64,000 bases of DNA from Massilia sp. erpn (lineage in GTDB: Bacteria > Pseudomonadota > Gammaproteobacteria > Burkholderiales > Burkholderiaceae_D), in contig NZ_CP053748.1 in the NCBI RefSeq assembly GCF_024400215.1, forward strand, positions 1,736,001 through 1,800,000. Reading direction: 5' to 3'. Position numbers and translations under genes: made by a program. How positions within the stretch are numbered: position 1 is the first letter of the stretch; each line of letters opens with the position of its first letter. Below, piece by piece: positions 1-64,000 of this stretch. Below the pieces are notes generated by a model, which worked only from the letters and a program-made list of their open reading frames with translations, was not told where the DNA came from and ran no database searches.

Positions 1-177
1 GCCGACCGAACCGGTGAAGTTGGACAGCCACTCGCGGCCCTGCCAGCGCGGCGGCAGGTACTCGGACAAATGCGGATCGGCGGACGGCACCATCAGGGCA
101 TCGATACGGTGCGCGCGCATCGCCTGGCGCAGCGAGGCAAGCCGGCCGGCGATCGTGGAATTTTCTGGATTTTGCAT
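1..177 (-). CDS. Xaa-Pro aminopeptidase (aminopeptidase P), N-terminal fragment
   Basis: Only the first 59 codons lie in the window; the gene runs off the left edge. The start is the ATG at 177. The visible part is the beginning of a creatinase-N-like domain: a short helix, then a stretch around residues 26-45 (DALMVPSADPHLSEYLPPRW) and the LSNFTGSVG segment near residue 51. This is characteristic of the long-form, M24-family aminopeptidase P, which removes an N-terminal residue preceding proline in the cytosol. The metal-binding catalytic domain lies outside the window, so activity cannot be judged. It reads away from the nucleotidyltransferase gene, leaving a 143-bp divergent gap. Confidence 0.8.
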   Translation of the reverse strand, partial: MQNPENSTIAGRLASLRQAMRAHRIDALMVPSADPHLSEYLPPRWQGREWLSNFTGSVG

Positions 178-320
178 GAGCTTCGTCGAATTCTTATCAG
201 GCGCGCCACTGCGGCGCGGCATGGCTCTATGATACAGCGATCTTTCCAGCGCCGGGGTGCAGGGTCGGCCTGAGCACTTCCTGTCTCGAATTCCATGTTT
301 GCGCTAAGATAGGATTTTCT

Positions 321-1115
321 TTGGAGCAAATTTTGATACCTGCCGAAGTAAGAGAAGATATTTTGCAGCGCCTGGCCGCCGCCGAAAAAGAACACAATGT
401 ACGCATTCTGCTCGCAGTGGAATCGGGCAGCCGGGCCTGGGGCTTTGCCTCGCCCAACAGCGATTACGATGTACGCTTCATTTATGCGCATCCCCCTGAG
501 TGGTATCAGGCCGTCGACCTGGAAGAACGCCGCGATGTGATCGAATACCCGATCGTGGACGACATCGACCTGAATGGCTGGGATTTGCGCAAGGCGCTGC
601 GCCTGTTCTGGAAATCCAATCCCGCTTTCGTCGAGTGGGTACAGTCACCCATTCTGTACATGCAGTCGGGCGGCTTTGCGGAAGGCGCGCGCGCCTTGCT
701 GCCAGCTGTGTATTCCGGCGAAAGCGGCATCTATCATTACCGCAGCATGGCCAAGACCAATTACCGCGGCTATCTGCGCGCCGATATGGTCCCGCTGAAA
801 AAATACTTCTACGCTCTGCGTCCCCTGCTCTCGGTGCGCTGGATCGAGCGCTATGGCAGTGCGGCACCCATCGAATTCCAAAAGCTGCTGCATCTGCTGG
901 AAGGCGAGCCGCAACTGCTGGCCGATATCGACGCCCTGCTCGAGCAAAAGCGCGCGGCGCCGGAACTGGGCCTATCCAAGCCAGTGCCCAGCCTGAATGC
1001 CTTTATCGAACGCGAACTGGAGCGCCTTGAGCATCCGGATATCGCCCGCGTCACGCGCGGCGAAGTGGTCTCTCAGTTGAACAGCCTTTTCCACACCTGT
1101 CTGCGCGAGCAGTAA
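321..1115 (+). CDS. Nucleotidyltransferase domain protein (RlaP/YcgL-like)
   Basis: A 264-residue stand-alone protein with a polymerase-beta-type nucleotidyltransferase core. The motif GSRAWGFASPNSDYDVRF (about residues 36-53) has the family Gly-Ser signature followed by D-x-D metal ligands. The rest resembles the predicted RlaP-type nucleotidyltransferases (Pfam PF10127), whose substrates are mostly unknown, although some sit with RNA-repair genes. No RNA ligase or other repair gene is next to it here. The start is a TTG. Two in-frame TTG codons, 321 and 333, each have a purine-rich sequence about 6 nt upstream (AGGA at 311, GGAG at 323), so the true N-terminus may be four residues shorter. 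It is not a MNT/HEPN toxin-antitoxin pair, because no HEPN partner is adjacent. Confidence 0.75.
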   Translation: MEQILIPAEVREDILQRLAAAEKEHNVRILLAVESGSRAWGFASPNSDYDVRFIYAHPPEWYQAVDLEERRDVIEYPIVDDIDLNGWDLRKALRLFWKSNPAFVEWVQSPILYMQSGGFAEGARALLPAVYSGESGIYHYRSMAKTNYRGYLRADMVPLKKYFYALRPLLSVRWIERYGSAAPIEFQKLLHLLEGEPQLLADIDALLEQKRAAPELGLSKPVPSLNAFIERELERLEHPDIARVTRGEVVSQLNSLFHTCLREQ

Positions 1116-1133
1116 AGCCAAGGACTTGCTCAG

Positions 1134-1820
1134 TCAAGCCTCGAAGCGGCGCAGGCCGTCGAGGTCGAGGATGCGGATGCCGCCGTAGTCGACTCTGAGC
1201 AGGCCTTGCCGTTCCAGCAGTTGCAAGGCCTGGTTGGCGCGCTGGCGCGAGGCGCCGGACAGCAGGCCGACTTCTTCCTGCGAGATCTGCAGCAGCGGCT
1301 CGCTGCCGGGATACAGGTGGGAATGGAAGAGCGAGGCGAGGCAGCGCGCCACGCGGGTGTCGGGGTCGAGCAGGCGCTCGCTTTCGACCAGGCCGATGAA
1401 CTGGCCCAGGCGTTCGTTGAGCTGCATCAGCAGGAAGCGCGTGAATGGCAGGCTGGTTTCCAGCAGCCACTGGAAAGTCTCGGCCGGCATGCGCGCGATG
1501 CGGCTGTCGCGCAGGGCCATGGCGTCGTACTTGCGGCGCTCGTCCTTGAGCAGCGAGCCTTCGCCGAACCAGCCGCCGGGCGGCACGCCGGTGAAGGTCA
1601 CGCTTTTGCCGGACGGCGAAAAATTATTCATCTTGACCATGCCGCTCAGGATGCCCACCCAGTTATCTACCACCTCGCCCTTGTGGCAGACATAGCCCCC
1701 CTTCGGCACGAACACTTCAAACGTGGTCGCCTCCACGCGCGCCATCTGCTCGGGCGTCAGGGTCTTGGCCCAGATTGCCGCGTGCAACGCTTCCTTCAGG
1801 GTCGGTTGTTTAGTATCCAT
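1134..1820 (-). CDS. Crp/Fnr-family transcriptional regulator
   Basis: A 228-residue regulator with an N-terminal cyclic-nucleotide-binding-like beta barrel (about residues 25-145, including GGWFGEGSLL in the phosphate-binding-cassette position) and a C-terminal winged helix (about 160-225) whose recognition region reads SQEEVGLLSGASRQRANQAL. It has only scattered cysteines and no N-terminal Fnr iron-sulfur cluster motif, so oxygen sensing of the Fnr kind is unlikely; the effector is unknown. It is transcribed divergently from the acyl-CoA synthetase/ABC operon starting at 1963, and a perfect 18-bp dyad lies between them. Regulation of that operon and of itself is therefore the natural inference. 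The 3' end meets the nucleotidyltransferase gene tail to tail. Confidence 0.88.
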   Translation of the reverse strand: MDTKQPTLKEALHAAIWAKTLTPEQMARVEATTFEVFVPKGGYVCHKGEVVDNWVGILSGMVKMNNFSPSGKSVTFTGVPPGGWFGEGSLLKDERRKYDAMALRDSRIARMPAETFQWLLETSLPFTRFLLMQLNERLGQFIGLVESERLLDPDTRVARCLASLFHSHLYPGSEPLLQISQEEVGLLSGASRQRANQALQLLERQGLLRVDYGGIRILDLDGLRRFEA

Positions 1821-1850
1821 TGTTGCGACGCACCATCAAAAGTCCGGGAA

Positions 1851-1868
1851 TTGTCTTCGAAAAGACAA
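1851..1868. promoter_or_regulatory. Perfect 18-bp dyad, candidate Crp/Fnr-family operator
   Basis: The sequence TTGTCTTCGAAAAGACAA consists of 7-bp inverted arms around CGAA. It lies in the 142-bp gap between the Crp/Fnr regulator (start at 1820, minus strand) and the acyl-CoA synthetase gene (start at 1963). A -10-like TATCAT at 1892-1897 would place the dyad centre roughly 44 bp upstream of transcription start, close to a class II activator position. The outer half-site TTGTC/GACAA resembles, but is not identical to, known Crp or Fnr half-sites. Assignment to the neighbouring regulator is inferred. Confidence 0.5.
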
Positions 1869-1962
1869 CATGGCCCAAAAACGCACGTTAATATCATCAC
1901 ACAAGAAAAGTGCTGGTCCAGACCATTATAAGCGCCCCCAAGAGAGGGCTAAGGAGACACTG

Positions 1963-3909
1963 GTGCAGACTGAATTACACACTTTCCCGCGCCGCCTGCT
2001 TCAGCACGGGAAGGACCGCCCGCTCAAACCGGCGTTCCGCGAGAAGTACCTGGGCATCTGGCAGACCTGGAACTGGGCGCAGGTGAACGAGGAAGTGCGC
2101 GCCCTGGCCTGCGGCCTGGCCGCGCAGGGCTTCCAGCGCGGCATGAACCTGGCCATCATCGGCGACAACCGTCCGCGCCTGTACTGGGCCATGCTGGCGG
2201 CACAATGTTTGGGTGGCGTGCCGGTTCCGCTGTATCAGGACGCGCCGGCCGCCGATATGGCTTTCGTGCTGGAGAACGCGGAAATCCGCTACGCCGTGGT
2301 GGAAGACCAGGAGCAGGTCGACAAGCTGCTGGAGCTGAAAGCCAGCTGCCCGGACATCGCCCATATCGCCTACGAGGATGAACGCGGCATGCGCAACTAC
2401 ACGCAGCCGGAACTGACCTCCTTCGCCAGGCTGCAGGAGCTGGGCCGCGCTTACGACAAGGCCAATCCCGGCTTCTACGAAGCGGCCATCGCCGCCGGCC
2501 AGGAAGGCGACAACGCCATCATCCTCTATACCTCGGGCACCACCGGCAAGCCGAAAGGCGTGTGCCAGACCCATTCCGCGCTGATCGCGGCCGCCACCGG
2601 CGGCATCGGCTTCGATAATCTGAAAGACAGCGAAGACATCCTCTCCTACCTGCCCATGGCCTGGGTCGGCGACTGCCTGTTCTCGCTGGCACAGGCCATG
2701 GTGGCCGGCTTCACCGTCAACTGCCCGGAATCGAGCGACACGGTGATGACCGATATGCGTGAGATCGGCCCCACCTACTACTTCGCGCCGCCGCGCATCT
2801 TCGAAAACATGCTGACCCAGGTGATGATACGCATGGAAGACGCAGGCACGCTGAAACGCAAGATGTTCCAGCACTATATGGATGTGGCGCGCCGCTGCGG
2901 CGCCGACATCCTGGACGGCAAGGACGTGCCGCTGTCCGACCGCATCGCCTACGCCATCGGCGACCTGCTGGTGTATGGCCCTCTGAAAAACGTGCTGGGA
3001 CTGTCGCGCGTGCGCGTGGCCTACACGGCGGGCGCCGCCATCGGGCCCGACCTGTTCCGCTTCTACCGTTCGATCGGCATCAACCTGAAGCAGTTCTACG
3101 GTTCCACCGAAACCTGCGCCTATATCTGCCTGCAGCCGGACGGCAAGATCAAGTTCGACAGCGTGGGCCTGCCCGCGCCCGGCGTGGAAGTGAAGCTGGC
3201 AGCCAACGGCGAGGTGCTGGTGAAATCGCCGACGCTGATGGACTGCTATTACAAACGTCCCGACGCCACCAGCGAAGCCATCGACGAACAAGGCTATTTC
3301 CACACTGGCGATGCGGGCCTGTTCGACAGCGAAGGCCATCTGAAAATCATCGACCGCGCCGCCGACGTGGGCAAGCTGAATGGCGGCGCCATGTTTGCGC
3401 CCAACTATATCGAGAACAAGCTGAAGTTCTTCCCCTTCATCAAGGAGGCTGTGGCTTTCGGCAACCAGCGCGACCAGGTCACGGCCTTCATCAATATCGA
3501 TATGGAGGCGGTGGGCAACTGGGCCGAGCGGCGCAATATCGCCTACTCCGGCTACACCGACCTGGCGGCCCATGCGCAAACCTATGAACTGATCAAGGAG
3601 TGCATCGAAAAGGTCAACGCCGACCTGGCCAGTGAGGCGCTGATGGGCGACACGCAAGTGCACCGCTTCCTCGTGCTGCACAAGGAACTGGACCCGGACG
3701 ACGATGAGCTGACCCGCACCCGCAAGGTGCGCCGCAAATTCGTCGCCGAAAAATACGCGGTGCTGATCGATGCCCTCTACAGCGGCAAGGCCGTGCAGCA
3801 TATCGAAACCCAGGTGAAATTCGAGGATGGCCGCAGCGGCATGATTGCCGCCGACCTGAAAATCCAGGACAGCAAAACCTTTCCCGTGATCGGGAAGGCC
3901 GCAGCATGA
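1963..3909 (+). CDS. Long-chain-type acyl-CoA synthetase (AMP-forming)
   Basis: A 648-residue adenylate-forming enzyme of the FAA1/long-chain acyl-CoA synthetase type. It would activate a carboxylic acid to its acyl-AMP and then to the CoA thioester. The A3 loop ILYTSGTTGKPKG is at residues 187-199, YGSTE at 379-383 and GYFHTGD at 444-450, so all core motifs are intact. The open frame extends far upstream into the regulator gene, but the GTG at 1963 has AAGGAGA six bases before it and gives an N-terminus normal for the family, so it was chosen. It is the first gene of an operon with Liv-type ABC transporter genes; the next gene overlaps its stop by 4 nt. The chain length or type of acid cannot be read from the sequence. 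Confidence 0.9.
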   Translation: MQTELHTFPRRLLQHGKDRPLKPAFREKYLGIWQTWNWAQVNEEVRALACGLAAQGFQRGMNLAIIGDNRPRLYWAMLAAQCLGGVPVPLYQDAPAADMAFVLENAEIRYAVVEDQEQVDKLLELKASCPDIAHIAYEDERGMRNYTQPELTSFARLQELGRAYDKANPGFYEAAIAAGQEGDNAIILYTSGTTGKPKGVCQTHSALIAAATGGIGFDNLKDSEDILSYLPMAWVGDCLFSLAQAMVAGFTVNCPESSDTVMTDMREIGPTYYFAPPRIFENMLTQVMIRMEDAGTLKRKMFQHYMDVARRCGADILDGKDVPLSDRIAYAIGDLLVYGPLKNVLGLSRVRVAYTAGAAIGPDLFRFYRSIGINLKQFYGSTETCAYICLQPDGKIKFDSVGLPAPGVEVKLAANGEVLVKSPTLMDCYYKRPDATSEAIDEQGYFHTGDAGLFDSEGHLKIIDRAADVGKLNGGAMFAPNYIENKLKFFPFIKEAVAFGNQRDQVTAFINIDMEAVGNWAERRNIAYSGYTDLAAHAQTYELIKECIEKVNADLASEALMGDTQVHRFLVLHKELDPDDDELTRTRKVRRKFVAEKYAVLIDALYSGKAVQHIETQVKFEDGRSGMIAADLKIQDSKTFPVIGKAAA

Positions 3910-4736
3910 TCGAGGAACCCACCATGATAATGAATGAACCCGACATGCATTTCGGCTCGGCGCGCAAGACCGGCCCGGTGATACTCGATCTGCAGAATAT
4001 CTCGCTGTCCTTCGGCGGCGTGAAGGCGCTGACCAATATCTCCTTCGACGTGCGCCAGCATGAAATCCGCGCCATCATCGGCCCCAATGGCGCGGGAAAA
4101 AGCTCGATGCTGAATGTGATCAACGGCGTGTACCGCCCGCAGCAGGGCGAGATCATTTACCGCGGCCAGCACCGCCGCAATATGGATTGCTACCAGGCCG
4201 CCAAATCCGGCATCGCCCGCACCTTCCAGAACATCGCCCTGTTCAAGGGCATGACGGTGCTGGACAACATCATGACCGGCCGTAACCTGAAGATGAAGTC
4301 CAACTTCCTGCTGCAAGCCCTGTACTGGGGACCGGCGCGGCGCGAGGAAATCGAGCACCGCAAAAAGGCCGAGGCCATCATCGACTTCCTGGAAATCCAG
4401 CATATCCGCAAAACGCCGGTGGGCCGCCTGCCCTACGGCCTGCAAAAGCGCGTGGAGCTGGGCCGCGCCCTGGCGGCCGAACCGGAAATCCTGCTGCTGG
4501 ACGAACCGATGGCCGGCATGAACGTGGAGGAAAAACAGGATATGTGCCGTTTCATCCTCGACGTGAACGACCAGTTCGGCACCACCATCGTGCTGATCGA
4601 GCACGATATGGGCGTGGTGATGGATATCTCGGATCACGTGGTGGTGCTCGACTACGGCAAGAAAATCGGCGACGGCACGCCCGACGAGGTGCGCGGCAAT
4701 CAGGATGTGATCAACGCCTATCTCGGCAGCCACTAG
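3906..4736 (+). CDS. ABC transporter ATP-binding protein, LivG type
   Basis: A 276-residue nucleotide-binding subunit of a branched-chain-amino-acid-type (HAAT) importer. Walker A GPNGAGKSS is at residues 59-67, an unusual signature LPYGLQKRVELG at 175-186 (canonical LSxGQ altered) and Walker B ILLLDEP at 195-201. The ATG at 3906 overlaps the stop of the synthetase gene (ATGA). A second ATG at 3924 has GAGGA eight bases upstream and may be the real start, shortening the protein by six residues. With the permeases and LivF partner downstream it forms a complete importer. The adjoining CoA ligases suggest that the substrate is an organic acid rather than an amino acid. Confidence 0.92.
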   Translation: MIEEPTMIMNEPDMHFGSARKTGPVILDLQNISLSFGGVKALTNISFDVRQHEIRAIIGPNGAGKSSMLNVINGVYRPQQGEIIYRGQHRRNMDCYQAAKSGIARTFQNIALFKGMTVLDNIMTGRNLKMKSNFLLQALYWGPARREEIEHRKKAEAIIDFLEIQHIRKTPVGRLPYGLQKRVELGRALAAEPEILLLDEPMAGMNVEEKQDMCRFILDVNDQFGTTIVLIEHDMGVVMDISDHVVVLDYGKKIGDGTPDEVRGNQDVINAYLGSH

Positions 4737-4745
4737 GAGCAAGCA

Positions 4746-5648
4746 ATGAATATCAGTTTCTTCTTCGAGGTGCTGATCGGCGGCCTGCTGTCCGGCGTGA
4801 TGTATGCGCTGGTGGCGATCGGCTTTGTGCTGATCTACAAGGCATCCGGCGTCTTCAACTTCGCCCAGGGCGCCATGGTCTTCTTCGCCGCGCTGACCTG
4901 CGTCGGCATCATGGATAAATTCGGCCTCTCGCTGTGGCTGGCGATTCCGGCCACCATGGTCGCCATGATTATCCTGGGCCTGGCCATCGAGCGCGTGGTG
5001 TTGCGGCCCCTGGTGAATCAGCCCGAGATCGCGCTGTTCATGGCCACCATCGGCCTGGCGTTCTTCATCGAAGGCCTGGCCCAGCTGCTGTGGGGTTCGC
5101 AGGTGCACAAGCTGGACCTGCCGATCGAAGACGTGCCGCTGCAATACCTGCTGGATAACTTCAACATCATCGTGTCGCAATTCGACGTGATCGCCGCCGC
5201 CATCTGCGGCGTGATGGTGATTGTGCTGGCCCTGCTGTTCGCCAAAACCAAGGTGGGACGCGCGCTGCGCGCCGTGGCCGATGACCACCAGGCCGCGCTG
5301 GCCGTGGGCATTCCGCTGCAGCGCATCTGGGCCGTGCTGTGGGCCGTGGCCGGGCTGGTGGCCATGGTGGCGGGCCTGCTGTGGGGCGCGCGCAATGGCG
5401 TGCAGTTCGCGCTGACCTTCATCGCACTGAAGGCGCTGCCGGTGCTGATCCTGGGCGGCTTCACTTCGGTTCCGGGCGCGATTGTGGGCGGCCTGATTAT
5501 CGGCGCTTCGGAAAAACTGGCCGAGGTGTATATCGGCCCGCTGGTAGGCGGCGGCATCGAAGGCTGGTTCCCTTATGTGCTGGCCCTGCTGTTCCTGCTG
5601 GTCCGGCCCGAAGGCCTGTTCGGCGAAAAAATCATCCGCAGGATTTGA
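4746..5648 (+). CDS. ABC transporter permease, LivH type
   Basis: A 300-residue inner-membrane permease of the LivH family with about eight hydrophobic segments. It starts 9 bp after the LivG stop with AGGAGC just upstream of the ATG. Family hallmarks include an N-terminal LSGVMYALVAIGFVLIYKAS segment, the NFAQGAMVFF motif, and a GGxxSVPGAIVGGL segment near the C-terminus. It pairs with the LivM-type permease encoded 12 bp downstream to form the translocation pore. Confidence 0.93.
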   Translation: MNISFFFEVLIGGLLSGVMYALVAIGFVLIYKASGVFNFAQGAMVFFAALTCVGIMDKFGLSLWLAIPATMVAMIILGLAIERVVLRPLVNQPEIALFMATIGLAFFIEGLAQLLWGSQVHKLDLPIEDVPLQYLLDNFNIIVSQFDVIAAAICGVMVIVLALLFAKTKVGRALRAVADDHQAALAVGIPLQRIWAVLWAVAGLVAMVAGLLWGARNGVQFALTFIALKALPVLILGGFTSVPGAIVGGLIIGASEKLAEVYIGPLVGGGIEGWFPYVLALLFLLVRPEGLFGEKIIRRI

Positions 5649-5660
5649 GAGGATCGCACC

Positions 5661-6719
5661 ATGTTCTACCGTGAAGCAGGACAATTCAAGACCAGCTACG
5701 AAGCGGACGGCCAGATCCTGCCCATCCGCCAGGACCGCATCGCCCTGTTCGTGACGCTGGCCGTGGCGCTGCTGGCGCTGCCGCTGATTTCCTCGCCCTA
5801 CATGCTGTCGGCGATTCTGATTCCCTTCCTGATCTTTGCGCTGGCGGCGCTGGGGTTGAACATCCTGACCGGCTATGCCGGCCAGCTCTCGCTCGGCACG
5901 GCCGCCTTCATGGCCGTCGGCGCCTTCGCCTCCTATAACTTCGTGGCGCGCATTCCCGGCATTCCGGTGCTGCTGGCCTTCGTGCTGGGTGGCCTGTGCG
6001 CGGCCATGGTGGGCATCGCTTTCGGCCTGCCTTCGCTGCGCATCCGCGGTTTCTATCTGGCCGCGTCCACGCTGGCGACCCAGTTCTTCGTGGTCTGGTG
6101 CCTGACCAAGATTCCCTGGCTGACCGGCCATAGCTCGTCCGGCGTGATCACCGCGCAAAAGATGGAAATCCTGGGCTATGCCTTCGACACGCCGGAACGC
6201 AAATATGTGCTGGTGCTGGGCGTGGTCGCCTTCATGGCCCTGCTGGCGAAAAACATGCTGCGCTCGAACGTGGGCCGCTCCTGGATGGCGGTGCGCGATA
6301 TGGACGTGGCGGCCGAAGTGATCGGCTTCCGCCTGATGCGCACCAAGCTGCTGGCCTTCGCCGTCAGCTCCTTCTACTGCGGCGTGGCGGGCGCGCTGTA
6401 TGCGTTCGCCTATCTGGGCACGGTGGAACCGGAAGCGTACAACCTCGACCTGTCCTTCCGCATCCTGTTCATGATCATCATCGGCGGCGTCGGTTCCATT
6501 CTCGGCTCCTTCCTCGGCGCGGCCTTCATCGTGCTGCTGCCGGTGTTCCTGAACATCCTGGCGCATGGCCTGGCCCTGCCCACCAGCGTGGCATCGAATC
6601 TGGAGCTGATGACGTTCGGCGCCCTGATCATCTTCTTCCTGATCGTGGAGCCCCACGGTCTGGCGCGTTTATGGCAAATCGGTAAAGAAAAACTGCGCCT
6701 GTGGCCTTTCCCCCACTGA
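5661..6719 (+). CDS. ABC transporter permease, LivM type
   Basis: A 352-residue inner-membrane permease of the LivM family. It has a hydrophilic N-terminal extension of about 25 residues and then multiple membrane spans. Recognisable segments are LGLNILTGYAGQLSLG near residue 66 and GGVGSILGSFLGAAFI near the C-terminus. It begins 12 bp after LivH, with a short AGAGGA-like element before the ATG. It completes the permease pair of the importer encoded in this operon. Confidence 0.93.
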   Translation: MFYREAGQFKTSYEADGQILPIRQDRIALFVTLAVALLALPLISSPYMLSAILIPFLIFALAALGLNILTGYAGQLSLGTAAFMAVGAFASYNFVARIPGIPVLLAFVLGGLCAAMVGIAFGLPSLRIRGFYLAASTLATQFFVVWCLTKIPWLTGHSSSGVITAQKMEILGYAFDTPERKYVLVLGVVAFMALLAKNMLRSNVGRSWMAVRDMDVAAEVIGFRLMRTKLLAFAVSSFYCGVAGALYAFAYLGTVEPEAYNLDLSFRILFMIIIGGVGSILGSFLGAAFIVLLPVFLNILAHGLALPTSVASNLELMTFGALIIFFLIVEPHGLARLWQIGKEKLRLWPFPH

Positions 6720-6750
6720 GCAGCGGATAAAAACCATTGAGGAGACACAA

Positions 6751-8061
6751 ATGAAAAAAGCCCTGAAAACCCTGGCCCTGAGCGTCGCCCTGATCGGCAG
6801 CTTCGCCTCCGCACAAGCCCAGGTCACGGAGCAGTTCGTGGCCCTGCCGTCCTACCGCGTTGGCCCGTATGCGGCCGGCGGTTCCGGCTTCTATGGCGGC
6901 ATCATCGATTACTTCAACCTGGTCAACGCCAACGGCGGCATCAATGGCGTGAAGGTCAGCTGGGAAGAGTGCGAAACCGAATACAACCCATCGCGCGGCG
7001 TGGAGTGCTATGAGCGCCTGAAAACCAAGAACGGCGGCGCCACCATGGTCGAGCCGCTGTCCACCGGCATCGCCTACGGCATCCTGGACCGCATCCCGCA
7101 AGACAAGGTGCCGATGACGACCCTGGGCTATGGCCGCTCGGATGCGGCCAACGGCAAGGTCTTCCCCTATGTCTTCCCGCTGATCTCCGACTACTGGAGC
7201 CAGGCCGCCGCCATGATCAAGTACCTGGGCGACAAGGATGGCGGCGTGGCCAAGCTGAAAGGCAAGAAGATCGTGCACCTGTACCACGACTCGGCCTTCG
7301 GCAAGGAACCCTTGCCGGTGCTGGAGGCGCTGGCCGCCCAGCACGGCTTTGAGCTGATCAAGATTCCCGTTGCGCCGCCGGGCAGCGAACAGCAGTCGCA
7401 GTGGCTGCAGATCCGCCAGGCGAAACCCGACCATGTGATCCTGTGGGGCTGGGGCGTGATGAATTCCGTCGCCATCAAGACCGCGCAGCGCAACGGCTTC
7501 CCGCGCGAGAAAATCCTCGGCGTGTGGTGGGCCGGCTCGGAAGAGGACACCGTGCCGTCGGGCGATGCGGCCAAGGGCTATACCGCGATGTCCTTCAACA
7601 CGCCGGGCAACTACCCGGTGCTGGACGAAATCCGCAAGAAAATCTACACCGGCGGCAAGGGCAATCTGGCCGACCAGTCGCGCATCGGCTCCGTGTACCA
7701 CATGCGCGGCGTGACGGCCGGCATTCTGTTCGTGGAAGCCATGCGCACCGCGCAGGAGAAATTCGGCAAGGGCAAGCCTGTGTCGGGCGAGCAGCTGCGC
7801 TGGGGTCTGGAGAATCTGAACATCGACGAGGCGCGCCAGAAAGCCATCGGCGCGCTGAATATGTTCCCGCCAGTGAAAACCTCCTGCGACGACCACGAAG
7901 GTTCGGGCGCGGTCAAGGTGCAGCAGTGGGATGGCAAGAAGTGGAACGCCATCACGCCGAACTGGATCGTGGGCGACAAGGCACTGGTGCGCAAGCTGGT
8001 GGAGGAATCCTCCAACAAGTACGCGGCGGAGAAGAAGATTACGCCAGCCTGCATGAAGTAA
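6751..8061 (+). CDS. ABC transporter periplasmic substrate-binding protein (Liv family)
   Basis: A 436-residue periplasmic-binding-protein type 6 (Peripla_BP_6) protein. A Sec signal peptide covers about residues 1-24 (basic MKK start, hydrophobic core, cleavage near AQAQ), giving a mature protein of about 410 residues. That is longer than typical leucine-binding proteins. AGGAGA lies seven to eight bases before the ATG. It would deliver the substrate to the LivH/LivM pore. It contains several cysteine pairs (for example near WEECETEYNPSRGVECYE) that could form disulfides in the periplasm. The neighbouring CoA ligases argue for a hydrophobic or aromatic acid ligand; this is inference only. 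Confidence 0.92.
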   Translation: MKKALKTLALSVALIGSFASAQAQVTEQFVALPSYRVGPYAAGGSGFYGGIIDYFNLVNANGGINGVKVSWEECETEYNPSRGVECYERLKTKNGGATMVEPLSTGIAYGILDRIPQDKVPMTTLGYGRSDAANGKVFPYVFPLISDYWSQAAAMIKYLGDKDGGVAKLKGKKIVHLYHDSAFGKEPLPVLEALAAQHGFELIKIPVAPPGSEQQSQWLQIRQAKPDHVILWGWGVMNSVAIKTAQRNGFPREKILGVWWAGSEEDTVPSGDAAKGYTAMSFNTPGNYPVLDEIRKKIYTGGKGNLADQSRIGSVYHMRGVTAGILFVEAMRTAQEKFGKGKPVSGEQLRWGLENLNIDEARQKAIGALNMFPPVKTSCDDHEGSGAVKVQQWDGKKWNAITPNWIVGDKALVRKLVEESSNKYAAEKKITPACMK

Positions 8062-8089
8062 GACGGCAACACGGATACGCGAGCAGACT

Positions 8090-8932
8090 ATGACTACATT
8101 ACATGCGGTGCCTTCTGCCCCGGCAGTGCCACAGCCTTATCTGTCGGTGAACAATATCGAGGTGATCTACGACCATGTGATCCTCGTGCTGAAAGGCGTG
8201 TCCCTTCAAGTCCCGCAGGGCAAGATCGTGGCCCTGCTGGGCGCCAACGGCGCCGGCAAATCGACCACGCTGAAAACCATCTCGACCCTGTTGCGCGGCG
8301 AACGCGGCGACGTGACCAAGGGCGAGGTGCAGTTCAAGGGCGAACGCATCGACCAGCTCACGCCGAACGAGCTGGTGAAGCGTGGCCTGTCGCAGGTGAT
8401 GGAAGGGCGCCATTGCTTCGGCCACCTGACCATCGAGGAAAACCTGCTGACCGGCGCGTATACCCGTTCGCTCTCGCGCGCCGAGCTGCGCGAAGCGCTG
8501 GACAAGGTCTACCACTACTTCCCGCGCCTGAAGGAACGCCGCGGCAGCCAGGCCGGCTATACCTCGGGCGGCGAACAGCAGATGTGCGCCATCGGCCGCG
8601 CGCTGATGGCCAAGCCTTCCATGATCCTGCTGGACGAACCGTCGATGGGCATCGCGCCGCAGATCGTCGATGAAATCTTCGGCATCGTGAAGGACTTGAA
8701 CACAAAGGAAAACGTCTCCTTCCTGCTGGCCGAACAGAACACCATGGTGGCGCTGCGCTATGCGGACTTCGGCTACATCCTCGAAAACGGCCGTGTGGTG
8801 ATGGAAGGCGCGGCCGACGATCTAGCGAACAACGAGGACGTGAAGGAATTCTATCTCGGCATGTCCGGTGCGGGCCGCAAGAGCTTCCGCGACATGAAGT
8901 TTTACCGCCGCCGCAAACGCTGGCTGGCTTAA
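8090..8932 (+). CDS. ABC transporter ATP-binding protein, LivF type
   Basis: A 280-residue second nucleotide-binding subunit of the importer. Walker A GANGAGKST is at residues 51-59, signature TSGGEQQM at 158-165 and Walker B ILLDEPS at 179-185. It has an N-terminal extension of about 17 residues and a strongly basic C-terminal tail (FYRRRKRWLA) absent from ordinary LivF. Upstream of the ATG only a weak purine stretch is visible. It sits between the binding protein and a YjbR-family gene in the same orientation. Confidence 0.92.
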   Translation: MTTLHAVPSAPAVPQPYLSVNNIEVIYDHVILVLKGVSLQVPQGKIVALLGANGAGKSTTLKTISTLLRGERGDVTKGEVQFKGERIDQLTPNELVKRGLSQVMEGRHCFGHLTIEENLLTGAYTRSLSRAELREALDKVYHYFPRLKERRGSQAGYTSGGEQQMCAIGRALMAKPSMILLDEPSMGIAPQIVDEIFGIVKDLNTKENVSFLLAEQNTMVALRYADFGYILENGRVVMEGAADDLANNEDVKEFYLGMSGAGRKSFRDMKFYRRRKRWLA

Positions 8933-8939
8933 GGATGGT

Positions 8940-9293
8940 ATGAATCTGAACAAGGCAAAGACTTTCTGCCGCAGCCTGCCCGGCGCGATAGAAAGCGTGA
9001 AATGGGGCGAGGTGCTGGTGTTCACGGTGGGCGAAAAAATGTTCGCCTGCACCGATGCCGACGGCGAATCGAACCGCATCAGCTTCAAGGTGGAAGACGA
9101 ACGTTTTCTGGAATTGTCCGACCGTCCCGGCTTTGTGCCGGCACCGTATCTGGCGCGCGCCAAGTGGGTGATGATCGAAGACGTGAAAACCGTGGCCGAG
9201 GATGAGGCCAAGGCTTTGCTGCGGCGTTCCTATGAGCTGGTGTTCGCCAAATTGAGCAAGAAAATGCAGCGCGAAATCGGAGAGCAGGTATGA
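8940..9293 (+). CDS. MmcQ/YjbR family protein
   Basis: A 117-residue protein of the MmcQ/YjbR fold (double-wing DNA-binding-like domain, PF04237). The CRSLPGAIESVKWGEVLVFTVGEK start and the YLARAKWVMIED segment are typical. Members bind DNA in structural predictions, but no general function is established. It begins 7 bp after livF, with AAGGA close to the ATG, and its stop overlaps the next gene by 4 nt. It is therefore translated as part of the transport/CoA-ligase operon. A role as operon-specific regulator or accessory protein is possible but not shown. Confidence 0.85.
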   Translation: MNLNKAKTFCRSLPGAIESVKWGEVLVFTVGEKMFACTDADGESNRISFKVEDERFLELSDRPGFVPAPYLARAKWVMIEDVKTVAEDEAKALLRRSYELVFAKLSKKMQREIGEQV

Positions 9294-10549
9294 GTGGCGA
9301 TACGCTGGACGAACTGGAAACGAGAGCGCCGCAGGAGCGCGAACGCGAGCTGATGGCGCGCTTGCCGGGCCTGATCGCGCAGGCGCAGGGCGCGCCGGGC
9401 TGGGCACGCATCCTGCAGGGCGTGGATGCCGCCACCATCGACAACCGCGCCGCGCTGGCGCGCCTGCCGGTCACGCGCAAGTCCGACCTGAAAACCCTGC
9501 AGCACGATCTGAGGCCTTTCGGCGGCTTGAACAGCACGCCGCAAAACCAGCTGGCGCGGGTGTATATGTCGCCCGGTCCCATCTTCGATCCGGAAGGACG
9601 CGCGCCCGACTGGTGGCGCTTTTCCCGGCCCATGTATGCGGCCGGCGTGCGCGCCGGCGGGCTGCTGCAGAACTGCTTCTCCTACCATTTCACGCCGGCC
9701 GCCTTCATGGTGGAAGCGGGGGCGGCGCGCATCGGCTGCACCGTGATCCCGGCCGGCAGCGGCCAGACCGAGATGCAGGTGCAGGCCATGGCCGAGCTGA
9801 AGCCCGATACCTATATCGGCACGCCCTCCTTCCTCAAGATCATCATCGAGAAGGCGCGCGAGATGGGCGCCGATATCAGCAGCGTGAAGCAGGCCATGAT
9901 GGGCGCGGAAGCGCTGCCCGAATCGCTGCGCCGCTGGTTCGCCGAGAACGGCGTGCCGCATGTGTATCAGACCTATGCCTCGGCCGATATCGGCAGCATC
10001 GCCTATGAGACGCGCAGCAACGGCGTGCTCAATCCCGGCATGGTGCTGGATGAGGATGTGATCCTGGAGATCGTGCGTCCCGGCAGCGGCGATCCGGTGC
10101 CGCCAGGCGAGGTGGGCGAGGTGGTGGTCACGCTGTTCAACCCGGACTATCCGCTGATCCGCTTTGCCACCGGCGACCTGTCGGCCATCCTGACCGATGC
10201 GCCGCCCTCGGCCTGCGGCCGCACCAATACCCGCATCAAAGGCTGGATGGGGCGGGCCGACCAGACCACCAAGGTGCGCGCCATGTTCGTCCATCCCTCG
10301 CAGGTGAACGAAATCGCCAGGCGCCATCCCGAAATCCGCAAGGCGCGCCTTGTCATTTCAGGCAAGGTTGCCAGCGACGTCATGACCCTGCACTGCGAAG
10401 TGGACGATCCCATGGACCTGCGCAATGCCGCCGCCATCGTCAATTCGATCCGCGAGCTGACCAAACTGCGCGGCGACGTGCGCTTTGCAGAGCGGGGAAG
10501 CCTGCCAAATGACGGCAAGATCATCGACGATGTGCGCGATTACAGCTAG
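9290..10549 (+). CDS. PaaK-like phenylacetate-CoA ligase family protein
   Basis: A 419-residue adenylate-forming protein related to phenylacetate-CoA ligase. The C-terminal half is convincing: YPLIRFATGDLS, a GRADQTTKVRAMFVHPSQV segment as in PaaK, and a terminal LPNDGKIIDD with the presumed catalytic lysine. The A3 phosphate loop, normally SSGTTGKP, is replaced by YMSPGPIFDPEG (about residue 88 onward), so ATP handling may differ or be lost. It is translationally coupled to the YjbR gene (ATGA overlap) and is the last gene of the operon. It may act on the acid imported by the ABC system, alongside the acyl-CoA synthetase at the operon start. Confidence 0.85.
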   Translation: MSGDTLDELETRAPQERERELMARLPGLIAQAQGAPGWARILQGVDAATIDNRAALARLPVTRKSDLKTLQHDLRPFGGLNSTPQNQLARVYMSPGPIFDPEGRAPDWWRFSRPMYAAGVRAGGLLQNCFSYHFTPAAFMVEAGAARIGCTVIPAGSGQTEMQVQAMAELKPDTYIGTPSFLKIIIEKAREMGADISSVKQAMMGAEALPESLRRWFAENGVPHVYQTYASADIGSIAYETRSNGVLNPGMVLDEDVILEIVRPGSGDPVPPGEVGEVVVTLFNPDYPLIRFATGDLSAILTDAPPSACGRTNTRIKGWMGRADQTTKVRAMFVHPSQVNEIARRHPEIRKARLVISGKVASDVMTLHCEVDDPMDLRNAAAIVNSIRELTKLRGDVRFAERGSLPNDGKIIDDVRDYS

Positions 10550-10642
10550 CTGTGGCGCGAATCCAACTGCAAAAGCGAGGGCCGGATTTATGGCGGATAA
10601 TGAAGCCATTCTTGAGCCATTTATCACCGCCACAGAATTATT

Positions 10643-11224
10643 ATGCAAGACTTTCACCATAACCGCGCCCGCGCCCTGCTGAAAAACGCAGAAGAAATCT
10701 TCGACAAACAAGCCGTTCTCGATTCCGTCGCCCGCATTGCCGACCAGCTGAATACCCGCTTTGACCATGAGGAGAACCAGGAATTTCCCCTGGTGCTGGG
10801 TGTGATGGGCGGCGCGGTGGTGTTCACCGGCCACCTGCTGCCGCAGCTGACCTTCCCGCTCGAATTCGACTATATCCACGTCAGCCGCTATGGCGACGAC
10901 GACCAGGGCGGCAAGGTGGTGTGGAAGGTGATTCCGCGTCCGACCGTGGCCGGCCGCACCATCATCGTGGTGGACGATATTCTGGACGAGGGCGAAACCC
11001 TGGCCCACGTCAAGGAACGCCTGCTGGAGATGGGCGCCAAGGAAGTGATCCTGGCCGTGTTTGCGGACAAGGCGATCGGCAAGCCGAAACCGGTGAAAGC
11101 CGATCTGGTGGGGCTGACCATCCCTAACCGCTTCGTGGTCGGTTTCGGCATGGATGCTTATGGCTACTGGCGCAATTTGCCGGGGCTGTGGGCCATCCGC
11201 AATGAAGATCTGAACCAGCGCTAA
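10643..11224 (+). CDS. Hypoxanthine-guanine phosphoribosyltransferase family protein
   Basis: A 193-residue type I phosphoribosyltransferase. The PRPP-binding motif TIIVVDDILDEGETL is at about residues 109-123. The C-terminal VVGFGMDAYGYWRNLPG matches the hypoxanthine-guanine PRT family (GMDxxxxYRNLP). It salvages purine bases to nucleotides using PRPP in the cytosol. It starts 93 bp after the transport/ligase operon, with no convincing ribosome binding site before the ATG. A hairpin lies just after its stop, between it and the convergent nitronate monooxygenase gene. Confidence 0.87.
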   Translation: MQDFHHNRARALLKNAEEIFDKQAVLDSVARIADQLNTRFDHEENQEFPLVLGVMGGAVVFTGHLLPQLTFPLEFDYIHVSRYGDDDQGGKVVWKVIPRPTVAGRTIIVVDDILDEGETLAHVKERLLEMGAKEVILAVFADKAIGKPKPVKADLVGLTIPNRFVVGFGMDAYGYWRNLPGLWAIRNEDLNQR

Positions 11225-11242
11225 GCGCAGGTACCGATTCTG

Positions 11243-11278
11243 CGGGCCGGTTCGATACCCGGCCCGGGGAATCGAACC
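11243..11278. terminator. GC-rich hairpin between convergent genes
   Basis: An 8-bp stem (11243-11250 with 11259-11266) encloses an 8-nt loop. An alternative pairing of GGTTCGAT at 11249-11256 with ATCGAACC at 11271-11278 overlaps it. It lies between the converging phosphoribosyltransferase and nitronate monooxygenase genes, where a bidirectional terminator is expected, but no T-run follows on either strand. Confidence 0.4.
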
Positions 11279-11280
11279 GC

Positions 11281-12234
11281 TTACAGCACCAGACGGGCGC
11301 GCGCCGCGGCGTATTCCGCCTTCAGGCGATCCACCATCTCGGCCACGGTCGGCACATCGTCCATCAGGCCCACGCCCTGGCCGGCGCCCCAGATGTCGCG
11401 CCAGGCTTTCGCGCTGCCCGAGCCGAAGCTCATCTTGCTCTTATCCGATTCCGGCAGGTTCTCCGGATCGAGGCCGGCGGCCACGATGGATTTTTTCAGG
11501 TAGTTGCCGTGCACGCCGGTGAACAGATTGGTGTACACGATATCGGCCGCCGCGGATTCGACGATGGCGTCGCGGTAGCCCTGGCTCACATTCGATTCCT
11601 GGGTCGCCAGCCAGCGCGAACCGATATAGGCGAAGTCCGCGCCCATGGCCTGCGCGGCCAGGATGGCGTCGCCGGTAGCGATGGAGCCGGACAGCGCGAT
11701 CGGGCCTTTAAAGAACTTGCGCACCTCGCCCACCAGGGCGAAAGGCGAGAGCGTGCCGGCATGGCCGCCGGCGCCGCTGGCCACCAGGATCAGGCCATCC
11801 ACGCCCGCTTCCAGCGCTTTTTCCGCGTGACGGATCGAGACCACATCATGCAGCACGATGCCGCCGTAGCTGTGGATCGCATCCAGCATCTCCTTGGGCG
11901 GCGCGCGCAGCGAGGAAATGATGATCGGCACCTGGTGCTTGACGCAGACTTCCACATCATGGGCCAGGCGGTCGTTCGACTGGTGCACGATCTGGTTCAC
12001 TGCGATTGGGCCGACGCGCTTGTCGGGATGAGCGCGCTGATAGTCGGCCAGCTCCGCCTGCAGGTCGGTCAGCCAGGTATCCAGCAGCTCCGCAGGGCGC
12101 GCATTCAGCGCCGGGAAGGAACCGACGATGCCGGCCTTGCACTGCGCCGCCACCAGGGCTGGGCCGCTGGCGATAAACATCGGCGAAGCGATGACGGGAA
12201 GAGACAGATTTTGCAGCACTGGAGGCAAGGCCAT
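11281..12234 (-). CDS. Nitronate monooxygenase family flavoprotein
   Basis: A 317-residue TIM-barrel protein of the nitronate monooxygenase (2-nitropropane dioxygenase-like) family, FMN dependent, oxidising alkyl nitronates in the cytosol. Visible hallmarks are the N-terminal LPVIASPMFIASGPALV segment, GLILVASGAGGHAG (phosphate-binding loop region) and GSIATGDAILAAQAMGADFAYIGSRW near the C-terminal FMN site. The start is the ATG at 12234. It is a single gene, convergent with the phosphoribosyltransferase, and its promoter region abuts a large inverted repeat at 12340. Confidence 0.9.
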   Translation of the reverse strand: MALPPVLQNLSLPVIASPMFIASGPALVAAQCKAGIVGSFPALNARPAELLDTWLTDLQAELADYQRAHPDKRVGPIAVNQIVHQSNDRLAHDVEVCVKHQVPIIISSLRAPPKEMLDAIHSYGGIVLHDVVSIRHAEKALEAGVDGLILVASGAGGHAGTLSPFALVGEVRKFFKGPIALSGSIATGDAILAAQAMGADFAYIGSRWLATQESNVSQGYRDAIVESAAADIVYTNLFTGVHGNYLKKSIVAAGLDPENLPESDKSKMSFGSGSAKAWRDIWGAGQGVGLMDDVPTVAEMVDRLKAEYAAARARLVL

Positions 12235-12339
12235 GGCACGCTCGCTAAAAAATGGTTAATCGGACCCAGCCGATTATAGCCCTGAAATAGTACGATCGTG
12301 CTGAATCTAGGCAAAAGCCTCTACCGCTACCGCCGAGCC

Positions 12340-12458
12340 CCTGTCCACCCTGGGGTCAGACCCTAATCGGACACGAGCTCGGCAGTATTAGTGCTAGCTA
12401 AGCCTTGCGCTACGGTTGTGACCGTGTCCGATTGGGGTCTGACCCCAAGGTGGACACG
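12340..12458. repeat. REP-like inverted repeat element (36-bp imperfect arms)
   Basis: The left arm at 12340-12375 and the right arm at 12423-12458 are reverse complements at 33 of 36 positions, separated by 47 bp. Each arm contains a small palindrome, GGGGTCAGACCC(C), flanked by TGTCCACC and TCGGACA. The same layout (TGTCCA-CCCTGG-GTCAG-TCGGACA) appears in the element at 56273, so they look like two members of one dispersed repeat family. The right edge lies within a few bases of the stop codon of the MBL-fold gene. No transposase is present. REP/BIME or MITE origin is inferred. Confidence 0.7.
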
Positions 12459-12461
12459 GGG

Positions 12462-13373
12462 TCAGCCGTCGTTGAGGAGGTAGTCGCCGTCGAGGCGGGC
12501 GGCGCAGGCGCGGGTCAGTTGCTTGATGGCCCAGGCGGCGAGGTCGTCGTCGCTGCGGTGCAGATAGCGGGCGTTGGCGGTGGCCAGGGCGGACATGCCG
12601 GACAGGATGCCGGCGACGTCGCCCAGCGCGATGCGCTGGCGCTCGAGGAGCACGAATTTGAGCATGACCTTGACCGCGTATTCGGCATTGCGCACCGGGT
12701 CGGCGGAAAGGAAGGCCAGGCGCTTGCGGGCGCGTCCCAGGGCGCCTTTGACGTCTTCGAACATGGCGCCATGGCCGGGAATGACCACGCGCACGTCCAG
12801 GGTGTCGATCAGGTCGAGCGTGGCGCCGGCTTCCTCGAAGCCGTCTTCGCCTTCCAGCTCGGGGAAGATGACGCCGAAGCCGTTCCACCACAGGGCGTCG
12901 GCCGAGATCAGCACCTTCTCCTGCGGGCAGTAGTAGATCAGCGAATGGGTGTGGTGGCCGGGCGCGCCGAGCGCCTGCCATTCCATATCGCCCAGGGTCA
13001 GCACTTCGCCCGCCTGCACCACGCCGTCGATGCGGAAACGCTCGCATTGCTGGCCGGTGGCTTTGAAGGTCAGCGCTTCCTCGTCCCAGTGGCGGACTTT
13101 TTCCGCTTCCTCGGCCGGCACGAAGGTGTCGCAGCCGTAGTGGGCTTGCAGGATGGCGTTGCCGCCGCAGTGGTCGGAGTGCAGGTGGGTGTTGTACAGG
13201 CGGTCCAGGCGGCGCCCCGGCAGGGCGTGGCGCACCAGGGCCAGGGTCTGCTCGGCGTGGCTGATATAGCCGCTGTCGATCAGGGCCGCGTCGTGGCGGC
13301 CCAGCAGCAGCACATTATTCGAGGATAGCCAGCCACGTTCGAAAACGTGGATGGAGGAAGGCAAAGTAATCAT
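12462..13373 (-). CDS. MBL-fold metallo-hydrolase
   Basis: A 303-residue metallo-beta-lactamase-fold hydrolase. The metal-binding motif THLHSDHCGG carries HxHxDH, followed by further histidines in APGHHTHS and a late PGHGAMFED. This pattern is that of glyoxalase-II-like or other thioester/phosphoester hydrolases; the substrate cannot be named. The open frame extends about 56 codons upstream, but the ATG at 13373 overlaps the stop of the preceding membrane-protein gene (ATGA) and gives a normal N-terminus, so it was chosen. It is the last gene of a three-gene minus-strand operon. Confidence 0.87.
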   Translation of the reverse strand: MITLPSSIHVFERGWLSSNNVLLLGRHDAALIDSGYISHAEQTLALVRHALPGRRLDRLYNTHLHSDHCGGNAILQAHYGCDTFVPAEEAEKVRHWDEEALTFKATGQQCERFRIDGVVQAGEVLTLGDMEWQALGAPGHHTHSLIYYCPQEKVLISADALWWNGFGVIFPELEGEDGFEEAGATLDLIDTLDVRVVIPGHGAMFEDVKGALGRARKRLAFLSADPVRNAEYAVKVMLKFVLLERQRIALGDVAGILSGMSALATANARYLHRSDDDLAAWAIKQLTRACAARLDGDYLLNDG

Positions 13374-13813
13374 TTTTTCATCTGGAAGGCCAGGGAGATC
13401 CTGGCAAATTCCACCAGCACGTCCTGCGAGCCGCCGTTGAAGGTGACAAAGGCGTTCCCGGTGCGCACCACCATGCGCGGCGGGAAGAGCCAGGACAGAT
13501 ACGGAATACCAATCAGTTTCGCGCCGCGCACGTCGCGCCATTCCACCTTCTTATCGTACAGCCAGGTCTGGCGGATGCCGCTGCCGTCGATGGTGGTGGT
13601 GGCGCGCAGAAACCAGTAATAGCTGACGATCAGCATCAGGCCCGCGCCGATCAGCAGGGCTTTCACGCCCAGGCCGAACTGCAGCAGCGGGAAGCGCAGC
13701 GCCACGTTCAGCGTGTAGCCGGCCAGCACGATGGTGATGAAGGTGGCGAACTGCTTGAAGCCCTTGCCATAGGCGGGGCCAGAGACCGCGCGCTCGGGTT
13801 GGTAGGTCTGCAT
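13370..13813 (-). CDS. Small membrane protein with PH-like C-terminus, unknown function
   Basis: A 147-residue protein with two membrane segments (about residues 23-45 and 51-70) followed by a hydrophilic beta-rich domain (about 72-147). The layout is like bacterial PH-domain membrane proteins, although no family was recognised with certainty. It begins 3 nt after the DUF1289 gene and overlaps the MBL-fold gene by 4 nt. All three are probably cotranscribed. Confidence 0.7.
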   Translation of the reverse strand: MQTYQPERAVSGPAYGKGFKQFATFITIVLAGYTLNVALRFPLLQFGLGVKALLIGAGLMLIVSYYWFLRATTTIDGSGIRQTWLYDKKVEWRDVRGAKLIGIPYLSWLFPPRMVVRTGNAFVTFNGGSQDVLVEFARISLAFQMKK

Positions 13814-13816
13814 GAA

Positions 13817-14032
13817 TTATTCGAAATCGATCAGTTGCTCGCGGCGGCGAATTTCCGCCCATACGCCGCGTTTGAACGCGTCGTCGGCCTGCGACCAGGC
13901 GACGATTTCGTCGATGGTGCGCAGGCAGCCTTCGCAAAAACCGCTGTCGCGGTTCATTTTGCACAGGCTGATGCAGGGCGATGGCACCGGCGTCGCCAAT
14001 TCTAGGGCGCCGGGTGGCAGATGATGACTCAT
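13817..14032 (-). CDS. DUF1289 domain protein
   Basis: A 71-residue cysteine-containing protein. The core SPCISLCKMNRDSGFCEGCLRTIDEI carries the CxxxCxM...CxGCxRT pattern of DUF1289 (PF06945), a short probable metal-binding motif common in proteobacteria with no established function. The frame is open for another 26 codons upstream; the ATG at 14032 was chosen because the family starts close to the first cysteine. It is the first gene of the DUF1289 / membrane protein / MBL-fold operon and is divergent from the esterase at 14217. Confidence 0.85.
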   Translation of the reverse strand: MSHHLPPGALELATPVPSPCISLCKMNRDSGFCEGCLRTIDEIVAWSQADDAFKRGVWAEIRRREQLIDFE

Positions 14033-14216
14033 TGGTGCGGTGGTTGGGAAAATTAGGCGTATTTTATCCTGCGTCTGCATTTTTGGCGTGCGGCCGGAAT
14101 TCGCTTGCATTGCTTCGTGCTTCTTTTACAATATTCCAAACAGATGGCTTGCCATGCCACGGAGACTGAGGGGACTCGCGCCGATTCTCGTATTCACCAA
14201 GTATCCGAGGTATAGC

Positions 14217-15257
14217 ATGAAGCTGAATTTTTCCTGGCTCGCCAGCTTGCGCAAGGCTGTGCGGCGATTATGGATGCGCCGCCGTGGCCTTCCCTTCTCC
14301 ACCCTGCCGCCGGACGAGGACGCGCCCGGCCAAAGCCTGCCGCGCCACCAGCCCGGCCCGCGCTTCATCGCCGGCCTGTATCGCAATGAATTCGGCGCGC
14401 GCGGTTACAAACTATATGTTCCTGCCAGCTTTCGCGGCCAGCCCATGCCCCTGCTGGTGATGCTGCACGGCTGCACGCAGGACCCCGACGATTTCGCCGC
14501 CGGCACGCGCATGAACCAGGTGGCGGAGGAAGAGGAATGCTTCGTGGTCTATCCCGCCCAGTCGCCCGAGGCCAACGGTTCGCGCTGCTGGAACTGGTTC
14601 AGCGCCCTCGATCAGAAGCGCGGCCAGGGCGAACCTTCCATCATCGCCGGCATCGCGCGCCTGGTGATGGATGCTTACCCCGTGATGCCGGAACGCGTGT
14701 ATGTGGCGGGACTGTCGGCCGGCGGCGCGATGGCGGCCATCGTCGGCACCCTGTATCCCGATGTATTTGCCGCCGTCGGCGTGCATTCCGGCCTGCCCTT
14801 TGCTTCGGCCCAGGATCTGCCCTCGGCCTTAAGCGCGATGCGGCGCGGCGCGGCCAGCGCGCGCGGCAGCAATTATGGTCCGCAACCGGTGATCGTCTTT
14901 CACGGCGACCGCGACGAGGTGGTGCATCCAGTGAATGGGGAGGATGTGATCGCCCAGGGACTGCGCAGCCATCCGCTGGGACGCAGCGCGCACTATTCCA
15001 CGCTGTCGGGCCAGACGCCGGGCGGCCATGAGTACACGCATACCCGGCACTGGCTGAAAGGCGGCACGCCGCTGGGCGAACATTGGGTGATCCATGGCGC
15101 AGGCCATGCGTGGTCGGGCGGCAGCGCCGACGGCAGCTATACCGACGCCAAAGGACCCGACGCCAGCCGCGAGATGATGCGCTTTTTCAGCACCGTGGGC
15201 GCGCGCGCCCAAAGCGCCATTTCATCGCCAGAACGCACAGCGCCAGTAGCAGCGTGA
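14217..15257 (+). CDS. PHB-depolymerase-family esterase (type 1 catalytic domain)
   Basis: A 346-residue alpha/beta hydrolase of the short-chain-length polyhydroxyalkanoate depolymerase family (esterase_phb, type 1 domain order). The oxyanion motif HGC is at residues 84-86, the lipase box GLSAGG has Ser167, a conserved tryptophan segment CWNWF is near residue 124, and the catalytic Asp (FHGDRDEVVHP) and His (HAWSGG) follow. The N-terminus is basic and lacks a clear Sec signal, so it may stay in the cell. The ATG at 14217 follows GAGG with 6-nt spacing; the longer open frame upstream is rejected. Its last 71 bp overlap, on the opposite strand, the 3' end of the SemiSWEET gene. Confidence 0.85.
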   Translation: MKLNFSWLASLRKAVRRLWMRRRGLPFSTLPPDEDAPGQSLPRHQPGPRFIAGLYRNEFGARGYKLYVPASFRGQPMPLLVMLHGCTQDPDDFAAGTRMNQVAEEEECFVVYPAQSPEANGSRCWNWFSALDQKRGQGEPSIIAGIARLVMDAYPVMPERVYVAGLSAGGAMAAIVGTLYPDVFAAVGVHSGLPFASAQDLPSALSAMRRGAASARGSNYGPQPVIVFHGDRDEVVHPVNGEDVIAQGLRSHPLGRSAHYSTLSGQTPGGHEYTHTRHWLKGGTPLGEHWVIHGAGHAWSGGSADGSYTDAKGPDASREMMRFFSTVGARAQSAISSPERTAPVAA

Positions 15258-15468
15258 CGGCATTGGCGGCGATCACCGGCCCGGCATTCGTCAGCACGCC
15301 GTAGCACAGCCAGAGGAAGACGCCGAGGCTGAAAATCAGGTACATGCCGGTGGAAATGCCTTCGCCGCTGCGCCGCCGCCATACCAGCAGCACCTGCGGC
15401 ACGAAGGAAAACGTGGTGCAGAAGGCGGCGATGAAGCCGAGCAGGTCGGCGTCAAGCGCCATCGCCAT
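15187..15468 (-). CDS. SemiSWEET/PQ-loop family transporter
   Basis: A 93-residue membrane protein with three predicted helices, the size and layout of bacterial SemiSWEETs, which dimerise to transport sugars. The N-terminal helix contains the family PQ motif in AFCTTFSFVPQVLLVWRRRS, followed by GISTGMYLIFSLGVFLWLCYG as in the SWEET fold. It overlaps the upstream HD-GYP gene by 17 nt, suggesting coupled translation. It also overlaps the convergent esterase by 71 nt at the 3' ends. Substrate unknown. Confidence 0.85.
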   Translation of the reverse strand: MAMALDADLLGFIAAFCTTFSFVPQVLLVWRRRSGEGISTGMYLIFSLGVFLWLCYGVLTNAGPVIAANAVTLLLALCVLAMKWRFGRARPRC

Positions 15469-16615
15469 TGCCCATCGGATCGGCGAACATGGCCAGGCGT
15501 TTGCGCTTTTCGCCGATATCGTCTTCGCTGTCGGCGTAGCGCTGGGCGATGGCGCGCATCTCGTCCTGGATGGCGAGGAAGGCGTCCACCATGTCCGGAT
15601 CGAAATGGCTGCCGCGCCCCTTGGCGATGGTGGCGACGGCGTCGGCGTGCGGAATGGGTTCCTTGTACACGCGGCGGCTGATCAGGGCGTCGTAGACGTC
15701 GGCCACCGCCATCAGGCGCGCCGAGATGGGAATGGCTTCGCCGGCCAGCCCTTCGGGATAGCCGCTGCCATCCCATTTCTCCTGATGGCTGTAGGCGATC
15801 TCCTTGGCGAAGTGCAGGAAGTCGACGCTCAGGCCCAGCTCGCGCTCGGCGGCGATGATGGCGTCGCGCCCCAGCGTGGTGTGGGTCTTCATGATTTCCA
15901 TCTCGTGCGGTTCGAAACGGCCCGGCTTGAGCAGGATGCGGTCGGGGATGCCGACCTTGCCGATATCGTGCAGCGGCGCCGATTTGTACAGCAGCTGAAT
16001 GGTCTTCTCCGTCAGGAAGGCGCTGAAGCGCGGATGCTGGCGCAGCTTTTGCGCCAGCGCCTTCACATACAGCGAGGTGCGGCGGATATGGTTGCCGGTT
16101 TCGCTGTCGCGCGTTTCGGCCAGCGAGGCCATGGCGTGAATGGTCACGTCCTGCAGGGCCGTGACTTCGCGCGTGCGCTCTTCCACCTCGTGTTCCAGGA
16201 ATTTGTTCTGGTCGCGCAGGAAGTCGTGCATGCGCTTCATCGAAAGCTGGGTCTTGATGCGGGCCAGCACGATGGGCGCGGACAGGGGCTTGGTCAGGTA
16301 GTCTGCCGCTCCCATGGAGAAGCCGAGCTGCTCGTCCAACTCCTCGCTCATGGCGGTCACAAAAATGACCGGGATATCGCGCGTGGCGGGATTTTCCTTG
16401 AGCGCCTTGCACACATCGTAGCCGCTCATGCCCGGCATCATGATGTCGAGCAGGATCAGGTCGGGCTTGACCTCGCCGTTGGCGATCTTCAAGGCGCGCT
16501 CGCCATTGACGGCGATCTTGGTGCGGTAGTCGTCTTCCAGCAGCGCGCACAGCACGTCGATATTGTCGGGCGTATCGTCCACGACCAGAATGGTGGGTTT
16601 GCCCTGCGTATTCAT
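15452..16615 (-). CDS. Response regulator with HD-GYP phosphodiesterase domain
   Basis: A 387-residue protein. An N-terminal receiver domain has phosphoacceptor Asp57 ([10 protein letters not shown]) and is followed by a coiled linker and an HD-GYP domain from about residue 155. The HD pair is H216-D217 in [13 protein letters not shown], and the second motif is [12 protein letters not shown] at 276-287. HD-GYP domains degrade cyclic di-GMP. The gene starts inside the end of the hybrid kinase gene (4-nt ATGA overlap), so it is probably the kinase's dedicated output. The SemiSWEET gene overlaps its 3' end. Confidence 0.92.
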
Positions 16616-19600
16616 GCCGTTCTTTCGTTGATCTTCAGGTGCAGCGCGGAGGCCGCCTCGTTCAGTTGCGCCAGTGCGCCATCAAAATCGTACTGGCCGA
16701 TCTGGCGCTGCAGCTGGCGCGCATGCTCGCCCTGCCCTGCCGCCGCCAGCTGCGGACAGAGTTTTTCGGCCAGCTTGAGGGCTGCCGAGTCGTCCTGCTC
16801 CAGCAACGACGCCAGTTCCTGCAGGCCGGCGGCCAGGGCCACCAGGTCTTGCTGGTCCGCCGCGGCGGAAGCATTGGCCTCGCCGGCCGGCACCTTGGTG
16901 CGCGCCGCGCCGCCTTGCAGCGCCGCCGGGTCGATGACACTGCCCGCGCCCAGGCGCAGGGTCATGGTGATGCTGACCACCACGTCGCGCAACTCTGCTT
17001 GCATGGCGGCAGTCACTTCGTCGCGCCCTTCTTCCACCCCATGGCTAAGCATGGATTCCAGCTGCGCCGCACTATCAGCCACACCGGCCGCGCCGATATT
17101 GCCGGCCAGGCCCTTGACGGTATGCGCCTCACGCGTGGCGGCCGCCAGGTCGTTGTTGTCGACGGCGGCGGCGATGCGATCCATCACATCGGCCTGGGTT
17201 TCCACAAAGCGTATCAGCAGCTTGCGCATCAGCTTAGCATTTCCGCCGACGCGCTGCAGCGCCGCTTCCATTTGCAGGCCGGGAATCTGCGGCAGGCTTT
17301 CCTGCACCTCCTCGCGCACCGCCGCCGGGCTGGCGAACGGACGGCGCGGCTTGATCCAGCGCGCCAGGGTGGCGAACAGCTGACCCACATCGATGGGCTT
17401 GGCGATGAAATCGTTCATGCCGACGGCCAGGCATTTTTCCTTGTCGCCCACCATGGCGTTGGCCGTCATGGCGATCACGGGCAGCTCGGAGTAGCGCGGA
17501 TTTTCGCGCAGCTTGCGGGTGGCGTCGTAGCCGTCCATGATCGGCATCTGGCAGTCCATCAGCACACCATCGTAATGGGTGACGGCGATCTTGGCCAGGG
17601 CCATGGCGCCATTGGTGGCCACGTCAACGCGTACGCCGGCATCGCCCAGCAGCTGCTGCGCCACTTCGCGGTTGACCTCATTGTCTTCCACCAGCAGCAG
17701 GTGGGCGCCGCGCATGGACTGGGCCGCCGACTGGTAATCGGCTTCGCGGCGGCGCGTGCGGCAACGGTTCAAGTCCTTGCCGTAGGCGGTGGAGATGGAA
17801 TCCATCAGGGTCGAGGCGCTGACCGGTTTATTGAGCACGCTGTCCACATGGACTTCGCGCGCCTCGTCCATCAGCACGTCACGGTTGTAGGCGGTGACGA
17901 CGATGAAGCGTGGCAGCGCATCCGGCACAAAGCCGGCATCGGCACGGATAGCCTGGATCGCTTCGATGCCGTTCATTTCCGGCATCTGCCAGTCCATCAG
18001 CACCAGGCCGAAGGGCTGGCCGGCCTGGCGCGCCTGGGATACGGCCAGCACGGCTTCGGGGCCGCTGCCCACGCCCACCGCGTCGAACTGCAGGGAGGTC
18101 AGCATGGCGACGAAGATTTCGCGCGCGGCGGCATTATCGTCCACCACCAGCACGCGTTCGCCGGCGATGTCGGAATCGGGCGCCACGTCGGGCGTATGCG
18201 TGCTGGCCAGGCCGAAGCGGGCGCTGAAGAAGAAGTTGCTGCCCACCCCGGCTTCGCTTTCCAGGCCGATCTCACCCTCCATCATCTCCACCAGGCGCTT
18301 GCTGATGGTCAGGCCCAGGCCCGTGCCGCCGTGGTGACGGGTGGTCGAGGTGTCGCCCTGGGTAAAGGCCTGGAACAATTTGGTGCGCTGGGCCGGGGTC
18401 AAGCCGATGCCGGTGTCGCGCACATCGACGCGCAAACTGACTTGATCGTCGGTCTTGTCCAGCACGCGGATGGTGACCACGATCTCGCCCTGCTCGGTGA
18501 ACTTGATGGCGTTATTGGTCAGGTTGATCAGCACCTGGCCGAAGCGCAGCGGGTCGCCCACCAGGGCCACCGGCACGTCGGGCGCGATGTCGAACAGCAG
18601 TTCCAGGCCCTTGTCCTGGGCGCGCATCACCGACAGGTCGGCAATATGGGCCATCACGTCCTCAAGATAGAAGTCGACGTTCTCGAAGGCCAGCTTGCCC
18701 GCCTCGATCTTGGAGAAGTCCAGGATATCGTTGACGATGCCGAGCAGGTTGCGCGCCGCCGACTCCACCTTCTCCAGGTAGTTGCGCTGCTTCGGCGTGA
18801 GTTCGGTCTGCAGGGCCAGATGCGTCATGCCGATGATGCCGTTCATCGGCGTGCGGATCTCGTGCGACATATTGGCCAGGAAGTCGGACTTCATCTTGGT
18901 GGCGTCTTCCGCTACTTCCACCGCGTGGCGCAGTTGCTGTTCGGCCGCCAGCGCCGCCGTCATGTCCTTCAGGGCCAAGAGCAGCTCGCCCGTTTCATTT
19001 TTCGAAGTGACTTCAATCACGGAACTCAGGTCGCCCTTGGCAACGCGGGTGGCAATGGCCACGGCTTCGGCCAGCGGCCGCGTGATCGAGCGCGCCGAGA
19101 TGGCAAAGGCCACGCCCACCAGCACGGCGGCCAGGCCGATGGCGCTCATCCACACCAGCGAGGCGTTGATGTCGGCGCGCGCCTCGGCGCCGGCCGCCAG
19201 CACGGTGCGCTTTTGCAGCGCGCTCAGTTCGCGGATGGCGCCTTGCAGGCGGTTCAGCGCGGGCGTGGCCAGATTATCCAGCCGGTCTTCGGCGCTGGTG
19301 CGTTCGCCCGCTTCCACCATATCGGCCACGGCGGCGAAGCTGTCGAAGTATTCATTGCGCGCCGATTTGATGCGCTCGATCAGGTGCTGGGCTTCCGGCG
19401 CTTTCTGCAACTCGGCCAGCTGCTCCAGTTCGCGGTCGATGCCGCGCTTGATTTCCTCGATGCGGGCGTAGCTGTGGGCGCGCTGCGCCAGATTGCTCTG
19501 CATGATCAGCGTCACCATGCGGGTGGACGCGTCACGCGAATGGATGTCGATATTGTTGATGGCGGTGTAGGCTGCCCAATCCTGGCTCAGGATGCGGTCG

Positions 19601-19722
19601 CCCTCGGCGCGGATGGCGTAGATGCGGCAGACGCCGACCAGAATCACGCTCATCATCAGAAAGATCAGGATCGCATAACCCGCGTTGATGCGAACACTGA
19701 TCCGTATGTCCCTAAAACGCAT
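16612..19722 (-). CDS. Hybrid sensor histidine kinase with two receivers and Hpt domain
   Basis: A 1036-residue membrane kinase. Domains in order: TM1 (about 12-34), a periplasmic four-helix-bundle chemoreceptor-like sensor (about 35-185), TM2 (about 188-210), HAMP (about 207-260), HisKA with His287 in [10 protein letters not shown], HATPase (about 390-505), receiver 1 with Asp577, receiver 2 with Asp723, and an Hpt domain with His867 in HTVKGLAGN. After the Hpt there is an alanine-rich C-terminal tail of about 120 residues. The full phosphorelay can run in one chain and end on the REC-HD-GYP protein encoded immediately downstream. The ligand is unknown. It follows the CWC protein gene by 18 bp. 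Confidence 0.93.
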
Positions 19723-19739
19723 AAAACTTCCTTAAAACT

Positions 19740-20045
19740 CTATCGGCCGGCGCGGGTCGCCTCGGCTCCACCCTCCATGTTAACCTGCTTTTGGGCAATA
19801 TGGTCTCTCAAACAGGCCGCGCACCAGCAGCCCACGGCCTCCCCGGCGGCGCTGGCGGCATCGCTTGCCGGCGCCGATGACAGCTCAGGAACCGTTACCG
19901 GGACCGGGGCCGTTACCGGGACCGGGACCGGCACGGCGGGCGGGAAGTAGGTGCACCAGCAGGGTTCCGTGGGCAACTTGCCGTCCGGCCCCGCATCGAC
20001 CATGGCGCAGGAAAAACTGGCGCCGCAGCGTGTGCATGTACTCAT
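19740..20045 (-). CDS. Cysteine-rich CWC family protein
   Basis: A 101-residue small protein. The N-terminal CTRCGASFSC, the central EPCWC and the C-terminal GCWCAACLRDH fit the cysteine-rich CWC family (PF14375), probably binding zinc. Between them is a low-complexity Pro-Val-Thr linker encoded by a tandem DNA repeat (19892-19933). The gene overlaps the anti-sigma gene by 4 nt and precedes the hybrid kinase. Function unknown; a redox or metal-sensing role is only a guess. Confidence 0.8.
   Translation of the reverse strand: MSTCTRCGASFSCAMVDAGPDGKLPTEPCWCTYFPPAVPVPVPVTAPVPVTVPELSSAPASDAASAAGEAVGCWCAACLRDHIAQKQVNMEGGAEATRAGR
19892..19933. repeat. 18-bp tandem repeat inside the CWC gene
   Basis: The unit beginning CCGTTACCGGGACCGGG occurs at 19892-19909 and again at 19910-19927, followed by a partial ACCGG copy. 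It encodes the alternating Pro-Val/Thr linker of the CWC protein. An 18-bp unit keeps the reading frame when copy number changes, so linker length could vary between strains. Confidence 0.75.
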
Positions 20046-20248
20046 CGCTTCTCCTCGTCGTCAAAGGGAAAACGCCGCATGGCCTGGCGCAGCAGGGACA
20101 TCTGCCCGCTGAAGCGGGTGCAGGCGTCGCACACGGTCAGGTGCAGGCGCATGCGGATGCGCTCCACCAGCGAGAGCTTGCGGTCCATGCCTTCGGAGAC
20201 GAGGCGGTGTACTTCGCGGCAGGTTGGCTTGAGGCCGGATTTTTCCAT
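20042..20248 (-). CDS. Zinc-finger (zf-HC2-like) anti-sigma factor
   Basis: A 68-residue protein with the pattern CxxVHRLVSEGMDRKLS...RLHLTVCDACTRF, that is a Cys-His-Cys-x2-Cys zinc finger of the zf-HC2/anti-sigma type. It lacks a membrane helix, so it would be a soluble anti-sigma factor. The ATG at 20248 lies 8 bp after the sigma gene stop and matches the usual family start; an upstream ATG at 20296 inside the sigma gene is less likely. It is followed with 4-nt overlap by the CWC gene. Confidence 0.82.
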   Translation of the reverse strand: MEKSGLKPTCREVHRLVSEGMDRKLSLVERIRMRLHLTVCDACTRFSGQMSLLRQAMRRFPFDDEEKR

Positions 20249-20256
20249 AGGGTTGT

Positions 20257-20829
20257 CTAGTGAGCGTGCTGGCCGAACCAGTTCAAATCGAGACATTCGC
20301 GCAGGCGCATACGGGCACGATACAGCAGTACCCAGGCATTAGCCGTGGTAATCGCCAATTCCTTACAAATTTCCTCGGTTTCCAGTTCCAGCCATTCGCG
20401 CATCATGAAAATGCGCGCGGTCTTGGCCGGCAGCTTGTCGAGACAGACTTCGAGCACGCGGAAGAAGTCCTTCTGTTCCAGGCTGCGGTCGGGATCGCCC
20501 CACTGGCGCGGCAGCTCGCGCGCATGGCCGTCGCGTGCGAACAGGGCGTCGATGGCCTCGTCCTCGCTCTGCCCCTCGTCCGGTTCGATCTGGCGTTCGC
20601 GCGTGGCGCTGCGCAGGGCGTCGATGATCTTGTATTTGAGGATGCCGGTCACATAGGTGCGCAGCGAGGACTGGCCGGCATAGCGTTCCGGCCGTTCCAG
20701 CACGGCGATCAGGGCATCCTGTACGGCATCTTCGGCCAGGGCTTGGTTTCGTATTTGCAACTGTGCAAAGCGGACAAGCAAGGGCCGCATGGCTTCAAGC
20801 TGGCTATGGAGTTCTTCGTTGGCAGGCAT
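20257..20829 (-). CDS. ECF-type RNA polymerase sigma factor
   Basis: A 190-residue sigma-70-family protein with region 2 (about 10-80; [20 protein letters not shown], [18 protein letters not shown]) and region 4 (about 125-180; [20 protein letters not shown], then a helix-turn-helix ending in [10 protein letters not shown]). It directs RNA polymerase to alternative promoters and is probably held inactive by the zinc-finger protein encoded just downstream. Upstream of its start, at 20856-20870, is a perfect small palindrome CGGATTGACAATCCG in the gap shared with argB. Target promoters are unknown. Confidence 0.88.
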
Positions 20830-20942
20830 ATGCGGCCAGCCTAGCGGAAGCGTGCCGGATTGACAATCCGATTGGGCCGAAAATTCACACTTGCAAGCGG
20901 CGATTGGCTGTAAAATCGCACAAATTTCTAACCGGACCCGCC

Positions 20943-21869
20943 ATGACCTCTTTGCCTAATCTGAGCCTGGACATGAATCAAAACGACCTGACTGCGGTCT
21001 CGCCGCAGATCAAGGCTCAGATTCTGGCCGAAGCGCTGCCCTACATCCGTAATTTCCACGGTAAGACCATCGTCATCAAATATGGTGGCAATGCCATGAC
21101 CGACGAGCGCCTGAAGCACGGCTTCGCGCGCGATGTGATCCTGCTAAAACTGGTAGGCATGAATCCGGTCGTGGTGCACGGTGGCGGTCCGCAGATCGAC
21201 AACGCACTGAAAAAAATCGGCAAGCAAGGCACTTTCGTGCAAGGCATGCGCATCACCGACGAAGAAACCATGGAAGTGGTGGAGTGGGTGCTGGGCGGCG
21301 AGGTGCAGCAGGATATCGTGATGCTGATTAACCACTACGGCGGCCAGGCCGTGGGCCTGACCGGCAAGGACGGCGGCTTGATCCGCGCGCGCAAGATGGC
21401 CATGCCGGACCGCGAAAATCCGGGCCAGTTCCTCGACATCGGCTTCGTCGGCGAGATCGACGCGATCAATCCGGCCGTGGTCAAGGCGCTGCAGGACGAC
21501 GCCTTCATCCCCATCATTTCGCCGATCGGCTTCGGCCAGGACGGCCAGGCCTACAACATCAATGCCGACGTGGTAGCGGGCAAGATCGCGGAAATCCTGA
21601 AGGCCGAAAAGCTGATCATGATGACCAATATCGCCGGCGTTCAGGACAAGAACGGCAATCTGGTGACCGACCTGTCGGCGCGCGAAATCGACGAGATGTT
21701 CGCCGACGGCACGATTTCGGGCGGCATGCTGCCTAAAATTTCCTCAGCATTGGACGCTGCCAAGTCCGGCGTGAACACCGTGCACATCATCGATGGGCGG
21801 ATTGAGCACAGTTTATTGCTTGAGGTGTTGACCGAACAGGCATTTGGCACTATGATCCGGTCTCACTAA
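20943..21869 (+). CDS. argB: Acetylglutamate kinase
   Basis: A 308-residue amino-acid kinase catalysing ATP-dependent phosphorylation of N-acetyl-L-glutamate, the second step of arginine synthesis. Landmarks are [12 protein letters not shown] near residue 40, [11 protein letters not shown] (substrate loop), [18 protein letters not shown] [12 protein letters not shown], and the C-terminal [18 protein letters not shown]. The frame is open further upstream; the ATG at 20943 fits the family, although a second ATG at 20973 is possible and neither has a strong ribosome binding site. The argB, nucleotidase and slmA cluster is a recurrent Burkholderiales arrangement. Confidence 0.95.
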
Positions 21870-21876
21870 ATTTTTT

Positions 21877-21904
21877 AGCGGCGCAAGAACACCACAGCGC
21901 CGCT
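21877..21904. other. Hairpin between argB and tRNA-Thr
   Basis: AGCGGCGC at 21877-21884 pairs with GCGCCGCT at 21897-21904 around a 12-nt loop. The T-run lies before rather than after the stem on the plus strand, so it is not a standard intrinsic terminator. It may end or process the argB transcript just ahead of the tRNA gene. Confidence 0.35.
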
Positions 21905-21915
21905 GAAATGTGAAT

Positions 21916-21990
<75 letters not shown>

Positions 21991-21997
21991 TTCCTCT

Positions 21998-22921
21998 TCA
22001 GTACACCCGCTCCACCGCAATACCTCGCCGACGCAGCAGTTCCGGCACATTCTCCCAACCGACCAGATGCAGCGCCCCGATCGCGGCCACGCTGAGTTTT
22101 TCGCGCGCCAGCAGTTTGGCAATGCCGTCGGCCAGTTGCGGATTGCGCTCTTCCAGCAATACCTTTTTCATAAATTTGCCGGAAAAAGTAGCATCACTGG
22201 ACAGTTTGCGCGCCACGGCATCCAAGGCGGCCGGATTGGCGCTGCTCCAGGCGTCCATCAATTCGCGCGCTTCGGCCGCATATTTCTCGTCTTCGATCGA
22301 TTGCAGGTCTTCTTCCAGCATGCGCAGCTGCTCGGCGTCGCTCAGGCGGCCGAACAGGGCCATCTGGCCTTCCACCGACTCCAGCTCCTCGACCTTGAGG
22401 CGGCGCGCGTGCGCCTGCTTGGACAGCCAAGCGTCCACCGCCAGGATGGGTTGATAACCCTGGGCGCCGAATTCCGCGATGGTCAGGGCGCTGGTCAGCA
22501 TCCACGGCTTCAAGGGCGCGGCCGCTTCCGGCGGAATGCCGTATTTGCGCAGCGCCCGCTCCAGGCGCGCGCGCGAGGCCGGCGAGAGCTGGGCCGAGGC
22601 CGGGCCGCTGCCGGGCGCGTAGACGCCGTATTTGCGCACGGCGTTGAGCATGCGTTTCTGGTCCGCCAGCGGGTCGATTTCCAGCGCCAGCACGCTGGCC
22701 TGCATCAGGGCTTCGGTGATGCGCGGTTCCAGCGGATAGAAATCGGGCGAGCCGACGTGGATGGTGCCGAACAGGTAAAGCGTATTGCCGCCCTGCTCCG
22801 CCTTGAACAGCACGCCGCGGTTCGGAATGGCCGTGGCGCTAGCCTGCGCCTGCTGCGCCCATGCGGGCTGCAAGGTCAGGCAGAACAGACTGTAAAAGAT
22901 CACTATAATCAGGCGTCGCAT
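21998..22921 (-). CDS. TraB/GumN family protein
   Basis: A 307-residue exported protein with a Sec signal peptide (about residues 1-22, ending AWAQ). The two family motifs, LYLFGTIHVG near the N-terminus and IGALHLVG near the C-terminus, identify the TraB/GumN (TIKI-like) family, which is proposed to contain metallopeptidases acting outside the cytoplasm. The conserved GxxH pairs are intact. It ends only 7 bp from the tRNA-Thr 3' end and is divergent from the nucleotidase gene at 22958. Substrate unknown. Confidence 0.88.
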   Translation of the reverse strand: MRRLIIVIFYSLFCLTLQPAWAQQAQASATAIPNRGVLFKAEQGGNTLYLFGTIHVGSPDFYPLEPRITEALMQASVLALEIDPLADQKRMLNAVRKYGVYAPGSGPASAQLSPASRARLERALRKYGIPPEAAAPLKPWMLTSALTIAEFGAQGYQPILAVDAWLSKQAHARRLKVEELESVEGQMALFGRLSDAEQLRMLEEDLQSIEDEKYAAEARELMDAWSSANPAALDAVARKLSSDATFSGKFMKKVLLEERNPQLADGIAKLLAREKLSVAAIGALHLVGWENVPELLRRRGIAVERVY

Positions 22922-22957
22922 GTTTTCCTTGGCTGCTTACTCTCTGGTTAATCTCCC

Positions 22958-23683
22958 GTGAATATTAAACGCTCCGATCCGGTCTGGCTATTCGACCTGG
23001 ATAACACCCTGCACAACGCCTCGCACGCCATCTTCCCGGCTATCAAAACGAATATGAATGCCTATATGGCACGCGTGCTGGGCGACGGCGACACGCCGGC
23101 GGATATGGAGACAGTGAATGCGGCACGCACCCTGTATTGGCAGCGCTATGGCGCAACGCTGCTGGGACTGGTGCGCCACCATGGCGTAAACGCCGGCCAT
23201 TTCCTGGACCAGACGCATGAGATGGAAGATCTGCGCGCCATGATGCGCCATGAAAAAGGCCTGGGCCGCCTGCTCAAGCGCCTGCCCGGCCGCAAAATCC
23301 TGCTGACCAACGCGCCGCACCGCTATTCGACGGCGGTGCTGCGGCATATGGGCTTGCAGCGCCAGTTCTCCCACCATATCTCGATCGAATCGATGCGGGT
23401 GCACCGCGAGCTGCGGCCCAAGCCGTCAAAACTGATGCTGCGCTCCCTGATGCGCAAGCAGGGCGTGACGGCGCGCCGCTGCATTCTGGTGGAGGACACG
23501 CTGGCCAATCTGCGCACGGCGCATATGCTGGGCATGCGCACCGTCTGGGTCACGCAATACCTGATCGTGGGCGATCCGATTGGCTCGGCACATCCCCCGA
23601 AAAGGCTGAATCGGCCCGCTTGGGTCGATGTCAAAGTAAAATCTGTCAAACATCTGCCGGCGCGGCTTGCGCGCCTGCGCTGA
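22958..23683 (+). CDS. HAD-family pyrimidine 5'-nucleotidase
   Basis: A 241-residue haloacid-dehalogenase hydrolase of the pyrimidine 5'-nucleotidase (SDT1/PHM8-like) group. Motif I is WLFDLDNTLHNASHAIF (nucleophile Asp and following Asp), motif II is LTNAPHRY, and the motif III/IV region is KPSKLMLRSLMRKQ and LVEDTLANLRTA. It dephosphorylates pyrimidine nucleoside monophosphates. It is placed between argB and slmA, as in related genomes, and is followed 31 bp later by slmA. Confidence 0.87.
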   Translation: MNIKRSDPVWLFDLDNTLHNASHAIFPAIKTNMNAYMARVLGDGDTPADMETVNAARTLYWQRYGATLLGLVRHHGVNAGHFLDQTHEMEDLRAMMRHEKGLGRLLKRLPGRKILLTNAPHRYSTAVLRHMGLQRQFSHHISIESMRVHRELRPKPSKLMLRSLMRKQGVTARRCILVEDTLANLRTAHMLGMRTVWVTQYLIVGDPIGSAHPPKRLNRPAWVDVKVKSVKHLPARLARLR

Positions 23684-23714
23684 TTCCCTCTTTTCAACCT
23701 TAGGTCGAACTCAC

Positions 23715-24290
23715 ATGGCTAGTACCCCGCCAGGCCAACGCCGGCTGCAAATCCTCCAGGCCTTGGCCGAGATGCTGGAGCACCCGAAAGGCGAGAAAAT
23801 CACCACCGCCGCGCTGGCGCGCAAGCTGGAATTCTCGGAGGCGGCCCTGTACCGCCATTTCGCCAGCAAGGCGCAGATGTTCGAGGGGCTGATCGAGTTC
23901 ATCGAGTCCACGGTCTTTGGCCTGATCAACCAGATCGCCGAAAAACAGCAGGACGGCCTGGCCCAGGCGCGCGACATCCTGGCCATGCTGCTGCATTTCG
24001 CCAGCAGCAATCCGGGCATGACCCGGGTGCTGATCGGCGACGCGCTGGTGAACGAGGACGAGCGCCTGCAGGCGCGCATGAACCAGTTTTACGACCGCGT
24101 GGAGCTGGCGCTGAAACAGGCGCTGCGCCTGGCCGCCAGCGAAGGTCTGGCGCACGAAGCCGACGTGCCGGCGCGCGCCGCCATGCTGGTCAACTATGTT
24201 TTGGGCTGCTGGCACCGTTACGCCAAGAGCGGCTTCAAGCAAAACCCCTCACAGGATGCCCCCATCCAGATCGCACTACTGCTGCAATGA
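23715..24290 (+). CDS. slmA: Nucleoid occlusion factor SlmA
   Basis: A 191-residue TetR-fold protein. The DNA-binding helix-turn-helix reads ITTAALARKLEFSEAALYRHFASKAQMFEG-like within residues 30-60, and the ligand-free C-terminal part keeps the SlmA pattern (NPGMTRVLIGDALVNEDERL). SlmA binds specific chromosomal sites and blocks FtsZ assembly over the nucleoid. The ATG at 23715 was chosen over an in-frame start within the preceding gene. The last 4 nt overlap the pabB-pabC gene. Confidence 0.92.
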   Translation: MASTPPGQRRLQILQALAEMLEHPKGEKITTAALARKLEFSEAALYRHFASKAQMFEGLIEFIESTVFGLINQIAEKQQDGLAQARDILAMLLHFASSNPGMTRVLIGDALVNEDERLQARMNQFYDRVELALKQALRLAASEGLAHEADVPARAAMLVNYVLGCWHRYAKSGFKQNPSQDAPIQIALLLQ

Positions 24291-26176
24291 ACGACACTAG
24301 CTTCACCGGTTTTCCCTGCTTTGCGCTGCTGGACGACGCCAGCCCTGGCGATACCCTGGCGCCGCGCTCGCGCCTGTACACCGGCCACGCCGCCACCCTG
24401 AGCTGCAGCGACAGCGCGCAATGGCCGCAGTTGCTGGAGCAGATGCAGGCGGCGCTGGCGCGCGGCCAGTACGCCGTGAGCCTGTGCAGCTATGAACTGG
24501 GCGGCCATCTGCATGGCCTGCCGCCGCGCGCGGCGCAGGACGGCCAGCCGCCATTGGCGCAGATCCTGCTGTTCGAACGCTGCGAACTGCTCGGCCAAGC
24601 CGAGGTTGCGGCATGGCTGGCCGAGCGCTCCAGCGCGGAAGCCGGCGATGCGGCGGCGGCGGCCGGCTTGGCCGCTATCCGCGCCAATGTGACGGAAGCG
24701 GAGTTCAGCGATGCGATTGAACGCATCCGCGCCTATATCGCGGCGGGCGACACCTATCAGGTCAACTACACCTACCGCCTGCGCTTCGACGCCTTCGGTT
24801 CCATCTACGCCCTGTACGAAAGGCTGCGCGCGCGCCAGCCGGTGCCTTACGGCGCCCTGATCGGACTGGAAGACGGTACGGCGGTGGTCTCGCTGTCGCC
24901 CGAGCTGTTCGTCCAGCACCAGGACGGCGTGCTGACGGCGCGCCCGATGAAGGGCACGGCGCCGGCCGCCCTGCCCTCGCCCGCCATGCAGGACGCGGCA
25001 GCCCTGGCCGAGGAAAACCAGCGCCGCGCCCAGGCGCTGGCCAGCGATCCCAAGAACCGTGCCGAGAACCTGATGATCGTGGACCTGCTGCGCAACGATA
25101 TCGGCCGCGTGGCCGTCACCGGCAGCGTGCAGGTGCCCGACCTGTTCGAAGTGCAGCGCTACAGCAGCGTGCTACAAATGACCTCCACCGTGCGCGCCGA
25201 ACTGCGCCCCGACGCCAGCCTGGCTGAAGTCTTCGACGCGCTTTATCCCTGCGGCTCGATCACGGGCGCGCCCAAGCGCCGCACCATGGAAATCATCACC
25301 GAGCTGGAAACGGCGCCGCGCGGCATCTACACCGGCGCGATCGGCTGGTTCGATCCGCCCGCGCAAGCGCAAGGCGCGCGCCGCTTCGGCAATTTCTGCC
25401 TGTCGGTGCCGATCCGCACCCTGTATCTGCAAACGCCTGAAAATGGCGTGCGGCGCGGCGAAATGGGCGTGGGCGCAGGCATCGTCTACGACAGCAATCC
25501 GCAGGACGAATTCGCCGAGTGCCAATTGAAGGCGCGTTTCCTCACCGGCCTGTCCAACGATTTCGAGCTGTTCGAAACCATGCACGCCACGCGCGAAAGC
25601 GGCGCGCGCCATCTCGAACGCCATCTGCAGCGGCTGGAAGCTTCGGCGCGCTACTTCGGCTTTGCCTGGGACGAGGCGGCGGCGCGCGCCTATATCCAGA
25701 TGGCCTGCAATGCGCTGCCGCCCGCCACGCCGCACCGCCTACGCCTGGCGATGAAACAGGCCGGCGCCTTCGCCGCGCAAAGCGGCGCGCTCACGCCGCT
25801 GGCGGAACCGGTGCGCGTGCTGCTGGCGCCCGAGGCCACCAGCGCCAGCGAGCTTTTCCTGCGCCATAAATCGACACTGCGCGCGCGCTACGACGCGGCC
25901 TGGAAGGCGGCCGAAGCGCAAGGCGCTTTCGACCAGCTCTTCTTCAACGAGCTCGGCGAACTGACCGAGGGCGGACGCTCCAGCATCTTCCTGCGCCTGA
26001 GCGGCCGCTGGGTCACCCCGCCGCTGGCTTGCGGGCTGCTGCCCGGCGTGATGCGCGCGGTGATCCTCGACGCCTGGCAGGCCGAGGAAGCCGTGATCAC
26101 GCGCGCGATGCTGGCGCAAGCGGAGGAAATCGTCGTCTGCAACGCCTTGCGCGGAGCGCTACGGGCGACGCTGTAA
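24287..26176 (+). CDS. Fused aminodeoxychorismate synthase component I / aminodeoxychorismate lyase
   Basis: A 629-residue fusion. Residues about 90-400 form the chorismate-binding domain (PabB): VNYTYRLRFDAFGS, RPMKGTAP, NRAENLMIVDLLRND and CGSITGAPKRRTMEII are all present. Residues about 425-629 form a class IV aminotransferase-like domain (PabC): YDAAWKAAEAQGAFDQLFFN, GELTEGGRSSIF and LLPGVMRA. Together they convert chorismate plus amino-nitrogen to 4-aminobenzoate for folate, with the amidotransferase PabA supplied elsewhere. The start overlaps the slmA stop (ATGA). Confidence 0.93.
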   Translation: MNDTSFTGFPCFALLDDASPGDTLAPRSRLYTGHAATLSCSDSAQWPQLLEQMQAALARGQYAVSLCSYELGGHLHGLPPRAAQDGQPPLAQILLFERCELLGQAEVAAWLAERSSAEAGDAAAAAGLAAIRANVTEAEFSDAIERIRAYIAAGDTYQVNYTYRLRFDAFGSIYALYERLRARQPVPYGALIGLEDGTAVVSLSPELFVQHQDGVLTARPMKGTAPAALPSPAMQDAAALAEENQRRAQALASDPKNRAENLMIVDLLRNDIGRVAVTGSVQVPDLFEVQRYSSVLQMTSTVRAELRPDASLAEVFDALYPCGSITGAPKRRTMEIITELETAPRGIYTGAIGWFDPPAQAQGARRFGNFCLSVPIRTLYLQTPENGVRRGEMGVGAGIVYDSNPQDEFAECQLKARFLTGLSNDFELFETMHATRESGARHLERHLQRLEASARYFGFAWDEAAARAYIQMACNALPPATPHRLRLAMKQAGAFAAQSGALTPLAEPVRVLLAPEATSASELFLRHKSTLRARYDAAWKAAEAQGAFDQLFFNELGELTEGGRSSIFLRLSGRWVTPPLACGLLPGVMRAVILDAWQAEEAVITRAMLAQAEEIVVCNALRGALRATL

Positions 26177-26258
26177 GCATTTCATATTTCGTCCGCGCCC
26201 GAAGCTTGGGGACGCGGGGAGCCTTATCGTTGCGCTATTCATTCAACGAAAGGCTGCC

Positions 26259-26855
26259 ATGTCCCTGCTTCACTACCTTGAACATCACTTCCTGACGGAG
26301 GCCCAGCTGCTTGCCGCCGCCGGCATCGGCACCGGGCAGCTGCACGCGCTGCAGGCGGCCGGCGTCATGCCGCAGGCATCCTACCGGCTGCGGCTGAACA
26401 TCGATTGCGATTCCTTCATCTTCGGCCCGCATCATGAGGAGCATGAACAGCGCTACTATCCCATGGGCTCGCCCAGCTGGCTTGGCAGCCTGCTGCTTCT
26501 GAAGCCGGAGGATGCCTATGGATTCTTCTGCCGCCGCTATCTGGCGCGCTTGCAGGAATTGGGAGGCGGTACGGAGCCGGACCTGGCGGCGGAATGGGGC
26601 CACTTCCTGAGCGGCACTTACGGCTTGTGCACGCGCAGCGGCCTGCCGGAGGATATCGCCGCCAAGGAACTGGCCATCATCCGCATCCAGCGTCTGAGCG
26701 ACGCGCCGGACCCGCTAACGCCCGAGCGGCGCGCCAGGCTGGCCGAGGCGGTGGCGCTGCTGGACACGGCCAGCAGCCCGTTCGCGCCGCACGAGCGGCA
26801 GCGTAGTTCGCGCCACCGCTACGTCGACCAGATGCGGACGCGCTACGGCTTATAA
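26259..26855 (+). CDS. Uncharacterised protein, possibly DUF6058 family
   Basis: A 198-residue soluble protein with no signal or membrane segment. The layout (a first helical part, then the aromatic YYPMGSPSWLGSLL region and FCRRYLARLQELG) recalls the DUF6058 'natural product biosynthesis' family, but this is from memory of general pattern and is uncertain. The C-terminus is rich in Arg and ends in HRYVDQMRTRYGL. It stands alone on the plus strand; its stop overlaps that of the convergent DUF1428 gene by 6 nt. Confidence 0.65.
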   Translation: MSLLHYLEHHFLTEAQLLAAAGIGTGQLHALQAAGVMPQASYRLRLNIDCDSFIFGPHHEEHEQRYYPMGSPSWLGSLLLLKPEDAYGFFCRRYLARLQELGGGTEPDLAAEWGHFLSGTYGLCTRSGLPEDIAAKELAIIRIQRLSDAPDPLTPERRARLAEAVALLDTASSPFAPHERQRSSRHRYVDQMRTRYGL

Positions 26856-27209
26856 GTCCACGATCATCTTGAAGCCGCCGAAGATCATGCGCTTGCCGTC
26901 GAAGGGGAAGGTGGCGGGGTCCATCATCTCCTTCATGCGCGGGTCGTTCATCACTTTCTCGTTGATGATGTCGCGCTGCTCGCGCGACTCGTAGACGATC
27001 CACGAGAACATCACCAGCTCGCCGTCTTCCTGCTTCACCGCTTGCGGGAAGGAGGTATGCACGCCGAGCTTCACATCGTCGGCCATGCATTCGCGGAACT
27101 GCAGCGCGCCATGCTCGCGCCAGATGGCGCCGGCTTTTTGCGCCATTTCCCGGTAAGCATCGATATTTTTCTGTGGAACGGGAACCAGAAAGCCGTCAAC
27201 ATAAGGCAT
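26850..27209 (-). CDS. DUF1428 family protein (YbaA-like)
   Basis: A 119-residue protein beginning MPYVDGFLVPVPQKN and containing LVMFSWIVYESREQRD and FDGKRMIFGGFK. This is the characteristic DUF1428 (E. coli YbaA) sequence, a ferredoxin-like/dimeric alpha-beta barrel fold of unknown function. The ATG at 27209 is preceded by AAGGAG with 6-nt spacing and is preferred to the ATG six codons upstream. It is convergent, with minimal overlap, with the gene at 26259. Confidence 0.9.
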   Translation of the reverse strand: MPYVDGFLVPVPQKNIDAYREMAQKAGAIWREHGALQFRECMADDVKLGVHTSFPQAVKQEDGELVMFSWIVYESREQRDIINEKVMNDPRMKEMMDPATFPFDGKRMIFGGFKMIVDL

Positions 27210-27305
27210 CGCATTCTCCTTGCTCAAGCGGACGCAGCCGGGGTGCCGCGCACCGTGGCATCAGCTTAGTCACGTTCGATTGAAATTACAATCATTGCAA
27301 TTCGG

Positions 27306-28277
27306 CTACAAGGCCGGGCAGGCGAAGCGGCGCCGGTAAGCGCCCGGCGTGGTCGCGGCCAGGCGGCGGAAGTGGTGGCGCAGCGATTCTTCGGAACCGA
27401 AACCGGCGCGCTCCGCCACCTGGGCCAGCGGCAGCTCAGGCGTTTCCAGCAGATCCTTGGCGATGGCGACGCGCTCGCGGGTCAGCCATTCCATCGCGCC
27501 CATGCCGGTCGCCTCCTGGAACTGGCGCTGCAAGGTGCGCGCGCTCATGGATGCGCGCTCGGCCATGCTGGCCACCGTATGGCGGCGCGCCGGATATTCG
27601 CGCAGCCAGTCCATCAGGCGCGACAAGCGTCCCTGCTCATCATGCGCCATGGGACGCGGCAGGAATTGCGCCTGGCCGCCCTCCCGATGCGGCGCCACCA
27701 CCAGGCGCTGGGCCACCAGATTGCCGACGCGCGCGCCGTAATCGCGCCGCACCAGATGCAGCAGCATATCCAGGCCGGCGGCGGAACCGGCCGAGGTGAT
27801 GATCTGCCCTTCGTCTACATACAGATCGTCTTCCCGGACTTTGATGCGCGGATAACGGCGCGCCAGCCGCTCGGCATAGCGCCAGTGCGTGGTGGCGCTG
27901 CGGCCATCGAGCACGCCGGCCGCGGCCAGCACGAAGACGCCGGAACAGATGCTGCACAGGCGCGCACCACGCGCATGCGCGGCGCGGACCTGCTGCAGCA
28001 GCACGGCGAGCGGCTCTTCATCGGCATTGCGCCAGCCGGGAATCACGATGGTGTCGGCGCGCGCCAGCAGCTCGGGCGCATATGGCGCCTGCAGCGTGAT
28101 GCCGCCGGCGGCGCGAATCGGTCCCGGCTCGGCGGCGCAGACGGCAAATTCATACCAGTCCACGCCGAGCTCCGGACGGTCGAGCGCAAACAGCTCGACC
28201 GTGCAGCCGAATTCAAAAGTGCACAAACCGTCATAGGCCAGGGCCACGACCAGATGCTTTTTTGCTGGGGAGTCCAT
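27306..28277 (-). CDS. FtrA/GlxA-type AraC-family transcriptional regulator
   Basis: A 323-residue protein. An N-terminal DJ-1/PfpI-like class I glutamine-amidotransferase-fold domain occupies about residues 8-180 (ICSGVFVLAAAGVLDGRSATTHW), and a C-terminal AraC pair of helix-turn-helix motifs about 220-320 (SARTLQRQFQEATGMGAMEWL; VAERAGFGSEESLRHHFRR). This is the FtrA/GlxA architecture. FtrA-type regulators are commonly found next to a rhodanese gene, as here (28398, divergent). A nested inverted repeat covers its start codon and the shared promoter region, suggesting autoregulation. Confidence 0.88.
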   Translation of the reverse strand: MDSPAKKHLVVALAYDGLCTFEFGCTVELFALDRPELGVDWYEFAVCAAEPGPIRAAGGITLQAPYAPELLARADTIVIPGWRNADEEPLAVLLQQVRAAHARGARLCSICSGVFVLAAAGVLDGRSATTHWRYAERLARRYPRIKVREDDLYVDEGQIITSAGSAAGLDMLLHLVRRDYGARVGNLVAQRLVVAPHREGGQAQFLPRPMAHDEQGRLSRLMDWLREYPARRHTVASMAERASMSARTLQRQFQEATGMGAMEWLTRERVAIAKDLLETPELPLAQVAERAGFGSEESLRHHFRRLAATTPGAYRRRFACPAL

Positions 28278-28311
28278 GGCGCAATCTTAACGCAGAATGG
28301 CGTTTGCGCCA
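28277..28311. promoter_or_regulatory. Nested inverted repeat in the ftrA-rhodanese divergent region
   Basis: TGGCGCAA at 28277-28284 pairs with TTGCGCCA at 28304-28311, and within it AACGC at 28289-28293 pairs with GCGTT at 28300-28304. The element starts at the ftrA initiation codon and lies about 90 bp upstream of the rhodanese gene. It is a plausible regulator-binding site; assignment to FtrA is inferred. Confidence 0.4.
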
Positions 28312-28397
28312 CTGCCGGCTTCACCCGGCCGCTTCGATAATGGAGACCATATACAGAGCGCCCGCCATCCCGGCAGGGCCAAACAGGGAGAATGCCC

Positions 28398-28811
28398 ATG
28401 TCCATCGTCACCGAAGTCGCCGCCGCCCCCAGCACCCTTGCACAGGCCCATTTCGCAGCCGCGCTGCAATTCGAAACCGACTGCTGGGACGTGCACAGCG
28501 TGATGGGGACGCCGCAGCAGGACTTCGTACTGCTCGACGTGCGCGGTACGGAAAAATATGTGGCCGGCCACGTCCCCGGTGCCATCGATATGGCCCAGCG
28601 CAAGATCATCGGTTCGCGCCTGGCCGCCTACCCGGACGGCACCGTCTTCATCACCTACTGCGCCGGCCCCCACTGCAACGGCGCCGCCCGCGCCGCCATC
28701 CGTCTGGCCCAGCTGGGCCGTCCCGTGAAGATCATGACCGGCGGTATCACCGGCTGGCTCGACGAAGGCTTCCCCCTCGCCACCGCACCCGCCAGCGAAG
28801 CCGCCGCTTAA
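28398..28811 (+). CDS. Rhodanese-like domain protein
   Basis: A 137-residue single rhodanese domain. The active-site loop is TYCAGPHCNGA, with Cys in the catalytic position, preceded by FVLLDVRGTEKYVAGHVPGAIDM. It transfers sulfane sulfur or binds thiols in the cytosol. The ATG at 28398 is chosen over that at 28392 because GGGAG ends at 28390, giving a normal 7-nt spacing only for the second. It is divergent from the FtrA-type regulator, which probably controls it. Confidence 0.88.
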   Translation: MSIVTEVAAAPSTLAQAHFAAALQFETDCWDVHSVMGTPQQDFVLLDVRGTEKYVAGHVPGAIDMAQRKIIGSRLAAYPDGTVFITYCAGPHCNGAARAAIRLAQLGRPVKIMTGGITGWLDEGFPLATAPASEAAA

Positions 28812-28831
28812 ACGGCGCGGCAGGAAGCTCC

Positions 28832-29443
28832 TTACATGGCCAGCGCTTTCTCGACCGCCCCGACCAGTTGCTTATCGCCCGGCGTGACCTTGCTGGGGAA
28901 GCTTTCGAGCACGTTGCCGTTGCGGTCGATCAGGTATTTGTGGAAGTTCCAGGCGGGCGCCTTGCCGGTGGCTTTGATCAGGCTGGCGTAGAAGGGATTC
29001 GGTGCGCTGCCCGACACCACCGATTTGGCGAACATGGGGAATTTCACGCCATAGGTGTTGTAGCAGAAGTCGGCGATCTCCTTGCTCGATCCCGGTTCCT
29101 GCTTGCCGAAGTCGTTGGACGGGAAGCCCAGCACCACCAGTCCCTTGGACGCGTATTTGGCGTGCAGCGCTTCCAGGCCTTCGTACTGGTTGGTATAGCC
29201 GCAGTAGCTGGCGGTGTTCACCACCAGCAGCACCTTGCCGGCGTACTGGCACAGATCCTGTGGCGCATCGTCCTGCAGGCGCTTGAAGTTCTGCTTGAGG
29301 ATGGCCGGGCAGCTGGCGCCCAGGGCGGCAGGAACAGAAGCGGCCGGCGCGGCGGTCGCGGATTGCGGCTGAGCGAAGGCGCTGGCGGCGCTCATCAGGC
29401 CCAACGCGGACAGCACGGAAAATTTGATGAGAGTAGGGGACAT
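28832..29443 (-). CDS. Exported glutathione peroxidase family protein
   Basis: A 203-residue thiol peroxidase of the glutathione peroxidase family with a Sec signal peptide (about 1-24, ending AFAQ) and an alanine-rich linker. The catalytic motif VVNTASYCGYTNQYEGLE has Cys, not selenocysteine. The second motif is GFPSNDFGKQEPGS, with Gln, and WNFHKYLIDRNG follows near the C-terminus. It would reduce peroxides in the periplasm. A much longer open frame upstream is rejected because the ATG at 29443 begins a proper signal sequence. It shares a 181-bp divergent region with the PHB depolymerase gene. Confidence 0.9.
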   Translation of the reverse strand: MSPTLIKFSVLSALGLMSAASAFAQPQSATAAPAASVPAALGASCPAILKQNFKRLQDDAPQDLCQYAGKVLLVVNTASYCGYTNQYEGLEALHAKYASKGLVVLGFPSNDFGKQEPGSSKEIADFCYNTYGVKFPMFAKSVVSGSAPNPFYASLIKATGKAPAWNFHKYLIDRNGNVLESFPSKVTPGDKQLVGAVEKALAM

Positions 29444-29624
29444 GGCTATTCCGGCACAAGTAAGAAAAGTGAGAAAAAACCATTCTATGTCAAAGCCATC
29501 CGCACCGCTGAACGACTCCGCAGCGCGGCCAACGTTCCTGCGGTACGATTGAGCGGCTTTAAATGCCGCTTCAGAAGTTCTCGCAGAATTGCAGCTCCAT
29601 TGTCGCTCACGCCAGGAGATTGCC

Positions 29625-30893
29625 ATGCCACGCTGCCGTCCTTTCTTCACCCGCCGTATCGCTAGCCGCTTTGTAGCCAGCCTGGTTTTGCTGGCCACCG
29701 CCCTGTCCCTGTCCGTATCGCAGGCGCAGGCCGCTCCACTGCCCGCCATGAAGGCGAAGCAGGTTTCCGTTTCCGGACTCAGCTCCGGCGCGTATATGGC
29801 AGTACAGTTTGGTGTCGCTTACTCGGCCATTGTGGATGGCGCGGGCGTGATCGCGGGCGGCCCGTACTACTGCGCGCGCGGCAATGTGAATACGGCCGCC
29901 ACGGTGTGCAGCTGCACCACCTTGCCCGCCATGTGCCGTGTGAGCGCCGGCGGTACCGATGTGACGGGCCTGGCTGCCATCACCAGCCAGAACGCCAGCA
30001 ATGGCAGCATCGATCCCTTATCGGGCATGGCGCGCCAGCGCATCTGGCTGTTCTCGGGCAGCGCCGACACGCTGGTGCCGACGCCGGTGATGGACGACCT
30101 GGCCAGCTACTATCAGAACTATGTCCCGGCCAGTAATATCCGCTACAAAAAGGATCTCGCGGTCCAGCATGCGATGCCCACCGACTTCTTCGGCAATAGC
30201 TGCTCGACCCTGGGCTCGCCCTATATCAGCAACTGCGGCTACGATGCGGCGGGCGAACTGCTGAAATGGATTTACGGCACACTGGTCCAGAAGTCCAGCA
30301 ATAATCCGGCGGGACGCTTTATCAGCTTCGACCAGACCGAATTTTTGAGCGATCCGCAGTCGCATGGCATGGCCGCCACCGGCGTGCTGTACGTGCCGCC
30401 GGGCTGCGACGCCAATAAGGCCCAGTCCTGCAAGCTGCACGTGGCCTTCCACGGCTGCAAGCAGGATCAGGCCAGCGTGAGCGATGCCTTTGTCCGCAAC
30501 GCCGGCTATAACGGCTGGGCCGACGCCAACAATATCCTGGTGCTGTATCCGCAGGCGGCGGCGGTTTTGCCGATGGCGAATCCGAACGCGTGCTGGGACT
30601 GGTTCAACTACGACGATCCCAACTACGCCAAACAGTCCGGCCGCCAGATGAAGGCCGTGAAACGCATGATCGACCGTCTGACCGGCGGCAGCGATCCCGG
30701 CCCAGGTCCAGGCCCGGCCACCTGCTTCAATGCCAGCAACTACACCCATGTGCAGGAAGGCCGCGCCCATACGAACGGCTTCTACGTCTATGCCAACGGT
30801 TCGGAACAGCAGATGGGGCTCAACAATATATTCACGCGCACCACACTCAAACGCACCGCACCGGACTACTACGAAATTGGCACCTGTCCCTAA
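29625..30893 (+). CDS. Secreted PHB depolymerase-family enzyme (type 2 catalytic domain)
   Basis: A 422-residue protein with a Sec signal peptide (about 1-37, ending AQAA). The lipase box GLSSG is at residues 51-55, close to the mature N-terminus, as in the type 2 (circularly permuted) short-chain-length polyhydroxyalkanoate depolymerases. Further landmarks are ADTLVPTPVMDD, VAFHGCKQD (oxyanion) and CWDWFNYDD. After residue about 355 a Pro-Gly linker (DPGPGPGPAT) leads to a 60-residue C-terminal domain rich in aromatic residues, probably for polymer binding. AGGAG precedes the ATG at 29625 by 6 nt. It would hydrolyse extracellular polyhydroxybutyrate. Confidence 0.88.
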   Translation: MPRCRPFFTRRIASRFVASLVLLATALSLSVSQAQAAPLPAMKAKQVSVSGLSSGAYMAVQFGVAYSAIVDGAGVIAGGPYYCARGNVNTAATVCSCTTLPAMCRVSAGGTDVTGLAAITSQNASNGSIDPLSGMARQRIWLFSGSADTLVPTPVMDDLASYYQNYVPASNIRYKKDLAVQHAMPTDFFGNSCSTLGSPYISNCGYDAAGELLKWIYGTLVQKSSNNPAGRFISFDQTEFLSDPQSHGMAATGVLYVPPGCDANKAQSCKLHVAFHGCKQDQASVSDAFVRNAGYNGWADANNILVLYPQAAAVLPMANPNACWDWFNYDDPNYAKQSGRQMKAVKRMIDRLTGGSDPGPGPGPATCFNASNYTHVQEGRAHTNGFYVYANGSEQQMGLNNIFTRTTLKRTAPDYYEIGTCP

Positions 30894-30911
30894 ACTCTCA
30901 GCGAGGTATGC

Positions 30912-31328
30912 ATGTATCCATGGCTCTGGTTCTGGAATCCGCAACTCAATCTTCCCCTTAGCGGCCATGTGGCCCAGCAGTTCGATTTAAGGCAGTTGCT
31001 GCGCACCCTGCCCAGCCATGCGGGCGATGGCGCGGTGGAAGGCGATATCGTCAGCGATGTCGCCTCCTACGGCAAGCAAATCGGCTGGCTCACCGATGTG
31101 CTGCTGGACGAGGTGAAGGAAATACGGGAGAAGACGGCCGGGAAAGACAGTGCTCTGGAAAGCTTGCGCATCACCCGGGAGAAGATCGAAGAAATCAAAA
31201 AGCGCTACAACCCAACGGCGGCCAGCATCTATAAGGATGTACAGGACCTGCAGCGCCGCGATGGCCAGGAATTCCAGCAATTGCGCAAGCAATTGCTGGA
31301 GATTCTGCAGCAGCCTCCGGCTGGCTGA
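30912..31328 (+). CDS. Hypothetical coiled-coil protein
   Basis: A 138-residue protein with no recognised family. It starts with a conspicuous tryptophan-rich segment (MYPWLWFWNPQLNLPLSGHV), without a cleavable signal. From about residue 50 it is mostly charged helix with heptad-like pattern, including EVKEIREKTAGKDSALESL and QEFQQLRKQLLEILQQ. It begins 18 bp after the PHB depolymerase gene with an AGCGAGG element before the ATG, so it may be cotranscribed. Association with a surface or polymer granule is conceivable but unsupported. Confidence 0.6.
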   Translation: MYPWLWFWNPQLNLPLSGHVAQQFDLRQLLRTLPSHAGDGAVEGDIVSDVASYGKQIGWLTDVLLDEVKEIREKTAGKDSALESLRITREKIEEIKKRYNPTAASIYKDVQDLQRRDGQEFQQLRKQLLEILQQPPAG

Positions 31329-31334
31329 GGGGAA

Positions 31335-32786
31335 TCAGATGCCGCCCAGGCAGATGTATTTGACGACCAGATAATCGTCCATGCCATAGGTGGAACCTTC
31401 GCGGCCCAGGCCCGACTGCTTGACGCCGCCGAAGGGCGCGACTTCATTGGAAATCAGCCCGGTGTTCACACCCACCATGCCGCTTTCCAGCCCTTCGGCC
31501 ACGCGCCAGATGCGGCCGATGTCGCGCGAATAGAAATAGCTGGCCAGACCGAATTCGGTATTGTTGGCCAGCGCCAGCGCTTCCTCGTCGGTCTTGAAGC
31601 GGAACAGCGGTGCCAGCGGGCCGAAGGTCTCTTCGCCGGCCACCTGCATCCGCTCGTTGGCATCGGCGATCACGGTCGGCTCGAAGAAGCTGTGGCCCAG
31701 CGCATGGCGCTTGCCGCCCAGGAGCAGGCGGCCGCCTTTGGACAAGGCGTCGGCCACATGCTGCTCGACTTTCTGCACGGCTTTCTCGTCGATCAGCGGC
31801 CCCTGGGTCACGCCCTGCTCCACGCCATTGCCCACTTTCAGCTTGCCGACAGCGGCCGCGAATTTCTCGGCGAAGGCTTCGTACACGCCATCCTGCACAT
31901 ACAGGCGGTTGGCGCAGACGCAGGTCTGCCCCGCGTTGCGGTATTTGGAGGCAATGGCGCCTTCCACCGCCGCATCCAGGTCGGCGTCGTCGAACACGAT
32001 GAAGGGGGCATTGCCGCCCAGCTCCAGCGACAGCTTCTTGATCGTCGGCGCACACTGCTGCATCAGGATGCGGCCCACGCCGGTGGAGCCGGTAAAGGTC
32101 AGCTTGCGCACGATGGGGTTGCGGCACATTTCCTCGCCGATTTCGCGCGGCGAGCCGGTGATCACGCTGAACACGCCGGGCGGAATGCCGGCACGCTCGG
32201 CCAGCGCGGCCAGGGCCAGCGCCGAGAATGGCGTGGCTTCGGCCGGTTTCAGCACCATGGGGCAGCCTGCAGCCAGTGCGGGACCGGCTTTGCGCGTAAT
32301 CATCGCAATCGGAAAGTTCCATGGCGTGATCGCGGCGCAGACGCCGATCGGCTCCTTGGTCACGACCAGGCGGCGATCAGGCCAGGGCGAAGCCAGGGTT
32401 TCACCGGCAACGCGCTTGCCCTCTTCCGCAAACCATTCGATGAAGGAGGCGCCGTATTGAACTTCGCCTTTCGATTCGGCCAGCGGCTTGCCCTGCTCGG
32501 TGGTCATCAGCAGGGCCAGATCGTCGGCGTTTTCCAGGATCAGCTCATACCATTTGCGCAGTACGACGGCGCGCTCCTTGGCCGATTTCTTGCGCCACGC
32601 AGGCCAGGCGGCGTTGGCGGCTTCGATGGCGCGGCGGGTTTCGGCCACGCCCATATTCGGAATGGTGCCGATCTTTTCGCCAGTGGCGGGGTTGGTGACA
32701 GCATGGGTTTCGCCATTATCGGCATCGCTCCACGCACCGTTGAGGTAGGCTTGCTGACGCAGCAGGCTTGGGTCCTTGAGTTGCAT
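31335..32786 (-). CDS. gabD: NADP-dependent succinate-semialdehyde dehydrogenase
   Basis: A 483-residue aldehyde dehydrogenase, the usual GabD length. The catalytic Cys lies in NAGQTCVCANR and the general-base Glu in LELGGNAPF. TPWNFPIAMITRKAGPALAAG is the cofactor region, and the C-terminal FGGVKQSGLGREGS is typical. GabD oxidises succinate semialdehyde, the end product of 4-aminobutyrate (and putrescine) breakdown, to succinate. The ATG at 32786 gives the family N-terminus; the frame stays open for 17 codons upstream. The gene is convergent with the hypothetical coiled-coil gene. Confidence 0.93.
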   Translation of the reverse strand: MQLKDPSLLRQQAYLNGAWSDADNGETHAVTNPATGEKIGTIPNMGVAETRRAIEAANAAWPAWRKKSAKERAVVLRKWYELILENADDLALLMTTEQGKPLAESKGEVQYGASFIEWFAEEGKRVAGETLASPWPDRRLVVTKEPIGVCAAITPWNFPIAMITRKAGPALAAGCPMVLKPAEATPFSALALAALAERAGIPPGVFSVITGSPREIGEEMCRNPIVRKLTFTGSTGVGRILMQQCAPTIKKLSLELGGNAPFIVFDDADLDAAVEGAIASKYRNAGQTCVCANRLYVQDGVYEAFAEKFAAAVGKLKVGNGVEQGVTQGPLIDEKAVQKVEQHVADALSKGGRLLLGGKRHALGHSFFEPTVIADANERMQVAGEETFGPLAPLFRFKTDEEALALANNTEFGLASYFYSRDIGRIWRVAEGLESGMVGVNTGLISNEVAPFGGVKQSGLGREGSTYGMDDYLVVKYICLGGI

Positions 32787-32871
32787 GATGGCCTCCGGCT
32801 GTGTTCTTGACCCCGCCACTATGCCATATGGGGCCAAGCCTTGCAGCGCCGCTGGCCGCTTGCCTGTTTTT

Positions 32872-33675
32872 TCAGCGCACTTGCAATTTCAGCAGCTCCG
32901 GCGCGGGTTCCGGCCATTTCAGCTTCATATTCTCCAGCGTTTCCAGCAGCAGAGAAGCGACAGCGACATTGCGGTGCGGCTTGGAGTTGGCCGGCACCAC
33001 ATACCAGGGCGCGTGGTCGGCGTCGGTGGCGGCGATGGCATCCTCATAGGCTTTCTGGTACTGGTTCCACAGCGCACGCTCCTTCAAATCCTGGGGATCG
33101 AACTTCCAGCGCTTGTCCGGCTCATCAAGGCGCGCCTGCAAACGCTCGCGCTGTTCGTCGCGCGAAATGTGCAGGAAGATTTTGACGATGACGGTGCCGG
33201 TTTCCGCCAGCAGGCGTTCGAAATCGCGGATCTGGGCATAGCGGCGCTTGCACTCGGCCGGCTTGATCGTGCCATGCACCAGCGGCACCAGCACTTCCTC
33301 ATAATGGCTGCGGTTGAAGATGGCGATTTCGCCCGCCTTCGGCACTTCGCGGTGCACGCGCCACAGGTAATCGCGTTCCAGCTCAGCCTCGGTCGGCGCC
33401 TTGAAGGCCACGGGACGAAGACCGATGGGATTGATGCCTTTGAACAGGGCGCGCATGGCGCCATCCTTGCCCGCCGTGTCTATGCCTTGCAGCACCACCA
33501 GCACCTTGCGTTTGCGCTCCGCCAGCAGCATGGTCTGCAGCGTGGCGATGCGTTCGCTCAACTCTTCCATCCGGGCTTTTTCCTCATCCTTGCCCGGCTC
33601 CAACGGCGCGCGGTCGGCATCCTTGTCGCGCAGCTTGAGTTTGGCGGGTGCCCGAAAATGGTCGCGTGCTTTCAT
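32872..33675 (-). CDS. Polyphosphate kinase 2 family protein
   Basis: A 267-residue PPK2 domain protein. Walker A is in VVLQGIDTAGKDGAMRALF, the lid/Walker B region is IAIFNRSHYEEVLVP, and KWKFDPQDLKER-like (RWKFDPQDLKERALWNQY) follows. Single-domain PPK2 enzymes phosphorylate nucleoside mono- or diphosphates using inorganic polyphosphate. The ATG at 33675 fits the conserved start (MKARDHF); 33 further codons upstream are open but would overlap the neighbouring gene. It stands downstream of the flavoprotein gene on the same strand, separated by 59 bp. Confidence 0.92.
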   Translation of the reverse strand: MKARDHFRAPAKLKLRDKDADRAPLEPGKDEEKARMEELSERIATLQTMLLAERKRKVLVVLQGIDTAGKDGAMRALFKGINPIGLRPVAFKAPTEAELERDYLWRVHREVPKAGEIAIFNRSHYEEVLVPLVHGTIKPAECKRRYAQIRDFERLLAETGTVIVKIFLHISRDEQRERLQARLDEPDKRWKFDPQDLKERALWNQYQKAYEDAIAATDADHAPWYVVPANSKPHRNVAVASLLLETLENMKLKWPEPAPELLKLQVR

Positions 33676-33734
33676 GATGGTTCCTGTTCTGTTGCGGGAG
33701 TATGCCTTCGGAAGCAGGGTAGCAGAAAACGCGC

Positions 33735-35345
33735 CTACGACAGCACCAGCCTTGCGGCGCGATAGCCCCACCACGAGGCTTCCTCGAAAACCGAGAAGCC
33801 ACTCAGGTCGGAATGGGCGAAGAGGATGGAGCCATCCAGCTCGCGCAGGGCGCGCAGACCGGCATCGCTGCGAAAGCCGGGGGATGGCGAGGCCATGGCG
33901 TGGCCGCGCAGCGTGATGTCGACACGTTCAACGCAGGAGGCGAAATTGGCGCCATAAGCGGCTTTCAGGTCGGCGCTGGCCAGCGCCAGCAGTTCCTGCG
34001 GACTGGCCGAGATCATCCAGCGGCGCGCGCCGGAAGGGGTACGGTCGGACAGGGCCACGTAGGAACTGAATACGGTCTTTTCCGGCGGACGCACGCGAAT
34101 GTCCTGATGCGTGGAGATGACATAGCCCAGCCCCGGCTCGCCATACACCACATTGTCCCAGGAGAGCGGCGCCGGTCCCTTCTCTTCGGGGAAGCGCTTG
34201 AGCAGGAAATTCGCCACCATCCACGGTGCGTACACGGGAATATGCTGGGCGGGGTTGAAGCCATAGCTGGCGATATTCTCCACCACGCGCGCCGCCACAT
34301 ACAGCGGCATGGCGCAGATGGCTTTGCGGGCGCGCACCAGGAAGCTGCGCGGCTTGCCGCCTTCGAGCGCGAAGCACAGCGCTTCCACACCCTTGTCCAC
34401 GCGCTTCAGCGAGACGGCCGTGCCGTTCAGGCGCTGCGCGCCGGAGCGCCGTTCCAGGCCGGAGGCCAGGGTCTGCAAGCCGCCCGGCCAGGTGAGCCAT
34501 GCGCCCTGCCCGGCATTGGCCGCCTCGCCGCCGCGGCCACAGAAGTAGTGCAGGCCGGCCCAGGCGGATACCTTGTCGTAGCGCGCGCCGTAATCGTCGC
34601 GGCAGCAGTAGTTCAGGTACCAGTGCAAACTGGGCGAGCGGTAGCCTTTCTGCTCTATCCATTGCTTGAAGCTGATCGCGTCGAGCTTGAGCCAAGCAGC
34701 ATCGTCCGAGGAATTCACGGTGGGGAAAGCGAAGACACGCTTGCCATCGCTGCCGCGCGCCTGGCGTAGTTGTTCGACTTCGGCGAAGAAGCGTTTGTGT
34801 TCTTCCAGCTCCTGCGCCGGCACGCCTTCGTGCGGCACCAGCCCTTCCTGCCATTGGCCGTCGAACAGCAGGCGTTCTTCCGGCGCGTGCAGCACGGCGC
34901 GCTCGTCGTAGTAGGGCTTTTGCGCCATGGCGTCGCGCTGGATCACACCCAGGTCGGCCAGGATTTCGCGCACATGGAAGCAGTCCTGCGTCGGCAAAGG
35001 CAGGTAATGCGCACCGGTGGGGAAGGCGAGATCACCAAAGCTGCCGCCAGCCGCATTGCCATAAGGCTGAGGGCCATCCAGCAAGAGGAAATCGCGCTTG
35101 CCCTCCTTGGCCATCTTCCACGCTGCAGTCAATCCGGCGATGCCGGAGCCGAGGATCAGCACATCGGTTTCCAGCGTTTGCGATGGCGGCGGCAAGGCCT
35201 TGCGGTCGCGCAGAAAGTGGCCTTCGTCACGGCCCGGCATAGTGATGTTGGGCGTGATTTCCTGCCAGCGCAGAAAGCCCGCCACGCCGGCGGCGGCGGT
35301 CGCGCCGCTGGCGCCTGCCCACAGCAGAAAGGAGCGGCGCAGCAT
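33735..35345 (-). CDS. FAD-dependent oxidoreductase, amine-oxidase-like, in polyamine locus
   Basis: A 536-residue flavoprotein. The N-terminus (MLRRSFLLWAGASG...) has a twin-arginine RRSFL followed by a hydrophobic stretch, so Tat export or an anchored periplasmic location is possible. The FAD-binding Rossmann motif DVLILGSGIAGLTAAW has GSGIAG at residues 66-71. The C-terminal part ends in a second FAD contact (ILFAHSDLSGFSVFEEASWWG). Overall it resembles amine/polyamine oxidase or phytoene-desaturase-like enzymes; the substrate is not evident. Its ATG shares one base with the stop of the aminopropyltransferase gene (TGATG), so the two are translationally coupled. Oxidation of the polyamine made by its partner is a reasonable inference. 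Confidence 0.82.
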   Translation of the reverse strand: MLRRSFLLWAGASGATAAAGVAGFLRWQEITPNITMPGRDEGHFLRDRKALPPPSQTLETDVLILGSGIAGLTAAWKMAKEGKRDFLLLDGPQPYGNAAGGSFGDLAFPTGAHYLPLPTQDCFHVREILADLGVIQRDAMAQKPYYDERAVLHAPEERLLFDGQWQEGLVPHEGVPAQELEEHKRFFAEVEQLRQARGSDGKRVFAFPTVNSSDDAAWLKLDAISFKQWIEQKGYRSPSLHWYLNYCCRDDYGARYDKVSAWAGLHYFCGRGGEAANAGQGAWLTWPGGLQTLASGLERRSGAQRLNGTAVSLKRVDKGVEALCFALEGGKPRSFLVRARKAICAMPLYVAARVVENIASYGFNPAQHIPVYAPWMVANFLLKRFPEEKGPAPLSWDNVVYGEPGLGYVISTHQDIRVRPPEKTVFSSYVALSDRTPSGARRWMISASPQELLALASADLKAAYGANFASCVERVDITLRGHAMASPSPGFRSDAGLRALRELDGSILFAHSDLSGFSVFEEASWWGYRAARLVLS

Positions 35346-36856
35346 CAGCGTATGCTCCGCCGCCAGTCGCGCTCAAATTCATTCACGAGGGACTGGGTAT
35401 TGAGGCGGTTGGGTTCCATCGGCAGCGGCTTCATATCGGGCGGGAAGCTGAACATGGCGCGCGTGGTTTCCGCATTCAGGTAGCGCATCGGCAGGCGATA
35501 AGACTCGGGCGGCTTGTACTCCCGCTGCGGCGAGGCGAGGATGAAGCCCCATTCGCCGAAGGAAGGAACATAGGCGTGATAAGGACTGGTGCGCAGACCC
35601 ACTTCGCGCAGCGTGGCGTCGATGGTCCAGAAAGCATGCGGGGCGAAGAAGGGCGAGGTCGATTGCACCACCAGCAGGCCGTTCGCCGCCATATGCTGCT
35701 TCACCATGCCGTAGAACGGCACGGAATACAGCTTGCCCAGCGCGAAGCTGGAGGGATCGGGGAAGTCGATGATGACGGCGTCGAACATCTCCTCCGTGTT
35801 CTGCAGCCAGATCGCCGCGTCGGCATTGACGACGCGCACGCGCTTGTCGGCAAAGGCGCCCTGGTTCAGCTTCACCAGTTCCTCGCGGCGCGCGAAAGCC
35901 TGGGTCATGGCGGGATCGAGATCGACCAGCGTGACCTGTTCCACCTGTGGATAACGCAGCACTTCGCGCAAGGCCAGGCCATCGCCGCCGCCGAGCACCA
36001 GCACGCGGCGCGCCCAGGGCAGCGCTTCCATGGCCGGATGCACCAGCGCTTCGTGGTAGCGGTATTCGTCGCGCGAGGAGAACTGCAGATTGCCGTTGAT
36101 GTAGAGGCGCAGATCGTCCTTCCAGCGCGTGATGACCAGACGCTGGTACGGCGTGGTGGTGGAATACACGATCTCGTCGCCGAACAAGCCATGCTCGCCG
36201 AACTGCGTCATGCGGTCGGCGCCGATAAAGCCGAACACCAGCGCCACCAGCACGGCGCTGGCGCGCAGCAGGCGTCCCGTCAGATTTTCCAGTTCGCGGC
36301 GAAAAACATAGATGGTCCACAGCGCCACGCCCACGTTCAGCATGCCGAACATGAAGCCGGTGCGCACCAGTCCCAGATGCGGCGCCAGCACCAGCGGGAA
36401 CAGCAGGGACACGGCCAGCGCGCCCAGATAGTCGAAGGTCAGCACCCGGCTTACCAGTTCGCTGAAGCCGGTCTGGCGCGCGTTCAGAGCGCGCATCACC
36501 AGCGGCACTTCCATGCCCACCATGGCGCCGACCATGAACACCATCGCATACAGCATGGTGCGGAAGGGTGCGCCCATCCACGAGAAGGTCAGGAACAGCA
36601 AGGCCGCCGACACGCCGCCAATCAGGCCCACGGCCAGTTCGATATCGACGAAACGGGCCAGCACATCTTCGTCCTTCACGTATTTGGACAGGTGGGCGCC
36701 GACGCCCATGGCGAACAGGTAGCAGCCGATGATGGTGGAAAACTGGAGAATGGAATCGCCCAGCAGGTAACTGGCGAGTGCCCCGGCGATCAATTCGTAG
36801 GCCAGCCCGCAGGAAGCGACCACGAAGACGGACAGGATCAGAATCTTTTTGGTCAT
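35345..36856 (-). CDS. Membrane-embedded polyamine aminopropyltransferase (spermidine synthase-like)
   Basis: A 503-residue fusion. Residues 1-215 contain about seven membrane helices. Residues about 225-480 form a spermidine-synthase-type methyltransferase-fold domain. STTTPYQRLVITRW and DEYRYHEALVHPAM match the substrate-entry region, GGGDG is at 289-293 (decarboxylated AdoMet site), VDLDPAM at 311-317, and the catalytic VIIDFPDPSSF has Asp364 and Asp367. It would transfer an aminopropyl group to an amine at the inner face of the membrane. It is divergent from the DUF350-SPFH-DUF4178-speD operon across 69 bp and coupled to the flavoprotein gene. The decarboxylated AdoMet can come from the SpeD encoded in the other arm. 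Confidence 0.9.
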   Translation of the reverse strand: MTKKILILSVFVVASCGLAYELIAGALASYLLGDSILQFSTIIGCYLFAMGVGAHLSKYVKDEDVLARFVDIELAVGLIGGVSAALLFLTFSWMGAPFRTMLYAMVFMVGAMVGMEVPLVMRALNARQTGFSELVSRVLTFDYLGALAVSLLFPLVLAPHLGLVRTGFMFGMLNVGVALWTIYVFRRELENLTGRLLRASAVLVALVFGFIGADRMTQFGEHGLFGDEIVYSTTTPYQRLVITRWKDDLRLYINGNLQFSSRDEYRYHEALVHPAMEALPWARRVLVLGGGDGLALREVLRYPQVEQVTLVDLDPAMTQAFARREELVKLNQGAFADKRVRVVNADAAIWLQNTEEMFDAVIIDFPDPSSFALGKLYSVPFYGMVKQHMAANGLLVVQSTSPFFAPHAFWTIDATLREVGLRTSPYHAYVPSFGEWGFILASPQREYKPPESYRLPMRYLNAETTRAMFSFPPDMKPLPMEPNRLNTQSLVNEFERDWRRSIR

Positions 36857-36925
36857 TTACGTGCTTTTGCTCTAATATGTTTCTATGCAAGCAAGTTTGA
36901 CACATACTCAGCCACGGGGAAAGAC

Positions 36926-37312
36926 GTGTACGCCATCCTGAATTATCTGATCCACCTGTTTTTGGCTGCCTTTTTATTGGGCGTGTTCTTCAAAGCGTAC
37001 ACCTGGATGACACCCTACGATGAAGTTCTGCTGATCCGCCAGGGCAATCACGCCGCGGCCCTGTCGCTGGGCGGCGCCCTGATCGGCTTCTCGCTGACGA
37101 TCGCTTCCAGCCTGCTGCACACCGCGAATTACCAGCAGTTCTTTGCCTGGGCCGGCGGCGCCATGGTGGTGCAGGCTTTGGCCTATGCCGTCACCACGCG
37201 CCTGCTGCGCATGGCCAAGGACCAGATCGAGGCCGACAACAGCGCCTTCGGCGGCCTGCTGGGCGCGATTTCGCTCTCCATCGGCGGCATCAACGCCGCC
37301 TGCATTTCCTGA
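36926..37312 (+). CDS. DUF350 family membrane protein (YjfL-like)
   Basis: A 128-residue protein with four predicted membrane helices. The pattern of a first helix LFLAAFLLGVFFKAYTW, then LIRQGNHAAALSLGGALIGFSLTIAS and a C-terminal GLLGAISLSIGGINAACIS, matches DUF350 (E. coli YjfL). The start is a GTG at 36926 with GGGGA five to six bases upstream; the very long open frame further upstream is antisense to the aminopropyltransferase gene and is rejected. It is the first gene of the plus-strand arm of the polyamine locus. DUF350 proteins have no established biochemical function. Confidence 0.88.
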   Translation: MYAILNYLIHLFLAAFLLGVFFKAYTWMTPYDEVLLIRQGNHAAALSLGGALIGFSLTIASSLLHTANYQQFFAWAGGAMVVQALAYAVTTRLLRMAKDQIEADNSAFGGLLGAISLSIGGINAACIS

Positions 37313-37340
37313 CACTTAGCATTCAAGCGAGGACCACACC

Positions 37341-38375
37341 ATGGGTATCGGCAGCTTTATCAAGAAGCAGTTTATCGACGTCCTGCAATGGAACGAGGAC
37401 ACGGAAGGCGTATTGGCCTGGCGCTATCCCATGCAGGACGCGGAAATCCAGAACGGCGGCGTGCTGGTGGTGCGCGAATCGCAGGTGGCGGTCTTCGTCA
37501 ACGAAGGCCAGATCGCCGACGTCTTCGGCCCCGGCACACACAAGCTGAGTACCCAAACCTTGCCCGTGCTGACCAATCTGAAAAACTGGGACAAGCTGTT
37601 CGACTCCCCGTTCAAGTCGGACGTGTACTTCTTCAGCACCCGCGTGCAGACCGGCCGCAAATGGGGCACGCAGCAGCCGATCACCATCCGCGACAAGGAT
37701 TTCGACATGATCCGCGTGCGAGCCTTCGGCATGTATTCCTACCGCGTGACGGATGCGCGCAAGTTTTTCACGGAAGTGAGCGGCACGCGCGAAGCCTATA
37801 CCCGCGACGAGGTGGAAGACCAGCTGCGCGGCATCCTGATGGCGACCATGGCCAGCTCGCTGGGCGGCTCGAATATCGCCTTCCTCGACATGGCGGCCAA
37901 CCAGGCCTTGATGGCGCAGGAAGTCAAAGGCGACCTGGCCGACGCTTTTGCGCGTTACGGCATCGGCCTCGATGAATTCAATGTGGCCAGCGTCAGCCTG
38001 CCGGAAGAGCTGCAGGCGGCGCTGGACGAGCGCATCTCGGCCGGCATGAAAGGCGGCCTCTCGGCCGATAAGCTGGGCGGCTTCACCAAATACCAGGTGG
38101 CCAGCGCCATTCCACTGGCGGCGCAGAACGAAGGCGGCATCGCCGGCATCGGCGCCGGCCTGGGCGCGGGCGTGACCATCGGCCAGGCCATGGGCCAGGC
38201 GGTGGGCGCCAGCATGGCCCAGGTGGGCACGCCTGCCGCGGCGGCGCCTGCGGTGGCGGATGACTCCATCGAAGCCCGTCTGGGCAAGCTGAAAGCCCTG
38301 CTCGACAAAGGCCTGATCTCGGCGGCCGACTACGACAGCACCAAGGCCGAGCTGCTGAAAAAACTGATCGGTTAA
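37341..38375 (+). CDS. SPFH-domain protein with C-terminal SHOCT (YdjI-like)
   Basis: A 344-residue protein. Residues about 35-235 form an SPFH/band-7-type domain of the YdjI group (VVRESQVAVFVNEGQIADVFGPG, then RVRAFGMYSYRVTDARKFF). Residues about 250-300 are a Gly/Ala-rich segment. Residues about 308-344 form a SHOCT oligomerisation motif (IEARLGKLKALLDKGLISAADYD). YdjI-type SPFH proteins in Bacillus are encoded with phage-shock-type membrane stress proteins, so a membrane microdomain or stress role is plausible. It has no classical transmembrane helix. It starts 28 bp after the DUF350 gene with GCGAGGA upstream of the ATG. Confidence 0.88.
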   Translation: MGIGSFIKKQFIDVLQWNEDTEGVLAWRYPMQDAEIQNGGVLVVRESQVAVFVNEGQIADVFGPGTHKLSTQTLPVLTNLKNWDKLFDSPFKSDVYFFSTRVQTGRKWGTQQPITIRDKDFDMIRVRAFGMYSYRVTDARKFFTEVSGTREAYTRDEVEDQLRGILMATMASSLGGSNIAFLDMAANQALMAQEVKGDLADAFARYGIGLDEFNVASVSLPEELQAALDERISAGMKGGLSADKLGGFTKYQVASAIPLAAQNEGGIAGIGAGLGAGVTIGQAMGQAVGASMAQVGTPAAAAPAVADDSIEARLGKLKALLDKGLISAADYDSTKAELLKKLIG

Positions 38376-38384
38376 GCGCGCCTG

Positions 38385-39851
38385 ATGCAAGTAGTTTCCT
38401 GCCCCAGCTGCGGCGCCGAAGTCAGCTTCCGCTCGCACGCCTCGGTCATGGCCGTGTGCGAGTACTGCAATACCCGTGTGCTCAAGGATGCCGACGCGGT
38501 CCAGAACCTGGGCAAGATCGGCTCCGTGCTGGAGGATTATTCCCCGCTCTGCCTGAACGCCAGCGGCGTGCTGGGTGGCCGCGCCTTCAGCGTGATCGGC
38601 CGCATCCAGCTGCGCTATGCGGCCGGCATGTGGAACGAGTGGTATCTGCAATTCGAGGACGGCAGCAACGGCTGGCTGGGCGACGCCTCCGGCCAGTACA
38701 CCGTGACCACGCTGCGCAAGCCGGAAGGCCAACTGCCCGCGTTCGAGCAGCTGGCGCCGGGCAAGCAGTACGTCATCGGCAAGGAAACGTATACGGCGGC
38801 CGATATCCGCAGCGCCGAGTGCAGTGGCGGCCAGGGCGAGCTGCCCTTCAAGGTAGGCGATGGCTGGCAGGCGCGCGTGGCCGACCTGCGCCTGGGCGAA
38901 AGCTTTGTCACGCTCGATTATTCGGACGGCCCGCAGCCGCAGCTGTATCACGGCATCGCCGTCACCTTGGGCAACATGCAGATGCAGCTGCTGCGCGACG
39001 ACGAGCAAATCCGCCGCACCGCGGGCCGCTACCGGGGCAAGCTCGATGCGCTGAACTGCCCTTCCTGCGGCAGCGCCATCAAATACCTGCCCGGCCTGAC
39101 CGCGAGCCTGGTCTGCCAGTCCTGCCAGACGAGCATCAATGCGGCCAGCCCGCAGGCGCAGGTGCTGGCGGCCGGGGCAAAGCTTGAGCAAGTGCCCACT
39201 TCGCTGGAACTGGGCGCCAGCGGCAAGCTGGGAAACCAGGAATATATGGTGCTCGGCATCCTGCGCCGCCAGGACGATGAGGGCAGCAGCTGGACCGAAT
39301 ATCTGCTGTACAGCGGCCGCAAAGGCTTTACCTGGCTGGTGGAGACGGACGAGGGCTGGTTCCGTTCGAACGTGATGGACAAGTGGCCTAGCTGGTCCGG
39401 CCCGGCCGCGCTGCTCTGCACCTTCGAAAAGATCAACTACGCCAAACTGTACGACTACAGCGCCAAGGTCACGTTCGCGGCGGGCGCCTTCAACTGGCGC
39501 GTCAGCGTGGGCGACGAAGCCAAGGTCTACGAATTCAAACAGGGCGTGGTGCAGCTGGCGGCCGAGCTGACTGGCGAGGAATTGAGCTGGTCGCGCGCCA
39601 CGCCGATGTCGCGCGACCAGGTGAAGGCCTGGTTTGGCGCAGCGTATCGCGGCCCGGAACCGGGCGCGCCGCTGCTCGACTCGGCGGCGGGCAAGCGCTA
39701 TACCTCGGTGGCCAAGGGCATGATCATGATGCTGCTGGCGATCAATGCGATACCGCTGCTGGCGTCTTTCACCAGCACCTTCATGTATACCGTGATCGCG
39801 GTGCTGGCGATCTATATTCCCGCCAAAATTCTGGATGCGATGGATAAGTAA
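38385..39851 (+). CDS. Duplicated zinc-ribbon/DUF4178 membrane protein
   Basis: A 488-residue protein built as an internal duplication. Zinc ribbon 1 uses Cys6, Cys9, Cys25 and Cys28 and is followed by a DUF4178-like beta-rich domain (about 55-205). Zinc ribbon 2 uses Cys225, Cys228, Cys244 and Cys247 and is followed by a second DUF4178-like domain (about 265-415). Two hydrophobic helices at about 446-462 and 467-480 anchor the C-terminus. The pattern WNEWYLQFEDGSNGWL / WTEYLLYSGRKGFTWL recurs in both copies. DUF4178 has no known activity; it recurs with DUF350 and polyamine genes. It starts 9 bp after the SPFH gene. Confidence 0.85.
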   Translation: MQVVSCPSCGAEVSFRSHASVMAVCEYCNTRVLKDADAVQNLGKIGSVLEDYSPLCLNASGVLGGRAFSVIGRIQLRYAAGMWNEWYLQFEDGSNGWLGDASGQYTVTTLRKPEGQLPAFEQLAPGKQYVIGKETYTAADIRSAECSGGQGELPFKVGDGWQARVADLRLGESFVTLDYSDGPQPQLYHGIAVTLGNMQMQLLRDDEQIRRTAGRYRGKLDALNCPSCGSAIKYLPGLTASLVCQSCQTSINAASPQAQVLAAGAKLEQVPTSLELGASGKLGNQEYMVLGILRRQDDEGSSWTEYLLYSGRKGFTWLVETDEGWFRSNVMDKWPSWSGPAALLCTFEKINYAKLYDYSAKVTFAAGAFNWRVSVGDEAKVYEFKQGVVQLAAELTGEELSWSRATPMSRDQVKAWFGAAYRGPEPGAPLLDSAAGKRYTSVAKGMIMMLLAINAIPLLASFTSTFMYTVIAVLAIYIPAKILDAMDK

Positions 39852-39852
39852 G

Positions 39853-40017
39853 ATGGGTAAATTCCTGGTGTATGCGGTGGTCGTGACCATCTTCAGCATG
39901 TCGGCAAGCTGGATACGCATGTTCTCCGGCGACGAAAACACGCATAGCGGCAGCAGCTGGTCCTCGCGCACCGGCGGCGGCAGCTGGGGCGGCGGTGGCG
40001 GCGGAGGTCACAAGTGA
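39853..40017 (+). CDS. Small one-helix glycine-rich membrane peptide
   Basis: A 54-residue peptide with an N-terminal hydrophobic helix (FLVYAVVVTIFSMSASWI) and a Ser/Gly-rich tail ending in seven consecutive glycines and HK. The ATG at 39853 begins one base after the stop of the DUF4178 gene, and its stop overlaps the GTG start of speD (GTGA). Translational coupling to both neighbours supports it as a real gene despite its size. Function unknown. Confidence 0.75.
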   Translation: MGKFLVYAVVVTIFSMSASWIRMFSGDENTHSGSSWSSRTGGGSWGGGGGGGHK

Positions 40018-40412
40018 GCGCATACTCACGCACTGACGACCGCCATCTGCCCAGCGGCACGCATTTGCTGGCCGATCTTTCGGGCATCGCCGCGCAGCGC
40101 CTGGGCGACTGCGCGGCCATCGAAAAGCTGCTGCGCGCCGCCGCCGAAGCGGCCGGTGCCTGCGTGCTGCACAGCCATTTTCACGGCTTCGGTCCGGGCC
40201 AGGGCGTGACCGGCGTGGTGCTGCTGGCCGAATCGCATATCTCCATCCATACCTGGCCGGAGGATGGCTTTGCCGCCGCCGACATCTTCATGTGCGGCGC
40301 GGCCCAACCCCAGTTGGCGCTCGACCTGCTGCGCGCCGCCCTGCAGCCTGCCCATTGCGAGCTGCACACGGTGCGCCGCGCGCCGCCCAAGCTGCTGGCG
40401 CGTGCTGGTTGA
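40014..40412 (+). CDS. speD: S-adenosylmethionine decarboxylase proenzyme
   Basis: A 132-residue prokaryotic AdoMet decarboxylase of the short SpeD/SpeH type. Autoprocessing is expected between Glu73 and Ser74 (LLAESHISIHTWPE), Ser74 becoming the pyruvoyl group. His79 and Cys94 (DIFMCG) stand at +5 and +20 from that serine, as in characterised short AdoMet decarboxylases. The product, decarboxylated AdoMet, is the aminopropyl donor for the aminopropyltransferase encoded divergently at 36856. The start is GTG at 40014, preceded by GGAGG with 6-nt spacing and overlapping the previous stop. It is the last gene of the arm. Confidence 0.93.
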   Translation: MSAYSRTDDRHLPSGTHLLADLSGIAAQRLGDCAAIEKLLRAAAEAAGACVLHSHFHGFGPGQGVTGVVLLAESHISIHTWPEDGFAAADIFMCGAAQPQLALDLLRAALQPAHCELHTVRRAPPKLLARAG

Positions 40413-40421
40413 CTTCCTGGC

Positions 40422-40445
40422 AAGGCGGTGCCACACTGGCGCCTT
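40422..40445 (+). terminator. Hairpin after speD
   Basis: AAGGC at 40422-40426 pairs with GCCTT at 40441-40445, and an inner GCCA/TGGC stem (40430-40433 with 40437-40440) closes a CAC loop, with GGT unpaired on one side. No U-run follows. It lies 10 bp after the speD stop and may end or stabilise the polyamine operon transcript. Confidence 0.35.
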
Positions 40446-40474
40446 CATCAACCACCACCACAGGAGACTACAAA

Positions 40475-40513
40475 ATGCGTCAATTGGACATTGCCCTCCT
40501 GTCGGCAGCCTGA
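40475..40513 (+). CDS. Candidate 12-codon leader peptide upstream of rsgA
   Basis: A short frame encoding MRQLDIALLSAA and ending in TGA, with AGGAG at 40462-40466, eight bases before the ATG. It stands in the 267-bp gap between speD and rsgA, about 165 bp before the rsgA start. The good ribosome binding site and isolation suggest a translated leader that could regulate rsgA, but such a short frame could also occur by chance. The remaining gap shows no other recognisable element. Confidence 0.35.
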   Translation: MRQLDIALLSAA

Positions 40514-40679
40514 TCCCCCGCGTTTCGCAAGCTCGCAACACCATCTGTTTGAGCCGGTAACGAGCCGCGCCTGATCGCGCGCCGACCTTCCCCTTTTGCT
40601 TTTCGTGCCTCCGCCTTTGCGCGGCTGGCTGTGCTCGCGCGCGCCGCGAGCGAACTGAATCCGGGAACACCGCTCAATC

Positions 40680-41744
40680 ATGATCGAATTCGATTTCGCA
40701 GTACTGCGCCATATCGGCCTGAACAACTCCATCCTCGCCCAGCTCTCCACGGCCGAGGCCGCCCCCGGCGCCCAATTGATGCGCCTGACCGAAGTCCAGC
40801 GCGACTGGCAAACCGTGCATGACGGCCAGGCCGAACACAGCGCGCGCGCCCTGCCGCGCCTGCTCAACACCCTGCAAGAACAAGGCAGCAGCCTAGCCGT
40901 GGGCGACTGGGTCGTGGTGGAAAGCCATGCCCACGGCGAGCTGTGGATAAGCCAGCGCTTATCCCCATTCACCCATATCGCGCGCCGCGCCAATGACGGC
41001 CGCCGCCAGGCGCTGGCCAGCAATATCGACACCGCCTTATTGGTCATGGGCCTGGACCACGATTTCAATCCGCGCCGCGTGGAACGTTATATTGCATTAG
41101 TCCAGGCGGCCGGCGTGGCGCCGGTCGTGGTGCTCAGCAAAGCCGATATCGGCGTCGACGTGGATAATCGCGTCGATGAATTGCGCCGGCGCCTGCCAGC
41201 TTATATTCCGATTATTGCCGTAAATGGCCACAGCAATACCGCCTATGCCGAATTAAAACCCTGGCTGGAAAATGGGCAGACGGTTTGTTTATTAGGCGCA
41301 TCCGGTACCGGTAAATCCACGCTGACCAATACCCTGACTTCGGCGCAGCAGGAAACCGGCGGCAATCGCAAAGGCGATGGCCGCGGACGGCATACGACCA
41401 CAGCACGCTCATTGCATATCTGTCCGGATGGCGGCTGCATTATCGATACGCCGGGATTGCGCACCTGGCGTCCCGACGCGGATGAAGAAACATTAGCCGC
41501 GACTTTCGACGATATCGAAAGCCTGGCCGCCTATTGCCAATTCCATGATTGCCAGCATGAAACGGAACCAGGCTGCGCGGTACGTGGCCAAATCGATCCC
41601 GATCGCTTATTGAATTACCACAAGCTGCTGCGCGATGTGCAGCGCAGCCAGCAAACGCCGCTGGAAAGAATCGCCGCGCGCTCCAAGTGGAAAGTCATCA
41701 TCAAGGCGGGCCGTACACGGGGACGCGAGAAACGCAGCCAGTAA
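40680..41744 (+). CDS. rsgA: Small ribosomal subunit biogenesis GTPase RsgA
   Basis: A 354-residue circularly permuted GTPase that acts late in 30S subunit maturation. Motif order is the permuted one: G4 SKAD at residues 153-156, G1 GASGTGKST at 206-214, then G3 DTPG at 256-259. An N-terminal OB fold (about 30-100) and a C-terminal zinc site (Cys286, Cys291, His293, Cys299) complete the family architecture. A strong terminator follows at 41752. A perfect DnaA-box-like nonamer at 40942-40950 falls in its coding sequence and is probably coincidental. Confidence 0.95.
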   Translation: MIEFDFAVLRHIGLNNSILAQLSTAEAAPGAQLMRLTEVQRDWQTVHDGQAEHSARALPRLLNTLQEQGSSLAVGDWVVVESHAHGELWISQRLSPFTHIARRANDGRRQALASNIDTALLVMGLDHDFNPRRVERYIALVQAAGVAPVVVLSKADIGVDVDNRVDELRRRLPAYIPIIAVNGHSNTAYAELKPWLENGQTVCLLGASGTGKSTLTNTLTSAQQETGGNRKGDGRGRHTTTARSLHICPDGGCIIDTPGLRTWRPDADEETLAATFDDIESLAAYCQFHDCQHETEPGCAVRGQIDPDRLLNYHKLLRDVQRSQQTPLERIAARSKWKVIIKAGRTRGREKRSQ

Positions 41745-41751
41745 GCCTCTC

Positions 41752-41789
41752 GGCCGCACCCGAATCCTCGGATCGCGGTGCGGCCTTTT
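41752..41789 (+). terminator. Intrinsic terminator of rsgA
   Basis: A 9-bp GC-rich stem pairs GGCCGCACC at 41752-41760 with GGTGCGGCC at 41777-41785 around a 16-nt loop and is followed directly by TTTT. It starts 7 bp after the rsgA stop. Confidence 0.8.
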
Positions 41790-41805
41790 CGCCTTGCTTT
41801 TGCAC

Positions 41806-41836
41806 CAATATTTAGCTTGATCAAGCCGAAATATTG
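41806..41836. promoter_or_regulatory. 31-bp near-perfect dyad upstream of the lipoprotein gene
   Basis: CAATATTT at 41806-41813 pairs with AAATATTG at 41829-41836 and encloses the perfect 12-bp palindrome GCTTGATCAAGC at 41815-41826. The element is AT-rich compared with its surroundings and lies about 100 bp before the lipoprotein gene. A regulator-binding site is likely; the protein is unknown. Confidence 0.4.
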
Positions 41837-41939
41837 CACGTAGCGTAAGGCCACTACCCTTTGCGCCGGACTTTGCCCCAGGCTGGGAGTACACTATAGC
41901 TTCCGGCTGTATCAGCCCTAATGAGAGTGACCGCTTACC

Positions 41940-42491
41940 ATGCGCCGACTTGCGCCCCTTGCCCTAGTTTTTGTCCTCGCTGGCTGCAGCGACAACTACA
42001 CCGCTCCCAGCTTGTACATGGCCACTACGCCCGAGTGCAAAACCTGGGCCGAAGGCTCGACCTTCCAGCTGCCGCGCGGCATTACCGTGTCGGCCACGGC
42101 GCCCACCACCCTGCCCGATGGCGGTGTGGAATTTGCGATGATTTATATGGTCCCGCGCGGCAATGAAGTGCAATTCACCAGCCGCGCTTTTAAAATCAGT
42201 CAGCCCAAAGGCGAAGTGATTGCACCGGCCGAAGTCGTCAGCATTTACCAGCGCGGCACCAATCAGCGCGCCGACCTGGTGGAAGTAATTAAAGAAGTGC
42301 CATTAATGATGATTTCAGTCGGCACCTCGGATGAAACCCAATTCCGCTATTCCTTCCGTTATACGGGTAAATTGCCGGAACGTTTCGACGTCACCCCACC
42401 CACCACGATTATTCGTGGTAATCGTTATCCGGTGCGCACATTCACCTACCGCTATTTTGCCGACCGCAAAGCCTACGGCTTGTGCACCTGA
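41940..42491 (+). CDS. Putative lipoprotein, unknown function
   Basis: A 183-residue protein with a lipoprotein signal. The hydrophobic stretch APLALVFVLAGC ends in a lipobox (LAGC) at Cys16, so it would be membrane anchored. The mature part is beta-rich with no family recognised. The 3' half uses more AT-ending codons than the neighbouring genes. The ATG at 41940 fits the signal sequence. It stands alone between rsgA and the toxin-antitoxin patch. Confidence 0.65.
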   Translation: MRRLAPLALVFVLAGCSDNYTAPSLYMATTPECKTWAEGSTFQLPRGITVSATAPTTLPDGGVEFAMIYMVPRGNEVQFTSRAFKISQPKGEVIAPAEVVSIYQRGTNQRADLVEVIKEVPLMMISVGTSDETQFRYSFRYTGKLPERFDVTPPTTIIRGNRYPVRTFTYRYFADRKAYGLCT

Positions 42492-42867
42492 AAGAAAGAT
42501 TAAGGCGGAATTTACCGGCCGCGATGTAAGAACTGTCGTTGAGATGGGTTGGGGTGGAACACAAAATGGTGAGCTGCTTCGCTTGGCATCGCAGCTTTTC
42601 GATCTCATCACCGTTCTTCTCGCGCCTGCTCTTTCTCAGCTGCGGCCTGCAGCGCCTCGCAGTCGCCCTCTTCCTCAAGCAAATCCCGCCAGCACCACCG
42701 TGCAATACCACGGCTGAGATACCTACTGGCGCTTGCAACTGTAAGCATCTCCTAACAATGTTTTTTTGACCGTTATCGGCACTCAGCAAGACCGACAGAT
42801 TGGCAAGCTATATGCTTGTTGAGCCTGGAGCTTCCTTCCGTTTGATCATTGAGAACAAACGATTACA
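42492..42867. other. 376-bp gap before the toxin gene
   Basis: This stretch is less GC-rich than the flanks, especially from about 42720 on. Besides a possible 46-codon minus-strand frame (42608-42748), no RNA, repeat or recognisable protein remnant was seen. It should contain the promoter of the toxin-antitoxin pair, but no convincing -35/-10 pair was found. Confidence 0.5.
42608..42748 (-). CDS. Possible 46-residue small protein or gene remnant
   Basis: A minus-strand frame starting ATG at 42748, reading an Arg/Trp-rich N-terminal half (YLSRGIARWCWRDLLEEE) and a charged helical C-terminal half (EALQAAAEKEQAREER). AGGAG directly abuts the ATG, closer than usual. The composition looks protein-like and unlike antisense noise, but no family was recognised. 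It could be the end of a decayed gene associated with the toxin-antitoxin patch. Confidence 0.25.
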   Translation of the reverse strand: MLTVASASRYLSRGIARWCWRDLLEEEGDCEALQAAAEKEQAREER

Positions 42868-43227
42868 ATGAACTCTCCAGCCCTCAGGAAAATCTTTAAA
42901 GCCGCAGAGTACCGGCGATGGGAATCCGGCTTGCAGGGTGTTGCCAAAGCAGCGATCGCGGCGAGAATCAAGAATCTCCAGCATGGGATAAAAGGCGGTT
43001 GTGCACCGGTAGGCGGTGGAGTAAGCGAGCTGCGCTTTCATCAAAGTGGACCGGGCTGGCGAGTATATTTCCATGAAACAAGCGCTGGCCTGCTAATTCT
43101 TTTGCTATGCGGTGGCGACAAATCGAGCCAGCAAGCGGACATCAGGAAAGCTAGAAATGTGCTCGCCAGACTGAAGGCTGAACGAACGAAACTCCGTCAG
43201 CAAAATATACCAACGACCAAGAAGTAG
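42868..43227 (+). CDS. RelE/ParE-superfamily (HigB-type) toxin
   Basis: A 119-residue protein of the 'addiction module killer protein' HigB/RelE superfamily. AAIAARIKNLQHG and the core SELRFHQSGPGWRVYFHET with LLILLLCGGDKSSQQADIRKA are characteristic. Such toxins are usually ribosome-dependent mRNA endonucleases. The C-terminus has a basic extension (RTKLRQQNIPTTKK). It lies 24 bp upstream of the antitoxin gene on the same strand, the toxin-first order of HigBA-type modules. Base composition is lower in GC than the surrounding core genes, suggesting acquisition. Confidence 0.87.
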   Translation: MNSPALRKIFKAAEYRRWESGLQGVAKAAIAARIKNLQHGIKGGCAPVGGGVSELRFHQSGPGWRVYFHETSAGLLILLLCGGDKSSQQADIRKARNVLARLKAERTKLRQQNIPTTKK

Positions 43228-43251
43228 GCACTCAATGGAGGGGAACCCGGA

Positions 43252-43617
43252 ATGAGCAAACGGAAGCTGGACACTGCGGAGTTTCAACTCGAAGACATGG
43301 CAGAGCTTGGGTTAAGCGAATTCGATCCGATCGATTACCTCAACAGTAAGGAGACGATCGCCGCCTATATGAGCGAAATTCTCGCAAGCGGGGACGCGGA
43401 ACTGTTCCAATCGGCAATGAATGATGTAGTGCGTGCTTATGGCATGGGGAAAATCGCAAAGGAGGCTAAGTTAAGCCGGGAAGGCGCTTACAAGGCGCTA
43501 CGCGAAGGCAGCAAGCCGCGCTTTGCAACCGTAGTCGCCATGCTGGATGCGATTGGCATGCGCCTGGCCATTCTTCCCAAGGAAAGCAGCAGCAATGCGC
43601 CCACGCTGACTACTTAG
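43252..43617 (+). CDS. HigA-type addiction module antitoxin
   Basis: A 121-residue antitoxin of the 'putative addiction module antidote' family. The diagnostic region is FDPIDYLNSKETIAAYMSE, followed by the helix-turn-helix GMGKIAKEAKLSREGAYKAL and GSKPRFATVVAMLDAIGMRL. It carries an N-terminal extension of about 22 residues relative to the usual 95-100. It neutralises the toxin encoded 24 bp upstream and probably represses the operon through its DNA-binding motif. GGAGGGGAA precedes the ATG. The shared bidirectional terminator at 43651 separates it from atpC. Confidence 0.88.
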   Translation: MSKRKLDTAEFQLEDMAELGLSEFDPIDYLNSKETIAAYMSEILASGDAELFQSAMNDVVRAYGMGKIAKEAKLSREGAYKALREGSKPRFATVVAMLDAIGMRLAILPKESSSNAPTLTT

Positions 43618-43650
43618 TCGCACGCCACGCTATACCTGTGCCGAAAAAGA

Positions 43651-43676
43651 AAAAGGCAGCCGAAGCTGCCTTTTTT
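43651..43676. terminator. Bidirectional terminator between antitoxin and atpC
   Basis: GGCAGC at 43655-43660 pairs with GCTGCC at 43665-43670 around CGAA, with AAAA before and TTTTTT after. On the minus strand the loop is the very stable UUCG tetraloop and the stem is followed by a long T-rich run. It ends the ATP synthase operon, and on the plus strand the toxin-antitoxin operon. Confidence 0.9.
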
Positions 43677-43693
43677 GCTGTGCTGCGGACCGA

Positions 43694-44119
43694 TCAGTGC
43701 TTGGTCTGGCGCAGTTTGGCGATCGCTGCCAGCTGGCCGATAGCGGCTGCCAGTTCAGCTTGCGCTTTCGCGTAGTCGATGCCGGTCTTGTTGTTGGCCA
43801 GGGATTCTTCCGCCAGTTTCTTGGCGGCCTGGGCCTTGGCTTCGTCCAGATCGTGACCACGGATCGCGGTGTCGGCCAGTACCGTCACGGCGTTCGGCTG
43901 CACTTCCAGCAGGCCGCCGGCGACGAAGACGAACTCTTCTTCAGCCTTGCCTGGGATCTGGATGCGCACCGCGCCCGGACGGATACGGGTGATCAGCGGC
44001 GTGTGCTTCGGGTAGATACCCAGCTCGCCCTGTTCGCCCGGCAACGCGATGAAGGTGGCTTCGCCGGAGAAGATTTCCTCTTCGGCCGAGACCACGTCAA
44101 CGTGAATAGTGTTTGCCAT
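43694..44119 (-). CDS. atpC: ATP synthase F1 subunit epsilon
   Basis: A 141-residue protein with the N-terminal beta sandwich ([39 protein letters not shown]) and C-terminal helical hairpin of F1 epsilon. It is part of the central stalk and can inhibit ATP hydrolysis. It is the last gene of the operon, 61 bp after atpD, followed by the terminator at 43651. Confidence 0.96.
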
Positions 44120-44180
44120 GTGTGTCCTATCGGGTGTAAGCGGCGCCGCCCACGGGGCCGCGCCGCGCCAAACTCAACGA

Positions 44181-45611
<1,431 letters not shown>

Positions 45612-46487
45612 TTAAACCGCTGCCGCACCGGCGACGATTTCAGACAGTTCTTTGGTAATTGCAGCCTGGCGGGTCTTGTTGTAGACCAGCTTCAGTTCAC
45701 CGATGACGTTACCGGCGTTGTCGCTGGCGGCTTTCATCGCCACCATACGGGCCGATTGCTCGGACGCCAGGTTTTCCGCCACCGACTGGTACACCAGCGC
45801 TTCTACATAGCGCTCCAGCAGTTCGTCGATCACGGTCGCAGCGTCCGGCTCATAGATGTAATCCCAGTTGTGATTACCCTTGTCAGCCTGCACCTTGTCT
45901 GCCGTCAGCGGCAGCAGTTGCTCGACCATCGGTTCCTGCTTCATCGTGTTGATGAACTTGGTGTAGCACAGGTAAACCGCATCCAGCTTGCCTTCCTGGA
46001 ATTTCTCCAGCATGACTTTGACCGGGCCGATCAGCTTTTCCAGGTGCGGCGTATCGCCGATCTGGGTAGCTTGGGCGACCACGGGCACGCCAACGCGGTT
46101 CAGGAAGCCCAAACCTTTATTACCAATTGCCACTGCTTCAATCTTGTTGCCTGCGCCTTCCAGCTCGCGGGTCTTGGCCGTCACCATACGCAGCACGTTG
46201 GTGTTCAGGCCGCCGCACAGACCTTTATCGGTCGTGACGACGATGAAACCCACTGCCTTCGCTTCCGTGCCCTTGGCGTCCGCCAGGAACGGGTGCGTAT
46301 ATTCCGGGTTGGCATTTGCCAGGTTCGCAGCGATGTTCCGAATCTTGTCACTGTAGGGACGGGCGGCGCGCATACGATCCTGCGCCTTGCGCATTTTCGA
46401 TGCGGCGACCATTTCCATCGCCTTGGTGATCTTCTTCGTATTCTCTACGCTCTTGATCTTGCCACGTATCTCTTTGCCTACTGCCAT
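45612..46487 (-). CDS. atpG: ATP synthase F1 subunit gamma
   Basis: A 291-residue central-shaft subunit. The N-terminal helix ([20 protein letters not shown]) and C-terminal helix ([37 protein letters not shown]) are the conserved rotor coiled coil. [12 protein letters not shown] is the typical Rossmann segment. It rotates within the alpha/beta hexamer. It lies between atpA and atpD, with a 54-bp gap to atpA. Confidence 0.97.
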
Positions 46488-46541
46488 GAGTCCTTACTCC
46501 TTTGCGCTTGAGGGCGGCCTGTCGCCAGGCCGCCGTGCATC

Positions 46542-48083
46542 TTAGAATGCGCCGGATTTCTTGAAATCAGCAATGGCGGCCGACAGCGCAGCTTCGGCGT
46601 CTTTGTCCAGTTGCTTGGTTTCTTCGATCTTGGTCAGCAGAGCAGCGTGCTTGGCCTTCAGGAACGAGTGCAGACCAGCTTCAAAGGCCAGCACTTGCTT
46701 CACAGCGATATCGTCCAGGAAGCCCTTGTTCACGGCGAACAGCGATGCGCCCATCAGGGAGATCGACAGCGGCGAGTACTGGGACTGCTTCAGCAGTTCG
46801 GTCACGCGGGCACCGCGGTCCAGCTGCTTACGGGTCGATTCGTCCAGGTCGGAAGCGAACTGCGCGAACGCAGCCAGTTCACGGTACTGTGCCAAGTCGG
46901 TACGGATACCGCCGGACAGGCCCTTGATGACTTTGGTCTGCGCTGCACCACCCACGCGCGACACCGAGATACCGGCGTTAATCGCAGGACGGATACCGGA
47001 GTTGAACAGCGAGGTTTCCAGGAAGATCTGGCCGTCGGTAATCGAAATCACGTTGGTTGGCACGAATGCGGACACGTCGCCAGCCTGGGTTTCGATGATC
47101 GGCAGCGCGGTCAGGGAACCGGTCTTGCCTTTGACTTCGCCTTTGGTGAAGGCTTCGACGTAGTCGGCGTTCACGCGGGCTGCGCGTTCCAGCAGACGCG
47201 AGTGCAGGTAGAACACGTCGCCTGGGTACGCTTCGCGGCCTGGTGGACGGCGCAGCAGCAGGGAGATCTGACGGTAGGCAACGGCTTGCTTGGACAGGTC
47301 ATCGTACACGATCAGGGCGTCTTCGCCGCGGTCGCGGAAGTATTCGCCCATGGTGCAGCCGGAGTAAGCCGAGATGTACTGCATGGCGGCGGACTCGGAG
47401 GCCGAAGCGGCCACCACGATGGTGTATTCCAGCGCGCCGTGCTGTTCCAGCGAACGCACGATGTTCTTGATGGTCGAGGCTTTTTGGCCGATCGCCACGT
47501 AGATACAGGTCATGCCCTGACCTTTTTGGTTGATGATGGCATCAACCGCAACGGCGGACTTACCGGTCTGGCGGTCGCCAATGATCAGCTCACGCTGGCC
47601 ACGGCCGATCGGCACCATGGCGTCGATCGATTTCAGGCCGGTCTGCATTGGCTGCGACACGGACTCACGGGCGATCACGCCTGGGGCGATTTTTTCGATG
47701 GGGGAGGTCAGCTTGGCGTCGACCGGACCTTTGCCGTCGATCGGCTGGCCCAGGGCATTGACCACGCGGCCGCGCAGTTCAGGACCGACTGGCACTTCCA
47801 GAATACGGCCGGTGCACTTGACGGTGTCGCCTTCCGAGATGTGCTCGTAAGCACCCAGAATCACGGCGCCGACGGAGTCGCGCTCCAGATTCATGGCCAG
47901 GCCGAAGGTGTTGCCCGGGAATTCCAGCATCTCGCCTTGCATCACTTCGGACAGACCGTGGATGCGGCAGATACCGTCGGCAACGGAAATTACGGTGCCT
48001 TGGTTGCGCACTTCAGCGCCGCCATCAATGCCTTGAATCCGGCTCTTGATCAGCTCGCTGATTTCAGATGGGTTGAGTTGCAT
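46542..48083 (-). CDS. atpA: ATP synthase F1 subunit alpha
   Basis: A 513-residue non-catalytic nucleotide-binding subunit, full family length. The P-loop [13 protein letters not shown], the signature region [17 protein letters not shown] and the N-terminal [15 protein letters not shown] helix are all present. It follows atpH by 66 bp in the operon. Confidence 0.98.
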
Positions 48084-48149
48084 ACTAACTCCTAAATGTT
48101 TTCTCTCAGCTTGCGCGAGGGTATATGGGTCTGCCGAAGCGGGTGCGAA

Positions 48150-48683
48150 TTACGCTACCAGCGCAACACGCATCTGTTGCAGCTTGGCGCGCACCGAAGT
48201 GTCCAGCACTTCATCACCTACCACCACGCGCACGCCACCGATCAGCGATGGGTCGACCGTGACGCTTGGGTTGAGCTTGCGGCTGAATTTCTTTTCCAGC
48301 GTGTTGACCAGCTCAGCCGTTTGGGCTGCGCTCATATCGAATGCGCTCGTGATCTCGGCATCGGCCGCGCCTTCCGCGCTGTTTTTCAACAGCTGGAACT
48401 GGGCGCCGATTTCCGGCAGCAATTCAATACGGCCATTTTCGATCAGCATCGACAGGAAGTTCTGCGCTTCCGCGTTCAGCGGAGCCTTCACCAATGCTTG
48501 AATGGTCGCGGCAACATCACTATCCGACACTTTCGGATTGCGTGCATACGACAGCACCTCGGGGTGGCTGCCGACCTGGGCCAGTTCGGACACCAGATCG
48601 GACCACGCCGCGAGGTTGCCGGCTTGGGCTACGCGGAAGAGGGCTTCCGCGTATGGACGAGCGACGGTTGCGAGCTCTGCCAT
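48150..48683 (-). CDS. atpH: ATP synthase F1 subunit delta
   Basis: A 177-residue peripheral-stalk subunit with N-terminal [15 protein letters not shown] and C-terminal [21 protein letters not shown], the OSCP/delta signature. It links the b subunits to the top of F1. It starts 2 bp after the atpF stop. Confidence 0.96.
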
Positions 48684-48685
48684 GA

Positions 48686-49156
48686 TTACAGCTCGGTCGC
48701 AAGACGCGACAGCAGGTCGGCGTGGGCCGACGCGGTCACTTCGCGCTTCAGGATTTGCTCGGCGCCCTTGACGGCCAGATCGGCAACCTGGGCGCGCAGT
48801 GCTTCGCGGGCCTGGGTGATTTGCTGGTCGGCTTCGGCCTTGGCTTGCGCAATGATGCGGGCGGCTTCGGCTTGAGCGTTGGCTTTGATTTCTTCAGCGA
48901 TCAGCTGAGCGCGTTTTTCAGCGTCCGCAACGCGCTGCGAAGCTTCGTCGCGGGCCGAAGCCAGGGCTTCGTTGGCGCGCTTTTCAGCGATCACCATGGA
49001 AGCCTGGCCCTGGTCGGCAGCTGCCAGACCGTCGGCAATACGCTTGGCACGCTCATCCAGCGCATTGTTCAGCGCTGGGAATACGAATTTCATCGAGAAC
49101 CATACGAGCACCGCGAAGGTGATCATCTGGCCGATGAGAGACATATTGATGTTCAT
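48686..49156 (-). CDS. atpF: ATP synthase F0 subunit b
   Basis: A 156-residue subunit with one N-terminal membrane helix ([20 protein letters not shown]) and a long charged, alanine-rich helix forming the dimeric stator stalk (for example [20 protein letters not shown]). Standard length. It lies between atpE and atpH. Confidence 0.97.
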
Positions 49157-49196
49157 ACCTTGCTCCTAAAAAGAGTTTCCCCGGTTGGAGCGTGGA

Positions 49197-49493
<297 letters not shown>

Positions 49494-49538
49494 TTAAAAA
49501 ACGAAAGATACTAAAAAAACAAAATATAAAGTTGCTGA

Positions 49539-50351
<813 letters not shown>

Positions 50352-50360
50352 TTAAGATGA

Positions 50361-50729
50361 TTAAACCGCGAGTAATGACAACCAATACGCCATGGTCGCC
50401 ACCACAAAACCCAAGATCAGCCATAACCAGGCGGCCGACTGAAACAGCACCAGTGCCAAAATAAACAGCACTGCTGTGATAAAAATCTTTATCAATTCGG
50501 CACGAAAATGCGTCCGAAAAGCTTGCTTGGCGTCAGGGTTCCCCTTGGCCACCATCAGCGCGTACGCCAGGCTGCCGGCGACTGCGATTGCGCCGCCCAT
50601 GGCAGCAGACCACCCTTTGCTTTCGCTCGCAAAATACGCGGTGGCGGCGGCAAACAGGACGGCGATGGTGAATTGCAGGGCAACTACTCGGTACACTGGT
50701 TTGGCAATGCTTTGCGAAGAATCACTCAC
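50361..50729 (-). CDS. atpI: ATP synthase subunit I
   Basis: A 122-residue protein with four hydrophobic helices, the usual first gene of the ATP synthase operon. AtpI helps c-ring assembly and possibly Mg2+ uptake but is not part of the final enzyme. The start is GTG at 50729; an in-frame stop lies immediately upstream. A strong sigma70-type promoter is visible at 50773-50802. Confidence 0.9.
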   Translation of the reverse strand: MSDSSQSIAKPVYRVVALQFTIAVLFAAATAYFASESKGWSAAMGGAIAVAGSLAYALMVAKGNPDAKQAFRTHFRAELIKIFITAVLFILALVLFQSAAWLWLILGFVVATMAYWLSLLAV

Positions 50730-50772
50730 TTGCCACGTTCCCAGAGATAGCCTATTGACCCAAAGACACGGG

Positions 50773-50802
50773 ATTATAGGTTGCTTTCGGGAGCTGCGTC
50801 AA
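50773..50802 (-). promoter_or_regulatory. Sigma70-type promoter of the ATP synthase operon
   Basis: On the minus strand a -35 element TTGACG (50797-50802, 5 of 6 consensus bases) and a perfect -10 TATAAT (50773-50778) are separated by 18 bp. Predicted transcription starts near 50766, about 37 nt before the atpI GTG. A perfect palindrome abuts the -35 box at 50804-50822. Confidence 0.75.
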
Positions 50803-50803
50803 A

Positions 50804-50822
50804 CATGCTGCGGCGCAGCATG
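50804..50822. promoter_or_regulatory. Palindrome abutting the atp promoter
   Basis: CATGCTGCG and CGCAGCATG (9-bp arms) flank a single G. It sits directly upstream of the -35 box of the ATP synthase promoter, a position suited to an activator or repressor. It could instead be a hairpin in the parB 3' transcript. Confidence 0.4.
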
Positions 50823-50869
50823 GCACCGCAAGCAACATTGCTCGCTTTTTGGGGATGCGAAGGCTGGGA

Positions 50870-50890
50870 CATGCACCAGATTGGTGCATG
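50870..50890. promoter_or_regulatory. Second palindrome between parB and atpI
   Basis: CATGCACCA and TGGTGCATG (9-bp arms) flank GAT, 22 bp after the parB stop and 48 bp upstream of the other palindrome. No T-run follows, so it is not a standard terminator. Function unknown. Confidence 0.35.
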
Positions 50891-50912
50891 CAACCTTGCT
50901 TAAATTGTAGGC

Positions 50913-51794
50913 TCAGCCGCGCAGGCGGGCGAGCACGCCGTCCAGAATTTCCAGATCGGCGAAATCGATAATCATTTGACCACGGCCCTTATTCCCCATC
51001 TTGAACACGACCGGGGTGGCCAGGGCATCGGACAACTCTTCTTCCAGACGCAGGATATCGCCCGATTTCTCGCGCGGCTTGGCCTGCTCCTTGGCATTCT
51101 GCTCCTCCTGGCTGCGCTGGACCAGTTTTTCCGTCTCGCGCACCGACAACCGTTTGGCGACCACCAGAGTGGCCAGCGTGATCTGGGTGGCGGCATCGAC
51201 TGCCAGCAGCGCGCGCGCATGGCCCATATCGATGTCGCCCGCCATCAGCATGGTTTGCACCGGCGCGGCCAGGTTCATCAGCCGCAATAGGTTCGACACC
51301 GCGCTGCGCGAACGGCCCACCGCATGGGCGGCCTGTTCATGGGTAAAGCTGAAGTCCGTAATCAGACGATGAATACCTTGGGCTTCTTCCAGCGGATTCA
51401 AGTCCTCGCGCTGCATATTTTCGATCAGGGCCATGGCGGCGGCCGTGGTGTCGTCCACATCGCGCACCAGCACCGGCACGTTTTCCAGGCCGGCCATTTG
51501 CGCCGCGCGGAAGCGGCGTTCGCCGGCGATGATCTCGTACCGGGTCTTGCCGTTGGCCTGGCCCACCGGGCGCACCAGGATCGGCTGCATGATGCCCTGG
51601 GTCTTGATGGAGGCGGCCAGCTCGGTCAGGCTGCCTTCGTCCATGCGGGTACGCGGCTGGTATTTGCCGGCCTGCAGCTGCTCGATCGCCAGCTCGTGCG
51701 GCTTCGCATCGGAAGCCGGGTTGGATGGATCGCCGTCGCCGCCAAGCAGCGCATCGAGGCCGCGTCCGAGGCCTTTGAGTTTTTTCGTTGCCAT
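50913..51794 (-). CDS. parB: Chromosome partitioning protein ParB
   Basis: A 293-residue CTPase/DNA-binding protein. The N-terminal LGRGLDALLG is the ParA-contacting motif. Box regions YEIIAGERRFRAAQMAG and PVLVRDVDDTTAAAMALIENMQREDLNPLEEA form the CTP-binding domain, and HEQAAHAVGRSRSAVSNLLR is the helix-turn-helix that reads parS. The C-terminal part is the dimerisation domain. The ATG at 51794 is the family start; the open frame continues upstream within parA. It acts on the parS sites at 55345 and 55416. Confidence 0.95.
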   Translation of the reverse strand: MATKKLKGLGRGLDALLGGDGDPSNPASDAKPHELAIEQLQAGKYQPRTRMDEGSLTELAASIKTQGIMQPILVRPVGQANGKTRYEIIAGERRFRAAQMAGLENVPVLVRDVDDTTAAAMALIENMQREDLNPLEEAQGIHRLITDFSFTHEQAAHAVGRSRSAVSNLLRLMNLAAPVQTMLMAGDIDMGHARALLAVDAATQITLATLVVAKRLSVRETEKLVQRSQEEQNAKEQAKPREKSGDILRLEEELSDALATPVVFKMGNKGRGQMIIDFADLEILDGVLARLRG

Positions 51795-51811
51795 TGAGGG
51801 GAATTCCGTAA

Positions 51812-52582
51812 TTACATTTTCTTGATGCGTTTGACCATCTCGGCGCCGAAGGCGATATACGCCTGGGCGCCCTTCGAACCCGGATCGAAGGTCACGCCCG
51901 GCATGCCGTAGGATGGCGCTTCGGCCAGGCGCACATTGCGCGGGATGATGGTCTTGAAGACCTTGTCGCCGAAGTGCTGCTCCAGCTGGGCCGAGACCTG
52001 CTGCGACAGCGTCATGCGCGGATCGAACATCACGCGCAGCAGGCCGATGATCTTCAGATCCTGATTCAGGTTGGCATGCACCTTCTTGATGGTGTTGACC
52101 AGATCGGACAAACCTTCCAGCGCATAGTACTCGCACTGCATGGGGATGATCACGCCATGGGCGGCGCACAGGCCGTTCAGCGTCAACATGGACAAGGCGG
52201 GCGGGCAGTCGATCAGGACGAAGTCGTATTCCTTGTCCACCGCGGCCAGCGCATCCTTCAGGCGGCGCTCGCGGTTATCCAGCTGCACCATCTCCACCTC
52301 GGCACCGGCCAGCTCGCGGTTGGCGGGCAGCACGTCGAAGCGCCCTGCTTCCGAACGCTGGCGCGCCGTGGCCACATCGGAGTTGCCCAGCATGACTTCA
52401 TAAGTGGAAGCCTGCAGGCCGGCCTTGTTGATGCCGGCGCCCATGGTGGCATTGCCTTGCGGGTCCAGGTCGACCAGCAGCACGCGCTGGTCCAGTTTGG
52501 CCAGACCGGCGGCCAGGTTCACCGTGGTGGTGGTTTTGCCCACGCCGCCTTTTTGATTCGCTACGCAGAATATTTTCGCCAT
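51812..52582 (-). CDS. parA: Chromosome partitioning ATPase ParA
   Basis: A 256-residue deviant-Walker ATPase. MAKIFCVANQKGGVGKTTTTVN is split as KGGVGKTTT for the P-loop, with the signature lysine; DLDPQGNATMG is the Walker A' region and VLIDCPPALSMLT the Walker B. With ParB it segregates the origin region. It is followed by parB with a 17-bp gap. Its upstream region is an unusual 9-bp tandem repeat. Confidence 0.96.
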   Translation of the reverse strand: MAKIFCVANQKGGVGKTTTTVNLAAGLAKLDQRVLLVDLDPQGNATMGAGINKAGLQASTYEVMLGNSDVATARQRSEAGRFDVLPANRELAGAEVEMVQLDNRERRLKDALAAVDKEYDFVLIDCPPALSMLTLNGLCAAHGVIIPMQCEYYALEGLSDLVNTIKKVHANLNQDLKIIGLLRVMFDPRMTLSQQVSAQLEQHFGDKVFKTIIPRNVRLAEAPSYGMPGVTFDPGSKGAQAYIAFGAEMVKRIKKM

Positions 52583-52596
52583 GTATCTTCTTGTTC

Positions 52597-52677
52597 TGTT
52601 TATACCGTTTATACGATATAAATCATTTATACAGTTTATTCAATTTATACCGTATAAACGATTTATACTGTTTATAA
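52597..52677. repeat. 9-bp tandem repeat (about nine units) between parA and rsmG
   Basis: The heptamer TTTATAC starts at 52599, 52608, 52626, 52644 and 52662, spacings of 9, 18, 18 and 18 bp. The intervening 9-bp slots hold degenerate versions (TATAAAT, TTTATTC, TATAAAC, TTTATAA at 52617, 52635, 52653, 52671). The array fills almost the whole 97-bp gap, ending 14 bp before the parA start codon and about 2 bp from the rsmG stop. It is nearly pure A/T in a GC-rich chromosome. It may hold the parA promoter or a protein-binding array. Confidence 0.85.
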
Positions 52678-52679
52678 AA

Positions 52680-53324
52680 TTAAGCCTTGCCGATGAAAAC
52701 CAGGTGGCGCTCCGCGTCCAGTCCCGGCACCTGCAAAGCTCGCAATTCCTGCACTTGCCACGGCTCCGGCAGTCGCTCTCTTTCCTCGGCTGGCGCCGTG
52801 CCTTTCAAGGCGATAAAGCGGCCGCCCTCGCCCAGCAGATGGCCGGACCAGTTGACGAAGTCCGACAGGTCGGCAAAGGCGCGCGACGTGATCACGTCGA
52901 AGGGCTGCTTGACCTCCAGCTCCTGCACCTTCTTGGTGTACACCGTGACGTTGGCCAGCTTCAGCTCCGCCTTGACCTGGGTCAGGAAGGCGGTTTTCTT
53001 GTGCACCGTATCGATCATCGACACCTGCATATCCGGGCGGGCAATGGCCAGCACGATGCCCGGCAAGCCGCCCCCTGCTCCCACGTCCAGCACGTTCTGC
53101 GCGCCCTCGAAGGCGGCTACGGCCGCCAGGGAATCGAGCAGATGCAGGGTCAGCATCTGCATCGGATCGCGCACGGAAGTCAGGTTATAGACTGCATTCC
53201 ACTTGTTCAGCAGGGCCAGGTAGTCCAGCAATTGCTCCTGCTGGGCCTGGTTCAAATCGAGTTGCAGGCCGTCCAGGCCATTCTTCAGCATCTGCGCCAG
53301 CGCGGCGCGGTCAAACAGCCTCAT
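52680..53324 (-). CDS. rsmG: 16S rRNA (guanine527-N7)-methyltransferase RsmG
   Basis: A 214-residue AdoMet-dependent methyltransferase (GidB). The SAM site is [20 protein letters not shown], followed by [13 protein letters not shown] and [15 protein letters not shown]. It methylates G527 of 16S rRNA. The ATG at 53324 overlaps the mnmG stop by 4 nt, the usual mnmG-rsmG arrangement; the frame stays open further upstream inside mnmG and is rejected there. Confidence 0.95.
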
Positions 53325-55252
53325 TGCACCGCCTCGTCTTTCAGCGTGACGAAGCCGCCATAGCCGGCTTTCTTCAGGTGCACCAGCAGCAGCGAGATCG
53401 CCGCCGGGGTCACGCCCGAGATGCGCGAGGCCTGGCCCAGGGTTTCCGGACGGTGTTTCGCCAGCTTTTGCCGCACCTCGATCGACAGCGCGGCGATGTC
53501 CAGATAGTTGAAACCTTCCGGCAATTTCAGGTTTTCGTAGTGCTCGTGGCGCTCCACTTCCTTGATCTGGCGCTCGATATAGCCAGCATATTTGAGCTGG
53601 ATTTCCACCTGTTCCTGCACCGCCGCGTCCTCCACGCCGGGGCCGCCGAGGTTCTGGCCCTCGGCGCCGGTCAGCGTCACCAGGGTGTCGTAATCCACGT
53701 TCGGACGGCGCAGCAGGTCGGCCAGCGAGTATTCGCGCTCGATGGCCTGGCCGATCACGCGCTCGGATTCGGCCGCTTCCAGGATGCGCGGATTGACCCA
53801 GGTCGAGCGCAGGCGCTCCAGTTCGCGCGCCACGGCCTCGCGTTTGCGGTCGAATGCTTCCCATTGCGCATCGCCGACGCAGCCCAATTGGCGGCCGATT
53901 TCGGTCAGGCGCATATCGGCATTGTCCTCGCGCAAGCTGAGGCGGTACTCGGCGCGGCTGGTGAACATGCGGTACGGTTCCTGCACGCCCTGGGTGACCA
54001 GATCGTCCACCAGCACGCCCAGATAGGCTTCGGAACGGGCCGGGGTCCAGGCATCCTTGCCCTGGGTTTGCAGCGCGGCATTAATGCCCGCCAGCATGCC
54101 CTGCGCCGCCGCCTCTTCATAACCGGTGGTGCCGTTGATCTGGCCGGCGAAATACAGGCCGGCAATGGGCTTGGTTTCCAGCGAGGATTTGAGGCCGCGC
54201 GGGTCGAAATAATCGTATTCGATGGCGTAGCCGGGACGCAGGATATGGGCGTTTTCCAGGCCCTTCATCGAGCGCACCAGGGCGATTTGCACATCGAACG
54301 GCAGGCTGGTGGAGATGCCGTTTGGATAGAATTCGTGGGTGGTCAGGCCCTCGGGTTCGAGGAAAATCTGGTGCGATTCCTTGGCCGAGAAGCGGTGGAT
54401 CTTGTCCTCGATCGAAGGGCAGTAACGCGGTCCCACGCCCTCGATCACGCCGGTATACATGGGGCTGCGGTCCAGGCCGCCACGGATGATGTCGTGGGTT
54501 TGCTGGTTGGTATGCGTGACCCAGCACGGCAGCTGCTGCGGGTGCATGGCGGCATTGCCCATGACCGAAAACACCGGCACCGGATCGAGATCGCCAGGCT
54601 GTTCCGTCATCTGCGTGAAGTCGATGCTGCGGCCGTCGATACGCGGCGGCGTGCCGGTTTTCAGGCGGCCCTGTGGCAGCTTCAGTTCTTTCAGGCGGGC
54701 CGACAGGGACAGTGCAGGCGGGTCGCCGGCACGGCCGGCCGAGTAGTTTTGCAGGCCGACGTGGATTTTCCCATCGAGGAAAGTCCCGGCCGTCAGCACC
54801 ACGGCGCGGCCCAGGAATTTGAGGCCGATCTGGGTGACGGCGCCGACCACGCGGTCGCCCTCCACCATCAGATCGTCAACCGCCTGCTGGAACAGCCACA
54901 GATTCGGCTGGTTTTCCAGGCGCGAGCGGATGGCTTGCTTGTACAGGATGCGGTCGGCCTGGGCGCGCGTGGCGCGTACTGCCGGGCCTTTGGAGGAATT
55001 CAGGATACGGAACTGAATGCCGGCTTCGTCGGTAGCAATCGCCATCGCACCGCCCATGGCATCGACCTCTTTGACCAGATGGCCCTTGCCGATACCGCCG
55101 ATGGAGGGATTGCACGACATCTGGCCCAGGGTCTCAATATTATGCGTCAGCAAGAGCGTCTTCTGCCCCATACGGGCCGAAGCAAGGGCCGCTTCGGTGC
55201 CGGCATGGCCGCCGCCGACAACGATAACGTCGAATTCAGTAGGAAATAACAT
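53321..55252 (-). CDS. mnmG: tRNA uridine-5-carboxymethylaminomethyl modification enzyme MnmG
   Basis: A 643-residue FAD enzyme (GidA). The N-terminal dinucleotide motif is [38 protein letters not shown] [17 protein letters not shown] and [14 protein letters not shown] are the two PROSITE-type signatures. With MnmE it modifies the wobble uridine of several tRNAs. A perfect -10-like TATAAT on the minus strand at 55290-55295 lies 38 bp before the start, without a good -35. A parS site lies a further 50 bp upstream. Confidence 0.97.
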
Positions 55253-55344
55253 GGTGGAGAAATTGGGTAAATCGGGGAGTTAAGACCAGATTATAGAGTC
55301 TTTTTGCGACTGCGAATTTTTTAGGCAGAAATTTTCCTGACGAT

Positions 55345-55360
55345 TGTTCCACGTGAAACA
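55345..55360. other. parS site 1
   Basis: TGTTCCACGTGAAACA differs at one position from the perfect palindromic bacterial parS consensus TGTTTCACGTGAAACA and contains the CACGTG core. It lies 93 bp upstream of mnmG, about 3.6 kb from parA/parB, where ParB is expected to load. Confidence 0.93.
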
Positions 55361-55361
55361 T

Positions 55362-55388
55362 AAAAAAAGCGCCGGCGAAGCGGCGCTT
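55362..55388 (-). terminator. Intrinsic terminator of the TauE/SafE gene
   Basis: AAGCGCCG at 55367-55374 pairs with CGGCGCTT at 55381-55388 around a 6-nt loop. On the minus strand the stem is followed by a run of seven T. It lies between the two parS sites and ends transcription coming from the transporter gene. Confidence 0.85.
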
Positions 55389-55415
55389 GTTTGATCGCTG
55401 AGTCTGCTACTCAGC

Positions 55416-55431
55416 TGTTCCACGTGAAACA
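55416..55431. other. parS site 2
   Basis: A second exact copy of TGTTCCACGTGAAACA, 71 bp from the first and in the same orientation, ending 1 bp before the stop codon of the TauE/SafE gene. The pair flanks that gene's terminator. Confidence 0.93.
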
Positions 55432-55432
55432 A

Positions 55433-56197
55433 TCACCAACGTTGCCAGGCATCAAAGCCCGTCTTCACGATCAGGATGGCCACCACCACGAGGAAGATGC
55501 GACGCACGAAGCCGCTGCCATGCTTGAGTGCAAGCTTGGTCCCCAGCAAAGAGCCGGCGACCTGGCACACCGCCATCATCAGGCCCAGCTGCCACAGCAA
55601 ATGGCCGCTATAGCCGAACCACATTAGCGCCGCCAGATTGCAGGCCACATTCACCACCTTGGCCGCCGCCGACGCCCCGAGGAAATCGAAGCCGAAACAG
55701 CGCACAAACAGGAAGACCAGGAAGCTGCCCGTGCCTGGGCCGAAGAAGCCGTCATAAAAACCGATCAGTGCACCGACGCCGATAGCCATCACCCTTTCCT
55801 TGGTGCCGGTATGCAGCGGCGCATGCACGCTGCCCAGGTCTTTCTTGCGGAAGGTATAGATCGCCACTGCGATCAGCACGAAGGGCAAAAGGATGCGCAT
55901 GAAGTCGGCCGGTATCTTGGTCACCGTCACTGCACCGAGGAAGGCAAAGATAAACGCCGTAACCGCCGCCGGCGCCGCCGCCGACCACGCCACCCTGACC
56001 CGGCGCGAATAATTCACCGCCGCGGCGGCCGTACCAAAAATCCCCGCCAGCTTACTGGTCCCGAACAGCGTAGCCGGCGCCGTCGAACTGAACGCCGAAA
56101 ACAGCACCGGAATCTGGATCAATCCCCCGCCCCCGACCACCGCATCCACCAGGCCCGCGGCGAACGCCGCCACCGCCAACATCGCAAACTCAAGCAT
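55433..56197 (-). CDS. TSUP (TauE/SafE) family transporter
   Basis: A 254-residue membrane protein with about seven to eight helices. The two family repeats are seen as LVDAVVGGGGLIQIPVL near the N-terminus and LIGFYDGFFGPGTGSFLVFLFV in the middle. TauE/SafE proteins export or import sulfur-containing anions and organic acids; the substrate cannot be read here. The ATG at 56197 follows a GGGG element; a GTG four codons upstream at 56209 is an alternative. Confidence 0.9.
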   Translation of the reverse strand: MLEFAMLAVAAFAAGLVDAVVGGGGLIQIPVLFSAFSSTAPATLFGTSKLAGIFGTAAAAVNYSRRVRVAWSAAAPAAVTAFIFAFLGAVTVTKIPADFMRILLPFVLIAVAIYTFRKKDLGSVHAPLHTGTKERVMAIGVGALIGFYDGFFGPGTGSFLVFLFVRCFGFDFLGASAAAKVVNVACNLAALMWFGYSGHLLWQLGLMMAVCQVAGSLLGTKLALKHGSGFVRRIFLVVVAILIVKTGFDAWQRW

Positions 56198-56272
56198 GAA
56201 ACCCCGCACAACATCGTTATAAGAGGTCTCACATTGTACGGAATAAACGAAATCCGTTTGCGCCAGATCAAA

Positions 56273-56384
56273 AAATGTCCAACCCTGGTGTCAGGCACCA
56301 CGGTCGGACATTTGCTGATCTAAATCAAAGAATGTCCAGCTCTAGTGCCTCGGCGGCCCCGCCTGACACCAGGGTTGGACATTT
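56273..56384. repeat. REP-like inverted repeat element (perfect 24-bp arms)
   Basis: The arms at 56273-56296 and 56361-56384 are exact reverse complements, separated by 64 bp. Each arm contains TGTCCAACCCTGGTGTCAGG. The left arm continues into GCACC...TCGGACA so that it can fold by itself (GGTG-TCAG-GCACC), and inside the spacer a second pair GGACATT/AATGTCC (56306-56312 with 56331-56337) is present. It shares layout and partial sequence with the element at 12340. It lies between the TauE/SafE gene promoter and the 3' end of the oligomer hydrolase gene. Confidence 0.75.
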
Positions 56385-56405
56385 GTTGAGGAAGATCAAA
56401 GCGCC

Positions 56406-58445
56406 TTAGTCGGGGATGTCGATGCGGGTGCCGGTGGTGGTGATGGCGTTGGCGCCGGGAGCGCTGCTGAAAGTGGGCAGATTGCCGGTAGTGATGGGAA
56501 CCGTGGCGTCGGCGCGGGTGACGGTGCGTATCAGTTGGGATGGCGGTAGCGCGGCACTGCTGTTCTTGATGTTGGCATACACCGCGTCCAGCGCGCGGCC
56601 CAAGTAGACGTGCAGCGGGACGATGCGCGTCGGGTAGACGGAGCTGAAGGAATCGAAGTGGTTGGCGTTGGTGACTTCGATGTAGCGCAGCTTGCTGCTG
56701 CTGCCTTCGGCGACGGCGTTCAATCCGATATAGGCGCGGGCGGCGTGATTGACCGGGATCAGGGCATCGCTGCGGCCGGAAACGATGATGGCCGGCTTAC
56801 CTTTCAGATTGCCGCTGGCCTGCACTTCGCCAATGCCGTTGCGGACCTTGGTGCTGAGCGCCGCCATCTCGGGCGACAGCGCCGCGCCAGTGATGGCATC
56901 CACGCCCAAGGCCAGGGAGCGCATGCAGAGGAAAGCATCCAGCGACAGGTCGGCTTCGCCAGTCGAGGGCGAAGTGCCGAAAGCATAGGATTTCGCGCCG
57001 CCCACCGAGTTTTCATACACGGGGGTGCCGATGATGCCATTCTGCCCCGCGAAGCTGGCCGCTCTTTGCGCCGCCGTGAAGGGGATCAGGGCCCCGCCAG
57101 CATCCACCGATGAGAAACTGATGCCGCACACCCGGTCGATCACGGAGAAGCGTCCATAGGCGTTTAAATAGGTAGTGGCGACGAGGATATTGGTCAGCGC
57201 ATGCGCGCCCTGTATGACGTCGGTATCGCCCTGCCAGCCATAGGCCTTCATCCGCGCCAAGGCATCGGCCTGCTGGCTGGCCAGGTCGACGCCGCTCAGC
57301 AAACCTTTCTTCACCAGTGCCGAGCAACGCGCCGCACTGCCGGCAACGCAATGCTGGTACAGCGCCGCATAGGTGGCGTAATCGAACAGGGGCTTGCCCT
57401 GCGCCGGCACCGCCACCCCACCCTGCCGTATCGTGTAGCTGCCGGACTTGGGCTGGACCTGCGGCTCGGTCACGGCCACGGCATCGATCAGGCCCTTGCT
57501 GTCCTGCTCCGCCGCCAGCAGGGCCGAGCCGCCGCCATTCGAAATGCTGGAAGCGATGGTCGCCGTATTCTCCGGCTTCAGGCGTATCTGGTGGCTCTTG
57601 CCATCATCGGACAGCGCGCCGTATTTCTCGTTCAGGACATAGAAGGCGAATTCAATGGCCTGCAAGGTGATCCTGCCCCAGTCCTTCTCCGGATTCTGCT
57701 GCGAGTGCGCATGCTTGAAGGCGACGCGGTTGGGATAGTCGCGCAGGAAGGCCGCACGTTCGGCATCCGTCAGGATGGGCGCGAAGTGGGCATCCTTGCC
57801 CGCCGCCGTGCGTGTAGCGCGCACGCCGTTCTGCAGGTTCACGCTGTCGTCATCGAAGGTGTACATGCCGTTGCCGCTGCCCTTATCGGCATAAGCCACG
57901 GCACAGTTGTTCTTCAGCCCCCATTCGCCCGAGCTGCCGATGGCGCCATAAATCCCGCGCGAACCGCTCGACGTACCGGTGATGATGCAGGGATTGACCG
58001 GATCGAAACTGGCCGGCACCTGCACCAGCAAAGTCACATTCTGCTTGCCGCTGCCATCGTCGGTATACGCCATGTACTCGGTGCCGGCGATCTTGCCCTC
58101 GCCCGGCGTCACCACGCCGGCGGCATTCACGTTCGGCCCGTACATGGTGCCATAGCCACTGTTGGCTGCGATATCAAGCACGGCACGGTAATTGGCCCAG
58201 ATCGCGTTGCGGCGCAGTTCGGCGGCGCTTGGATTGTTCGGGTCGGCGTAGGCCGGCTGGGCACCTGCAAGCCCGGTCTTGCCCAGGCCCGCGGTCAGCA
58301 GGTCGTCGCTATTGCCATCGTAGTTCTTGACCGTGATGGCACCGAGGAAGGACGGCGCCGTGTTGACGCTATCCGGAAAACTGCTGCTGCAGGATGTCAG
58401 TGCCAGCATGGCTGCACTGGCGATGGCCAATTTTTGGGTTTGCAT
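56406..58445 (-). CDS. D-(-)-3-hydroxybutyrate oligomer hydrolase, lipoprotein
   Basis: A 679-residue enzyme of the 3HB-oligomer hydrolase family (PF10605), which cleaves soluble hydroxybutyrate oligomers to monomers. The lipoprotein signal ends in LTSC at Cys19, so the enzyme is probably attached to the outer membrane or periplasmic face. The catalytic serine is Ser302 in SSISNGGGSALLAA. IVSGRSDALIPVNHAARAY and NANHFDSF provide the Asp and His regions. Length matches the family. It completes a PHB degradation set with the genes at 14217 and 29625. A 65-bp gap with a terminator on the far side separates it from the livM-like gene. Confidence 0.9.
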   Translation of the reverse strand: MQTQKLAIASAAMLALTSCSSSFPDSVNTAPSFLGAITVKNYDGNSDDLLTAGLGKTGLAGAQPAYADPNNPSAAELRRNAIWANYRAVLDIAANSGYGTMYGPNVNAAGVVTPGEGKIAGTEYMAYTDDGSGKQNVTLLVQVPASFDPVNPCIITGTSSGSRGIYGAIGSSGEWGLKNNCAVAYADKGSGNGMYTFDDDSVNLQNGVRATRTAAGKDAHFAPILTDAERAAFLRDYPNRVAFKHAHSQQNPEKDWGRITLQAIEFAFYVLNEKYGALSDDGKSHQIRLKPENTATIASSISNGGGSALLAAEQDSKGLIDAVAVTEPQVQPKSGSYTIRQGGVAVPAQGKPLFDYATYAALYQHCVAGSAARCSALVKKGLLSGVDLASQQADALARMKAYGWQGDTDVIQGAHALTNILVATTYLNAYGRFSVIDRVCGISFSSVDAGGALIPFTAAQRAASFAGQNGIIGTPVYENSVGGAKSYAFGTSPSTGEADLSLDAFLCMRSLALGVDAITGAALSPEMAALSTKVRNGIGEVQASGNLKGKPAIIVSGRSDALIPVNHAARAYIGLNAVAEGSSSKLRYIEVTNANHFDSFSSVYPTRIVPLHVYLGRALDAVYANIKNSSAALPPSQLIRTVTRADATVPITTGNLPTFSSAPGANAITTTGTRIDIPD

Positions 58446-58510
58446 ATCGTGTCCTCATTCTTCGGTCATGAAAAGTGGGTCCAACAACTTGCTTGTTACA
58501 AGTACCTCGA

Positions 58511-58539
58511 AAAAGAAAAACGCCGGACATCGTCCGGCG
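58511..58539 (-). terminator. Intrinsic terminator of the second Liv-type operon
   Basis: CGCCGGAC at 58521-58528 pairs with GTCCGGCG at 58532-58539 around a 3-nt loop. On the minus strand the stem is followed by TTTTTCTTTT. It lies 16 bp after the livM-like stop. Confidence 0.88.
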
Positions 58540-58554
58540 CTTTCGGGTCTTGCT

Positions 58555-59529
58555 TCAGGCAGATCTTCTTCTGCCTGTGAGGGCGACAATCTCGCCCACG
58601 ATGCCTTTCCTGAACAGCAGCACGCAGGTGACGAAGATCAGGCCCGTCACCATATTCACCGCCTCGCCCAGGGTGTTGAACCATTCCACGCCGGTGTGCG
58701 AAGCGACAAAGGTGCCGAAGTCGCCCAGCTTGTTTTCCAGCGCGATGATGATGATGGCGCCGATAATCGGTCCGACCAGGGTACCCATGCCGCCTACGAG
58801 CGTCATCAGGATCACCAGGCCGGACATGGCCCAGTGCACATCGGTCAAGGTCTCAAAACCCAGCACCACGGTCTTGGTGGCACCGGCCAGCGCAGCCAGG
58901 GAGGCCGACAACACGAAAGCCATCAGCTTGTACTTGTCCACGTCGTAGCCGAGCGAGATGGCGCGCGGCTCGTTTTCCTTGATCGCCTTCAGGGTCTGGC
59001 CGAAGGGCGACTGCACGGTGCGCATGATGAGGGCAAAGCCTCCCACCGCGATCGCCAGCACCACGTAGTACATGGTCAGGTCGTCGTGCAAGTCGATCAT
59101 GCCGAGCAGCTTGCCGCGCGGGACGCCTTGCAAACCATCCTCTCCGCCCGTGAAATCGGTGAAACGCAGGCCGGCGAAATACACCATCTGCGCCAGCGCC
59201 AGCGTAATCATGGAGAAGTAAATGCCTTGGCGGCGGATCGCCAGCGATCCCATGACAAAGCCGATCAGCGCCCCCGCCACCACGCCGGCCAGCAGCGCCA
59301 GCTCGAACGGCAAGCCCCAGTTGCGCAGCGCGTTGCCGGTGGCATAGCCGGCCGCGCCGAAGAAGGCCGCGTGGCCAAAAGACAGCAGGCCGGTAAAGCC
59401 GATCAGCAGATTGAAGGCACAGGCAAACAGCGCAAAGCACAGAAGCTTCATCAGGAAGACCGGATAGCCGACAAAGGGCGCGGCCAGGGTCAAGGCAAAG
59501 GCAATCGCGTAGCCGATTTTCTTGTTCAT
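58555..59529 (-). CDS. ABC transporter permease, LivM type (second operon)
   Basis: A 324-residue inner-membrane permease with about nine hydrophobic helices. CAFNLLIGFTGLLSFGHAAFFGAAGY and GGMGTLVGPIIGAIII are LivM hallmarks. It is the last gene of the operon, 11 bp after livH, followed by a strong terminator. The sequence is clearly diverged from the LivM-type gene at 5661. Confidence 0.93.
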   Translation of the reverse strand: MNKKIGYAIAFALTLAAPFVGYPVFLMKLLCFALFACAFNLLIGFTGLLSFGHAAFFGAAGYATGNALRNWGLPFELALLAGVVAGALIGFVMGSLAIRRQGIYFSMITLALAQMVYFAGLRFTDFTGGEDGLQGVPRGKLLGMIDLHDDLTMYYVVLAIAVGGFALIMRTVQSPFGQTLKAIKENEPRAISLGYDVDKYKLMAFVLSASLAALAGATKTVVLGFETLTDVHWAMSGLVILMTLVGGMGTLVGPIIGAIIIIALENKLGDFGTFVASHTGVEWFNTLGEAVNMVTGLIFVTCVLLFRKGIVGEIVALTGRRRSA

Positions 59530-59540
59530 TCCAGACTCCC

Positions 59541-60425
59541 TTATTTCTCTTTGCCGAACAAGCCGGCGGGACGCAGCAGCAGCACGATCACCATCACCAC
59601 GAAGACTACGGTCGACGAACCTTCGGGGTAGAAGACCTTGGTCAAGCCTTCAATCACACCCAGTCCGAGTCCGGTCAGGATCGATCCCATGATGGACCCC
59701 ATGCCGCCGATCACCACCACGGCGAACACCACGATAATCAGGTTGGAACCCATCAGCGGCGTCACCTGGATGATGGGCGCCGCCAGCACGCCGGCGAAGC
59801 CCGCCAGCGCCACGCCGAAGCCGTAGGTCAGCGTCACCATCAGCGGCACATTGATGCCGAACGCCTCCACCATCTTGGGATTTTCGGTACCGGCGCGCAG
59901 ATAGGAACCGAGCTTGGTTTTCTCGATCACATACCAGGTGGCGATGCAGACGACGAGGGAAGCCACCACCACCCAGGCGCGGTAATTCGGCATCACCATG
60001 AAGCCCAGGTCCGTCGCGCCCTGCAGCTGGGACGGCGTTTCAAACGGCTGGCCGGAGACGCCGTAGAAGGAACGGAACAGGCCCTCGATCAGCAGCGTGA
60101 TGCCGAAGGTCAGCAGCAGCCCATACAGATGATCGAGCTTGTACAGCCAGCGCAGCATGGTCTTCTCGATGATCACGCCCAGCACGCCGACGACCAGCGG
60201 CGCGGCGATCAGCATCACCCAGTAGCTCAGGCCGAAATAGCTCATGCCCATCCACGCCAGGAAAGCGCCCATCATGTACAGGGCGCCATGGGAAAAATTA
60301 ATCACGTTCAGCAGGCCGAAGATGACCGCCAAGCCAAGGGATAACATCGCATAGAAGGAGCCGTTGACGAGACCCAGCAACAACTGGCTCATCAAGGCTG
60401 GCAGGGGGACACCGAAAATATCCAT
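59541..60425 (-). CDS. ABC transporter permease, LivH type (second operon)
   Basis: A 294-residue inner-membrane permease. LVNGSFYAMLSLGLAVIFGLL, NVINFSHGALYMMGAF and GGMGSIMGSILTGLGLG are LivH-family segments. The ATG at 60425 is preceded on the minus strand by GGAG-like bases; an extension of 30 codons upstream is open but lacks family similarity. It lies 116 bp after the binding-protein gene. Confidence 0.93.
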   Translation of the reverse strand: MDIFGVPLPALMSQLLLGLVNGSFYAMLSLGLAVIFGLLNVINFSHGALYMMGAFLAWMGMSYFGLSYWVMLIAAPLVVGVLGVIIEKTMLRWLYKLDHLYGLLLTFGITLLIEGLFRSFYGVSGQPFETPSQLQGATDLGFMVMPNYRAWVVVASLVVCIATWYVIEKTKLGSYLRAGTENPKMVEAFGINVPLMVTLTYGFGVALAGFAGVLAAPIIQVTPLMGSNLIIVVFAVVVIGGMGSIMGSILTGLGLGVIEGLTKVFYPEGSSTVVFVVMVIVLLLRPAGLFGKEK

Positions 60426-60541
60426 GGCGGCACTCAGGAGAGGAAGTGAAAAAAACGGCGCAGCAAAACCGGGACGAGGGCGCTGCGCCGGGGATAAACG
60501 ACAGGTGCCGCGCACTGTCGCGGCACCCTCTTCCGACTACA

Positions 60542-61750
60542 TCATTTCCAGAGCGGGCACTTGGTTTCGGCCTTGGTCAGGTAGGCCTGGTCGCCGGGCA
60601 CGGTGGCCACGACCTTGTAGTAGTCCCAGGGATATTTCGATTCCGCGGGCTTCTTCACTTCCATCAGGTACATATCGTGCACCATGCGGCCGTCGGGACG
60701 GACCACGCCATTCTTGGTGAACATATCGTTGATCGGCGTTTTCTTCAGATGCGCCATCACCTTCTCCGAATCGTCGCTGCCGACCGCCTTCACCGCTTTC
60801 AGATAATTGGCCGCCGCCGAGTAATCGGCCGCCTGCAGCATGGACGGCTCTTTCTTCATCTTGGCGAAGTAGCGCTTGGACCAGGCGCGCGTATCGTCAT
60901 TCATATCCCAGTACCAGCCATCGGTCAGGTACATGCCTTGCGTGGTGTTCAGGCCCAGCGAATGGATATCGTTGATGAAGATCAGCAGGCCCGCCATCTT
61001 CATCTTCTTGCTGATGCCGAATTCGTTGGCGGCCTTGATCGAATTGATCGCGTCGCCGCCGGCATTCGCCAGGCCCAGGATCTGCGCATTCGAGGATTGC
61101 GCCTGCAGCAGGAAGGAGGAGAAGTCCGATGCCGAGAGCGGATGCTTGACGCCGCCCAGCACCTTGCCGCCGGCTGATTTCACCACATCGGCCGTATCCT
61201 TTTCCAGCGAGTGGCCGAAGGCATAATCGGCGGTCAGGAAGTACCAGTTCTTGCCGCCCTGCTTGACGATGGCGCCACCAGTGCCACGCGCCAACGCCAC
61301 GGTGTCGTAAGCGTAGTGCACGGTGAAGGGCGTGCATTCCTCATTGGTCAGGCGCGAGGAACCGGCGCCGATGGAGATGAACACGCGTTTCTTCTCGGCC
61401 GCGATCTTGGCCATGGCCAGGTTGGCGCCGGAGTTGGTGCCGCCGATCAGCAGGTCCACGCCCTGCTGGTCGAACCATTCGCGCGCCTTGGAGGCGGCGA
61501 TATCGGCCTTGTTCTGGTGGTCGGCCGAGATGAACTCGACCTTCTTGCCGGCGATGACCACGCCCGCATCGGCAATCGCCATCTTGATCGCTTCCGCCCC
61601 GCCTAAGCCGTCAATATCGGAATAGAGGCCTGACATATCGGTGATGAAACCGATCTTGATGGTGTCACCCGACACCTGCGCCTGGGCGGTGCCGGAAATG
61701 CCAAATGCACAGGCGGCAGCAGCCACAGTGGCGAGAGCTTTGCGTTTCAT
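60542..61750 (-). CDS. ABC transporter periplasmic substrate-binding protein (second operon)
   Basis: A 402-residue Peripla_BP_6 protein with a Sec signal peptide (about 1-24, cleavage after AQA). The motif IKIGFITDMSGLYSDIDGLGG and LLIGGTNSGANLAMAKIAAE show the Liv/amide-urea-type binding fold. Such proteins bind amino acids, urea, amides or organic acids; the ligand is not determined. It is encoded between livF and livH, an order seen in aromatic- or organic-acid uptake operons. Confidence 0.92.
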   Translation of the reverse strand: MKRKALATVAAAACAFGISGTAQAQVSGDTIKIGFITDMSGLYSDIDGLGGAEAIKMAIADAGVVIAGKKVEFISADHQNKADIAASKAREWFDQQGVDLLIGGTNSGANLAMAKIAAEKKRVFISIGAGSSRLTNEECTPFTVHYAYDTVALARGTGGAIVKQGGKNWYFLTADYAFGHSLEKDTADVVKSAGGKVLGGVKHPLSASDFSSFLLQAQSSNAQILGLANAGGDAINSIKAANEFGISKKMKMAGLLIFINDIHSLGLNTTQGMYLTDGWYWDMNDDTRAWSKRYFAKMKKEPSMLQAADYSAAANYLKAVKAVGSDDSEKVMAHLKKTPINDMFTKNGVVRPDGRMVHDMYLMEVKKPAESKYPWDYYKVVATVPGDQAYLTKAETKCPLWK

Positions 61751-61829
61751 TTTGTCTCCGTTCGAGGATTGTAGTAATCGATTTTTTTATACAGCTATGT
61801 ACTACTTACACTACTGCTTACAACGGGTA

Positions 61830-62537
61830 TTACACGCCCAGCAGCTCGGTCAGCACCGGCATCTTGGCGTCCAACTGGGATGCTGCAAAAGTCTCGACAA
61901 TCTGACCGTGCTCCATCACATAGAACCGGTCCGCCAGCGGCGCGGCGAAACGGAAATTCTGCTCCACCATGACGATGGTGTAGCCCTTGGCTTTGAGGGT
62001 GGTGATCATGCGCGCCAGGCCCTGAACGATGACGGGCGCCAGGCCCTCGGAAATCTCGTCCAGCAGCAGCAGCTTGGCGCCGGTGCGCAGGATGCGCGCC
62101 ACGGCCAGCATCTGCTGCTCGCCGCCGGAAAGCCGCGTGCCCTGGCTGTTGCGGCGCTCCTTCAGATTCGGGAACATGGAGTAGATCTCATCCACCTCCA
62201 TGCCCTTGCCGTTGGTCTTCAGCGTGGGCGGCAGCATCAGGTTTTCTTCGGTGGAGAGCGAGGAAAAAATCGCCCGCTCTTCCGGACAGTAGCCGACGCC
62301 GAGGTGGGCCACCTTATGCGTCGGCAGGCCCACTGCTTCCGTGCCATTGATCTTGATCGAGCCTTTGCGCGCGCCGGTCAGGCCCATGATGGCGCGCAGC
62401 GTGGTGGTGCGGCCGGCGCCGTTGCGGCCCAGCAGAGTCACCACTTCGCCCGGTTTTACCGTGATGTTCACGTCGTGCAGGATGTGGGATTCGCCATACC
62501 AGGCTTGCAGATTGCTGATTTCGAGTGCGCTCGTCAT
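61830..62537 (-). CDS. ABC transporter ATP-binding protein, LivF type (second operon)
   Basis: A 235-residue nucleotide-binding subunit. Walker A appears as GRNGAGRTTTLRA, with Arg in place of the usual invariant Lys, which is unusual for a P-loop (GxxGxGKST). The signature is LSGGEQQMLAVAR and Walker B LLLLDEISEGLAP, with DEIS in place of DEPT. Overall LivF length. It starts 1 bp after the livG stop. The Lys-to-Arg change could weaken ATP hydrolysis. Confidence 0.92.
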   Translation of the reverse strand: MTSALEISNLQAWYGESHILHDVNITVKPGEVVTLLGRNGAGRTTTLRAIMGLTGARKGSIKINGTEAVGLPTHKVAHLGVGYCPEERAIFSSLSTEENLMLPPTLKTNGKGMEVDEIYSMFPNLKERRNSQGTRLSGGEQQMLAVARILRTGAKLLLLDEISEGLAPVIVQGLARMITTLKAKGYTIVMVEQNFRFAAPLADRFYVMEHGQIVETFAASQLDAKMPVLTELLGV

Positions 62538-62538
62538 C

Positions 62539-63309
62539 TCAATGGGCTCCCGCCAGCTCGGTGGCTTCGGTGCCCATATACGCTTCCATCACCTGGGCGT
62601 TCTTCGATACTTCGGCGTAGCTGCCTTCGGCCAGCATGGCGCCGCGCTGCAGTACCGAGATCTTGTTGCAGATGCCGGACACCACATTCATATTGTGTTC
62701 GACCATGAGGATGGTGCGTCCCGCCGAGACCTTTTTTATCAGCTCGGTCACGCGGTGCACATCTTCGTGGCCCATGCCCTGGGTCGGCTCGTCGAGCAGC
62801 ATCAGCTCCGGTTCCATCGCCAGGGTGGTGGCGATTTCCAGCGCGCGCTTGCGGCCGTAGGGCATATCGACGGTGACGGTGTCGGCGAAACTGCCCAGGT
62901 CCACCTCCTCCAGCAGCTCCATGGCGCGGCCATTCAGCTGGTCCAGACTGCGCTCGCTCTTCCAGAAATGGAAGGTCGTACCGAGCTTGCGCTGTAAGCC
63001 GATGCGGACATTTTGCAACACTGTGAGGTGGGGGAAGACGGCGGAAATCTGAAAAGAGCGGATCACGCCCATGCGCGCGATCTGCGCCGGCCGGGCGGCG
63101 GTGATGTCTTTTCCGTTGAATAGAATCTGTCCCGAGGTGGGAACCAGGAACTTGGTCAGCAGGTTGAAACAGGTGGTTTTGCCAGCCCCGTTAGGGCCGA
63201 TCAGTGCGTGGATATGACCACGCTCCACCTTCAGGTTCACTCCGTTTACAGCAGTGAATCCCCTGAACTCCTTGGTCAAATCTCTTGTTTCCAAGATAAA
63301 GTTTGACAT
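62539..63309 (-). CDS. ABC transporter ATP-binding protein, LivG type (second operon)
   Basis: A 256-residue nucleotide-binding subunit. Walker A GPNGAGKTTCFNLL is canonical, the signature region is VDMPYGRKRALEIATTL (LSxGQ replaced, as often in LivG) and Walker B MLLDEPTQGM. It is the first gene of the operon; AGGAGA precedes the ATG at 63309. A probable promoter lies at 63353-63381. Confidence 0.93.
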   Translation of the reverse strand: MSNFILETRDLTKEFRGFTAVNGVNLKVERGHIHALIGPNGAGKTTCFNLLTKFLVPTSGQILFNGKDITAARPAQIARMGVIRSFQISAVFPHLTVLQNVRIGLQRKLGTTFHFWKSERSLDQLNGRAMELLEEVDLGSFADTVTVDMPYGRKRALEIATTLAMEPELMLLDEPTQGMGHEDVHRVTELIKKVSAGRTILMVEHNMNVVSGICNKISVLQRGAMLAEGSYAEVSKNAQVMEAYMGTEATELAGAH

Positions 63310-63352
63310 TGTGTCTCCTGGTTATTCTTTGCATAAAGCTAAAGTTTTTTAG

Positions 63353-63381
63353 ATCATACACAGAATAAATTTTCGTCACAA
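63353..63381 (-). promoter_or_regulatory. Sigma70-type promoter of the second Liv-type operon
   Basis: On the minus strand TTGTGA (63376-63381) and TATGAT (63353-63358, 5 of 6 consensus bases) are separated by exactly 17 bp. The predicted transcript starts near 63346, about 37 nt before livG. The 155-bp region is AT-rich compared with the flanking genes. Confidence 0.55.
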
Positions 63382-63464
63382 TACGGTATAACTACCATGA
63401 TCTTCAGCAGTTTACGATTGGCTTGCTCTTGTGCCACTTGAGATTCGCTAAAACGCCTGTCGCT

Positions 63465-64000
63465 TCATTCCCACATCGAATGAATCAATTGCGCGGCTTT
63501 TTCCGCAATCATGATCACCGGCGAATTCGTATTGCCCGAGGTGATGGCCGGCATGATGGAGGCATCGACCACGCGCAAGCCGGCCACGCCGCGCACGCGC
63601 AGCTGGCTGTCCACCACGGCCGATGCATCGCCATCCCGCCCCATCCTGCAGGTGCCGACCGGATGGAAGATTGTGGTGCCGATCGCGCCCGCCGCCTGCG
63701 CCAGTTCCTCGTCGCTGCGGTAATGGATGCCGGGCTTGTATTCTTCCGGCGCATAGTGCGCCAGTGCCGGCGCGGCCACGATGCGGCGCGTCAGATTCAG
63801 CGCCGCGGCAGCCACGCGCCGGTCCTCTTCCGTACTCAAATACATGGGCAGGATTTTCGGCGGCGCATAAGAGTCGGCCGAACCTATGCGCACCTGGCCG
63901 CGCGAGGTCGGACGCAGATTGCACACGCTGGCCGTAAAGGCCGGGAAAGCGTGCAGCGGATCGCCGAACTTTTCCAGCGACAGCGGCTGCACATGGTATT
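63465..64000 (-). CDS. GMC-family oxidoreductase (choline-dehydrogenase-like), C-terminal fragment
   Basis: The last 178 codons of a gene that continues past the right edge. The C-terminal GMC domain is clear: HPVGTCRMG with the active-site histidine region, QLRVRGVAGLRVVDASIMP, then SGNTNSPVIMIAEKAA, which contains the second conserved active-site position (Asn here). These FAD enzymes oxidise alcohols such as choline or long-chain alcohols. The N-terminal FAD domain is outside the window. It reads on the same strand as, and ends 155 bp before, the second Liv-type operon. Confidence 0.92.
   Translation of the reverse strand, partial: YHVQPLSLEKFGDPLHAFPAFTASVCNLRPTSRGQVRIGSADSYAPPKILPMYLSTEEDRRVAAAALNLTRRIVAAPALAHYAPEEYKPGIHYRSDEELAQAAGAIGTTIFHPVGTCRMGRDGDASAVVDSQLRVRGVAGLRVVDASIMPAITSGNTNSPVIMIAEKAAQLIHSMWE

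Follow-up and report, generated by a model that had tools for sequence, protein, structure and literature searches.

A divergent membrane aminopropyltransferase locus of Massilia sp. erpn and a lysine-ending peptide tail as its candidate acceptor

Organization of the locus

The window analysed here is a stretch of 64,000 nucleotides of Massilia sp. erpn. The seven ORFs that a preliminary description had arranged in two divergent arms are all present, the arms being separated by an intergenic region of 69 nt (36857-36925) in which a simple scan found no sigma-70-like promoter. The minus-strand arm encodes a putative FAD amine oxidase (33735-35345), recognised as an ORF with a weak Pfam match, and a membrane aminopropyltransferase, hereafter APT (35345-36856), which matches Spermine_synth and PRK03612; the two ORFs overlap by 1 nt. 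On the plus strand, a DUF350 integral membrane protein of the YjfL family with a GTG start (36926-37312) is followed by an SPFH/Band_7_1 protein with a SHOCT-like C-terminal end (37341-38375) and by a protein with two DUF4178 stretches (38385-39851), all three assigned by Pfam. Then come a 54-aa peptide ORF with a single membrane segment and a lysine end (39853-40017), which matches no family, and, overlapping it by 4 nt, SpeD, a putative class 1b S-adenosylmethionine decarboxylase (40014-40412) with AdoMet_dc and TIGR03330 matches.

A family search returned no ATP-grasp match for any of the seven ORFs, and there is no match to a PspA homologue among them; the absence of an ATP-grasp partner from the locus had already been remarked upon. 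The repeats are short families only and look like chance. A role in anti-phage defence was rejected: the APT domain gave the sole PADLOC match, to mads_2 at 55.7 bits, which we read as a shared methyltransferase-like fold.

For comparison, APT loci were gathered from 36 other genomes (37 loci) selected by score, from about 175 bits upwards except for G001, which was kept at 112 bits. In total 142 of 299 genomes matched somehow; the remainder, consisting of soluble SpeE-like proteins, weak MFS-type proteins and divergent forms (G225, G035, G181 and G034 among them), was left out of all counts. The layout is not due to chance, since 14 of the 117 other APT loci likewise have all six of the detectable families split between two divergent arms when the window's own families are scored; a lack of conserved co-occurrence, which would have counted against the preliminary description, is therefore not what is seen. 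Gene order is identical across the 14 loci, except for two overlapping oxidase/APT frames in L141.

The aminopropyltransferase and its partners

The APT scores 697.8 bits against NCBIfam NF002956 (PRK03612; cut-off 472) over residues 3-500. Residues 2-211 form seven helices and residues ~217-481 the aminopropyltransferase domain. The seven membrane helices were recovered both by hydropathy across 118 sequences and in an AlphaFold model (mean pLDDT 91), which gives the helices and leaves their orientation aside. In the hydropathy and topology analysis the positive-inside rule is obeyed by the seven helices in 118 of 118 APT sequences, and on this ground the catalytic domain is predicted to lie outside the cytoplasm.

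The fold, the dcSAM-binding motifs and the catalytic Asp pair are common to the APT and to spermidine synthases of the SpeE type (1uir, 3o4f). The dcSAM-site and catalytic motifs YHE, GGGDG and D-x-x-D-P were found by comparison with 1uir and E. coli SpeE; their columns are invariant in 43 sequences, and mostly invariant or nearly so in a set of 22. Unlike SpeE, the APT has an additional seven-helix membrane domain, and its acceptor-side motifs differ: where E. coli SpeE has CTDP, QNG and PTYYGG, the 11 members compared have PDP-, QST/QAT/QCT- and P(S/T)F-G-type motifs, with FPDP, QSTSP and PSF-GEWGF standing in for the SpeE motifs (the roles assigned to the residues of the SpeE motifs being taken by us as an assumption).

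SpeD reaches 126.9 bits against TIGR03330 (cut-off 75.65), and in an alignment T. maritima 1vr7 matches its segments ESHISIHTWPE and ..MCG. According to the relevant passages of PMC10407285, an AdoMet decarboxylase has the pyruvoyl Ser and the catalytic His and Cys, and a conserved Pro is missing in ADC-type homologues. By score, alignment and these residues the sequence fits a class 1b AdoMetDC, and an ornithine or arginine decarboxylase was rejected; SpeD would supply dcSAM. It is alone in the genome in matching PF02675. No other canonical SpeE was found in the genome by PF01564; bulk spermidine synthesis by another enzyme was rejected, as the three other PF01564 matches are weak (30-34 bits) and lack GGGDG and DxxDP. 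Two matches to the PF02784 decarboxylase family occur in the genome, and an ornithine decarboxylase may be one of them.

The oxidase has a Pfam Amino_oxidase score of 27.6 bits (cut-off 19.8), and a PDB sequence search with it gave no matches. Its AlphaFold model (pLDDT 91.6) is a monoamine-oxidase fold with a FAD site; the best Foldseek matches are 2yg3, a putrescine oxidase that ranks first, and 8p84, with E values of ~1e-21 and query-based TM scores of 0.60-0.62. The substrate class is not fixed by the model, as protoporphyrinogen oxidases reach similar scores. A twin-arginine signal (MLRRSFLLW..) is present at the N-terminus, and an RR/RK-x-hydrophobic motif in 35 of the 41 scorable orthologues, 31 of the 72 ORFs having been set aside as their FAD motif was not recognised by pattern; the oxidase is thus predicted to be exported. 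Within the loci themselves, it was detected in 72 of 117 and not detected in 45.

The DUF350 protein scores 105.6 bits in Pfam (cut-off 26), and DUF350 was found in 36 of the 37 APT genomes. The SPFH protein has 253.2 bits for Band_7_1 and, for SHOCT, 25.1 bits, just below the cut-off of 27. By eye, the DUF4178 protein contains CxxC pairs and, towards its C-terminus, two hydrophobic segments; the 23 of 299 genomes with DUF4178 all fall within the 37 APT genomes.

A lysine-ending tail accompanies the aminopropyltransferase

The 54-aa peptide consists of an N-terminal membrane segment and a Gly/Ser-rich tail ending in ..GGGGGGGHK. In a survey of the kept APT class, 117 of 118 APT loci from several phyla had, at the locus or elsewhere in the genome, a membrane-anchored or secreted protein with a lysine-ending tail. 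This count takes in loci checked by eye and relaxed or remote looks, and 18 of 117 loci fail the fixed near-APT rule; by the fixed rule alone, a tail lies within 5.2 kb of the APT in 99 of 117. A first filter, which asked for at least 8 G/S among the 21 residues preceding the final one, gave a K end in 69 of 108 passing ORFs near the APT and in 4 of 21 farther away. It proved too strict: ..RFYHK, ..IFIPTHK and similar tails escaped it, and once these had been noticed it was relaxed. When every membrane-type ORF is counted, with frame shadows, the fixed ending carries K in 105 of 2250 ORFs near the APT and in 9 of 1035 farther away; the last residue of the other cluster proteins is K in 5 of 290. 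Plasmid and chromid records from a separate collection (six genera) had the tail in 12 of 12, under a slightly looser rule (hydrophobicity 1.4, strand and distance unlimited).

Counted by position only, 64 of 83 loci with DUF4178 have a separate small membrane ORF. The one nearest ends in K at 59 of these, and at the remaining 5 the tail is carried by the DUF4178 protein itself; among the 19 loci lacking a separate ORF, 17 have a K-ending DUF4178 protein and 2 show the peptide in frame translation. Where no tail lies next to the APT, it was seen farther off, at 8 loci with a remote DUF4178 and at 3 loci with a remote DUF350. Across loci it occurs as a free peptide, as a DUF4178 C-terminus or as a lipoprotein C-terminus; it is a movable module. 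In L105 the tail is encoded on the strand opposite to the APT, at a distance of 4.8 kb, by a gene that overlaps the end of a DUF4178 ORF. The DUF4178 fragments L185, L208, L192, L193, L176 and L177 have no tail there, their genomes or loci having one elsewhere, and in L194, a fragment cut by the locus end, the tail appears once the locus is extended. No tail was found for L072, whose genome (G001, with a diverged APT) has no DUF350 match.

Two other attributions of the tail were rejected. That it belongs to DUF4178 and not to the APT is ruled out by tails in genomes without a PF13785 match (L053, L063, L266). That it belongs to DUF350 is contradicted by the fixed rule finding it at 0 of 16 DUF350 loci in genomes without APT and DUF1190, the count covering 16 of the 35 genomes of this kind; a seventeenth, G196, has a K-ending 196-aa ORF ~1.7 kb from DUF350, which passes the looser filter only and fails the fixed rule. 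The link of the tail lysine to the APT is one of association, and the lysine could instead be a recognition or sorting signal.

Discussion

The gene neighbourhood itself is already in print. Ravi 2024 (PMC11237479) describes band-7/SHOCT polyamine operons, in which band-7 is fused to 2TM and SHOCT, with DUF350, AdoMet decarboxylase and polyamine oxidase partners, as well as CesT/Tir-PspA operons with a 7TM-spermidine synthase, DUF350, the Ctha_1186 lipoprotein and DUF4178, links such operons to envelope stress, and proposes polyamine monitoring or the aminopropylation of other substrates. The families and neighbourhood resemble those of our locus, where band-7, DUF350, AdoMetDC and the oxidase are present and SHOCT stays below its Pfam cut-off; the passages of Ravi 2024 considered here, in contrast, make no mention of a lysine-ending tail, a small peptide or an extracytoplasmic catalytic domain. 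The candidate acceptor is the new part. An SPFH protein is also shared with the Psp systems and with B. subtilis YdjI (PMC8581546), which reportedly acts at the membrane; the seven ORFs of our locus are without PspA.

The E. coli yjfL context, to which this locus had been likened, is an apt comparison: that operon falls in a sister group with GG-ending carriers, mostly beside ATP-grasp ligases. YgiB-YgiC and YjfL-YjfM-YjfC resemble our locus in having a membrane or lipoprotein-like carrier with a Gly/Ser/Arg-rich tail and, for yjf, a DUF350 partner. The sister-system carriers end in GG in 28 of 30, a count somewhat favoured by picking the DUF1190 carrier ORF among overlapping frames by tail composition. 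In those systems the ligase uses the carboxylate, whereas here the proposed carrier ends in HK and the aminopropyltransferase would use an amine; there is no ATP-grasp ORF at the locus and no DUF1190 match in this genome. APT and DUF1190 overlap in 0 of 37 genomes of the kept class, the left-out G225 having DUF1190. For ATP-grasp systems, a peptide-spermidine ligase activity was reportedly described by Pederick in 2023.

As reported by Li 2019, thousands of bacteria make dcSAM with a class 1b SpeD for an MFS-SpdSyn fusion found with DUF350; the membrane fusion reportedly makes no spermidine and would aminopropylate another acceptor, which was left open. Class 1b SpeD, membrane-fused SpdSyn and DUF350 are shared with our locus, which adds a candidate acceptor. 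Silaffins have a Ser/Gly/Lys-rich make-up with internal lysines as sites. They are eukaryotic and, as is proposed for the tail, polyamine-modified: long-chain polyamines are covalently attached to silaffin/diatom proteins (PMC6356823).

The preliminary description had the locus make, at the membrane, an amine that is aminopropylated and perhaps oxidised afterwards, with a possible use in envelope protection or signalling. It is borne out in part, as the formation of such an amine fits the donor-side motifs kept in the APT together with SpeD, the oxidase model, nearest to putrescine and monoamine oxidases, and the predicted location of the APT domain and the oxidase outside. It had left the acceptor open; from the comparison across APT loci, the leading candidate would be the C-terminal lysine of the 54-aa peptide. 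We favour, with a probability of about 0.57, the reading that the cluster serves to aminopropylate protein tails. SpeD would decarboxylate AdoMet to dcSAM in the cytoplasm, as its family and kept residues suggest. With the APT domain predicted outside and SpeD in the cytoplasm, dcSAM must reach the outer face, possibly via the APT helices or with DUF350; we know of no dcSAM exporter. The outward-facing APT would then, judging from co-occurrence, transfer a 3-aminopropyl group from dcSAM onto the C-terminal lysine of the 54-aa peptide, at its side-chain amine. More speculatively, the exported oxidase may convert the new primary amine to an aldehyde, leading to tail turnover or cross-linking, and DUF350, SPFH and DUF4178 might hold the modified tail at the membrane or sense it there.

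It is rather unlikely that the APT instead works at or outside the membrane on, for example, putrescine, 1,3-diaminopropane or hydroxyputrescine to give a small diffusible amine, with an unmodified lysine tail that serves docking or sensing by binding the enzyme, lipids or the amine. The spermidine synthase type of fold and Asp pair and the likeness of the oxidase model to putrescine oxidase would suit this, and putrescine may come via the two PF02784 matches; but the acceptor-side motifs are unlike those of SpeE, a strictly terminal lysine is an odd need for docking, the GG end of the ATP-grasp sister carriers suits carboxylate ligation, and such fusions, as Li 2019 reportedly showed, make no spermidine. 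That the APT aminopropylates a lipid, perhaps at an amine-bearing head group, or a polymer of the envelope, with the tail recruiting the complex to the membrane, is improbable: this agrees with a membrane-bound APT whose catalytic domain is predicted outside and with the envelope-stress link reported in Ravi 2024 (PMC11237479), but leaves the terminal lysine unexplained. That the oxidase acts on the terminal lysine as a bacterial lysyl oxidase, APT and SpeD serving another purpose, is highly improbable despite its modelled monoamine-oxidase fold and predicted export, as the oxidase was detected in only 72 of 117 loci when scored at the loci themselves, while a tail was found for all but one.

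Returning to tail aminopropylation, we would give even odds to a wider, cross-phylum form of it, in which an aminopropyl group (or chain) is placed on the side chain of the C-terminal lysine of membrane-anchored, often Gly/Ser-rich tails outside the cytoplasm, with exported dcSAM and, in many cases, a further step by an exported amine oxidase; together with the ATP-grasp GG carriers, this would make two parallel polyamine tail-capping routes, both often with DUF350.

The proposal predicts an exact mass shift of +57.058 Da (C3H7N) on the C-terminal lysine and an outward-facing dcSAM-using enzyme, which is unusual given the cytoplasmic origin of dcSAM. A common biochemical context would be gained for the small orphan ORF together with DUF350 and DUF4178, and the lysine-ending tail, near-universal beside the APT, names a testable acceptor for the SpdSyn-like puzzle reportedly raised in 2019.

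Organization of the locus

The preliminary description had claimed seven genes in two divergent arms, and indeed we found the seven ORFs placed in this way. On the minus strand, the gene of an FAD amine oxidase (33735-35345) is paired with that of a membrane aminopropyltransferase, APT (35345-36856). The plus-strand arm lies 69 nt from this pair and contains the genes of DUF350 (36926-37312), SPFH (37341-38375) and DUF4178 (38385-39851) proteins, of a 54-aa peptide (39853-40017) and of SpeD (40014-40412). The Massilia sp. erpn genome is a single contig of 6.15 Mb with an estimated completeness of 100%; it encodes a single SpeD and, besides the APT, three further PF01564 proteins, which are weak matches devoid of the usual catalytic motifs.

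In the oxidase family, a GHxLRD-like motif follows the export signal and precedes the FAD domain, with G42 and H43 invariant and R46 nearly so (oxidase alignment columns, P0001 numbering). Directly downstream of the oxidase lies a polyphosphate kinase 2 gene (PF03976; 32872-33774, minus strand); taken at its longest, this ORF would begin within the last part of the oxidase gene. Past it, an aldehyde dehydrogenase (PF00171; 31335-32837, minus strand) could in principle consume an aminoaldehyde product. A 12-codon ORF, MRQLDIALLSAA (40475-40513, plus strand), with an AGGAG-like ribosome site, is located between the genes of SpeD and RsgA; it is possibly a leader peptide, or due to chance.

A lysine-ending tail accompanies the aminopropyltransferase

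The 54-aa peptide has a single hydrophobic segment and its C-terminal end is SSRTGGGSWGGGGGGGHK. We call such a lysine-ending C-terminus, on a membrane-anchored or secreted carrier, a tail. Two sets of loci (L036-L152), selected by their APT match and not by tails, were compared with the window. The first comprised 37 APT loci (L036-L072) from 36 other genomes of the same phylum, in a 299-genome draw; the second comprised 80 named loci (L073-L152) from GTDB genomes, found with an alignment of 22 APTs and assigned by record title to Pseudomonadota, Bacteroidota, Acidobacteria, Myxobacteria, Verrucomicrobia, Planctomycetales, Leptospiraceae and Elusimicrobia.

DUF4178 was detected at 83 loci, the window included. 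By script, a small membrane ORF distinct from DUF4178 ends in K in 53 of these, and 22 carry the tail on the DUF4178 protein's own end; the remaining 8, missed by the script, have a K-ending peptide on inspection (L082, L085, L091, L093, L097, L108, L109, L121). A second script relied only on position, taking whichever small membrane ORF was nearest; 59 of 64 ended in K (HK in 43, GK in 11, VK or IK in 5), and the five others all came from loci carrying the tail on DUF4178. Among the 35 loci where DUF4178 was not detected, the tail is inside the locus in 23, adjoins a DUF4178 gene located beyond the fetched stretch in 8 (L042, L086, L089, L092, L102, L111, L113, L126) and is near a distant DUF350 in 3 (L051, L061, L062); in the last one, L072, no tail was found. 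In total, 117 of the 118 APT loci, window included, have a tail in the locus or elsewhere in the genome. The membrane APT of L072 is diverged, with DFPVP where others have DFPDP; its genome (G001) gave no DUF350 match and the fetched locus no lysine tail, and this APT perhaps has a different function.

As controls, we applied a fixed rule (K after H, G, RV or RI; a hydrophobic segment; at least 40 aa; within 5.2 kb; on the strand of APT or DUF4178), which retrieved a tail in 99 of 117 APT loci. Re-centred on DUF350 and its strand, the same rule gave a tail in 0 of 16 loci, taken from 16 of the 35 genomes lacking both APT and DUF1190, the carrier family of an ATP-grasp sister system. A seventeenth locus (G196) showed, with a looser filter, one K-ending ORF of 196 aa, which fails the fixed rule. 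Only 5 of 290 other cluster proteins end in K (APT 2/117, oxidase 3/72, SPFH 0/46, SpeD 0/39, DUF350 0/16). A separate collection of plasmids and chromids was searched for APT matches covering 80% or more of the query, and every record that qualified has a tail (12/12); these records represent six genera (Burkholderia, Gemmatirosa, Novosphingobium, Tritonibacter, Ensifer, Alteromonas), include near-identical pairs and overlap the first sets by at least one genus (Novosphingobium).

The same ending is found on several carriers: the free membrane peptide, the DUF4178 membrane protein at its C-terminus, small proteins anchored in the membrane (L053, L055-L058) and, in a gammaproteobacterial group and Alteromonas, larger lipoproteins with lipobox-like signals recognized by eye. 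Judged from these sequences, the tail is a movable module, and the lipoprotein carriers would place that tail outside the cytoplasm. On the Alteromonas plasmids (L249/L254, 9539-10645), the cluster includes a gene annotated as toxic anion resistance, and the tail is carried by a 510-aa lipoprotein-like protein.

Genomic co-occurrence

Among the 299 genomes, Massilia sp. erpn included, the kept APT class occurs in 37, DUF350 in 105, DUF4178 in 23, DUF1190 in 49 and SpeD in 82. With relatedness ignored in the hypergeometric P values, DUF350 is present in 36 of the 37 APT genomes (P ~1e-17), all 23 DUF4178 genomes are also APT genomes (P ~4e-25) and DUF1190 occurs in 0/37 genomes of the kept APT class (P 8e-4). 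Of the 49 DUF1190 genomes, 34 also have DUF350. SpeD was found in 28 of the 37 APT genomes and a class 2 AdoMetDC (PF01536) in 7 of the other 9, so that a source of decarboxylated AdoMet (dcSAM) was found in 35/37.

Comparison with the ATP-grasp sister system

In E. coli, YgiB ends in RSMGG and YjfM in GHWGG; they adjoin YgiC and YjfC, which RefSeq annotates as peptide-spermidine ligases, an activity reported by Pederick 2023. Thirty DUF1190 carriers were examined from the 49 genomes with a match, and 28 end in GG, the two exceptions ending in GS (L233) and GT (L234); a YgiC-like ORF is present in 26 of the 30 short DUF1190 loci. An ATP-grasp ligase requires a free carboxylate, as at GG, and an aminopropyltransferase requires an amine, as on lysine. 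Carriers of the ATP-grasp system end in GG, whereas those of the APT system end in K; across the sequences compared, the tail's end letter goes with the enzyme type.

At L269, L271, L278 and L281, 4 of the 16 DUF350 loci having neither APT nor a DUF1190 match, proteins with tails of the RGGFG...GGG, RGGFT...GGG or HGGFG...GGG type adjoin DUF350 or lie at most ~1.2 kb away. GG-type tails may thus exist on carriers outside the DUF1190 family.

Discussion

Ravi et al. 2024 (PMC11237479) describe operons in which a 7TM-fused spermidine synthase is accompanied by a lipoprotein and by DUF350 and DUF4178 proteins. In a variant of these operons, the PspA dyad gives way to a band-7/2TM/SHOCT protein, and an AdoMet decarboxylase and a polyamine oxidase are added; for the AdoMetDC gene linkages they cite Li et al. 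2019. The locus type is already known and, as a gene cluster, the window is one more member. Li et al. reportedly found in 2019 that an MFS-SpdSyn fusion does not make spermidine, its acceptor being unknown.

We propose that the APT aminopropylates the C-terminal lysine of the tail outside the cytoplasm, using dcSAM from SpeD, and we hold this proposal as a whole to be somewhat better than an even bet (about 0.57). It draws on gene content, conservation, tail ending and co-occurrence, which are sequence-level observations, and on predicted topology, oxidase export and folds. The dcSAM would get to the outer face, the lysine side chain would be aminopropylated and the oxidase would act on the aminopropylated product. 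The expected product would be N6-(3-aminopropyl)lysine, with +57.058 Da per group (derived from C3H7N). Repeated transfer would yield longer chains, as in diatom silaffins, where lysine is the polyamine attachment site. Protein-bound long-chain polyamines in diatom silaffins are described in PMC6356823.

In our searches, which covered mostly open-access literature, we met no report that these loci encode a tail or peptide ending in lysine. As far as this search reached, the candidate acceptor, the predicted outward topology and the contrast between K and GG endings are new, and together they make the question of the acceptor directly testable.
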